Source of the DNA: Deltaproteobacteria bacterium
Lineage (GTDB): Bacteria; Desulfobacterota; Dissulfuribacteria; Dissulfuribacterales; UBA3076
NCBI GenBank assembly: GCA_003194485.1
Contig: PQXD01000009.1
Coordinates: 1-34,717, forward strand
Direction of reading: 5' to 3'
DNA: 34,717 nt
This document shows, piece after piece, positions 1 to 34,717 of the stretch (positions within the stretch are counted from its first letter, which is position 1; each line of letters opens with the position of its first letter). The position numbers and the translations under genes are program-made. The notes beneath the pieces are model-generated. The model was not told where the DNA came from, ran no database searches, and was given only the letters and a program-made list of their open reading frames with translations.

Positions 1-199
1 ACAATATTTTGAAGCTATACAGATATGGCGACAGAAAAACGGCAATATGAGCATAAAATAGAGGAAAACAGGGGGTGGAATAAGGCTCTTATGACAATGA
101 ATCTCAATAATCAGCATTTCCAGAAAGCCCAGAGGGGCATAAGGCCAAAATTTGGCCGAATCGAAATCTTCGGCTGATATGATTTACGGGACACGCTCT

Positions 200-265
200 A
201 TGGGGGAAACCGCATCGCCTTAAGCGCAGCGTAAGGCGAATGCGGAGGGGGCAAGACTCCCCCAT
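200..265 (+). repeat. Structured palindromic repeat core, copy A
   Basis: ATGGGGG (200-206) pairs with CCCCCAT (259-265), CCGCAT (210-215) with ATGCGG (240-245), and GCCTTA (217-222) with TAAGGC (232-237), leaving the loop AGCGCAGCG (223-231). The loop, the A-rich asymmetry after the first helix and the downstream AAGCCTTAAGAAAACAAGG are shared with copies near 21650, 23290 and 25380. The helix sequences differ from those copies, yet pairing is kept. Whether this acts as RNA or as a DNA hairpin cannot be told from the sequence. Confidence 0.65.
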
Positions 266-351
266 GTCAAAAGCCTTAAGAAAACAAGGGGCTGAAGTGT
301 GAAGTGAAAAGAAATATCCCCTTCCCGTGAACGGTTTGCGGAATGGACTAC

Positions 352-393
352 GGGTTCACCGGATATTTACAAGAAATTTGTAAATATTCTTAT
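352..393. repeat. Facing pair of GTAAATATTC-type repeat ends
   Basis: GGGTTCACCGGATATTTAC (352-370) is followed after nine bases by GTAAATATTCTTAT (380-393). The first matches the right end and the second the left end of the repeat units at 21374, 22922 and 25129. The two ends form a hairpin directly before the ferredoxin terminator. It looks like a junction between, or a remnant of, two such units. Confidence 0.55.
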
Positions 394-394
394 C

Positions 395-429
395 AAAAAA
401 AGGGGTAGCCAGATGGCTACCCCTTTTTT
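395..429. terminator. Bidirectional rho-independent terminator
   Basis: GGGGTAGCC (402-410) and GGCTACCCC (415-423) form a perfect 9-bp stem with a 4-nt loop. It is flanked by an A run on the left and a T run on the right, so it can work in both directions. It lies about 35 bp past the stop of the minus-strand ferredoxin gene and is its likely terminator. Confidence 0.88.
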
Positions 430-463
430 GTCTGATAAGATTCTTCGGTCTCAGATCGTCCAG

Positions 464-655
464 CTAGACCTCCTCAACGGTGATGGAGCCGGTTGGGCAG
501 ACCTCCACGCAGGTCTCACAGCCTACACAGTCTTCCTGCCTAGCGATTATCGGCCTTTGGTTCTCTTCGTCCCAGTCATATACTTCAGATGGACAGTTAC
601 CCACGCACTCCTCATCGCCCTGGCACGTATCATAATTGATAGTAATCTCGAACAT
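464..655 (-). CDS. 2x[4Fe-4S] ferredoxin
   Basis: A 63-residue cytoplasmic electron carrier. Two cysteine clusters are visible: CQGDEECVGNCP (about residues 11-22) and CVGCETCVEVCP (about 43-54). Together they give the eight cysteines of a bacterial-type ferredoxin with two [4Fe-4S] clusters. The first cluster is a variant, with four residues between its first two cysteines. AAGGAGGAA lies just before the ATG. A promoter (722-751) and a terminator (395-429) make it look monocistronic. Ferredoxin genes are often close to dsr genes in sulfate reducers, and electron supply to sulfite reduction is a plausible but unproven job. The family assignment is firm; the partner is inferred. Confidence 0.9.
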   Translation of the reverse strand: MFEITINYDTCQGDEECVGNCPSEVYDWDEENQRPIIARQEDCVGCETCVEVCPTGSITVEEV

Positions 656-721
656 GACTTCCTCCTTTTGTTATGATAGTCAATAAGCCCACATGTCTTA
701 TTATTTTATTGCCTGGTCGTT

Positions 722-751
722 CATATAGACGATGGGCATTCTTTTTGTCAA
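722..751 (-). promoter_or_regulatory. Sigma70-type promoter of the ferredoxin gene
   Basis: On the minus strand TTGACA (746-751) and TATATG (722-727) are 18 bases apart. Transcription would start near 715, giving a leader of about 60 nt before the ferredoxin ATG at 655. The site lies between the end of the cbiA-type gene and the ferredoxin, so the ferredoxin need not depend on read-through. Confidence 0.6.
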
Positions 752-790
752 CCCTGTTTTTCTGATATTATGCTCAAAATAATTTCCGCT

Positions 791-2212
791 CTATTTCCAG
801 AGGCCAATATGCGATTTCAAATGGCGATATTCGATGGCGATCTTAACCATGCGGATGGCCCATTCAGGGTGCTCAAGGGCGTGAATATGGGTATAGGTCC
901 CAAAGATATTTTTAAATATTACTCCTTCAAATTGTCCGTCAAAGCCACGTCCCCTTATTACACGACAGCTTAGTTTCCCTGAATTTCCTTTGTCCGCCAG
1001 GACAGGTCTGGAATAATGGAATTCATGGCCCCGCAATATTGTCCCTACATCATAAAAGGGATTCCCGGAGATAACTTCCAGGGCGCTGTAGCCATGACCG
1101 ACCGGTCTTTCACCCACAACAAAATCCCAACCGATGGCCCCCACCATGGAATAGGCCTGCCCTTGCCAAATCAGTTGCCTGCCCAGATACATCAGGCCCC
1201 CGCATTCTGCATAGACAGGAAGTCCCTGATGTATTGCCTGGCGGAGATCCATCCTCATGGCTTCATTGGCTGAGAGGCTGGCAGCCTGTGTTTCAGGGAA
1301 ACCTCCCCCTATATACAGTGCATCGAGTTCCGGCAATCCGTTACCTTGAAGGGAATCCAGGAATGTGAGTTTTGCCCCGGCCTTTTCCAGGGCCTCAAGA
1401 TTTTCAGGATAATAGAACTGGAAGGCCCTATCCCGGATCACTCCTACGAGAGGCGTTTGTAAAGACGTGATTTCTTCGGCATAAGGGAATAGCTCCACGC
1501 CGTCCATGCTGCCGGATTCCCATTTACTATTCTGATCAGCGATATTTGCTAATGTATGGATATCCACTGACCCTGTTACCGTCCGGCCCAGTCTGTCCAG
1601 TGCTTCGGCGGCCTGAGGGTGCTCTTCCCACGGAGTTACACCAAGATGGCGCATGGGGATAGGATCACCTTCCATCCTTGGGAGGACGCCAAGTACAGAA
1701 ATCCCTGAGTACTTTTCTACAGATTGCCTGACGATTGTTTCATGGCGTGACCCGGCCACATGGTTGAGTATTGCCCCCTCAATTCGCAACCCCGGATCAA
1801 ACCGCTGACAGCCCAGGACAAGGGCCGCGGCCGTCCTTGTCATTTTGGTGCAGTCCAATACCAGAATAACAGGGGCATCCAACCACTTGGCAAGTTCCGC
1901 CGTGCTGCTTGAGCCCACGTCATCTACTCCGTCAAAGAGACCGCGATTACCTTCTATTACGCTGATATCAGCGTCTCTTGCCCTGAAGGCGAAGGATTTC
2001 CTTATAACCTCCCTGGACATCAGGAAGGGGTCCAGGTTGTAGCACGGCCTTTTGGCTGCCTGAGAGAGCCAGCCGGCATCAATGTAATCAGGGCCTTTTT
2101 TAAAAGGAGTTACCCGAAGGCCCTGCCCTTGCCAGGCACGAACCAGGCCTAAAGCAACAACAGTCTTTCCTGCTCCGCCTTTAAGGCCTGCGATTACTAA
2201 TCTGGGAAACAT
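791..2212 (-). CDS. cbiA: Cobyrinate a,c-diamide synthase family (CbiA/CobB; DsrN-like)
   Basis: ATP- and glutamine-dependent amidase of the CbiA/CobB family, 473 residues. The N-terminal dethiobiotin-synthetase-like domain carries the P-loop GLKGGAGKT (residues 9-17). The C-terminal glutamine amidotransferase domain has the nucleophile in AECGGLMYL and later GHEFHYS and FGTYTHIH. I start at the ATG at 2212: the P-loop follows at the usual distance, whereas a longer reading frame would run into the upstream gene. The upstream radical SAM gene stops 10 bases earlier and its last codons include an AGAGG ribosome site, so the two are co-transcribed and probably coupled. In dsr clusters a CbiA homologue (DsrN) is held to amidate siroheme; ordinary cobalamin synthesis is the alternative. 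No other cob/cbi genes are nearby, which mildly favours the dsr role. Confidence 0.88.
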   Translation of the reverse strand: MFPRLVIAGLKGGAGKTVVALGLVRAWQGQGLRVTPFKKGPDYIDAGWLSQAAKRPCYNLDPFLMSREVIRKSFAFRARDADISVIEGNRGLFDGVDDVGSSSTAELAKWLDAPVILVLDCTKMTRTAAALVLGCQRFDPGLRIEGAILNHVAGSRHETIVRQSVEKYSGISVLGVLPRMEGDPIPMRHLGVTPWEEHPQAAEALDRLGRTVTGSVDIHTLANIADQNSKWESGSMDGVELFPYAEEITSLQTPLVGVIRDRAFQFYYPENLEALEKAGAKLTFLDSLQGNGLPELDALYIGGGFPETQAASLSANEAMRMDLRQAIHQGLPVYAECGGLMYLGRQLIWQGQAYSMVGAIGWDFVVGERPVGHGYSALEVISGNPFYDVGTILRGHEFHYSRPVLADKGNSGKLSCRVIRGRGFDGQFEGVIFKNIFGTYTHIHALEHPEWAIRMVKIAIEYRHLKSHIGLWK

Positions 2213-2222
2213 TTTCTGCAGC

Positions 2223-3962
2223 CTAACCTCTGCCTTGTTGGAGAGAGCGGAGTTTCTCAAGAAAGGAGGCCTCTTTTTCAAAATCGCCCAATGCCCTGTA
2301 ACAGGTTGCAATATATTGAACCGCTTCTCTTGAATCCTGGAAATTCAGAAGATATGATAGCGCCTTGCCATATTCCCCCAAGTTCATGTAGCTGATTCCC
2401 AGGCACACATTCAATGCCTCACTGTCCGGGAAATATTTAATGCCTTCTGATAAAATCCTCACGGATTCATCAAATGCCCTGTTTTTCTGCTTAATGATGC
2501 CCAATCCCAGATAGGCCCGATGGTCAGGATAATAACCCAATGCCTTTTTGAAAAGCTTTTCAGCGGTTTCCTCTTTTTTCCTGACAGCGTCGATCTTTGC
2601 ATAGTCTCCGTGGCTGAATGTCATCCCCAGTCTCGAGCAAAAACCTGAATGCATTTCGTAGAGATCCTTCTCGTCTATGAGTTCAATGGCATCAACATAT
2701 CGGTGAAGATTTCCATAGTATTCTCTTCTCAGCTTTTCGCCAAAGGCCAGTATCATTTCCTTAGACAGACGGGGATCGGTCTCAAAATACATGATATCTT
2801 CTATTTGCTGCAGCCAGATCCTGTCTGAGACATTGAATTTTTTCCTGAAATCCGAGTAAAGCGCCGTACCTGGAAAAAGGTCAAGTATATAAAAAATAAT
2901 GCTCATCGGCTTGATTTCATGCATCAGATCTATGGTCCTCTGAATGGTTGCCCAGCTTTCCCCGGGAGAACCGTAAATGAAATAGGCACGTGCCAGGATC
3001 CCGTATTTAGTGGTTAATTTAAAGGCCTTTTTTATGTCCTGGGTCTTAATGTTTTTATTCAGGTAATTTCTTATCTTCTCGGAGCCGCTTTCCACACCGT
3101 AGCTGATTTGGATACAGCCGGCCCTTCTCATCCAGTACAATACATCTTCACTCACACAGTTTACTCGCGAGATGGCCACCCAGGTGATATTGAGACCCCT
3201 TTCCAGGATTTTTTTACATATCTCGATCACCCGGCCTTCTCTGACCGTAAAGGTATCATCTGAGAAATAAAAGAAATTTATTCCTTTTTTGTAGAGCAGT
3301 TCCAGTTGCTCCACAAAGTATTCCGGAGAGTGAAATCTGACTTTACGTCTCCAAAACCGGGGTGACCCGCAAAACGTGCAATTCCACGGGCAACCCCGGG
3401 ACGAGATTACATGCTGATATTCGAAATATTTTGCCGGATTGGGCAGCTCATCAATATCCTGAATAAATGCGGCATCTTCGGTCTTTAGAATCCTGCCTTT
3501 TTTCCTGAAAGCGATTCCCTTGATATTTCCAATATCTTCATAATCTGCCCTTTCAATACATTTTACCAGATCTAAAAAAGTATATTCTCCCTCTCTCATA
3601 ACTATGAAGTCTATTTCCGGAAAATGGGTCAGGAAATGTCTCCACAGAAAGGTGGCTCCAATCCCGCCAAACACGATCTTGACATCAGGATTGAGCTGCC
3701 TGGCAATCCTGGCAATCTCTACGCCGCCCCAGCGGTTCGCATGCAGGATGGAGAAGCCGATGATATCAGGCCTCTTTTTTTTCAGAATCTCCTTGATTCT
3801 CTCAGGCGTTTTATTAATATTGTACCAATTCAGTATCTCGACATCATGGTGATTTGCTTTTAGCACAGCGCCTAAATAATAAGTGCCTATGGGCATGACC
3901 CTTACATCATAGTCACGGAGCCGGTCTTCAAGACAATATGGATATATGAGCAATATTTTCAT
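2223..3962 (-). CDS. B12-binding radical SAM protein with C-terminal TPRs
   Basis: A 579-residue cytoplasmic protein. Residues 1 to about 150 look like a cobalamin-binding Rossmann domain (MKILLIYPYC at the start, VFGGIGATFLW near 100). A radical SAM core follows with CPWNCTFC (C191, C195, C198), which binds the [4Fe-4S] cluster and SAM. After about residue 440 are TPR-like helical repeats (YPDHRAYLGLGIIKQKN, FPDSEALNVCLGISYMN). I chose the ATG at 3962, which is preceded by AGGA, rather than nine codons upstream. The architecture resembles enzymes that methylate or rearrange unreactive carbons, but the substrate is unknown. The TPR tail suggests a protein partner. It precedes the CbiA-type gene in one transcript, so a link to tetrapyrrole or cobalamin chemistry is possible. 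Confidence 0.85.
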   Translation of the reverse strand: MKILLIYPYCLEDRLRDYDVRVMPIGTYYLGAVLKANHHDVEILNWYNINKTPERIKEILKKKRPDIIGFSILHANRWGGVEIARIARQLNPDVKIVFGGIGATFLWRHFLTHFPEIDFIVMREGEYTFLDLVKCIERADYEDIGNIKGIAFRKKGRILKTEDAAFIQDIDELPNPAKYFEYQHVISSRGCPWNCTFCGSPRFWRRKVRFHSPEYFVEQLELLYKKGINFFYFSDDTFTVREGRVIEICKKILERGLNITWVAISRVNCVSEDVLYWMRRAGCIQISYGVESGSEKIRNYLNKNIKTQDIKKAFKLTTKYGILARAYFIYGSPGESWATIQRTIDLMHEIKPMSIIFYILDLFPGTALYSDFRKKFNVSDRIWLQQIEDIMYFETDPRLSKEMILAFGEKLRREYYGNLHRYVDAIELIDEKDLYEMHSGFCSRLGMTFSHGDYAKIDAVRKKEETAEKLFKKALGYYPDHRAYLGLGIIKQKNRAFDESVRILSEGIKYFPDSEALNVCLGISYMNLGEYGKALSYLLNFQDSREAVQYIATCYRALGDFEKEASFLEKLRSLQQGRG

Positions 3963-4037
3963 TTTTTCCTGATGGCGCTTTCTGCGCAATTGAAAAGGAG
4001 TTCCTTATGGACTTTTCTCACTTTTCTCTCAATAGAG

Positions 4038-4066
4038 ACGTAACAGTTTGTGCATGCAGTAGTCAA
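4038..4066 (-). promoter_or_regulatory. Possible promoter of the radical SAM-cbiA unit
   Basis: On the minus strand TTGACT (4061-4066) is followed 17 bases later by TTACGT (4038-4043). The -10 match is weak. It lies about 75 bases before the ATG at 3962 in the divergent gap to the dsrM operon, where a promoter is expected. Confidence 0.3.
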
Positions 4067-4185
4067 GAATGGCTACCGTGAGTGCATATTTAATTTATAT
4101 TCTAAATAATTCGCCCGTAATACTCCAGGATTTGAGGGAGATAACAAAATATTTTATTCAAACCCGGTTTCATTCATAGTTGGTC

Positions 4186-4214
4186 TTGACATGGAATCAC
4201 ATTTTGTCTATAGA
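4186..4214 (+). promoter_or_regulatory. Sigma70-type promoter of the dsrMKJOP operon
   Basis: TTGACA (4186-4191) and TATAGA (4209-4214) are exactly 17 bases apart. The start of transcription would be near 4221, about 40 bases before the first gene of the operon at 4262. No other comparably good promoter is visible before dsrP ends, so this probably drives the RsbRD-like gene and dsrMKJOP together. Confidence 0.7.
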
Positions 4215-4261
4215 GATGTTCATTGCGAATCGTCATTCAGAAAACTGGAGGGGAGTTCTGG

Positions 4262-4885
4262 ATGGCTTCTCAGTTTGAAGCCTTAAAGAATAATTCGAAC
4301 ATGAATCTGGAAGAACTTCTGACAAAAAAAAGAGACTGCATAGTGGGCAATTGGATTAATAGTGTCCAGGAAACTTATCCTGCTGAAACCGTAGAGTTTT
4401 TCAGGCACCAAAGGAATAGGTTCGCCAATCCCATAGGCGTCACGATTTCCGAAACAATGGGGCCTCTATTCGATGAACTCCTTAACGGAAATAATCCGCA
4501 GAATATGTCTTCTCTTCTGGACAACATTGTCAGAATCAGGGCGGTTCAGGATTTTATGCCATCAGGGGCCGTTGCTGTTGTTTTTCTGCTCAAGAAGGTC
4601 ATCAGGGAAGAGCTGGCAAGGGACATAAAAAGAGAAGAAGGACTTTTTGAAGACCTGCTGGAATTTGAGTCGAGGATAGACCAGTGTGTTCTCCTTGCCT
4701 TTGACGTATACATGAAGTGCCGGGAGAAGATCTGGGAAATCAAATTGGATGATTTTAAAAAAAGACCATTTTTTACAACAGGGAGAGGGACGAGGTGTCT
4801 CTCTTATATGCTTCAACAAGAGCAGAGGCAGGGTAAAGGGACTGAAGACTGCTGTAACAACTGCGGTCTAGGAAAAGTGAGGTAA
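4262..4885 (+). CDS. RsbRD-N-like protein heading the dsrMKJOP operon
   Basis: A 207-residue soluble helical protein with no signal or membrane segment. The body (about residues 15-160: EELLTKKRDCIVGNWINSV, then FFRHQRNRFANPIG and VRIRAVQDFMPSGAVAVVF) resembles the globin-like RsbR/RsbRD N-terminal sensory domain. The tail carries C179 and a CCNNC motif (C197, C198, C201) that could bind metal or respond to redox state. The ATG at 4262 is preceded by GGAGGGGAG, so I prefer it to a start 13 codons upstream. The stop is 5 bases from dsrM. Position suggests a sensor or assembly factor for the Dsr complex. The domain call is from residue pattern; the function is inference. Confidence 0.75.
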   Translation: MASQFEALKNNSNMNLEELLTKKRDCIVGNWINSVQETYPAETVEFFRHQRNRFANPIGVTISETMGPLFDELLNGNNPQNMSSLLDNIVRIRAVQDFMPSGAVAVVFLLKKVIREELARDIKREEGLFEDLLEFESRIDQCVLLAFDVYMKCREKIWEIKLDDFKKRPFFTTGRGTRCLSYMLQQEQRQGKGTEDCCNNCGLGKVR

Positions 4886-4890
4886 CGGTA

Positions 4891-5892
4891 ATGGGTGTAA
4901 AGCTATCGTTAGGTGTATCTTTAGGCGCGGTTCTTGCGATTGTCCTGGTCGCCTTGGTCGGGGCGCAGGTATCAAGTCTGCAGCCTATCTTCGGGATTTT
5001 TGTCCCCTATGCGGCATTTGTCATATTCATTTTGGGGTTTATCTATCGAGTCGTGGACTGGGGACGCTCGCCCGTTCCTTATCGTATACCTACTACGTGC
5101 GGGCAGCAGAAGACGCTTCCCTGGATAAAGAATGACGAGATCGAAAATCCGAGCAGCACACTCGGCGTCATAGGCCGTATGATTCTCGAGATATTTGCCT
5201 TCCGCTCGCTGTTCAGGCACACGAAGGCGGAGATGGCGAGCGGCAATATCGTCTGCGGCGGTTCAAAATGGATCTGGCTCGGTGCCTTGGCGTTTCACTA
5301 TTCTTTCCTTATCATCGCTATCAGGCACCTGAGGCTCTTTGTTGAGCCCGTACCGGCCTTTGTGAACGGGCTTGGCATTGTAGACGGGATGCTCCAGATA
5401 GGCGTGCCGGAGCTATATATCACTGACGTCTTGCTCCTGGCTGCCGTGAGCTATCTCCTCGTAAGGCGCCTCATAGTACCGAAAATGCGCTACATATCCC
5501 TGGCCAACGATTACTTCCCCCTGTTTCTGATCCTTGGCATCGGCATATCCGGAGTGCTCATGCGGTATTTTATCAGGGTGGATATCGTGAGCGTTAAGGA
5601 GCTCGCTGTCGGTCTGGCCAGTTTGCATCCTACGGTGCCGGAGGGGATCGGTGCAATATTTTTCGTTCACGTAGCCCTTGTCAGCACCCTGTTTGCGTAT
5701 TTTCCCTTCAGCAAACTGATGCATGCCGGGGGCGTGTTCCTCAGCCCGGGGAGAAATCTGGCAAACACCAACCGTGCCAAGATGCATGTCAATCCCTGGG
5801 AATATCCTGTCAAGATCCATCCCTATGAAGATTATGAGAATGAATTCAGGGAAAAAATGAAAAACGCCGGAATACCAGTGGAGAGGGAATAA
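4891..5892 (+). CDS. dsrM: DsrM, membrane cytochrome b of DsrMKJOP
   Basis: A 333-residue integral membrane subunit related to the NarI family. It is thought to bind heme b and take electrons from menaquinol. About six hydrophobic segments are visible: near residues 5-27, 33-53, 125-146, 174-193, 205-225 and 247-270. Candidate heme-ligand histidines are in AFHYSFLIIAIRHLRLF, FFVHVAL and KLMHAGG. The length is usual for deltaproteobacterial DsrM. GAGG precedes the ATG. The stop is three bases from the dsrK start, so translation is tightly coupled. DsrM pairs with DsrK to pass electrons to the cytoplasmic face. Confidence 0.95.
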   Translation: MGVKLSLGVSLGAVLAIVLVALVGAQVSSLQPIFGIFVPYAAFVIFILGFIYRVVDWGRSPVPYRIPTTCGQQKTLPWIKNDEIENPSSTLGVIGRMILEIFAFRSLFRHTKAEMASGNIVCGGSKWIWLGALAFHYSFLIIAIRHLRLFVEPVPAFVNGLGIVDGMLQIGVPELYITDVLLLAAVSYLLVRRLIVPKMRYISLANDYFPLFLILGIGISGVLMRYFIRVDIVSVKELAVGLASLHPTVPEGIGAIFFVHVALVSTLFAYFPFSKLMHAGGVFLSPGRNLANTNRAKMHVNPWEYPVKIHPYEDYENEFREKMKNAGIPVERE

Positions 5893-5895
5893 AAA

Positions 5896-7518
5896 ATGGC
5901 AAATATTCCTAAATACTATGAGTCGCTGAATATTGATTTTAAACCGCCCCGTGGCAACTGGATGGATCGTCCTCTTAATATCAAGCCCGGTATTTATTGC
6001 TATCCAGCCAGACCAGAGGTGTTGAAAAAAGCCGGGATGAACGATCGAAGCGACTGGGGGAAGTACTGGGTAATCGAAGATGAGGACTGGGAGCTCCCTG
6101 ATGACTGGAAGGAGCGGTTTCTCAATAAGATGAGGGACATGCTCGGCAAGTACCGTACGTTCAAGATATATATGGATATCTGTGTAAGGTGCGGTGCCTG
6201 TGCGGATAAGTGTCATTATTTCCTTGGCAGCGGCGATCCAATGAACATGCCTGTTATGCGGGCGGAGTTGTTGAGGTCGATATACAGGGGCGAGTTCACT
6301 AAAACAGGTAAGATACTGGGGCGTCTTGCAGGCGCAAGAAAGCTCACCAAAGACGCGTTGAGGCAGCTCTGGTATTATATGTTCCAGTGCAGTGAATGCC
6401 GCCGGTGCTCGGTCTTCTGTCCTTATGGAATAGATACTGCGGAGATCACCATTATGGGCAGGGAGATCATGAACGAGCTCGGCATGAATATCGCCTGGAT
6501 ACAGGAGTCGGTTACAAAATGTCTCTTTACCGGGAATCATCTCGGCCTCCAGCCGCATACATATAAAGAGTGTGTTGATACCATGCTGATGGATATTGAA
6601 GATAACGTGGGCATCAGTTTCGAGCCCAGTTGGAACAGAAAGGGTGCGGAGATCCTCTTTGTCACCCCGTCAGGTGATGTGTTTGCCGATCCGGGTATAT
6701 TTACACTTGCGGGTTATCTGCTGCTCTTTGAACATCTCGGCCTTGATTACACATGGAGCACCTATGCGTCCGAGGGCGGTGATTTTGGTTACTTTACCGC
6801 CAATGAAGTAGCAAAACGCATGAACGGCAAGATATATGCCGAGGCCAAACGCCTTGGTGTAAAATGGATCCTGGGCGGTGAGTGCGGTCATATGTGGCGG
6901 GTCCTGAACCAGTATATGACCACATGGCACGGTCCCATAGACTTTCTTGAGGAGCCGGTTTCTCCCATCACCGGCACGAAGTTCGAGAACGCCAAGGCCC
7001 ATAAGATGGTCCACATCATGGAGTTTACGGCAGATCTTATCAAACACAACAAGCTGAAGCTGGACCCGAGCCGTAACGATCGCCTGAAGGTCACATTTCA
7101 TGACTCCTGCAATCCTTCCAGGGGCATGGGATTGTTTGAAGAGCCACGCTATGTCATCAAGAGTGTGTGCAACCACTTCTATGAAATGCCCGAGAATACC
7201 ATCAGGGAGCAGACTTACTGCTGCGGGAGCGGCTCCGGTCTGAATGCCTCTGAGAATATGGAGCTCAGGCTGAGGGGCGGCTTTCCAAGGCAGAATGCCC
7301 TCAGGTACGTCAGGGAGAAGTATGGGGTAAACATGCTCGCCTGCATCTGTGCCATTGACAGGGCGGCTTTGCCCCCGGCGGCCCAATATTGGAACCCGGA
7401 TGTAGGGGTCTGCGGCGTTACCGAGCTGGTCGCAAATGCCCTGATCATGGAGGGGGAAGGTCCGAGGACACATAATCTGCGCGGGTTTGAGATCGCAACT
7501 TGGGAACCGGAACCATAG
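5896..7518 (+). CDS. dsrK: DsrK, HdrD-like iron-sulfur subunit of DsrMKJOP
   Basis: A 540-residue cytoplasmic-face subunit related to heterodisulfide reductase HdrD, held to act on the DsrC disulfide/trisulfide. Two [4Fe-4S] motifs are visible: CVRCGACADKC (C96, C99, C102, C106) and CSECRRCSVFC (C165, C168, C171, C175). Cysteines of the HdrD-type catalytic cluster follow in GGECGHMW (C330), HDSCNPSRG (C405) and YCCGSGSG (C442, C443). GAGAGGGAA precedes the ATG. It lies between dsrM and dsrJ in the canonical order. No truncation or missing cluster ligand is seen. Confidence 0.96.
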   Translation: MANIPKYYESLNIDFKPPRGNWMDRPLNIKPGIYCYPARPEVLKKAGMNDRSDWGKYWVIEDEDWELPDDWKERFLNKMRDMLGKYRTFKIYMDICVRCGACADKCHYFLGSGDPMNMPVMRAELLRSIYRGEFTKTGKILGRLAGARKLTKDALRQLWYYMFQCSECRRCSVFCPYGIDTAEITIMGREIMNELGMNIAWIQESVTKCLFTGNHLGLQPHTYKECVDTMLMDIEDNVGISFEPSWNRKGAEILFVTPSGDVFADPGIFTLAGYLLLFEHLGLDYTWSTYASEGGDFGYFTANEVAKRMNGKIYAEAKRLGVKWILGGECGHMWRVLNQYMTTWHGPIDFLEEPVSPITGTKFENAKAHKMVHIMEFTADLIKHNKLKLDPSRNDRLKVTFHDSCNPSRGMGLFEEPRYVIKSVCNHFYEMPENTIREQTYCCGSGSGLNASENMELRLRGGFPRQNALRYVREKYGVNMLACICAIDRAALPPAAQYWNPDVGVCGVTELVANALIMEGEGPRTHNLRGFEIATWEPEP

Positions 7519-7586
7519 TCAGCGTTCAGGGGAGAGACAAATAGTACTACGCTAAGGAAGAGATCCTGGGCAAGGAGGAACAAGGG

Positions 7587-8003
7587 ATGTATGATGCTTG
7601 GAAGATCATAGTAGGGCTTGTCATCTTTGTCGTCTTATTTACTGCTGCATTCTGGATGAATGCGGGGAAGGCGGCTCCCGTGCCTGAGCCGAAGATCGAC
7701 ACGCCGGAGATCAAGAAAATGGCCGAGGCCGAGAGGAAATGTGTGGAGGATAAGCATTTCATGCGGACCACGCACATGAAGCTCATAAACGATTGGCGCG
7801 ATCAGGCCCTCAGGGAAGGCAACAGGGAGTATATCAATCAGAAGGGGAAGAAGTACTACACCAGCCTTCAGAATACATGCATGAAATGCCATTCCAACAA
7901 GAAGGACTTCTGCGATAAGTGTCACAACTATACAGGAGTTTCCCCTTACTGCTGGGACTGCCACATAGAGCCAAAAGAAGAGCCAAAAGGGAACGAGTTA
8001 TGA
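7587..8003 (+). CDS. dsrJ: DsrJ, periplasmic triheme cytochrome c
   Basis: A 138-residue cytochrome anchored by an uncleaved N-terminal hydrophobic segment (about residues 6-24, IIVGLVIFVVLFTAAFW). The rest faces the periplasm. Three heme-binding motifs are present: CMKCH (98-102), CDKCH (109-113) and CWDCH (122-126). C52 in EAERKCVEDKH is a candidate for the unusual cysteine heme ligand known in DsrJ. AGGAGG lies 6 bases before the ATG. Its stop overlaps the dsrO start in ATGA (8000-8003). Together with DsrO and DsrP it forms the periplasm-facing electron-transfer module. Confidence 0.95.
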   Translation: MYDAWKIIVGLVIFVVLFTAAFWMNAGKAAPVPEPKIDTPEIKKMAEAERKCVEDKHFMRTTHMKLINDWRDQALREGNREYINQKGKKYYTSLQNTCMKCHSNKKDFCDKCHNYTGVSPYCWDCHIEPKEEPKGNEL

Positions 8004-8800
8004 ACATGGATAGAAGACAATTCATAAAGATAGCCGGGCTTTCCACCTTATTTGGCCTGGGGGGCAAGGGTGCGTTCGAGTTTCTCCGCCCCGGCGCGCT
8101 CGATGCCGCGGTGCACCACGGAGAGGAACATGCTCCGGAGAAGCCCAAAGAGGTGCGGAAACAGTGGGCAATGACCATTGATGTCGAGAAGTGTGCAGAG
8201 CCAGGGGTCGTGGAGAAGTGCATAAAGGCATGTCACTCGACGCACAATGTACCTGACTTCGGGGATTCAAAGAACAAGGTGGTGTGGCTTTGGGAAGACG
8301 ACTATGAGCACACCTTTGCAGAGAACGAGAACGAATATATGGACGATCACGTGAAGGAGTTGCCGTTTCTGTGTCTGTGCAACCACTGTGAGCATCCTCC
8401 ATGTGTAAGGGTGTGTCCTACCAAGGCCACATTCAAGAGACCCGACGGGATCGTGGCCATGGACTATCACCGCTGCATCGGGTGCCGCTTCTGCATGGCT
8501 GCATGTCCATACGGCTCCCGCAGCTTCAACTGGCTGGATCCCAGGGAGGGTCTCAACGAGAAGGAACTCAATATGGAGTTTCCCACCCGGGTGAGAGGCG
8601 TGGTGGAAAAATGTAACTTCTGTGTGGAAAGGCTTGCAAAGGACAAGTTGCCTGCATGCGTTGAAGCAGCGCCACAGGCCTTGACCTTTGGGGACCTGAC
8701 AGACCCCGATTCCAACGTGAGGCAGATCCTGCGCAGGCGTAGTTCCATGAGGCGTAAGCTAGAGCTCGGCACAGGGCCGTGCATCTTCTACCTAGTGTGA
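8000..8800 (+). CDS. dsrO: DsrO, periplasmic Tat-exported iron-sulfur subunit
   Basis: A 266-residue ferredoxin-like subunit of the NrfC/PsrB type. The N-terminus DRRQFIKIAGLSTLFGLGG is a twin-arginine signal, so the folded protein is exported. Cysteine groups for several [4Fe-4S] clusters appear: C65, C74 and C78 near the N-terminus, CLCNHCEHPPCVRVC (125-139), CIGCRFCMAAC (159-169) and CNFCVERLAKDKLPAC (205-220). I place the start at 8000, overlapping the dsrJ stop, because the twin-arginine motif follows at once; a further upstream start would put unrelated basic sequence in front. It transfers electrons between DsrJ and DsrP. Confidence 0.95.
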   Translation: MNMDRRQFIKIAGLSTLFGLGGKGAFEFLRPGALDAAVHHGEEHAPEKPKEVRKQWAMTIDVEKCAEPGVVEKCIKACHSTHNVPDFGDSKNKVVWLWEDDYEHTFAENENEYMDDHVKELPFLCLCNHCEHPPCVRVCPTKATFKRPDGIVAMDYHRCIGCRFCMAACPYGSRSFNWLDPREGLNEKELNMEFPTRVRGVVEKCNFCVERLAKDKLPACVEAAPQALTFGDLTDPDSNVRQILRRRSSMRRKLELGTGPCIFYLV

Positions 8801-8807
8801 GGTTGCC

Positions 8808-9968
8808 ATGATAGAAAAGGCTTTAAAGGGTGAACCGAGATACTATATGTGGATAGTTTTTCTGCTGGCCATTATAGGGGTCGGCTTCGGGTGCTGGCTT
8901 TACCAGCTCAATGTCGGACTGGGGATTACCGGGATGGGCAGGGACATCTCCTGGGGTGTGTATATCGGCCAGTTCACATATCTGGTCGGAGTGGCCGCAT
9001 CTGCCGTTATGATCGTCATACCGTTGTATCTTCATAATTACAGGAAATATGCCAAGATCATAGTTTTCGGTGAGTTTCTTGCAATTGCGGCAGTAACTAT
9101 GTGCCTGCTGTTCATTGTGGTGGATATAGGGCAGCCGCAGAGGATGCTCAATGTCGTGCTGCACCCCACGCCCAACTCCATACTCTTCTGGGATATGATC
9201 GTGCTGAGCGGCTATCTCCTGATCAATATCATAGTCGGGTATAACTGCCTGCTGGCAGAGGCGAAAAAAGTACCGCATCCCGGATGGCTGAAACCTTTTA
9301 TTTATCTCTCCATACCCTGGGCAGTCAGCATCCACACAGTAACGGCCTTTCTGTACGCCGGCCTTCCCGGAAGGCATTCCTGGCTGACGGCCGTCATGGC
9401 CCCCAGGTTTCTTGCATCGGCCTTTGCATCCGGCCCTGCCCTGCTGATAATTGTGCTCCTTATTATCGAAAGGGTCAGCAAGTTCGATCCGGGAAGAGAT
9501 GCCTTGCAGACCATAGCCAAGACCGTCTGCTATGCCATGATCGTAAACCTGTTCCTGGTGGGCATGGAGTTTTTCACGGCCTTTTACAGCAATATCCCAG
9601 GACATATGCATGGCCTTCAATACCTGTTTGTCGGCCTGCACGGCCACGGCAAGCTTGTGGGATGGATGTGGACAGCCGCTCCATTTGCGTTTATTGGTGT
9701 CCTTCTCTTGCTGATCCCGCCTGCCCGAAGGCACCACGGGATCCTGGCCTTTGCATGCGCATCGGTTTTCATTGCCTGCTGGATCGATAAGGGCGTGGCA
9801 CTGGTCATTGGTGGATTCATCCCCAATCCCTTTGAGAGGATCACAGAGTACTCGGCCACCTTTCCCGAGATAACTATTGCGACAGCCATCTGGGCGATCG
9901 GGGCATTGATACTTACAGTGCTTCATAAGGTTGCAGTGACCATCAGGGAGGAAGAGGCAGCAACATAA
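8808..9968 (+). CDS. dsrP: DsrP, NrfD/PsrC-type membrane subunit
   Basis: A 386-residue polytopic membrane protein of the NrfD/PsrC family with about ten hydrophobic segments spread over the whole length, from residue 14 (YMWIVFLLAIIGVGFGCWLY) to about residue 376. It is expected to exchange electrons with the quinone pool and to hold DsrO at the membrane. It starts 7 bases after dsrO and is the last gene of the operon: a strong hairpin with a T run follows 25 bases past the stop. Length and order match sulfate-reducer dsrMKJOP operons. Confidence 0.95.
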   Translation: MIEKALKGEPRYYMWIVFLLAIIGVGFGCWLYQLNVGLGITGMGRDISWGVYIGQFTYLVGVAASAVMIVIPLYLHNYRKYAKIIVFGEFLAIAAVTMCLLFIVVDIGQPQRMLNVVLHPTPNSILFWDMIVLSGYLLINIIVGYNCLLAEAKKVPHPGWLKPFIYLSIPWAVSIHTVTAFLYAGLPGRHSWLTAVMAPRFLASAFASGPALLIIVLLIIERVSKFDPGRDALQTIAKTVCYAMIVNLFLVGMEFFTAFYSNIPGHMHGLQYLFVGLHGHGKLVGWMWTAAPFAFIGVLLLLIPPARRHHGILAFACASVFIACWIDKGVALVIGGFIPNPFERITEYSATFPEITIATAIWAIGALILTVLHKVAVTIREEEAAT

Positions 9969-9993
9969 ACCGGGTTTTTCATCAGGCAGAATC

Positions 9994-10024
9994 AAAAAGC
10001 CCGCCATATCCGGCGGGCTTTTTA
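9994..10024 (+). terminator. Rho-independent terminator of dsrMKJOP
   Basis: GCCCGCC (9999-10005) and GGCGGGC (10012-10018) form a GC-rich stem with a six-base loop. A-rich sequence precedes it and a T run follows. It lies directly after dsrP and separates dsrMKJOP from the kinase-like gene at 10048. Confidence 0.9.
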
Positions 10025-10047
10025 TTTATCCGGATATCTGAAAAAAT

Positions 10048-11208
10048 ATGGTCATTAAATATCTTTTCTCTGCTCCCAAAGGGGATATCCCTGTTTGTTA
10101 TGACGATCTCCAGCGGCCTTTCCTGATCAGTCCCGGGAAAAGCCATCCTTTTCTGATCTTGGGTAACTATTTCGAGGCAATCAAGGACTTTATTCTCAGG
10201 GACCATGGGAGGCCCTTGGTCAGAGTTCTCCGCGAACAGCTTAAGACGGATATCGGCCCTGACGGTATCAGTGAGATTCTGATTCGCACTGAAAAGCATG
10301 GGGCGCTTTACCATTTGGCAAGCGCAGAGGTCTTTTCCGGCAGGCAGTCCATGAAGATGTGCGTCAGTACCGCTGTTTCTGAAAATGAAAAGGCATGGCT
10401 GAGGCATGAATTTGATCTGCTAAAATTCCTGAATTCAACATTTGCCCTTCCCTATCTGCCAGTGCCGTATTTTCAGGGAGATACCAGGGTTCATTCAGAT
10501 CACGGAGACGAATCCCTGACCATGTCTTTGACAGAGTGGTTTGAAGACTATCACGAATGGCATCTCTCCATGGATGAAAAAGGGGGGAAACAACGGATTT
10601 GCATCTGGGATCTGCAAAGAGGGCTCTGTTTTGCATCAAAAGAGGAGGGATTTGAAATCTTCAGACAGATCTCTAAGGTACTCACCCTGTATTATGATAC
10701 ACGGGACTTTAACCAGATCTATCCCTGGCACCACGCGGCAGGGGACTTCATAGTCAGGAGAAAGGATGGAATTATTGATGTCAAGCTCACAACAGCCAGG
10801 AGATATGAGCCGGCCATGTTATTTTCATCAGAGGATAACATCGATCCGGTGACAGCATTGACCTATTTCTTTTTGAACCTGTCGATTAGAATGCGACTGG
10901 ATAAATTGGACGGAGCAGGTATCAATGCATGGGCCGGTAGTTTTTCAGTGGAGGCCTTAATACAAGGGTTCTTCGAGGGTCTTGGGATCATGGATGCCGA
11001 TGGCAGATACGGTCTGGGCAAACTCAGGGACCTGCTTTCTCTGTTTAAGGCCTTTGACCGGGAAGAGCTTGCCGGCCTTTTTCAGCCACTTTTGGATCTG
11101 TACGCAAAAGAAGATCCAGAGGACTTTTCAGTAATACAGGCCAACCTGGGAAGTCATGTCAAACAGCTATATGAGGCTATACAGAACTTTTATTTAAGGG
11201 ACGATTAA
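10048..11208 (+). CDS. Kinase-fold-like conserved protein of the dsr island
   Basis: A 386-residue soluble protein that I cannot name. The middle resembles an aminoglycoside phosphotransferase/eukaryotic-like kinase fold: a basic N-lobe with EKAWLRHEFDLLKFL (113-127), a hinge-like LTEWFEDYHEWH (161-172), and a loop YPWHHAAGDFIV (225-236) followed by GIIDVKLTTARRY (241-253), where HxD and DFG-like motifs would sit. The catalytic Asp of the HxD position is not evident, so it may be inactive or diverged. The ribosome site before the ATG at 10048 is weak. It lies 30 bases after the dsrMKJOP terminator, so expression needs read-through or an unseen promoter. Repeat DNA follows. The kinase assignment is tentative. 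Confidence 0.65.
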   Translation: MVIKYLFSAPKGDIPVCYDDLQRPFLISPGKSHPFLILGNYFEAIKDFILRDHGRPLVRVLREQLKTDIGPDGISEILIRTEKHGALYHLASAEVFSGRQSMKMCVSTAVSENEKAWLRHEFDLLKFLNSTFALPYLPVPYFQGDTRVHSDHGDESLTMSLTEWFEDYHEWHLSMDEKGGKQRICIWDLQRGLCFASKEEGFEIFRQISKVLTLYYDTRDFNQIYPWHHAAGDFIVRRKDGIIDVKLTTARRYEPAMLFSSEDNIDPVTALTYFFLNLSIRMRLDKLDGAGINAWAGSFSVEALIQGFFEGLGIMDADGRYGLGKLRDLLSLFKAFDREELAGLFQPLLDLYAKEDPEDFSVIQANLGSHVKQLYEAIQNFYLRDD

Positions 11209-11216
11209 ATGGACAA

Positions 11217-11410
11217 ATGAACATCGAACATCGAACGTCCAACATCGAATGATGAATGGGAAGAGATGAAGAAACAGACTTATAATCTGAAAAAATGAAC
11301 ATCGAATGGTGAAGGGGGGCGGCTGAAAAGAAACGGAAATAGCTGCTGGATGTTCGGTATTTGGATATTGGTTTTTCATTCGACGTTCAGCTTTCAAATT
11401 TCGATGATGC
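11217..11410. repeat. GAACATCGAA-type degenerate intergenic repeat
   Basis: The gap after the kinase-like gene holds direct copies of GAACATCGAA and close variants at about 11218-11252 and again near 11299. Inverted counterparts such as CATTCGACGTTC lie near 11379-11390. Short repeats of this kind are scattered in many deltaproteobacterial genomes. No open frame or RNA gene is evident here. Confidence 0.6.
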
Positions 11411-11489
11411 TTTGATGGCAAAAGTATGTTATATTTCAGAATTTATTTCAGATAAATTATTCTAAGCGTTCAAATATAAGGAGGCGTTT

Positions 11490-12149
11490 ATGGCCCGTCC
11501 GGAGCGAGATGGTTCCATCCGCAGGAACCAATTGATTAAAGATCTTGAAAAAGAGATGGAGGATAATCCGAATTCCGTCATTGCGGCCCTCAGGCTTGGC
11601 ATAGTCTATCAGAATGCCGAGAGACTGGAGGATGCAGAATCCACCTTCAAATATGGCCTGAAGCTTGATCCATTGTCCTATGAGATAAAAATCAATTTGA
11701 GTGCACTCTATTTCCAGATGGGCAGACTTGAGGACGGCATAAACGAGAGCAAAGAGGCGCTCAGGATTCGCCCCGAGTCTGCCGAGGCCATGTCTAATAT
11801 AGCTGCAGCCTATATCCACATGCAGAGATGGAAGGAGGCAGCAGAATATCTCAATAAGGCCCTTGAGATCAAACCGGAAATGATTACCGCCCTGGCCAAT
11901 CTCGTTACTGTCAACGTGGAACTTGATGAGCTGGACAGTGCCATTGAGGCCGGGAAAAAGGCCGTCAGCCTGGCCCCTAAATTTGGTGTCGCCCACAACA
12001 ACCTTGCAGTTGCCTATTACTACCACGGGGATTACGACCTGTCCCTCGATCACCTTGAAAAGGCCAAAAAGATCGGATATGCGGTCTCTCCTCAGTTTGC
12101 GGAGATGGTCTCAGCCAAGGCAAAATCTCAGACAAAAGAGGCCAGCTAA
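11490..12149 (+). CDS. TPR repeat protein
   Basis: A 219-residue soluble protein made almost entirely of tetratricopeptide repeats. About five are visible from residue 30 to 205, for example SVIAALRLGIVYQNAERLED, SYEIKINLSALYFQMGRLED and FGVAHNNLAVAYYYHGDYD. Such folds are protein-binding scaffolds; no catalytic motif is seen. TAAGGAGG (11477-11484) fixes the ATG at 11490. It is the first of three closely spaced plus-strand genes between the two dsr operons, with 6 bases to the next gene. The partner is unknown, but Dsr assembly is the obvious hypothesis from position. Confidence 0.85.
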   Translation: MARPERDGSIRRNQLIKDLEKEMEDNPNSVIAALRLGIVYQNAERLEDAESTFKYGLKLDPLSYEIKINLSALYFQMGRLEDGINESKEALRIRPESAEAMSNIAAAYIHMQRWKEAAEYLNKALEIKPEMITALANLVTVNVELDELDSAIEAGKKAVSLAPKFGVAHNNLAVAYYYHGDYDLSLDHLEKAKKIGYAVSPQFAEMVSAKAKSQTKEAS

Positions 12150-12155
12150 AAACCC

Positions 12156-13262
12156 ATGGCAACAGGAACGATTGCTCACAAGCCTCTCTGTCCATTCTGT
12201 GACAGTCCCATAGATCGCCCAAAAAAAGTGGAGCCGAGGAGACTCGGAGACTTTGACTACGGTGCATGCGAGTGCGGAGCGGTATATGTCCACGATGTCA
12301 CAGGGCACAATCTTGGTGCAGCCTGGGTTGAGGCACTTGGTTTTGCCTGCAACGACGATTGGGACCTGGCGTGGAGTCTCGCGCCCGGAGAGGACTATGA
12401 GGACGCTATTTTAGAAAATTATGATATTGAGTCTCACCTTATCCAGCCCACCGGAAGAACAAAGGACGAGAAAGTAGTAAGGGCCGCACTCGTCTTTATT
12501 CGAATGAGAAAAGACATCCGTGAGGTCACCCATGAGGGTGTCAAAGAGAGGCTCGAGTTGCTCTCCGAACCCTGGATCTCTCAGGAAGAGAAAGATAAGG
12601 CCTATTTGGAAAGGAGATCACGCCGGTACTCCAAGCAGCAGGTCAAGGCCCTTGTACAGGCTGGAGAGGTTGAAAAACTCAGGACAATGACCCTTGAAGA
12701 CCCCCTGGTTTTGAGAAAGATTCAACGCCTTCTGTATTCAACAGACGAGATGATGTGGAAGGCAATTACCACACTGGGTGCGGTTGCAGGGGCACTGGCC
12801 ACAGAGAGACCGGTCCTTGTAGGCGATCTGGTCAGGAGGCTCCTTCTGGCCAGCGGCGACTCAGCAGCCACGAACTGGGGATCCATAGAGACGATTGGTG
12901 AAATAATACGTGCCCAGCCAAAGATATATGGCTCTTTCATGCGGCACATACTCGTATTCATGAACGATCCGCCCTCGTGTCCCGCGGTACTTTGGGCATT
13001 TGGCCGTATCGGTGAATTACATCCGCAGGTTGTGAGGTCCAACGCATTTTTTGCCCTGTTTGGCCTGCTGACGAATCCTGAGCCGAAGATACGGGGCCAT
13101 GCAGTGTGGGCATTTGGCCGCACGAAGGCCAAGGAGGCGCTAAGGGCCATTCAGGGAATGACAGACGATACCGGGGAGCTGACTCTTTTTGATGGCCAGT
13201 CCATCAGGTATACGACTGTAGGCGAGCTGGCGACAGAGGCCGTTGAGCGTATCGAGGGCTGA
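12156..13262 (+). CDS. Zinc-ribbon/HEAT-repeat protein of the dsr island
   Basis: A 368-residue soluble protein. The N-terminus carries a probable metal site, CPFCDSP (12-18) paired with CECG (38-41). A conserved-looking middle region follows, with DDWDLAWSLAPGEDYEDAIL near residues 67-86. From about residue 180 to the end there are HEAT-like helical repeats (KAITTLGAVAGALATERP, PAVLWAFGRIGELHPQVV, IRGHAVWAFGRTKAKEAL). It starts 6 bases after the TPR gene and is followed closely by a second TPR gene, so all three are one transcript. From memory, related proteins occur in sulfate reducers, sometimes near dsr genes. No enzymatic function can be read; a scaffold or cofactor-handling role is inference. 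Confidence 0.8.
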   Translation: MATGTIAHKPLCPFCDSPIDRPKKVEPRRLGDFDYGACECGAVYVHDVTGHNLGAAWVEALGFACNDDWDLAWSLAPGEDYEDAILENYDIESHLIQPTGRTKDEKVVRAALVFIRMRKDIREVTHEGVKERLELLSEPWISQEEKDKAYLERRSRRYSKQQVKALVQAGEVEKLRTMTLEDPLVLRKIQRLLYSTDEMMWKAITTLGAVAGALATERPVLVGDLVRRLLLASGDSAATNWGSIETIGEIIRAQPKIYGSFMRHILVFMNDPPSCPAVLWAFGRIGELHPQVVRSNAFFALFGLLTNPEPKIRGHAVWAFGRTKAKEALRAIQGMTDDTGELTLFDGQSIRYTTVGELATEAVERIEG

Positions 13263-13292
13263 TCAGTCACTTGATTGCCGGGAGGGGATGAG

Positions 13293-13895
13293 ATGAATGA
13301 ACAGGCGGCTTCGAGTACGTCAGAAGGGAAAGATAAAGAACTCACAAAAGCAGAGGCCCTGTACCGGGAGGCAAAGATTATGAGTGTACAGGGGAGATCC
13401 CTGGACGCCCTTGAGAAATTTGAGGAGGCACTTGAGATTTATGAGGCCGTTGGTGGAAGAGACGTGGAGGTTGCAAACATCTGTGAGCAGATAGGAGATC
13501 TCCGTACAATGCGGGGAAATTTCAAGGGGGCCATACCTGCCTATCAGAGAGGGCTGACAATATGTGAAAAAAAGCATGACCCTGTCAGTACCGTTTTGCT
13601 GGTAGAGAAAATCATTGATCTCTACAGGCAGCTCGAGGAACTGGACAAGACCCTTCCATACTATTTTCGGGCACTCGAGCTCGTGGAAGAGCTTGAGGAC
13701 GTCGGCAGGGCCGGGCTATATCTCACGGGAATTGGTGATATTTACCAAAAAAGGGGTGACCTGGACAAGGCCCTGGATGCCTACAGGACTGCCCAAAGGA
13801 TTTATCAGGGCATGGCATCCAGGGAGAGGGCGGAGATACTTGAAAAGGGCATAAAAGCAATTGAGGAGGCTATGTCGGCCGGGGCTTCTAAATGA
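13293..13895 (+). CDS. TPR repeat protein
   Basis: A soluble protein of 200 residues with TPR-type helix pairs: AEALYREAKIMSVQGRSLDA, VANICEQIGDLRTMRGNFKG, LVEKIIDLYRQLEELDK and YLTGIGDIYQKRGDLDKAL. GGGAGGGG lies 6-8 bases before the ATG at 13293, which I prefer to the upstream in-frame TTG at 13275. It is the third gene of the TPR-HEAT-TPR unit. A perfect 35-bp inverted repeat starts 6 bases past the stop and may end transcription. No enzymatic motif is present. Confidence 0.85.
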   Translation: MNEQAASSTSEGKDKELTKAEALYREAKIMSVQGRSLDALEKFEEALEIYEAVGGRDVEVANICEQIGDLRTMRGNFKGAIPAYQRGLTICEKKHDPVSTVLLVEKIIDLYRQLEELDKTLPYYFRALELVEELEDVGRAGLYLTGIGDIYQKRGDLDKALDAYRTAQRIYQGMASRERAEILEKGIKAIEEAMSAGASK

Positions 13896-13901
13896 CTTAT
13901 T

Positions 13902-14017
13902 CCCCCTGGCGGTAGGCAGCTTTTTTCGGGTTTCAACCGCGGGCGGATTGCACCAAAATGGGTATTTGCACCGGATTATGCTTTGAAACCCGAAAAAAGC
14001 TGCCTACCGCCAGGGGG
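13902..14017. repeat. Perfect 35-bp inverted repeat with conserved loop core
   Basis: Bases 13902-13936 and 13983-14017 are perfect reverse complements. The 46-base loop between them contains CCGCGGGCGGATTGCACC. The inner end of the arms plus the loop (GGGTTTCAACCGCGGGCGG) matches the core of the repeats at 21374, 22922 and 25129, while the outer arm sequence is different. The element fills the convergent gap between the TPR gene and the minus-strand YkgJ-like gene and could also stop transcription from both sides. Confidence 0.8.
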
Positions 14018-14028
14018 TTGAATACTCA

Positions 14029-14571
14029 CTATTCAGCAGTACCAAGGAGAACGGCAGCCACAGGCCACCGCCTCCTGCCGAGATCCTCACCTTTCAACGC
14101 TACAGAGAGTTCGTAGAGTCTTTTCTGCAGGGATTCCAGGTTAAGGGTAGGATAGGTTTTTCCCTGCTCAAAGCCGGAGAGGCCGCATACACGGCTTTTA
14201 TCACCGATCACTGTGGGGATCCCGTAGGTGCGGCAGTTCATGGGCCGGGCGTCATAGCAGATGCACTCTCCACTGTCAGTCAACAGGGGGCACCTGATGC
14301 GGGCAATTGAGAGGTCTGCCCTGGCGGTGATTAACTGATTCCACGACTTGATGGCCTTTTTTGCAATGTTCAGGACAGCGCGCCTCTGCTTTCTGCTCAG
14401 GGAATCAAAATGCCGGCGGATGTATAATGCCTCTATTAATGAGACATCAAATACCGCATGACAGCAATCGGTACACCCCTTTCTGCACCGTACCTCCTGA
14501 CTGTAGAGTTCCTGTATATCCGCCACTGCCCTGTCAGCAAGGTCGAATAGATTTTCAAGGTCTTTAAACAT
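14029..14571 (-). CDS. YkgJ-family cysteine cluster protein
   Basis: A 180-residue soluble protein of the zinc/iron-binding YkgJ (CxxxCxxCC) type. CRKGCTDCC is near residue 29, and the partner cysteines follow in IRCPLLTDSGECICYDARPMNCRTYGIP, the usual second half of the motif. It is read leftward and ends 12 bases from the 35-bp inverted repeat. A divergent homologue starts at 14744. The biochemical role of the family is poorly known; metal or Fe-S binding is expected. Presence of two copies between the dsr operons suggests work on the Fe-S or siroheme enzymes encoded there, which is inference. Confidence 0.85.
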   Translation of the reverse strand: MFKDLENLFDLADRAVADIQELYSQEVRCRKGCTDCCHAVFDVSLIEALYIRRHFDSLSRKQRRAVLNIAKKAIKSWNQLITARADLSIARIRCPLLTDSGECICYDARPMNCRTYGIPTVIGDKSRVCGLSGFEQGKTYPTLNLESLQKRLYELSVALKGEDLGRRRWPVAAVLLGTAE

Positions 14572-14630
14572 TGATTAATAATATGCCTATTGAGTCATCC
14601 ACGCAATAATGTATGATTATTCATTAACCG

Positions 14631-14678
14631 TTCATAGGTTCATAGGTTCATAGGTTCAATGGTTCAGGGGTTCATGAG
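14631..14678. repeat. 8-bp tandem repeat
   Basis: Six successive 8-base units: TTCATAGG three times, then TTCAATGG, TTCAGGGG and TTCATGAG. They lie in the divergent gap between the two YkgJ-like genes. Related GGTTCAGGGGTTCA occurs at 18817-18830 just before the PHP gene. This could be a slippage-prone spacer that alters promoter spacing, but no promoter was found overlapping it. Confidence 0.75.
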
Positions 14679-14743
14679 AATCTAAACCGTACCCACAAGC
14701 CGGAGCCAGCATAACAACAGTACAATACAGGAAATATATTACC

Positions 14744-15460
14744 ATGGAATCAGAAAAAAAAATCGAGTCCTGCATACGATGCGGCACATGCTGCGAAAAT
14801 GGCGGTCCCACCCTGCACTCTGAGGACAGGATATTTCTCCAAAAGGGCGTCCTGATGCCAACACACCTCTTTACCCTGAGGGCCGGAGAGCTGGCATATC
14901 ATCCCCTTGAGGAGAGGCTCATAGAACTCTCGGATGAGATGATCAAGATAAAAGGCAAGGATGACGGATCAGGTGCCTGTATATTCTACGATGCAAAACA
15001 GCATGGCTGCGCCATCTATGAAGACCGTCCCCTGGAATGCAGGGCCCTCAAATGCTGGGACACCAGGGACATTGAAGGGCTTTTCATGCAGGACCTTCTA
15101 TCGCGTTTTGATCTCTGCCCGGAAGGCTCTGCCATTGCCGAGCTGATCCCGGCCTATGAGAGGAGCTTTCCTCCCGGACGAATTTACGGCCTCTTAAGTA
15201 AAGCAGGTCCACGAGAAGGAGCGCAACAGGCCGGTCCTGAAATCGAACAGATGGTCTCAACCGATGAGGCCTTTCGCCAAAAGGTTATTGAGACGCTGGG
15301 GCCCGGAGAGGACGAGCTCGAGTTCTTCTTCGGACGGCCGGTCAGGTCCCTCATCGAAGGTATCCGAACCTTGATGAATACAAATAAAAAAAGACCTCCT
15401 ATAACACCACATAAGAGGCCTTTCCTCTATCCATGCACAGCAAAACCGGTCTTTCTTTAA
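14744..15460 (+). CDS. YkgJ-family cysteine cluster protein
   Basis: A 238-residue soluble protein with the CxxCGxCC form of the YkgJ motif: CIRCGTCC near residue 9, then GACIFYDAKQHGCAIYEDRP and LECRALKCWD. AGGAA precedes the ATG. It diverges from the other YkgJ-like gene and converges on dsrD with only 35 bases between stops. The last codons contain a hairpin (AAAGACCTC 15390-15398 with GAGGCCTTT 15415-15423, one mismatch). The substrate or metal is unknown. Confidence 0.85.
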   Translation: MESEKKIESCIRCGTCCENGGPTLHSEDRIFLQKGVLMPTHLFTLRAGELAYHPLEERLIELSDEMIKIKGKDDGSGACIFYDAKQHGCAIYEDRPLECRALKCWDTRDIEGLFMQDLLSRFDLCPEGSAIAELIPAYERSFPPGRIYGLLSKAGPREGAQQAGPEIEQMVSTDEAFRQKVIETLGPGEDELEFFFGRPVRSLIEGIRTLMNTNKKRPPITPHKRPFLYPCTAKPVFL

Positions 15461-15489
15461 TTAAATAAGGCTGATTTTGCTGTTTTATT
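15438..15489 (+). terminator. Possible terminator between the YkgJ-like gene and dsrD
   Basis: CAGCAAAA (15438-15445) and TTTTGCTG (15475-15482) form an 8-bp stem followed by a T-rich tract. The loop of 29 bases is long, so the hairpin is only a weak terminator candidate. It sits in the 35-base convergent gap. Confidence 0.35.
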
Positions 15490-15495
15490 TCCTAT

Positions 15496-15750
15496 CTATT
15501 CTTCTCCGCCGAACTGTTCCGCCTCGCTCTTGCCGGCACCCTTTAGGCCGTAGAGAGTAGTGCTTCCCGAAGACCAGTACTCGATCTTTTCTTCCTTGAC
15601 CAGTTCGGTGGCCGCTTTTTTTATCTCCCGCGATTTGGCATCGGGATCTGCCTTGCACAAGTCTTTAAAATACATCTTTGACTTGAATTTCCCTTTTTTG
15701 GTCATAAAATCCAAAATTTTCTTTTTTAGTTCTTCCATGTCTGCTGCCAT
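15496..15750 (-). CDS. dsrD: DsrD, small activator of sulfite reductase
   Basis: An 84-residue winged-helix protein with the typical start MEELKKKILDFM and the body KSKMYFKDLCKADPD and VKEEKIEYWSSGSTTLYG. DsrD has been shown to act as an allosteric activator of DsrAB in reducing organisms, and its presence marks a reductive dsr system. GAGGAAAC precedes the ATG at 15750; a second in-frame ATG lies four codons later. It is 18 bases after dsrB in the same transcript. The C-terminal tail (KSEAEQFGGEE) is acidic and probably flexible. Confidence 0.96.
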   Translation of the reverse strand: MAADMEELKKKILDFMTKKGKFKSKMYFKDLCKADPDAKSREIKKAATELVKEEKIEYWSSGSTTLYGLKGAGKSEAEQFGGEE

Positions 15751-15768
15751 AATAGTTTCCTCATTTAA

Positions 15769-17013
15769 CTACTTCATTAGTGCATCGGTATGAGAGCTCC
15801 ACTTAAACTGAGTGGTTGTATGATATGTATCATACGCCAGACGGTAGTCGTCAATGGACTTATCCGAAAATGGTATATCACACAGCTCATAGAAGCGCTC
15901 CCAGCCGACCCGCTTCGCCCAGTCCCCGAGGCGTTCATACTTATTGGCGTTTTTCTCGTAGGCCTCAACCATCTTTCTGACAGCCTCGCAAACACCGGGC
16001 CAACGCGGAGGCTCATTTGGGATATACGGAATAATCAACTTTGAGAACGAGGGTTGAGTAATGCGGTTGGAGATCTTCCCGCCGGCCAGGATGGCGACGC
16101 CGTCGCCCTCTGCATCGGCCAGCGGCATGGCCGGGCACATGGTGTAGCAGTTGCCGCAGAACATGCACCTTGGCTCATTCACCCGGACCGACTTGACCTT
16201 CTTGCCGTCCGGAAGCTCAACCGTGGCTGGCTTGATGGCCGCGGTGGGGCATGCAGCTATTGCCAGAGGGATCTCGCAGACGCCGGTAATGCGGTCGTCC
16301 TCAACAAATGGAGGCTTTCTGTGGATGCCCAGCAGGGCAATATCTGAGCAGTGGACCGCGCCGCACATATTGAGGCAGCAGGCCATGGAAATGCGCAGCT
16401 TGGCCGGCAGCTTATGGCTGTGCCAGTACTCAAAGATATCGTCCATCACGCCCTTTACCATACCGGATGCATCAGTGGCCGGGGTATGACAGTGTATCCA
16501 GCCCTGGGTGTGGACGATATTGGTTATTCCTGCGCCGGTGCCTCCGATAGGGAGCTTGTATGATCCGCCGGGATGCTTGAAATTGTTGAGATACTCGATC
16601 AGGTCCTTTAATGTCCCCTCGTCCGTGACGTGGAACTCGACGCTGTTCCGGGTGGTCCAGCGGCAGATACCTTCGCTGAACTTGTCTGCGATATCCGAGA
16701 TCTCACGCATCAGGTTAGTAGTGAGCAACCGCGGGGTACCGCAGCGCACCACCCACATCACATCGCCGGTCTCACTGGTATACTTGATGACACCAGGCTG
16801 GATGATCTCGTGAGTGAGCCACTTGCCGTAGTTCTTCTTGATCACCTCAGGGAAGAACTGCGCATAGTGCGGGGGACCTATGTCCGTGATGCGATTCTCC
16901 ATGGGCTTATCGGGATTGTATTTCTTCTCGGCAAACTCCGGATCATAGGGTGTCTCCAGCAGCTTCGAACAATCGTAACCGGGATCGTCTTTATACATTG
17001 AAGTATCAATCAT
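15769..17013 (-). CDS. dsrB: DsrB, dissimilatory sulfite reductase beta subunit
   Basis: The catalytic beta subunit of the cytoplasmic siroheme/[4Fe-4S] enzyme that reduces sulfite, 414 residues. Siroheme-cluster ligands are visible as C175 (GWIHCHTP) and C212, C213 and C217 ([12 protein letters not shown]). A ferredoxin domain carries C255 (AACPTAAI) and [11 protein letters not shown] (C283, C286, C289, C293). AGGAGGT lies before the ATG, 24 bases after the dsrA stop, so dsrA and dsrB are co-translated. No frameshift or missing cluster residue is seen. DsrB holds the functional siroheme in characterised enzymes. Confidence 0.98.
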
Positions 17014-17037
17014 TTCTTTACCTCCTGTTAAGCTTGA

Positions 17038-18327
17038 TTAAGCAAGGTGCTTTTTGCGGAATTCTGCGAGATCGCGTTTCCATCCACCCGGTACCTCTTC
17101 CTCTTTCCAGAAATGGTACGGATTGGACCTGGGTTCCTTTACGTGCTGCGGAATGGGTTTGCGCCCGAGTATATCTACGATGTAATGCCTGAGGCCCTGG
17201 CGCTGGATGAGCTCGCCAAGTCTCTCCCGGTTCTTGCCCTCTTCCATCCACCAGTCCCACATCAGTTCTACATAGTCCTTGAACTCCTGATAGGGGTATT
17301 CCATCTTCATGAACGGGATGATCAGGGTGGACATCTGGGCGCCTTCAAGGATCGGCGCCTTTGCCCCGTTCAGGATCGTGGCGCCTGTATCCACACCTGG
17401 ACGCAGGGCACTGGGCATGACATTAATGCAGTGCATGCAGCGGACACACTCGCGATCATCGATCTTGAGCTCGTTTCCGTCCATATACATGCACTTGCTG
17501 GGACAGAGATCAATGACCTCTTTCTGGATATCGAACGGGCCCCAGTCGCGATCAGAAAAGGCACCGGCATTGGGTTTTATCTCCCCGCCGATATAGGCCT
17601 GGACCGCCTTCTGGTCTATACGGATATTGTCCCGCCAGGTGCCGATAATGGAAGTACATGCACGTGCAATTGCCGCCACGCAGTCATTGGGGCAGCCGGA
17701 TGTCTTGAATTTGAACTTGTACGGAAAGGCCGGCCTGTGCAGCTCGTCCTGATAGGTCATGGTCAGGTCATAGGTGATGGCCTGTGTATCCAGGCACGAA
17801 TATTCGCAGCGGGCCTTGCCTACGCAGCATGAAGGCGTCCTGAGGTTGGAGCCGGATCCGCCAAGGTCCATGTCGAACTGGTGGGTCAGGTCGAAAAAAA
17901 TGGGCTCCAACTGATCGGTCGTGGTACCGATCATGACCATGTCGCCTGTCGAGCCGTGGAAGTTGAATATGCCGCTTCCGCGATGGTCCCACATATCACA
18001 GAGCTTGCGCAGGAACTTGGTATTATAAAACTTGCTGGCCGGCTGGTTGATACGTAAGGTGTGAAAATGGGCGATGGAGGGGAACTCATGAGGGGCGTCC
18101 GAGTAGCGCCCGATAACCCCGCCGCCATATCCAAAGACACCTACAATACCACCGTGTTTCCAGTGTGTCTCCTTGTGCACATAAGAGAGTTCCATCTGAC
18201 CCAGAAGATCGTAGCAGCACTGGACGCCGCTCTCCGCCCTCGTGTTTATGTCGTCAGCGAAACTCGGCCATGGCCCCTTTTTCAGCTCATCAATCATAGG
18301 AGTATCATGTTTTTTGAGATCTGCCAT
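17038..18327 (-). CDS. dsrA: DsrA, dissimilatory sulfite reductase alpha subunit
   Basis: The alpha subunit of the alpha2beta2 sulfite reductase, 429 residues. Cluster and siroheme residues are seen in SCCVGKARCEYSC (C167, C168, C174, C178) and GCPNDC (C212, C216). The inserted ferredoxin domain has CPSKC (from C275) and CVRCMHC (C294, C297, C300). AAGGAGGAA gives a near-ideal ribosome site before the ATG. It is the first gene of dsrABD, with a probable promoter at 18482-18511 and a leader of about 148 nt containing a hairpin. The sequence is of the bacterial reductive type. Confidence 0.98.
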   Translation of the reverse strand: MADLKKHDTPMIDELKKGPWPSFADDINTRAESGVQCCYDLLGQMELSYVHKETHWKHGGIVGVFGYGGGVIGRYSDAPHEFPSIAHFHTLRINQPASKFYNTKFLRKLCDMWDHRGSGIFNFHGSTGDMVMIGTTTDQLEPIFFDLTHQFDMDLGGSGSNLRTPSCCVGKARCEYSCLDTQAITYDLTMTYQDELHRPAFPYKFKFKTSGCPNDCVAAIARACTSIIGTWRDNIRIDQKAVQAYIGGEIKPNAGAFSDRDWGPFDIQKEVIDLCPSKCMYMDGNELKIDDRECVRCMHCINVMPSALRPGVDTGATILNGAKAPILEGAQMSTLIIPFMKMEYPYQEFKDYVELMWDWWMEEGKNRERLGELIQRQGLRHYIVDILGRKPIPQHVKEPRSNPYHFWKEEEVPGGWKRDLAEFRKKHLA

Positions 18328-18373
18328 TTAATTCTTCCTCCTTAATAGAATGTTGTTAACAGCAGTTTCAGTT

Positions 18374-18403
18374 AAGGAATAAATATAGGTTAACATATTC
18401 CTT
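18374..18403 (-). promoter_or_regulatory. Hairpin in the dsrA leader
   Basis: AAGGAATA (18374-18381) and TATTCCTT (18396-18403) form a perfect 8-bp stem with a 14-base loop containing GTTAAC. A second GTTAAC lies near 18355. The hairpin is 47-76 bases before the dsrA ATG, inside the predicted transcript. It could stabilise the mRNA or be part of an operator; nothing distinguishes these. Confidence 0.4.
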
Positions 18404-18481
18404 TTTGGCACCCAAAACAGTACCAGCACAAAAAATGAATCATCATTCGGCAAAATATAAAAAATTCTTCAACTGTGACTG

Positions 18482-18511
18482 TGTATAATATCTTTTTACT
18501 TCATTTGTCAA
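18482..18511 (-). promoter_or_regulatory. Sigma70-type promoter of dsrABD
   Basis: On the minus strand TTGACA (18506-18511) and TATACA (18482-18487) are 18 bases apart. Transcription would begin near 18475. The rest of the gap between dsrA and the PHP gene (18328-18831) shows no supported gene; a 62-codon frame over the promoter lacks a ribosome site. Confidence 0.55.
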
Positions 18512-18769
18512 CCCCAAAATATCGGTTAATGTACAGGCATTTGTTTCTTTACATGCCAGGGCTTTAAGGAAATTGCTTCCATCAATGAATTGACGGTCTC
18601 GTATAAAGTCAGCGAAATAGGGATTACACACAAGATCTAGTGAATGCTATTGCTGGGGCCTCAACATGCTGTATGGAAGATCGCTCGTCAGGATTTTACA
18701 GGCCATCATGCATTACCAGATGGAGAATTGACTATGAGGATAATTTTTTCTTATTTGACCGAATGGCTA

Positions 18770-18799
18770 TTCAGTATAGTGTGCTCCATAGACTATAAT
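18770..18799 (+). promoter_or_regulatory. Possible promoter of the PHP gene
   Basis: A perfect -10 box TATAAT (18794-18799) is preceded at 18 bases by TTCAGT (18770-18775), a weak -35. Transcription would start near 18806, about 26 bases before the ATG at 18832. Confidence 0.45.
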
Positions 18800-18831
18800 A
18801 TCCGGTTATGATTCCGGGTTCAGGGGTTCAA

Positions 18832-19686
18832 ATGAAATACTGCGATTTGCATATACATACCACGGCATCCGACGGTTCTGATTCACCTGCTGAAGTGATA
18901 CGGATTGCCGTAAACTCAGGTCTTGCAGCAATTGCGGTCACCGACCATGACACTGTGGCAGGCATCCCTGAGGCCCTTGAGGCATCCGGGAAGCTTGGAA
19001 TGGAGATGCTCACCGGCGTGGAACTGAGCGTCCGGATATCACATGGTACCCTGCATGTCCTGGGCTATCTCTTTGATCCTGCTTCACCTGAATTAAACGA
19101 GGTGTTGAAAGAGGTCCAGTCTGCAAGGGCCGCGCGAAATCCCTTGATTCTTGAACGTCTCAGGGATCTGGGTTGCCCGATATCCCGGGGTGAGCTGGAG
19201 GAAATGGGCAAGGGGGGGCAGATCGGGCGCCCGCACATTGCAAGGGCCATGGTGAATCGAGGTTATGTAAGATCCACTGATGAGGCCTTTGCCCGTTATC
19301 TGAAAAAGGGCGCACCTGCCTACGCTCCAAAGTCCATCCTGAGTTCGGAGAGGGCAATAACCACCATACATAAGGCCGGAGGTCTGGCGGTCCTGGCCCA
19401 TCCCGTGTCACTTGAATTCGGAACTCCCGCACACCTGGATGAGCTTGTGGCAATGTGGACAGAGCAAGGGCTCGACGGCATCGAATGTTACTATAGCATG
19501 CACAGCAAGGAGCTGATTAATTTGACTCTGTCGCTCTGCAAGAAGTATGACCTGGTCCCCACCGGCGGTAGCGACTATCATGGCAAGGCCAAACCAAAAA
19601 TAATGGTGGGCAGAGGCATGGGAGGACTGAGGGTGCCTTATAGCTGTGTTGAGGGCCTCAGAGAGAGGAAGGAAAAGAGATGTTGA
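18832..19686 (+). CDS. PHP-domain phosphoesterase (RnnP/TrpH-like)
   Basis: A 284-residue cytoplasmic metal-dependent phosphoesterase. PHP metal motifs are in order: DLHIHTTASDGS near the start (H7, H9), VTDHDTV, GVELSV, LAHPVSLEFG and GGSDYHGKAKP. This resembles the family that hydrolyses 3',5'-nucleoside bisphosphates or short RNA ends. I use the ATG at 18832, with AGGGG before it; an upstream ATG at 18808 has no ribosome site and would overlap the transcription start. It is divergent from dsrABD, and nothing ties it to sulfur metabolism. A peptide-binding protein gene follows 25 bases later. Exact substrate is not readable. Confidence 0.85.
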   Translation: MKYCDLHIHTTASDGSDSPAEVIRIAVNSGLAAIAVTDHDTVAGIPEALEASGKLGMEMLTGVELSVRISHGTLHVLGYLFDPASPELNEVLKEVQSARAARNPLILERLRDLGCPISRGELEEMGKGGQIGRPHIARAMVNRGYVRSTDEAFARYLKKGAPAYAPKSILSSERAITTIHKAGGLAVLAHPVSLEFGTPAHLDELVAMWTEQGLDGIECYYSMHSKELINLTLSLCKKYDLVPTGGSDYHGKAKPKIMVGRGMGGLRVPYSCVEGLRERKEKRC

Positions 19687-19711
19687 ATGCTGAATTTTGA
19701 ATTTTGAGTTA

Positions 19712-21346
19712 ATGAAAAATTTATTATTGTATTTCACTAAAATTTCAATTTTTCTCCCTCTTTCATTTTTTTTCTTCAGCCTTCCACCTTCAGCCTTCCA
19801 CCTTTCTCACGCGGCCGGGCCGGACTACGGCGATGCCATTGTCTTGGGATCCATCGGGGACGCCACTACACTGATTCCCATGCTGGCCTCTGACGCCACA
19901 TCGCACCAGATCGCCGGCCTCATTTACAACGGCCTGGTTAAATACGACAAGGACCTCAGACTGGTTGGGGACCTGGCTGAATCATGGGAAATTTCTCCTG
20001 ACGGTCTTACCATCACCTTTAAGCTCAGGAAGGGGGTTAAGTGGGAAGACGGAGAGCCTTTTACCTCGGAGGACGTGCTCTTCGGCTTTGAGACCATTAC
20101 GGCCCCTGGCACCCCAACTGCATATGCAGGTGATTTCCTGGAGGTCGAAAAGGCCGAGGCCCCTGATCCTTATACCTTTAAGGTGACCTACAGGGAGCCA
20201 TTTGCCCCTGCCCTGAGCTCCTGGGGGAATTTGGTCGTGCTGCCAAAGCACCTGCTGGATGGAAAGGACATCACAAAGAGCGCCCTTGGGCGAAACCCTG
20301 TCGGCCTGGGTCCGTACAGCCTCTCAGAATGGAAGACCCAGGAGCGTATAGAGCTGAAGGCAAATCCCACCTATTTTGAAGGACGGCCTTATCTCGACCG
20401 CTATATAATGAGAATAATACCTGATCCGGCCACCATGTTCCTCGAGCTGAAATCAGGAGGCCTTGACTGGATGGGACTATCCCCAATCCAGTATGAGAGG
20501 CAGACAAACACCCTGTTTTTTAAAAAAAATATCAATAAATATCGCTATCTCTCCTTTTCATATACATATCTGGGTTATAATTTAAAATTTCCTCTCTTTA
20601 CAGACAAAAGAGTAAGACAGGCCATTGCCTATGCCATAGACAAGGATGAAATAATCCGTGGCGTGCTTTTGGGCTATGGAGTAAAGGCAACCGGCCCGTA
20701 CAAACCTGATGCATGGTTTTACAACCCGGATGTCAGGCGTTATCCATATAATCCGAAAAGGGCGCTGGCCTTGCTTTCCGGGGCCGGCTGGGTGGACAGG
20801 GACGGAGACGGCTGGCTGGACAGAAAGGGGAGGCCCTTCTCATTCACGGTAATAACCAATCAGGGTAATCCCCTGAGGGATCGAACAGCACAGATAATTC
20901 AGTACAGGCTCAGGCAGATCGGGATAGACATGAAGATCAGGACCCTTGAGTGGACTGCATTTATCAACGACTTCATAGACAAGAGGCGGTTCGAGGCGGT
21001 AATACTGGGCTGGACATTGGGACAGGACCCTGACATTTATGACATCTGGCACTCTTCCAAGACAGGCGGGAAGGAGCTGAACTTTATCAGTTACCAGAAC
21101 CCCGAGATGGACCGTCTCCTTGTGGAGGGTCGGAGGACCTTTGACCGCAATGAACGTAAGAAAATATACTGGCGTATCCAGGAGATACTGGCTGAGGACC
21201 AGCCCTATACTTTTCTTTACGTTCCAATGGCCCTTCCCGTGATCCACAAGCGTTTCAAAGGTATTGAGCCTGCTCCTGCCGGCATAACTTACAACTTCAT
21301 ACGGTGGTGGGTGCCGAAGCACGAGCAGAAATACATAATGCCTTGA
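19712..21346 (+). CDS. ABC transporter substrate-binding protein, peptide/nickel type
   Basis: A 544-residue exported binding protein of the SBP_bac_5 (DppA/OppA) family. A signal peptide is at 1-35 (MKNLLLYFTKISIFLPLSFF, ending before AAGPDYG). The family pattern GLVKYDKDLRLVGDLAESWE, FKLRKGVKWEDGEPFTSEDV and RVRQAIAYAIDKDEIIRGVL is clear. I take the ATG at 19712. No lipobox cysteine is seen. A perfect 14-bp tandem repeat (19774-19801) lies inside the signal peptide and encodes the Pro/Phe-rich part, so the secretion signal seems built partly from intergenic-type repeat DNA. No permease or ATPase gene is adjacent, so this is an orphan binding protein; the ligand is probably a peptide. Confidence 0.88.
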   Translation: MKNLLLYFTKISIFLPLSFFFFSLPPSAFHLSHAAGPDYGDAIVLGSIGDATTLIPMLASDATSHQIAGLIYNGLVKYDKDLRLVGDLAESWEISPDGLTITFKLRKGVKWEDGEPFTSEDVLFGFETITAPGTPTAYAGDFLEVEKAEAPDPYTFKVTYREPFAPALSSWGNLVVLPKHLLDGKDITKSALGRNPVGLGPYSLSEWKTQERIELKANPTYFEGRPYLDRYIMRIIPDPATMFLELKSGGLDWMGLSPIQYERQTNTLFFKKNINKYRYLSFSYTYLGYNLKFPLFTDKRVRQAIAYAIDKDEIIRGVLLGYGVKATGPYKPDAWFYNPDVRRYPYNPKRALALLSGAGWVDRDGDGWLDRKGRPFSFTVITNQGNPLRDRTAQIIQYRLRQIGIDMKIRTLEWTAFINDFIDKRRFEAVILGWTLGQDPDIYDIWHSSKTGGKELNFISYQNPEMDRLLVEGRRTFDRNERKKIYWRIQEILAEDQPYTFLYVPMALPVIHKRFKGIEPAPAGITYNFIRWWVPKHEQKYIMP

Positions 21347-21373
21347 TTCTGCAGAAACACCCCATGCCAGTGA

Positions 21374-21569
21374 GTAAATATTCGGTGAACCCGTGGTCCA
21401 CTGTGGAAGTTGCCATCCGTGCCCTGCCGCAGGAGCGGTTTACCTTTTGCAGGGTTTCGATCGCGGGCCGGATTGCACTGCCTCTCCGGTCTGCGATGAG
21501 TGAGCTTTGAAACTCGGAAAAAGGCAAACCGCTTCAAGGCAGGATATAATGGGTTCACCGAATATTTAC
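21374..21569 (-). repeat. 195-bp palindromic repeat unit with 19-bp inverted ends
   Basis: GTAAATATTCGGTGAACCC (21374-21392) and its exact reverse complement (21551-21569) bound the unit. Inside, a second inverted repeat around GGAGCGGTTT and AAACCGCTTC surrounds a core with CGCGGGCCGGATTGCAC. It is the reverse orientation of the units at 22922 and 25129. It lies between the binding-protein gene and kdsD and has no open frame of note. Confidence 0.75.
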
Positions 21570-21574
21570 TTTTA

Positions 21575-21799
21575 TGCAACCGGTCACAGGGTATTTCTTC
21601 TGGAAACGATTTGCGTCAGCCCTGTAGTTTTCTTGGCCTTTGCTGCAAGGGAAACCCAGGCTCCGGAGCGCAGCGGAGGAGAACGGGGAGGGTCCCATGC
21701 TTACAAAGGCCTTAAGAAAACAAGGGGCGAGAGCATGTTGGAAGAAGGAGCGCCCTGTGACCGGTTACCAGTGGGCCACGGGTTCATAAGAATATTTAC
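21575..21799 (+). repeat. Structured palindromic repeat, copy B
   Basis: AACCGGTCACAGGG near 21578 pairs with CCCTGTGACCGGTT near 21754. GTTTTCTT..GGCCTTT pairs with AAAGGCCTTAAGAAAAC. The cap at 21645-21700 has the shared core CTCCGGAGCGCAGCGGAG followed by GAACGGGGAGGG. It directly follows the unit at 21374 and ends in GGGTTCATAAGAATATTTAC. The same composite order is found at 25129-25531. Confidence 0.75.
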
Positions 21800-21820
21800 A
21801 TTTTATACAATACACAGGGC

Positions 21821-21850
21821 TTGAAGGTATTGCTCTTTCCAGAGTACAAT
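21821..21850 (+). promoter_or_regulatory. Probable promoter of kdsD
   Basis: TTGAAG (21821-21826) and TACAAT (21845-21850) are 18 bases apart, just right of the composite repeat. The predicted start near 21857 leaves about 30 bases before the TTG start at 21887. Confidence 0.45.
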
Positions 21851-21886
21851 AAATTTTATTTTATTTTATAATAAGGAAGTACGGGC

Positions 21887-22915
21887 TTGAAAAAGCTAAT
21901 AAAGAACAATGAGAATGCGTTGCTGATTGATGAGGATTTTGATTCTATCATTTCTGCCGCCAGGGAAGTTATTGAAATTGAGATAGCCGGGATCAGGCAG
22001 GTAGGCGATCATCTGGATGAAGGCTTTGTAAGGGCCATAAGATTGCTGCTTGAAACCAAAGGCCGTGTAGTAGTAACCGGAATAGGAAAATCAGGTCTTA
22101 TCGGCAGAAAAATAACCGCTACCCTGGCCAGCACAGGTACTCCTGCCATGTTTCTCCATCCGGTTGAGGCCGTGCATGGTGATCTGGGTATGGTTACCAG
22201 AGATGATATAATAATTGCCATCTCAAATAGCGGCGAGACCCAGGAACTCAGGGATCTGATACCCGCTTTCAGAAACAGGGGAATCACCGTAATCGCCATG
22301 ACAGGCAACAGGGAGTCAACCCTTGCCAGGATCAGCGAGGCAATGATAGACACTGGGGTTGACAGGGAGGCCTGCGCCCTCGGCCTGGCTCCTACTGCCA
22401 GCACTACAGCAACCCTGGCCGCCGGCGATGCACTGGCAGTAGTCCTCCTGAAGATGCGGCGATTCAGTGAAGAGGATTTCAGGAAAAATCATCCCGCCGG
22501 AACCCTTGGTGACAGGCTCAGGGTCCAGGTGCGAGAGGTTATGATCACCGGGCCTGAAGTCCCGCTGGCTCGCCTGGGGACCGGTATGGCCGAAATCCTC
22601 AGGGAAATGGACATCAAACGTCTGGGTTCGGTATTGGTGCTTGATGGGGAGGAATCAGTAGTCGGGATCGTAACGGATGGTGATCTGAGAAGGGCACTGA
22701 TTCGTATGGGGGACCTGTCGGAAAAGGTTGTGGAGCAGGTGATGACAAGAAATCCTAAAAGCATCTCTCCGGAAGCCCTTGCGGCAGACGCCCTTGCCCT
22801 TATGGAAAGACACCTTATTACAGTGCTGCCTGTTATCGAAACAGATGGTCAACTGGTTGGAGTGGTGCACCTTCATGATCTTCTGGGTAAGGGGCGGTTC
22901 AGATTTATTGTTTAA
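21887..22915 (+). CDS. kdsD: Arabinose-5-phosphate isomerase (KpsF/GutQ/KdsD family)
   Basis: Converts ribulose 5-phosphate to arabinose 5-phosphate, the first step toward KDO for lipopolysaccharide; cytoplasmic. The 342 residues comprise an SIS domain (TGIGKSGLIGRKITATLAST near 66, FLHPVEAVHGDLGMV, ISNSGETQEL) and two CBS domains (about 215-340; REVMITGPEVPLARL and VEQVMTRNPKSISPEAL). Translation seems to begin at TTG (21887), since AAGGAAG lies 7 bases before it and no ATG is near. It is flanked on both sides by repeat units. Length and domains are complete. Confidence 0.93.
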   Translation: MKKLIKNNENALLIDEDFDSIISAAREVIEIEIAGIRQVGDHLDEGFVRAIRLLLETKGRVVVTGIGKSGLIGRKITATLASTGTPAMFLHPVEAVHGDLGMVTRDDIIIAISNSGETQELRDLIPAFRNRGITVIAMTGNRESTLARISEAMIDTGVDREACALGLAPTASTTATLAAGDALAVVLLKMRRFSEEDFRKNHPAGTLGDRLRVQVREVMITGPEVPLARLGTGMAEILREMDIKRLGSVLVLDGEESVVGIVTDGDLRRALIRMGDLSEKVVEQVMTRNPKSISPEALAADALALMERHLITVLPVIETDGQLVGVVHLHDLLGKGRFRFIV

Positions 22916-22921
22916 AAAGAC

Positions 22922-23116
22922 GTAAATATCCGGTGAACCCGTTATATCCTGCCTTGGAGCGGTTACCTTTTTCCGGGTTTCAAAGCTCACTCATCGCAGA
23001 CCGGAGAGGCAGTGCAATCCGGCCCGCGGTTGAAACCCTGCAAAAGGCAAACCGCTCCTGCGGCAGGGCACGGATGGCAACTTCCACAGTGGACCACGGG
23101 TTCACCGAATATTTAC
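22922..23116 (+). repeat. 195-bp palindromic repeat unit with 19-bp inverted ends
   Basis: GTAAATATCCGGTGAACCC (22922-22940) and GGGTTCACCGAATATTTAC (23098-23116) are inverted ends with one mismatch. The interior carries the inverted pair around GGAGCGGTTACC and GGCAAACCGCTCC and the core GCAATCCGGCCCGCGG. It is the opposite orientation of 21374-21569. The flanks AAAAAGAC and AAAAAACC match at 6 of 8, a weak hint of a target duplication. Confidence 0.75.
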
Positions 23117-23176
23117 AAAAAACCATGTTATATAGTTGCCCTTACAACAAAACAAGGATTTCAGGTAATTGTTCAT

Positions 23177-23445
23177 TATGACTATTGAGTTAGCTCCGCA
23201 TCATATGCTAATTATAACGGGATTATTGGGTAATCATCCCTTGGAGCGACTTGCGGAAGTCCCGCAGTTTTCCTGGCTTTTGCAGTATGGGAAACCCTGG
23301 CTCCGAAGCGCAGCGGAGGAGAACAGGGAGGGTCCCATGCTGCAAAAGCCTCAGAAAACAAGGGATGAGAGCATTGGAGGGACAAGGGATGATTACCCAA
23401 TAATCAAAGACTATATATCGAAGCGGAGCTAACTCAATAGTCATA
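23177..23445. mobile_element. MITE-like element, copy D, with terminal inverted repeats and target duplication
   Basis: The 269-bp element is bounded by perfect 23-bp terminal inverted repeats (23177-23199 and 23423-23445, beginning TATGACTATTGAG). It is flanked directly on both sides by TTGTTCAT (23169-23176 and 23446-23453), an 8-bp target duplication. A second perfect 23-bp inverted pair lies inside (23221-23243 and 23383-23405). The centre holds the shared core: CCCTG/CAGGG and CTCCG/CGGAG helices around AGCGCAG (23295-23328). It has no transposase, so movement would need an enzyme from elsewhere. It sits between the 22922 unit and ssb. Confidence 0.8.
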
Positions 23446-23501
23446 TTGTTCATTAGGTGTAGTATGGGTCAATGCTTATGGCTGAAAGGGAGGTTAAGGA
23501 C

Positions 23502-23906
23502 ATGGCAAGGAGCCTCAATAAGGTTTTGCTCATCGGGCGCTTGGGCGCAGATCCGGAAATACGTTATACCTCTGACGGAACGGCAGTAGCTAATTTCCGC
23601 ATGGCCACAAACCGTCCGATAAAGCGCGGGGATCAGTGGGAGGAAGAGACGGACTGGCACAGGATTGTGGCCTGGAGAAGGCTTGCGGAAATATGCGGCG
23701 AGTATCTGAAAAAAGGAAGCAATGTCTTTGTGGAAGGTCAGATAAGGACCAGGTCCTGGGAAGATCAGGACGGAAATAAGCGGTGGACTACAGAAGTAGT
23801 TGCCAGGGACATGATGATGCTGGATACCAGAGGAGAGAGGGCATCGGGGACAGAAACAGACCTTGAACCGCCGCAGCCGCCGATAGAGGATGACGTTCCT
23901 TTTTGA
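23502..23906 (+). CDS. ssb: Single-stranded DNA-binding protein
   Basis: A 134-residue SSB with an N-terminal OB fold (SLNKVLLIGRLGADPEIRYT, VANFRMATNRP, TDWHRIVAWRRLAEICGEYL, VFVEGQIRTRSWEDQDG) and an acidic tip ending DDVPF, the partner-binding end. It coats ssDNA in replication and repair. I place the start at the ATG at 23502, eight bases after GGGAGG and directly before the conserved SLNKVLLIGRLG, rather than ten codons upstream. The stop overlaps the next gene. The MITE-like element lies about 50 bases before the start and might affect its expression. Confidence 0.95.
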   Translation: MARSLNKVLLIGRLGADPEIRYTSDGTAVANFRMATNRPIKRGDQWEEETDWHRIVAWRRLAEICGEYLKKGSNVFVEGQIRTRSWEDQDGNKRWTTEVVARDMMMLDTRGERASGTETDLEPPQPPIEDDVPF

Positions 23907-25105
23907 TATCCCCGTTTGGCAATTATTTACTTCCTTTGGGACAAAGAAGACGGAATTCTAAGTTCTGCGGGATAGACAGGCTATTTGAGAGGGCCCTCGG
24001 AAGCGGTCTTTTCCCAGGGGCCGTACTGACGGTAGCAGCCGGTGGAGAAGTTGTATTTGAGACCGCCCGGGGCGGGGTCACCCATGTTCCCTGGTCTGCA
24101 AGGGTAAGTCCCGACACGGCTTACGACCTCGCATCCCTTACCAAACCCCTTGCCACCGCGCTTTCTGTCATGGCCTTGGCAGAAAGGGGTAAATTACACC
24201 TTGATGACACGCTGGAGTTATTCCTTTCCGAAGTTCCGCCAGACAAAATCCAGATATCCATCCGGCACCTTTTAGGACACGCATCCGGGCTTCCAGCCTA
24301 CAGACCATTTTATAAGGAACTAATTCACTTGGCCCCTGAATCCCGGTCCCTGGAAATGAAAAAGCTGCTCCTGGCCGAATCCCTGGCATCTCCCTGCGGA
24401 ACACGGGCCAGATACAGCGACCTTGGGTTCATGCTCCTCGGCTGGGTAATAGAGAGCCTCATCGGAAAGGGTCTGGCGGATGCCGCACGAGAGTTGGTAT
24501 TTGAACCTTTACATGTGAAAGGCCTGTATTTTCCCTTGACGAATAACCCGGCAACCGGGCAGATCCCGCCTAAGCCCACTTTTACAGAGGGGGAAAGAGA
24601 GGATGTAAGATATATGTGTTGCACCGGGCTTGTAGCGCCTACAGAGGTATGTCCATTCAGAAAAAGGGTGGTCTGCGGCGAGGTCCACGACCTGAATGCC
24701 TGGGTTATCGGTGGGGTGGCAGGCCATGCAGGCCTTTTCGGAACAGCGGGATCAGTGGCAAAACTTCTCCTGGGACTACTTGATATTTATAAGGGCAGGA
24801 GCAATTGCCCCAATTTTCCAAAAAGGCTTCTTCAGGAGTTCTGGCGTATCCAGGGTCCTGACAGTACGTGGGCCCTTGGTTTCGATACCCCATCTCCGGC
24901 CGGCTCCAGTGCAGGAAGCGGTTTTTCTCCTCAAAGTATAGGTCACTTGGGCTTTACAGGCACATCCTTCTGGATGGACCTGGAGCATGAAATATTGGTC
25001 GTACTCCTTGCCAACCGCACTTTTCCAAAGGCCGACATAAAAGGCCAGGCCGAAATGCGCCAATTTCGGACCGAGCTTCATGATCTGGTCAGGAGAATTT
25101 GGTGA
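23903..25105 (+). CDS. Serine beta-lactamase-family hydrolase
   Basis: A serine hydrolase of the class C beta-lactamase/penicillin-binding-like family, up to 400 residues. SLTK (78-81 from the first possible start) gives the nucleophile and lysine. RYSDLGFMLLGWVI supplies the tyrosine motif, and HLGFTGTSFW near the C-terminus is the HxGxTG equivalent of KTG. Members act as esterases or peptidases rather than resistance enzymes in most cases. The start is uncertain: TTG at 23903 overlaps the ssb stop, no ribosome site is seen, and the conserved part begins near GIDRLFERALGSGLFPG. No clear signal peptide is present. It is probably translationally coupled to ssb. Confidence 0.82.
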   Translation: MISPFGNYLLPLGQRRRNSKFCGIDRLFERALGSGLFPGAVLTVAAGGEVVFETARGGVTHVPWSARVSPDTAYDLASLTKPLATALSVMALAERGKLHLDDTLELFLSEVPPDKIQISIRHLLGHASGLPAYRPFYKELIHLAPESRSLEMKKLLLAESLASPCGTRARYSDLGFMLLGWVIESLIGKGLADAARELVFEPLHVKGLYFPLTNNPATGQIPPKPTFTEGEREDVRYMCCTGLVAPTEVCPFRKRVVCGEVHDLNAWVIGGVAGHAGLFGTAGSVAKLLLGLLDIYKGRSNCPNFPKRLLQEFWRIQGPDSTWALGFDTPSPAGSSAGSGFSPQSIGHLGFTGTSFWMDLEHEILVVLLANRTFPKADIKGQAEMRQFRTELHDLVRRIW

Positions 25106-25128
25106 TAAACATGATAGGAAATCACAAG

Positions 25129-25531
25129 GTAAATATTCTTATGAACCCGTTATATTCTGCCTTGAAGCGGTTCGCCTTTTTTCGGGTTTCAAAGCTCACT
25201 CATCGCAGACCGGAGAGGCAGTGCAATCCGGCCCGCGATCGAAACCCTGCAAAAGGCAAACCGCTTCTGCGGCAAGGCACTGATGGCAACTTCAAAGCAC
25301 AATGGATATAACCGATCACAGGATGCTTCTTCTGGAAACGATTTGCGTTAGCCCTGTAGTTTTCTTGGCCTTTGCAGCATGGGAAACCCCGGCTCCGGAG
25401 CGCAGCGAAGGAGAACGGGGAGGGTCCCATGCTTACAAAGGCCTTAAGAAAACAAAGGGCGAGAGCATGTTGGAAGAAGAGGCACCCTGTGATCGGTTAC
25501 CAGTGGACCACGGGTTTATAAGAATATTTAC
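25129..25531 (+). repeat. Composite palindromic repeat, copy C
   Basis: The left end GTAAATATTCTTATGAACCCG (25129-25149) and the right end at 25511-25531 are inverted with one mismatch. The left half (to about 25310) matches the unit at 22922 but lacks its right end. The right half is the structured repeat, with GATCACAGG near 25313 and CCCTGTGATC near 25487 as arms, and a cap GCATGGGA (25377-25384) with TCCCATGC (25425-25432), CCCCG/CGGGG, and CTCC/GGAG around AGCGCAGCG. Flanks ATCACAAG and ATCCCAGG match at 6 of 8. It fills the gap before the CCA-type gene. Confidence 0.78.
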
Positions 25532-25574
25532 ATCCCAGGTAATGACCGTTCAGGTATAAGCGAAACTTTGGTCC

Positions 25575-27077
25575 ATGGCAGATTTGCATACTGTTTTGAA
25601 AGAGCTTGAGGCCCTGTCCTCTTCCGGTGAAGCTTACGTGGCCGGTGGGCCTGTAAGGGACTGGCTCCTGGGCAGGAAGATTCTCGATCTTGATCTGGTG
25701 GTGCCGGATGGCGCCGCCGCCCTTGCCCGGCGCTTTGCCCGGAGGACGACAGGACACTTCGTCATGCTGGATGAGAAGGAGGGGGTGGCAAGGGTCGTAT
25801 GCCCGGATATTATACTGGATTTCAGCCAGTACAGAGACACGGCCAATGACATCGAGGAGGATCTGTGCCAGCGGGACTTCACCATAAATGCCATGGCAGT
25901 GTTGCTGTCTTCAGCCCTTTCTTTGCTTGATGAAGTTTTACTTTCATCCAATCATCCAATCGTCCGGTCTCTAAGAAATAATCGCCAAATCCTGGACCCT
26001 ACAGGTGGTCTTGCAGACCTTGATAATCGAATAATAAGGGCAATCTCCCGGAAGAACCTTGAATCCGATCCCCTGAGGCTTCTTAGGGCCTATCGCTTCA
26101 GATCCCAACTGGATTTTGAGATAGAGCAGCGCACATGGATCTATATAAAGGAACTATCAAGTGCCATAGGCTCGGTTGCCCCGGAGCGTATCAGCCACGA
26201 ACTCGGCCTGATCATGGAGTCAGAGAGAACAGGCAGGACTCTGCATGAGATGATCCAGGTCGGATTGCTGCAGGCGATTTTGCCCGAGATCGATAGCATG
26301 GAAGGTATGCCCCAGCCGGGTTATCATCATCTGGATGTCCTCGGCCACAGTCTCGCAACCGTAGAGGCCATGGAGGATCTTATTGCCAATCCCTGCAGGA
26401 AATTTTCTCCCTGCGAACCTGTAAAGGACTGGATTATTGAAAACAGTGCCCGAATTCCTGTCCTTAAGTTGGCGGCTTTATTTCATGACATCGGCAAGCC
26501 GGCCTGCAAGGGGGAAAAGCAGGGACGCACTACCTTTTACCGCCATGATCATATTGGGTCGGACATGGTCCGGGGAATAGGAAAGCGCCTTCGCTGGTCC
26601 AGGCAGGAAACCGCATTTGCAGCAAAGATGGTAAGGCTTCACATGCGCCCGTTTCACCTCCTGAGAGATCTCAGGCAGGGAGGACCCACCAGGCGGGCCA
26701 TGAGGCGACTCATTACGGAAACCGGTTCTGATTACCCGGCCGTCTTTCTTCTCGCCATGGCTGACAGCATGTCCGGCTGCGGGCCGCTTAAGCCGCCGGA
26801 GCTTGATGCGGAACTGGCCATGCTGTGGGAAGCGGTACACACTTTTTATCAGGACTGCCTGAAGCCAATAAAGATGCGTCCCAGGCTTCTTACAGGCCAT
26901 GACATTCAAAGGATCTTTGGGCTGTCTCCCGGGCCGTTGATTGGGAGGGCCCTTGATGCCCTGGAAGGGGCCCAGGTAGAGGGGACGGTCGGCAACAGGG
27001 ATGAGGCCGTGAGCTGGCTGAGGGCCTGGTTTGATTCTGATGAGGCCGCCCGGAGCGAAGTATCTCCTCGGTCTTAA
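25575..27077 (+). CDS. tRNA nucleotidyltransferase/poly(A) polymerase family with HD domain
   Basis: Cytoplasmic nucleotidyltransferase that adds or repairs the tRNA 3' CCA end or adds poly(A), 500 residues. The head has GGPVRDWLLGR (24-34), catalytic DLDL (38-41) and LCQRDFTINAMAV. The arm region follows with SDPLRLLRAYRF. An HD phosphohydrolase motif FHDIGKP lies near residue 303, with histidines in YRHDHIGSDMV and KMVRLHMRPFH. The family is certain; CCA-adding versus partial A- or C-adding specificity cannot be read here, since some lineages split these activities. The ribosome site before ATG 25575 is weak, and repeat DNA lies just upstream. Confidence 0.88.
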   Translation: MADLHTVLKELEALSSSGEAYVAGGPVRDWLLGRKILDLDLVVPDGAAALARRFARRTTGHFVMLDEKEGVARVVCPDIILDFSQYRDTANDIEEDLCQRDFTINAMAVLLSSALSLLDEVLLSSNHPIVRSLRNNRQILDPTGGLADLDNRIIRAISRKNLESDPLRLLRAYRFRSQLDFEIEQRTWIYIKELSSAIGSVAPERISHELGLIMESERTGRTLHEMIQVGLLQAILPEIDSMEGMPQPGYHHLDVLGHSLATVEAMEDLIANPCRKFSPCEPVKDWIIENSARIPVLKLAALFHDIGKPACKGEKQGRTTFYRHDHIGSDMVRGIGKRLRWSRQETAFAAKMVRLHMRPFHLLRDLRQGGPTRRAMRRLITETGSDYPAVFLLAMADSMSGCGPLKPPELDAELAMLWEAVHTFYQDCLKPIKMRPRLLTGHDIQRIFGLSPGPLIGRALDALEGAQVEGTVGNRDEAVSWLRAWFDSDEAARSEVSPRS

Positions 27078-27083
27078 CAGGCC

Positions 27084-27112
27084 CTTGCCGGGACGGAGGG
27101 CTGGCAAGTTTT
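27084..27112 (+). terminator. Possible terminator after the CCA-type gene
   Basis: CTTGCC (27084-27089) and GGCAAG (27103-27108) form a short stem followed by four Ts. It is weak but lies directly after the stop and before the next promoter. Confidence 0.4.
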
Positions 27113-27115
27113 ACC

Positions 27116-27145
27116 TTGACAAGTTTTTTGGACACATTGTATAAT
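27116..27145 (+). promoter_or_regulatory. Perfect-consensus sigma70 promoter
   Basis: TTGACA (27116-27121) and TATAAT (27140-27145), both exact consensus, are 18 bases apart. This is the best promoter in the window. Transcription would begin near 27152, giving a leader of about 240 nt before the Usp gene at 27393. Confidence 0.85.
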
Positions 27146-27392
27146 CCCGCTGCTTGAATGCGTATAATTATTTGAGAATCCTAAGGTTTTTTATAGCTCT
27201 GGATTACCTGGCCGAAATCTTTGGATTTGGTTTGAGAAAGGCGAATTAAGGAATGGCCGGAGCCGGTTTGGTGTCTCTCGCAGCGTCCGGCCCTTGATGA
27301 GCTGCATAATTTGGGATGGACTCACAAAGGATATTTTGTAAAACCAGCTTGATTTCATTCCTTGCTGGTTAAAATGAAGAAGGAGGTGTGAC
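27146..27392 (+). promoter_or_regulatory. Long leader of the Usp gene with two hairpins
   Basis: No gene is seen. GGCCGGA (27255-27261) pairs with TCCGGCC (27286-27292). AACCAGC (27342-27348) pairs with GCTGGTT (27364-27370), ten bases before the AAGGAGG ribosome site. I do not recognise a known riboswitch. The second hairpin is placed to influence translation. Confidence 0.45.
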
Positions 27393-28244
27393 ATGAGTGC
27401 AGATCAGGTATGTCCGGTAGCAAGGATGGAAAAGCTGCTTTTGGCATCAGATCGTTCTGAATTCAGTGAGGGTGCAATAAGGGAGGCTATTAATCTGGCA
27501 AAGACCTGCGGCAGCAAACTCTACATAATGTCTGTTGCAGAAGAACCTGATATTCGTGAGTTTGCCGCAAACTATCCGCTCGTAGCTGCTCAAGAGTTAG
27601 AAAGGGTTACAAGAGTATATCTTGAGTCATTAAAAGAAAGGGCTGAGAAGGAAGGGGCCGCCTGTGAGATAATTGAACGCCGGGGCCCAAAGACTTACGA
27701 ATACATTATTGATGAGGCGGCAAAAAACAATGCGGAGATGATAATTATGGGCAGACGTGGCAGGACCGGGATCACGAGGATCTTGATGGGGAGCGTGACT
27801 GCCAGGGTCATAGGCGATGCCCCCTGTAAGGTCCTGGTTGTGCCGAGATCTGCCAGGATCTCGTTTGAGAAGATCCTGATCTCGACAGACGGTTCAATAT
27901 TCAGCGAGTTCGCAACCCGTGAGGCTATAAGCATTGCAAAAAACATTGGGAGTAGTCTCATCGCCCTTTCTGTCTATAAAAGGGATGAAAATTCTCAAGT
28001 AGCAGAGGCAAGTGTTGGCATGGTGAAAGATGTCGCAGAGAGGGAAGGTATAAAGGTCGAGGCCTTGACCCTTAAAGGCGAACCTTATGAGGTTATAGTT
28101 AATACCGCAGAGGAGAAGGACGCAGGTTTCATAGTTGTTGGAAGCCATGGCAGGACCGGCATAGAAAGGCTTCTTATGGGAAGCGTGGCAGAGAGGGTTA
28201 TAGGTTATGCAGGTTGTCCGATTCTGGTGGTAAGAAGGCCATAA
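27393..28244 (+). CDS. Tandem universal stress protein
   Basis: A 283-residue cytoplasmic protein with two UspA domains (about 8-150 and 154-283). Both have the nucleotide-binding G-x2-G-x9-GS pattern: GRRGRTGITRILMGS and GSHGRTGIERLLMGS. ATP binding is therefore likely in both. AAGGAGG precedes the ATG. A perfect-consensus promoter and a long leader suggest strong, possibly controlled expression. The TSUP exporter follows 76 bases on, and another tandem Usp gene lies at 30065. Usp proteins often accompany transporters; the trigger is unknown. Confidence 0.92.
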   Translation: MSADQVCPVARMEKLLLASDRSEFSEGAIREAINLAKTCGSKLYIMSVAEEPDIREFAANYPLVAAQELERVTRVYLESLKERAEKEGAACEIIERRGPKTYEYIIDEAAKNNAEMIIMGRRGRTGITRILMGSVTARVIGDAPCKVLVVPRSARISFEKILISTDGSIFSEFATREAISIAKNIGSSLIALSVYKRDENSQVAEASVGMVKDVAEREGIKVEALTLKGEPYEVIVNTAEEKDAGFIVVGSHGRTGIERLLMGSVAERVIGYAGCPILVVRRP

Positions 28245-28320
28245 AAGAATGACAACATTACGCCGGTATTGTAATGCAAAGTTATAATTAGAGAAAAATT
28301 TCAAGGAGGGGGTATAAATT

Positions 28321-29448
28321 ATGGAAAGAACAGAAGCTCTTCCCAGATGGAAAGTAGCTCTTAAAAACTGGTACAAACCTTATCCCTGGCTGGAACTGTT
28401 TGCACTATGCGCAGCCTCCATCGTTGTTTATGTCGGATGGCTCTTGATATCCATGTCAATAGAGGCCCCTCCCGAGGCGGCAGTGAGTACATTTTATGTA
28501 TCCGCATGGATTTCCGGTCTTTTCCTCGCCAGCTTGGGCATCGGCTTTATCGGCACACTGGGTGGAATTGGTGGCGGGGTCATCTGGTCTCCTGTTGCCA
28601 TGGCGTTCACTCCGATGAACAGCGTGATCATCAGGGCGTCCGGCCTTGTCGTAGCCATGTTTAACGCCTTGGTAGCTACAGGGCCACTCGCGAGGACCGG
28701 GCTGTGTAATATCAGACTCGGTCTTTTTCTTATGATACCCATAGGAATAGGCGCCTTTGTTGGTGCCAAGAGCGCCATATTTGTTGCCGCGGCATTTGGG
28801 ATTACAGGTGAAGCGATTGTCAGAATTGCCTTGGCGCTTATTATTTTTGCACTCTTCCTCTATTTCCTCTTGGGGGGACAGAAATTAGAATACCCGGAAG
28901 TGAAGGAGGAAGACGCCTTTACCCGTTTCTTTCAATTACGTTTGCCTTATTATGAACCATCTGCAGGAAAGGCGATAGATTATAAGCTGCATAGAGGCCT
29001 CTTGTTCGCGGTAGCAGTATTCTTTGTGGGTTTGATAGGCGGCTTTTTTGGCATGGGTGGTGGATGGGCTGTTGTCCCGGCCCTGAATGTCATCATGGGG
29101 TGCCCGCTTAAGGTGGCGGCCGCCGTCAGTATGACCGGACTTGGCATGGGCAGTTGTGTGTCAGTGTGGCCTTACTTTAAAGCCGGTGCCATGATCCCGA
29201 TAGTTATAGCCCCTCTGCTCGTTGGACAGATTGTAGGGGGAGTATTGGGGGCACAGGTATTGATCGGGATGAAGGCAGCTATTGTAAGGTTCATATTGAT
29301 CGGGGTCTTGCTTTTCACCTCTTTTGGGCTGTTTACCAAAGGTTTGGCTCTCTTAGGGGTGGTTGAACTGCCCTTATGGAGCAGACTGGGGTTCATGGGG
29401 GTCTGCATTGCATTAGTTTTTTACCTCATCGCTAAGAGTAAAGAATAA
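28321..29448 (+). CDS. TauE/SafE (TSUP) family anion exporter
   Basis: A 375-residue inner-membrane protein with about eight to nine hydrophobic segments. The two-fold repeated glycine motif of the family appears as GTLGGIGGGVIWSP (78-91) and again as GGFFGMGGGWAVVP near residue 240. TSUP members export sulfite, sulfoacetate or other organic anions. In a sulfite reducer, sulfite or thiosulfate movement is plausible but inferred. AAGGAGGGGG lies before the ATG; a TATAAT (28283-28288) without a good -35 might give extra initiation. The next gene follows after 37 bases. Confidence 0.88.
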   Translation: MERTEALPRWKVALKNWYKPYPWLELFALCAASIVVYVGWLLISMSIEAPPEAAVSTFYVSAWISGLFLASLGIGFIGTLGGIGGGVIWSPVAMAFTPMNSVIIRASGLVVAMFNALVATGPLARTGLCNIRLGLFLMIPIGIGAFVGAKSAIFVAAAFGITGEAIVRIALALIIFALFLYFLLGGQKLEYPEVKEEDAFTRFFQLRLPYYEPSAGKAIDYKLHRGLLFAVAVFFVGLIGGFFGMGGGWAVVPALNVIMGCPLKVAAAVSMTGLGMGSCVSVWPYFKAGAMIPIVIAPLLVGQIVGGVLGAQVLIGMKAAIVRFILIGVLLFTSFGLFTKGLALLGVVELPLWSRLGFMGVCIALVFYLIAKSKE

Positions 29449-29485
29449 TAAGGATCGGATGATCGGGTAAAAGAGGGAGGTAATT

Positions 29486-29917
29486 ATGGAAGAACAGAAA
29501 ATGAGAGTACCGTTTGCCGGTATTGTAGTTGGAGATACACTCTATTGGGTGTGTATTATAGGGGCACTTATAGCCTTAATAGGGCCGGTTGTAAGCCTGC
29601 TGGCGCCGGCTAATAATGTAGCAGATCCATTTAAGATTTTTTCTCTTGTCTGGGAGGGCAAGAGCGCAGAAGAGATCTGGGCGGCAGTGACTGCGGCAGG
29701 ACAATATCCCGGGCCTCTTTTCTGGATGCACGACCTTAGTAAAGGCGATGCAATTACGCAGCTCGGGGTCTGGCTTGCCTGTTCCTGTTCCCTGCCGGCT
29801 GCACTTTTCGGAGGCATAGTATACCTTTTTGGGCTTGGAGGTGCCCGGAGAAGTTTAACCTATTTTATAATCTGCATGTTTGTTGCTTGTATGATTCTGT
29901 ACGCCATGCTGATATAA
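29486..29917 (+). CDS. Small membrane protein after the TSUP exporter
   Basis: A 143-residue protein I cannot name. Three hydrophobic segments are visible: about residues 20-41 (LYWVCIIGALIALIGPVVSL), 92-115 (GVWLACSCSLPAALFGGIVY) and 122-143. A soluble stretch between the first and second includes FSLVWEGKSAEEIWAAVTAAG and FWMHDLSKGDA. A GAGGGAGG ribosome site precedes the ATG, and the gene is probably co-transcribed with the exporter, so it may be an accessory subunit. A strong bidirectional terminator follows at 30031. Confidence 0.75.
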   Translation: MEEQKMRVPFAGIVVGDTLYWVCIIGALIALIGPVVSLLAPANNVADPFKIFSLVWEGKSAEEIWAAVTAAGQYPGPLFWMHDLSKGDAITQLGVWLACSCSLPAALFGGIVYLFGLGGARRSLTYFIICMFVACMILYAMLI

Positions 29918-30030
29918 TTCCGTAATGTCAGCCTGACCTGCCCTGAAATTTGTTTCAGGGATATCTGGTTTCAGGATGATTGTTATGATTGTTTGTGCGG
30001 GATATCTTTGGAGGACAAACAACGATAAAG

Positions 30031-30066
30031 AGGCGTCAGGTCTTGACCTTACCTGACGCCTTTTTT
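30031..30066. terminator. Bidirectional rho-independent terminator
   Basis: AGGCGTCAGGT (30031-30041) and ACCTGACGCCT (30051-30061) form an 11-bp perfect stem with a nine-base loop and a T run on the right. It closes the plus-strand Usp/exporter unit and overlaps the end of the convergent minus-strand Usp gene, whose transcript it can also end, though the A run on that side is short. Confidence 0.88.
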
Positions 30067-31018
30067 ATTTCGTTAATGCAATGGTTGGCTTTGAGGCTTT
30101 ATTTATTACTCCCTGGCTGACGCTTCCCATGAACAACTCTTTCAGTGCGGATCTTCCCTGTCTGCCCATGAAGACCAAGTCGCATCCCGCCTTTTCCACC
30201 TCCTCGACGATAAGGTCGGCGGGATTTTCTCCGCACCTGACATTCTCCTGAATGACGGATTCAGGGACTCCATGCTCGAGCAGGCTCCTTTTGGGTAACT
30301 CAAAGACCGACTGCACATCCTTATCCACTGGACATTGCCCGGCAACCTGTTCAGCATACCGGGCTGCACCTATTACGTGGAGCAGAATGACTGTCTCCAG
30401 GCCTTCCCTGCATCCTCCCAAAAGAACGGCCGCTTCCCTGGCTGCCGCCTCGGAAGGAACAGAGCCGTCCAGGGCCAGCAGGCACCTGCGCACGGGAGCA
30501 TGTTTTGCTGCAGCGGCCTCAGAGCCCACGAGGTAGATGGTCGCTGCAACATTGCTGTGCAAGAGCCCGGCGCTGACACTGCCAAATAGGGCGCGATGGA
30601 GACTGGAAAGCCCGCGCCGCTCTATAATAATGGTGGAATAACTTCCTTCTGTGGAAAATCGTATTATTTCCTTTACGGGTTTTCCGTCCCGGACCTCCAG
30701 GTCCGAGGGAGCTTTGCAACTGCATGAAGTCAGAGTTTCCTGCGCCTCTTCCAGCAAGGGACGGATTTCTTTTTCAATATACTGCTGCCGAAGCCTTTTG
30801 AAGAGATCAGTCTCCAGCACGAAGTCCGCGCGGACATCTATATTCTTCATATGTTCACCCAGGTAACGCCCCCCCATGACGTGCAGGAATGTTACCCGCT
30901 CCACCCTGTCTCCAAGGGCACCAGCCATATTCCCTGCCAGGGCAGCAGGCCTCCGAAAAGACTCATTCATATCCACAGGGAGTAAAAATTTAGTCAATGG
31001 CCTGAAATCTCCGCCCAT
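30065..31018 (-). CDS. Tandem universal stress protein
   Basis: A 317-residue protein with two Usp domains. The second (about 178-317) has an intact nucleotide site, GRQGRSALKELFMGS. The first (about 8-165) has ERRGLSSLHRALFGS, lacking the first glycine of G-x2-G, so it may bind ATP poorly. AGGAGG lies before the ATG at 31018. It starts 21 bases after the permease gene and is co-transcribed with it. Co-occurrence with a transporter suggests it senses energy state for the permease; this is inference. The length is usual for two-domain Usp proteins. Confidence 0.88.
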   Translation of the reverse strand: MGGDFRPLTKFLLPVDMNESFRRPAALAGNMAGALGDRVERVTFLHVMGGRYLGEHMKNIDVRADFVLETDLFKRLRQQYIEKEIRPLLEEAQETLTSCSCKAPSDLEVRDGKPVKEIIRFSTEGSYSTIIIERRGLSSLHRALFGSVSAGLLHSNVAATIYLVGSEAAAAKHAPVRRCLLALDGSVPSEAAAREAAVLLGGCREGLETVILLHVIGAARYAEQVAGQCPVDKDVQSVFELPKRSLLEHGVPESVIQENVRCGENPADLIVEEVEKAGCDLVFMGRQGRSALKELFMGSVSQGVINKASKPTIALTK

Positions 31019-31039
31019 CCCTGGTACCTCCTCATTGAT

Positions 31040-32842
31040 TTAATAGAAAAGCAGCAGCCAAACATTGGCTATGGCCACGCTGATAAGCATGTACAAAAAC
31101 CCGACTTTCATGTATCCGAAAAACCTTATGGGATAACCGGCGGATTCGGCAATACCCAGGGTGACCACATTGGCGCTTGCCCCGATCATGGTGCCGTTAC
31201 CACCGAAACATGCCCCAAAGGCCAGGGCCCACCATAAGACATTGGACTCAGCTCCAGGGATAACTTTACTCAGATAGGCCACGATAGGCAACATGGTGGC
31301 CGTAAAGGGTATGTTATCCACAAAGGCGCTCATAATGGCCGATACCCAGAGTATCAGACATATGGAGGCAACCAGGCTTCCATGGGAGAGATGCAGTACC
31401 CAGTCCGCAATGAGATCCAGAAGGCCGGCCTCCTCCACTGCCCCTACAAGGATGAACAGGAACATAAAAAAGAGCAATGTAGTCCATTCGATATCCTTTT
31501 CTATGAGTTCCAAAAGATTCACTTTTTTTGTCAGAATACCGTAAGTGAAAAGGAGGGCCGCGCCGAACAAGGCGGCAATGCTCACCTCCATGTGCCAGAT
31601 CCCGTGGGTAAGGAACATCGCTATAACTATCGCCATTATTATCAGGCCGACAGTCAAGAGATTCGAATCCGTAATCTTGTATTCTTCCCTGAGCTTGGCA
31701 ATGAAGGCCTGGATATCTTCAATATGTGCCTTGGCATAATCCTTCTTGTGGGCAATCTTCGTATACCCGAAGAGGACTGCCATGCAGACCAAACACGCAG
31801 GAGTGAGATTTATCACAAATTCCAGAAATGTCAGGCCGGCATAAGAGCCGATCATGATATTCGGCGGATCGCCAATGAGGGTAGCCGTACCACCGATGTT
31901 TGAGGCAAGAATTTCAGGGATCAGTAGTGCAATGGGTGAAATACCAAGGGATAGGGCTATTTCTATGGTTACCGGGGTGAGCAGCAACATAGTGGTAACA
32001 TTGTCCAGAAAGGCTGAGGACACGGCCGTGAAACTCATCAGGATGATTGCCAGGACAATGACATTGCCCTTGGATACCTGAAAACACTTGTATGCCGTCC
32101 ACTGAAATACACCCGTGTGTTTCAGGATGCCCACTATGATCATCATCCCCATGAGCAGGAAGACGACATTCATGTCTATGGCATGAATGGCACTTTCATA
32201 TGAAAAGATATGGTATTCGGGGTTTATTGTGCCAATGGTGTAGCTGATAACCAGCATTATGGCCGCGCCCAGCATGGCTGCCAGGGTACGGTGCAACAAT
32301 TCAAAGGAGATCAGTACATAGGCCAGGACGAATACTACGGTGGCGATCCAAAAGGCAGGGCCCTGGCTTCTTTTGATTTGGATATCCACTTTCGCCGTGT
32401 GCCTGGATCCGCTCATCGCTATCTGATCAGAGGGCACTGTAAACTCGGTTTCCTCATAGCTGGGCTTAAAGGCCCTGATCTTTATTTCCGCACCAGGGAG
32501 CGTCCCCTTGGCAAGGCCGATGGTTGCCTGAAAGCTGCCATCAGACTTTGTTATTATCCTGGCCTTACCGTGTCCATGATGATCCTTAACCAGCGGTTCC
32601 TGAACGATCCCGTTTACCAGGATCTCAACATCGGCATCTGCCACTCCGGAGCCGTGCGGATTCAGGATGTGGCCGTATATGTCGAGCGTCTCCGACGTAT
32701 CCTCCGCAGGCTGGCCTGGATGGTCAGTGAAGGCCCAGGATGCATTGCCAGCCAGACAAAGGCTTAAAAACAGGAACCAGATGCCAAACGCTACGGTTTT
32801 TCGATCTTGCCGCAAATACCTTGATATAATTTTATTTGTCAT
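31040..32842 (-). CDS. ArsB/NhaD/SLC13-type ion permease with periplasmic N-terminal domain
   Basis: A 600-residue inner-membrane permease of the IT superfamily. A signal sequence (about 15-37) is followed by a carboxypeptidase-regulatory-like beta domain (about 50-155; LDIYGHILNPHGSGVADADV, GKARIITKSDGSFQATIGL). From residue 165 there are about a dozen membrane segments. Family motifs are SAFLDNVTTMLLLTP and GTATLIGDPPNIMIGS (GDPPN at 324-328), with a second-half mirror SAFVDNIPFTATMLP and GNGTMIGASANVV. The substrate could be Na+/H+, arsenite or a sulfur oxyanion; position in a sulfate reducer suggests but does not prove the last. AAAGGA precedes the ATG. It is first in a two-gene unit with a Usp protein. 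Confidence 0.85.
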   Translation of the reverse strand: MTNKIISRYLRQDRKTVAFGIWFLFLSLCLAGNASWAFTDHPGQPAEDTSETLDIYGHILNPHGSGVADADVEILVNGIVQEPLVKDHHGHGKARIITKSDGSFQATIGLAKGTLPGAEIKIRAFKPSYEETEFTVPSDQIAMSGSRHTAKVDIQIKRSQGPAFWIATVVFVLAYVLISFELLHRTLAAMLGAAIMLVISYTIGTINPEYHIFSYESAIHAIDMNVVFLLMGMMIIVGILKHTGVFQWTAYKCFQVSKGNVIVLAIILMSFTAVSSAFLDNVTTMLLLTPVTIEIALSLGISPIALLIPEILASNIGGTATLIGDPPNIMIGSYAGLTFLEFVINLTPACLVCMAVLFGYTKIAHKKDYAKAHIEDIQAFIAKLREEYKITDSNLLTVGLIIMAIVIAMFLTHGIWHMEVSIAALFGAALLFTYGILTKKVNLLELIEKDIEWTTLLFFMFLFILVGAVEEAGLLDLIADWVLHLSHGSLVASICLILWVSAIMSAFVDNIPFTATMLPIVAYLSKVIPGAESNVLWWALAFGACFGGNGTMIGASANVVTLGIAESAGYPIRFFGYMKVGFLYMLISVAIANVWLLLFY

Positions 32843-32914
32843 AAATGGTCCTTTCTGGATATTTGCTTAACGCCCCCTACTATATGATGAAAGCATTCAC
32901 CTGATTCAGAGAAA

Positions 32915-32931
32915 GGTCTTTGACAAAGACC
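32915..32931. promoter_or_regulatory. Palindrome upstream of the permease gene
   Basis: GGTCTTT, the three bases GAC, then AAAGACC make a perfect 7-bp inverted repeat with a 3-base centre. It lies in the probable leader of the minus-strand permease gene. It could be an operator or a small mRNA hairpin. The whole gap 32843-33155 contains no supported gene. Confidence 0.4.
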
Positions 32932-33046
32932 CCTATTGATATTTGTGCGTGATATAGAGTCCATCGGAAGTGAAGATTCATCATCCTGTTTCTGTTTACC
33001 GGCCGGATAAGCGGAAATCTTCTCCCCTATTAATACGGGCCGGCCT

Positions 33047-33074
33047 AAAATAACCTATATGAGATTTGTGTCAA
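33047..33074 (-). promoter_or_regulatory. Probable promoter of the permease-Usp unit
   Basis: On the minus strand TTGACA (33069-33074) and TATTTT (33047-33052) are 16 bases apart. The -35 box is part of a perfect inverted repeat, TGTCAAGA (33069-33076) and TCTTGACA (33085-33092), which could bind a regulator and block or help polymerase. The leader to the ATG at 32842 would be about 200 nt. Confidence 0.45.
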
Positions 33075-33155
33075 GAGCAAAGTGTCTTGACATCAGAGAA
33101 TCAAGGCCGCTGTTGTAAGGCAGTTGGTCACGAAAACAGACTTTAATTTTTTCGA

Positions 33156-34499
33156 TTATCTTTCGTAGAAGAATTTCTCGGCACCGAATGCCGGGCGGAG
33201 GTGACTCAGCCACGTGGCTTCAGGATCAAAGCGCGCAAAAAATGGACGCTGTACCCAGTCAGGATTGCGTCCCTGGATAAAGCGCAGCACAAAGACCTTT
33301 TCATTGTTGATTTTTGCAATGCCCTGGATCTCTATCTTGCCGGGACCGGCGCTCATGGAGGGTCCGCGTACCGTGCGTCCCAGTCCTGATACCTTTTGAA
33401 GGGCGTTGTGATATATCTCACAGGCCCTGGCTATGGGCACTTCGAAGTAATGACAGGCACCGGTGTTGCGTGCTATGAACATATAGTAAGGGACGATTCC
33501 GAGGTGTACCTGCGTGCGCCACATGCGTGCCCAGACTTCAGGGTCATCGTTTATGTGTGCCACTATGGGACTCTGACTGCGTATGATTGCTCCGGTGCTA
33601 CGGACCCGCCGGATGGCCTTTCGGGCTATGGGCGTTTCCATTTCCTGCCAGTGGTTGTAATGGGCCATGATAGCCACGTGTTTTCCGGCATTTACCATGT
33701 GCTCCATCAGTCTCAAGAGATCATCTGCATCGCTGTCACTTACATAGCGATACGGCCAGTAGCTCAGGGACTTGGTCCCTATGCGGATGGTATGTATGTG
33801 GTCGAATTGGGGATGCAGTAATGGCTCCATATATGCCTTGAGGAGGCCGGTCCTCATGACCATGGGGTCACCGCCTGTGAACAGAAGGTCGGTAACATCC
33901 CTGTGTTTGGCCAGATAACGGTGCAGGTCGCAGGTCTCGCTGGCAGAGAAGCGCAGATCCTTAGTCCCGACAAACTGTGGCCAGCGAAAACAGAAGGTGC
34001 AATAGGTATGGCAGGTCTGGCCCTGGCGCGGGAAGAACAGTACCGTTTCACGGTACTTGTGTTGCATCCCCTTGAGAGGCCGGCCATCCAGGGAAGGGAC
34101 ATTCAGGGTCTGCTGACCGGCGGGATGTGGATTGAGTTCTGCACGTATTTCATTGGCCAGGATCCTTATCTTTCTGTCGTCAGCGCCGCTGCGGACGAGG
34201 TCTGCCATGCGGTCAAAGTGTTCAGGGGACAACATGTCCTGCTGCGGGAATGTGAGTCGAAAAATGGGATCATCCGGTACATTCTTCCAGTTTATGAGAT
34301 GTCTGATTACATACTGATTGACACGGAACGGAAGCACCCTGGTTACCACCCGCATGGCAAAACGTATCTCATCGGGCAATTCTGCAATTTGAGGGATCTG
34401 GTCAAGTTGACGTGCAGAAAAAAAACGAAAATGGAAAGGCGGCTTATTCGGGAGTGAAAGTGTTCGGGAAGTCTGTTTAAGATTCGAAATGTAATACAA
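33156..34499 (-). CDS. KamA-like radical SAM protein lacking the lysine-binding aspartates
   Basis: A 447-residue cytoplasmic protein related to lysine 2,3-aminomutase. CHTYCTFCF (C163, C167, C170) binds the radical SAM cluster, and LFTGGDP is also conserved. A PLP-type lysine is kept in SAGPGK (K388). In clostridial lysine aminomutase, D293 and D330 hold the substrate amine; by hand alignment here these are R344 (in YYMFIARNTGACHYF) and S381 (in GPSMSAGPGK). The substrate is thus probably not lysine. I start at TTG 34499: AGGAGG (34509-34514) is nine bases before it, and the promoter at 34549-34577 leaves too short a leader for the GTG at 34535. It looks monocistronic. Confidence 0.82.
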   Translation of the reverse strand: MYYISNLKQTSRTLSLPNKPPFHFRFFSARQLDQIPQIAELPDEIRFAMRVVTRVLPFRVNQYVIRHLINWKNVPDDPIFRLTFPQQDMLSPEHFDRMADLVRSGADDRKIRILANEIRAELNPHPAGQQTLNVPSLDGRPLKGMQHKYRETVLFFPRQGQTCHTYCTFCFRWPQFVGTKDLRFSASETCDLHRYLAKHRDVTDLLFTGGDPMVMRTGLLKAYMEPLLHPQFDHIHTIRIGTKSLSYWPYRYVSDSDADDLLRLMEHMVNAGKHVAIMAHYNHWQEMETPIARKAIRRVRSTGAIIRSQSPIVAHINDDPEVWARMWRTQVHLGIVPYYMFIARNTGACHYFEVPIARACEIYHNALQKVSGLGRTVRGPSMSAGPGKIEIQGIAKINNEKVFVLRFIQGRNPDWVQRPFFARFDPEATWLSHLRPAFGAEKFFYER

Positions 34500-34548
34500 A
34501 ATACATATCCTCCTGAATGACTCCTGTCCTGACACAGGCTAAATTTTA

Positions 34549-34577
34549 TATATACCATTTCCTGAAACTGATTTCAA
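34549..34577 (-). promoter_or_regulatory. Sigma70-type promoter of the KamA-like gene
   Basis: On the minus strand TTGAAA (34572-34577) and TATATA (34549-34554) are 17 bases apart. Transcription would start near 34542, 43 bases before the TTG start. The rest of the window to 34717 shows no supported feature. Confidence 0.6.
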
Positions 34578-34717
34578 TCCTGAAGGGGAATGCCCTGGAT
34601 ATTTCATATAAGCGCAGGCGAATTTTGTGACGCAGCACAGGAGGCTCTTTTGAGCCTTCAGAGGCAAGCTGTGATCGTCTTTTCTCAAGCTATGGGTAAA
34701 AATACCACCATAGCCAG

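Follow-up and report, generated by a model that had tools for sequence, protein, structure and literature searches.

The window, the whole stretch of 34,717 nucleotides analysed here, is contig C9:1-34717 of a 2.55-Mb Desulfobacterota genome (G000) assembled in 87 contigs. It contains several short elements of subfamilies A1, A2 and A4, each with a structured core, together with a second palindromic repeat, designated B. The features are located as follows:

23169-23176, no strand: left target-site duplication of the A2 element, TTGTTCAT
23177-23445, plus strand: subfamily A2 MITE, 269 bp, with terminal inverted repeats (TIRs) TATGACTATTGAGTTAGCTCCGC...GCGGAGCTAACTCAATAGTCATA; contains the copy at 23287-23338
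23242-23378, plus strand: A2 structured core, matched by covariance models R1 and R2, with 23287-23338 as the inner portion
23446-23453, no strand: right target-site duplication of the A2 element, TTGTTCAT
21576-21768, plus strand: A1 element, TIRs GCAACCGGTCACAGGG...CCCTGTGACCGGTTAC; core at 21602-21740
21374-21570, minus strand: B-type repeat adjoining the A1 element at 21576-21768
25308-25500, plus strand: A1 element nested in a B element; core at 25334-25472
25129-25531, plus strand: B-type repeat with ends GTAAATATTCTTATGAACCCGT / ACGGGTTTATAAGAATATTTAC and an A1-filled site
22922-23116, plus strand: B-type repeat without A1, with the corresponding empty site CACAGTGGACCACGGG
198-340, plus strand: A4-type copy, 5'-truncated; core from about 201 to 304, TIR remnant GTGAACGGTTTGC at 328-340

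A sequence-only reading of this DNA had described four copies of a structured core with helices that change in step. All four were found where they had been placed, each with the loop AGCGCAG, and the helices were confirmed: CCCTG/CAGGG and CTCCG/CGGAG in 23287-23338, CCCCG/CGGGG at 25387-25420, and CCGCAT/ATGCGG and GCCTTA/TAAGGC in 210-245. However, 93% identity between the copies at 21578 and 25310 reduces the four to about three independent observations, and the case for a family therefore rests on many further copies. The copy given as 200-265 is present but truncated on its 5' side; the family match starts at about 198-204, and the preceding bases belong to another repeat. Also, the 52 bases of the core as first delimited are only the inner part of an element of 190-270 bp, the whole of which forms one long hairpin. 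The segment 23174-23448 has a folding energy of -152 kcal/mol (z -15), which none of 200 shuffles equalled, and 21578-21801 has one of -107 kcal/mol (z -7.7), again with no equally stable shuffle. The genome-wide covariance-model search that the same reading had proposed, with a model from 47 copies, yielded at least 70 cores in G000; all 70 scored places matched, and 70 is a lower bound for a genome of 2.55 Mb. The copies in G000 are mostly intergenic and near genes.

Several neighbouring repeats were observed. The B repeat (21374-21570, 22922-23116, 25129-25531) has ends GTAAATATTC...GAATATTTAC, occurs in both orientations, is also GTAA-ended and receives insertions of A1 elements. At 13902-14017 of the window, a perfect inverted repeat of 35 nt with a 46-nt gap has CTTTTTTCGGGTTTCAAAGC in common with the B repeat. 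At 72-201 lies a 130-bp repeat with 99% identity to L066:1318-1447 and the terminus ...GGGACACGCTCTA. It adjoins the core element of the window, which it truncates, and does the same to an A2 element in L066; it probably represents one end of a different mobile element. At five further loci of this study (L005, L008, L022, L023 and L024), A4 and A1 cores are adjacent in a composite of about 410 bp, which has itself been multiplied.

The repeats, which belong to a large family in sulfate-reducing bacteria, are almost certainly MITEs, i.e. non-autonomous DNA transposons. They are short (190-270 bp), lack a transposase gene and have inverted repeats at both ends. The A2 element at 23177-23445 is flanked by a perfect 8-bp duplication, TTGTTCAT, as are 10 of the 12 two-ended A2 copies in G000 by duplications of the same length and quality. 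In the 8-bp register, mean flank identity was 0.91 for A2 (0.44 for shuffled partners), 0.74 for the G042 set (0.30 shuffled) and 0.46 for the A1/A4 set (0.28 shuffled), the last being a mixed set with many nested or rearranged copies; register lengths other than 8 bp gave no comparable excess over shuffles. The A1 element at 25308-25500 has a duplication identical at six of eight positions (CAATGGAT at 25300-25307, CAGTGGAC at 25501-25508). Further 8-bp duplications were found in G380 and G003 (8/8 each) and in G416 and G010 (7/8 each), and none was found on searching the elements of G126 and G077. In addition, the empty and the filled B site both lie inside the window (22922-23116 and 25129-25531 respectively).

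The ends of the elements point to the IS66 family. Published IS66 ends begin with GTAAGCG and are accompanied by 8-bp repeats (PMC11946415), and ISDge4, of the ISBst12 group, has the ends GTGACTACTCAGCA / GTAACTGCTCAGCA with an 8-bp repeat (PMC12898284). The ends of the G042 elements, GTATCTATTCAGCG / GTAACTGTTCAGCG, are almost identical to those of ISDge4. Relatives in other genomes mostly show GTAAC...GTTAC ends, an IS66-family signature. The GTAA start is present in A1, A4, G003, G010, G042, G380 and G416, and is missing from A2 (TATGAC), G126 and G077. An IS66 transposase gene (PF03050) on contig C59 of G000 has the left end GTAACTTCTCAATAAG; the right-hand counterpart of this end is on contig C34, where it follows a second PF03050 fragment and a gene with a DruA domain. 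The same GTAACTTCTCAATAAG repeat bounds four core-bearing loci (L123, L138, L141 and L149) of the sister-genus genome G010. Thus, an IS66-type transposase appears to be the most likely mover. Because the 8-bp duplication was not found in G126 and G077, other transposases may move the core there.

At the C34 and C59 loci (L119 and L120), the IS66 transposase is followed by the DruA-domain gene between GTAACTTCTCAATAAG ends, and the transposase frame is interrupted between C34 and C59; the same IS66-DruA neighbourhood occurs in G003. DruA-family genes (PF14236) were considered as movers and rejected: they are present in six of 11 genomes, outside the element ends except in the IS66-DruA stretch of G000. 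A separate coreless family of short repeats in G000 (L097, L099, L109) has the textbook IS66 start, GTAAGCGTTCACAGGG, at its ends and an internal CCTGCCTGCCGGCAGGCAGG palindrome. No IS66 transposon with A1 or A2 ends was found in the loci of G000 or of its relatives. A PF03050 gene was found in one of nine other core-carrying assemblies and not in the remaining eight. Transposases frequently drop out of such assemblies.

Within G000 alone, at least four different pairs of ends enclose the same core. It was also found in another genus (G010), in another family of the order (G042, 27 copies) and in further families of Desulfobacterota represented by G380 (32 matches), G126, G077, G176, G416 and G054. 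A second covariance model matched at least 13 of 395 sampled Desulfobacterota genomes at E values of 1e-4 or better; eight candidates were scored per genome, and 13 is a lower bound. At least 10 families carry the core, including that of G042, two of them (those of G335 and G386) less certainly; the matches in G335 and G386 score lower and were left out of the covariation test. A weak match in G170 was set aside as doubtful, as its loops do not correspond. A motif pattern search gave named-genome matches only in SEEP-SRB2-type relatives, and no match among virus contigs. In the G042 copies, conservation is limited to the motif (T)AGTTTTTCTTGGC...GCCTTAGAAAACAAG and to the GGAGTGAC / CGGAACGG outer loops; their inner helices are unrelated. 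Because the core lies between different ends in one genome and occurs in at least 10 families, it is apparently older than its present terminal repeats. In G380 (e.g. L201, L195 and L174), cores also occur as head-to-head pairs about 150-350 bp apart, which suggests a larger element with two opposed cores.

The core, of about 140 nt, is predicted to fold into one long unbranched arm with sequence-conserved internal loops. Among the 47 copies of the G000 set, double changes were seen in 18 of 40 predicted pairs. That covariation would hold with more copies had been named beforehand as the point on which the idea of a selected structure could fail, and once copies were added it proved overwhelming: in a phylum set of 27 divergent, sequence-aligned copies, both sides had changed in 27 of 35 pairs. 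In the latter set, 229 cells were compensated (75.6 in shuffles), the covariation score was 0.646 (0.205 shuffled) and 93.8% of cells were paired (70.0 shuffled); none of 500 shuffles reached the observed values. These shuffles ignore relatedness, whereas controls in which the partner was slid by 1-3 columns do not, and the latter gave only 9-14 pairs with a score that fell to about 0.1. Individual pairs showed up to six standard pair types. Model R2 also recovered copies from outside its training set with the same fold, in G334 (2.4e-24), G405, G346 and G327. In one G327 copy (L248), the apical hairpin carries an 89-nt self-folding insert while the remaining core is intact. The fold is very probably under selection, and it is the fold and the loop letters, not the helix letters, that selection appears to preserve.

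Imperfect palindromes are known to undergo template switching, which would itself yield paired changes; in that case the helix changes would reflect mutation bias through self-correction of a quasi-palindrome, with nothing selected. The helices do sometimes change blockwise, and A4 copies exist with either apical helix. However, such correction should erase asymmetric internal loops, yet on each strand these loops retain their letters even between distant families. Furthermore, the compensations occur at single sites, with many pair types and at most positions, and a strand bias, described below, is present. Template switching as the whole explanation is thus very unlikely.

Fixation of loop letters, for example AGGGGG, GAA and AAG, amounts to 81-100%. 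The letters fixed within internal loops are GGAGTGAC, the A of AAG, the GAA preceding the returning strand, and AGGGGG. Averaged over all columns, conservation is only slightly greater in loops than in helices (0.73 vs 0.70), since certain helix pairs are fixed too; the difference is between fixed loop letters and the freely compensating helix positions next to them. On the motif strand of the divergent set, 50 G.U pairs were counted against 17 A.C, and the excess remained (36 vs 16) for pairs predicted from both strands; in the G000 set, pairs predicted from both strands were even (23 vs 21). Also, the motif strand out-folds its complement in 25 of the 27 divergent copies. The bias favours one strand, and the fold therefore matters on that strand. 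Such a one-strand fold suits RNA, or a defined single strand of DNA, better than a double-stranded cruciform.

The same MITEs could carry a fold that acts as DNA, i.e. a single-stranded hairpin or cruciform formed during replication or transposition that serves, for example, as a protein landing site or in avoidance of hairpin nucleases. No promoter would be necessary in that case, no bias relative to genes would be expected, and G.T pairs are tolerated in DNA too. In addition, 46 of 47 G000 copies have the apical loop GC-GNA-GC (GCGCAGC in 35, GCGAAGC in 10 and GCGTAGC in one), an unusually stable DNA mini-hairpin. However, this loop is confined to the genus and is not kept beyond it, and it was therefore rejected as a general sign of a DNA hairpin. 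The G.U excess and the better-folding strand also indicate one definite strand, whereas IS66-type transposition is thought to be double-stranded. A DNA fold is accordingly somewhat unlikely, and we lean towards RNA as the folded molecule.

Orientation relative to neighbouring genes showed no preference, with 17 copies co-directional in sense, 16 antisense, 12 divergent and 10 convergent. This is expected for a selfish element and lends no support to transcription of one strand. No promoter-like site was found on the motif strand within or near the A2 element, and because a promoter of its own is not apparent, read-through from outside promoters is proposed. The core could instead be a cis-acting mRNA element, i.e. 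a terminator, stabiliser or regulator that transposition has distributed and that is retained because it affects nearby genes; the position of most copies between and close to genes would fit, and both co-transcription of MITE hairpins with mRNAs and sRNAs arising from such hairpins are known (PMC10969869, PMC5896051). Against this, the copies prefer neither sense orientation nor any position although the fold is strand-specific, and a cis-acting role is distinctly improbable. The neutral orientation of the copies speaks in favour of a gain for the element itself and against selection as a gene-regulatory leader.

The sequence-only reading had suggested kinship with the guide RNAs of IS200/IS605-like elements, and a guide-type RNA of such an element, or of an IscB/HEARO-like one, would likewise be an RNA-like structured segment tied to mobile elements. 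IS200/IS605 elements are not known to have two-sided terminal inverted repeats or target duplications. HEARO is an Rfam family. The present elements contradict that kinship on several points: they have TIRs on both sides and 8-bp duplications, the TnpB-type domain PF07282 is absent from G000, the proposed comparison with Rfam families such as HEARO gave zero matches, and the fold is a single unbranched arm and not a multi-helix scaffold. A guide RNA is therefore extremely improbable. The broader part of the same proposal, an undescribed structured segment of a mobile element, was borne out by the terminal repeats, the 8-bp duplications, the covariation and the blank Rfam result.

A mechanism can be proposed on this basis. 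An IS66-family transposase would move the elements in trans, cutting at GTAA-type terminal repeats and leaving 8-bp duplications. The core of about 140 nt inside the MITE would fold as a single strand into one arm and would act as RNA, transcribed from any promoter that happens to lie upstream of the insertion. Most likely, the core would have a protein or processing partner, either binding a protein of the host or of the element or undergoing RNase III-type processing, and its function would be to aid persistence of the element. Taken as a whole, the elements are probably IS66-type non-autonomous MITEs that carry a selected folded core acting as RNA. More tentatively, the cores may constitute a new class of structured RNA that non-autonomous transposons carry throughout Desulfobacterota, in the form of a module of about 140 nt that passes between different ends, is conserved in its shape and loop letters only, and is advantageous through a specific protein partner.

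MITEs are usually seen as decayed transposon ends around a filler middle; here the middle is the conserved part, and it is conserved by shape. The persistence of that shape throughout a phylum and within different ends implies that an element without a protein has a function under selection. The core is also a concrete RNA (or DNA) bait for a partner search. A covariance model now exists for this unlisted family, which, among relatives of SEEP-SRB2, numbers dozens of copies per genome; SEEP-SRB2 is a group that partners with methane-oxidising archaea. In Rfam, neither the G000 copies nor the divergent ones gave a match above the gathering threshold or a meaningful one at a relaxed threshold. 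MITE transcripts that fold as hairpins, and sRNAs derived from MITEs, are already known (PMC10969869, PMC5896051), and the literature yielded no core described as covarying throughout a phylum and in elements with different ends.

Among known systems, the guide RNAs of HEARO/IscB and TnpB are likewise structured segments associated with mobile elements, but differ from the present elements, which have two-sided ends, duplications, a single-arm fold and no TnpB-type domain. The IS66 family (including the ISBst12 group and ISDge4) and the MITEs derived from it share the GTAA/GTAAGCG ends and 8-bp duplications; the G042 ends are near-identical, and one end of the PF03050 transposase matches the core elements of G010. 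In contrast to IS66, the elements here have no coding capacity and carry a structured core that is absent from IS66 transposon ends; the A2 ends read TATGAC, and the transposase is missing from most of the carrier assemblies tested. QMITE1 and QMITE2 of Coxiella burnetii are similar in having about 50 copies per genome and a hairpin spanning the whole element, and some of their copies are expressed as sRNA (PMC5896051). They are a per-species family, whereas the core described here covaries phylum-wide and between different ends. REP/BIME, ERIC and Correia-type repeats are short, intergenic, multi-copy palindromes that form hairpins. The core elements are likewise short, intergenic, multi-copy hairpins, but their core is much longer, keeps its asymmetric loops conserved and shows deep compensatory change.
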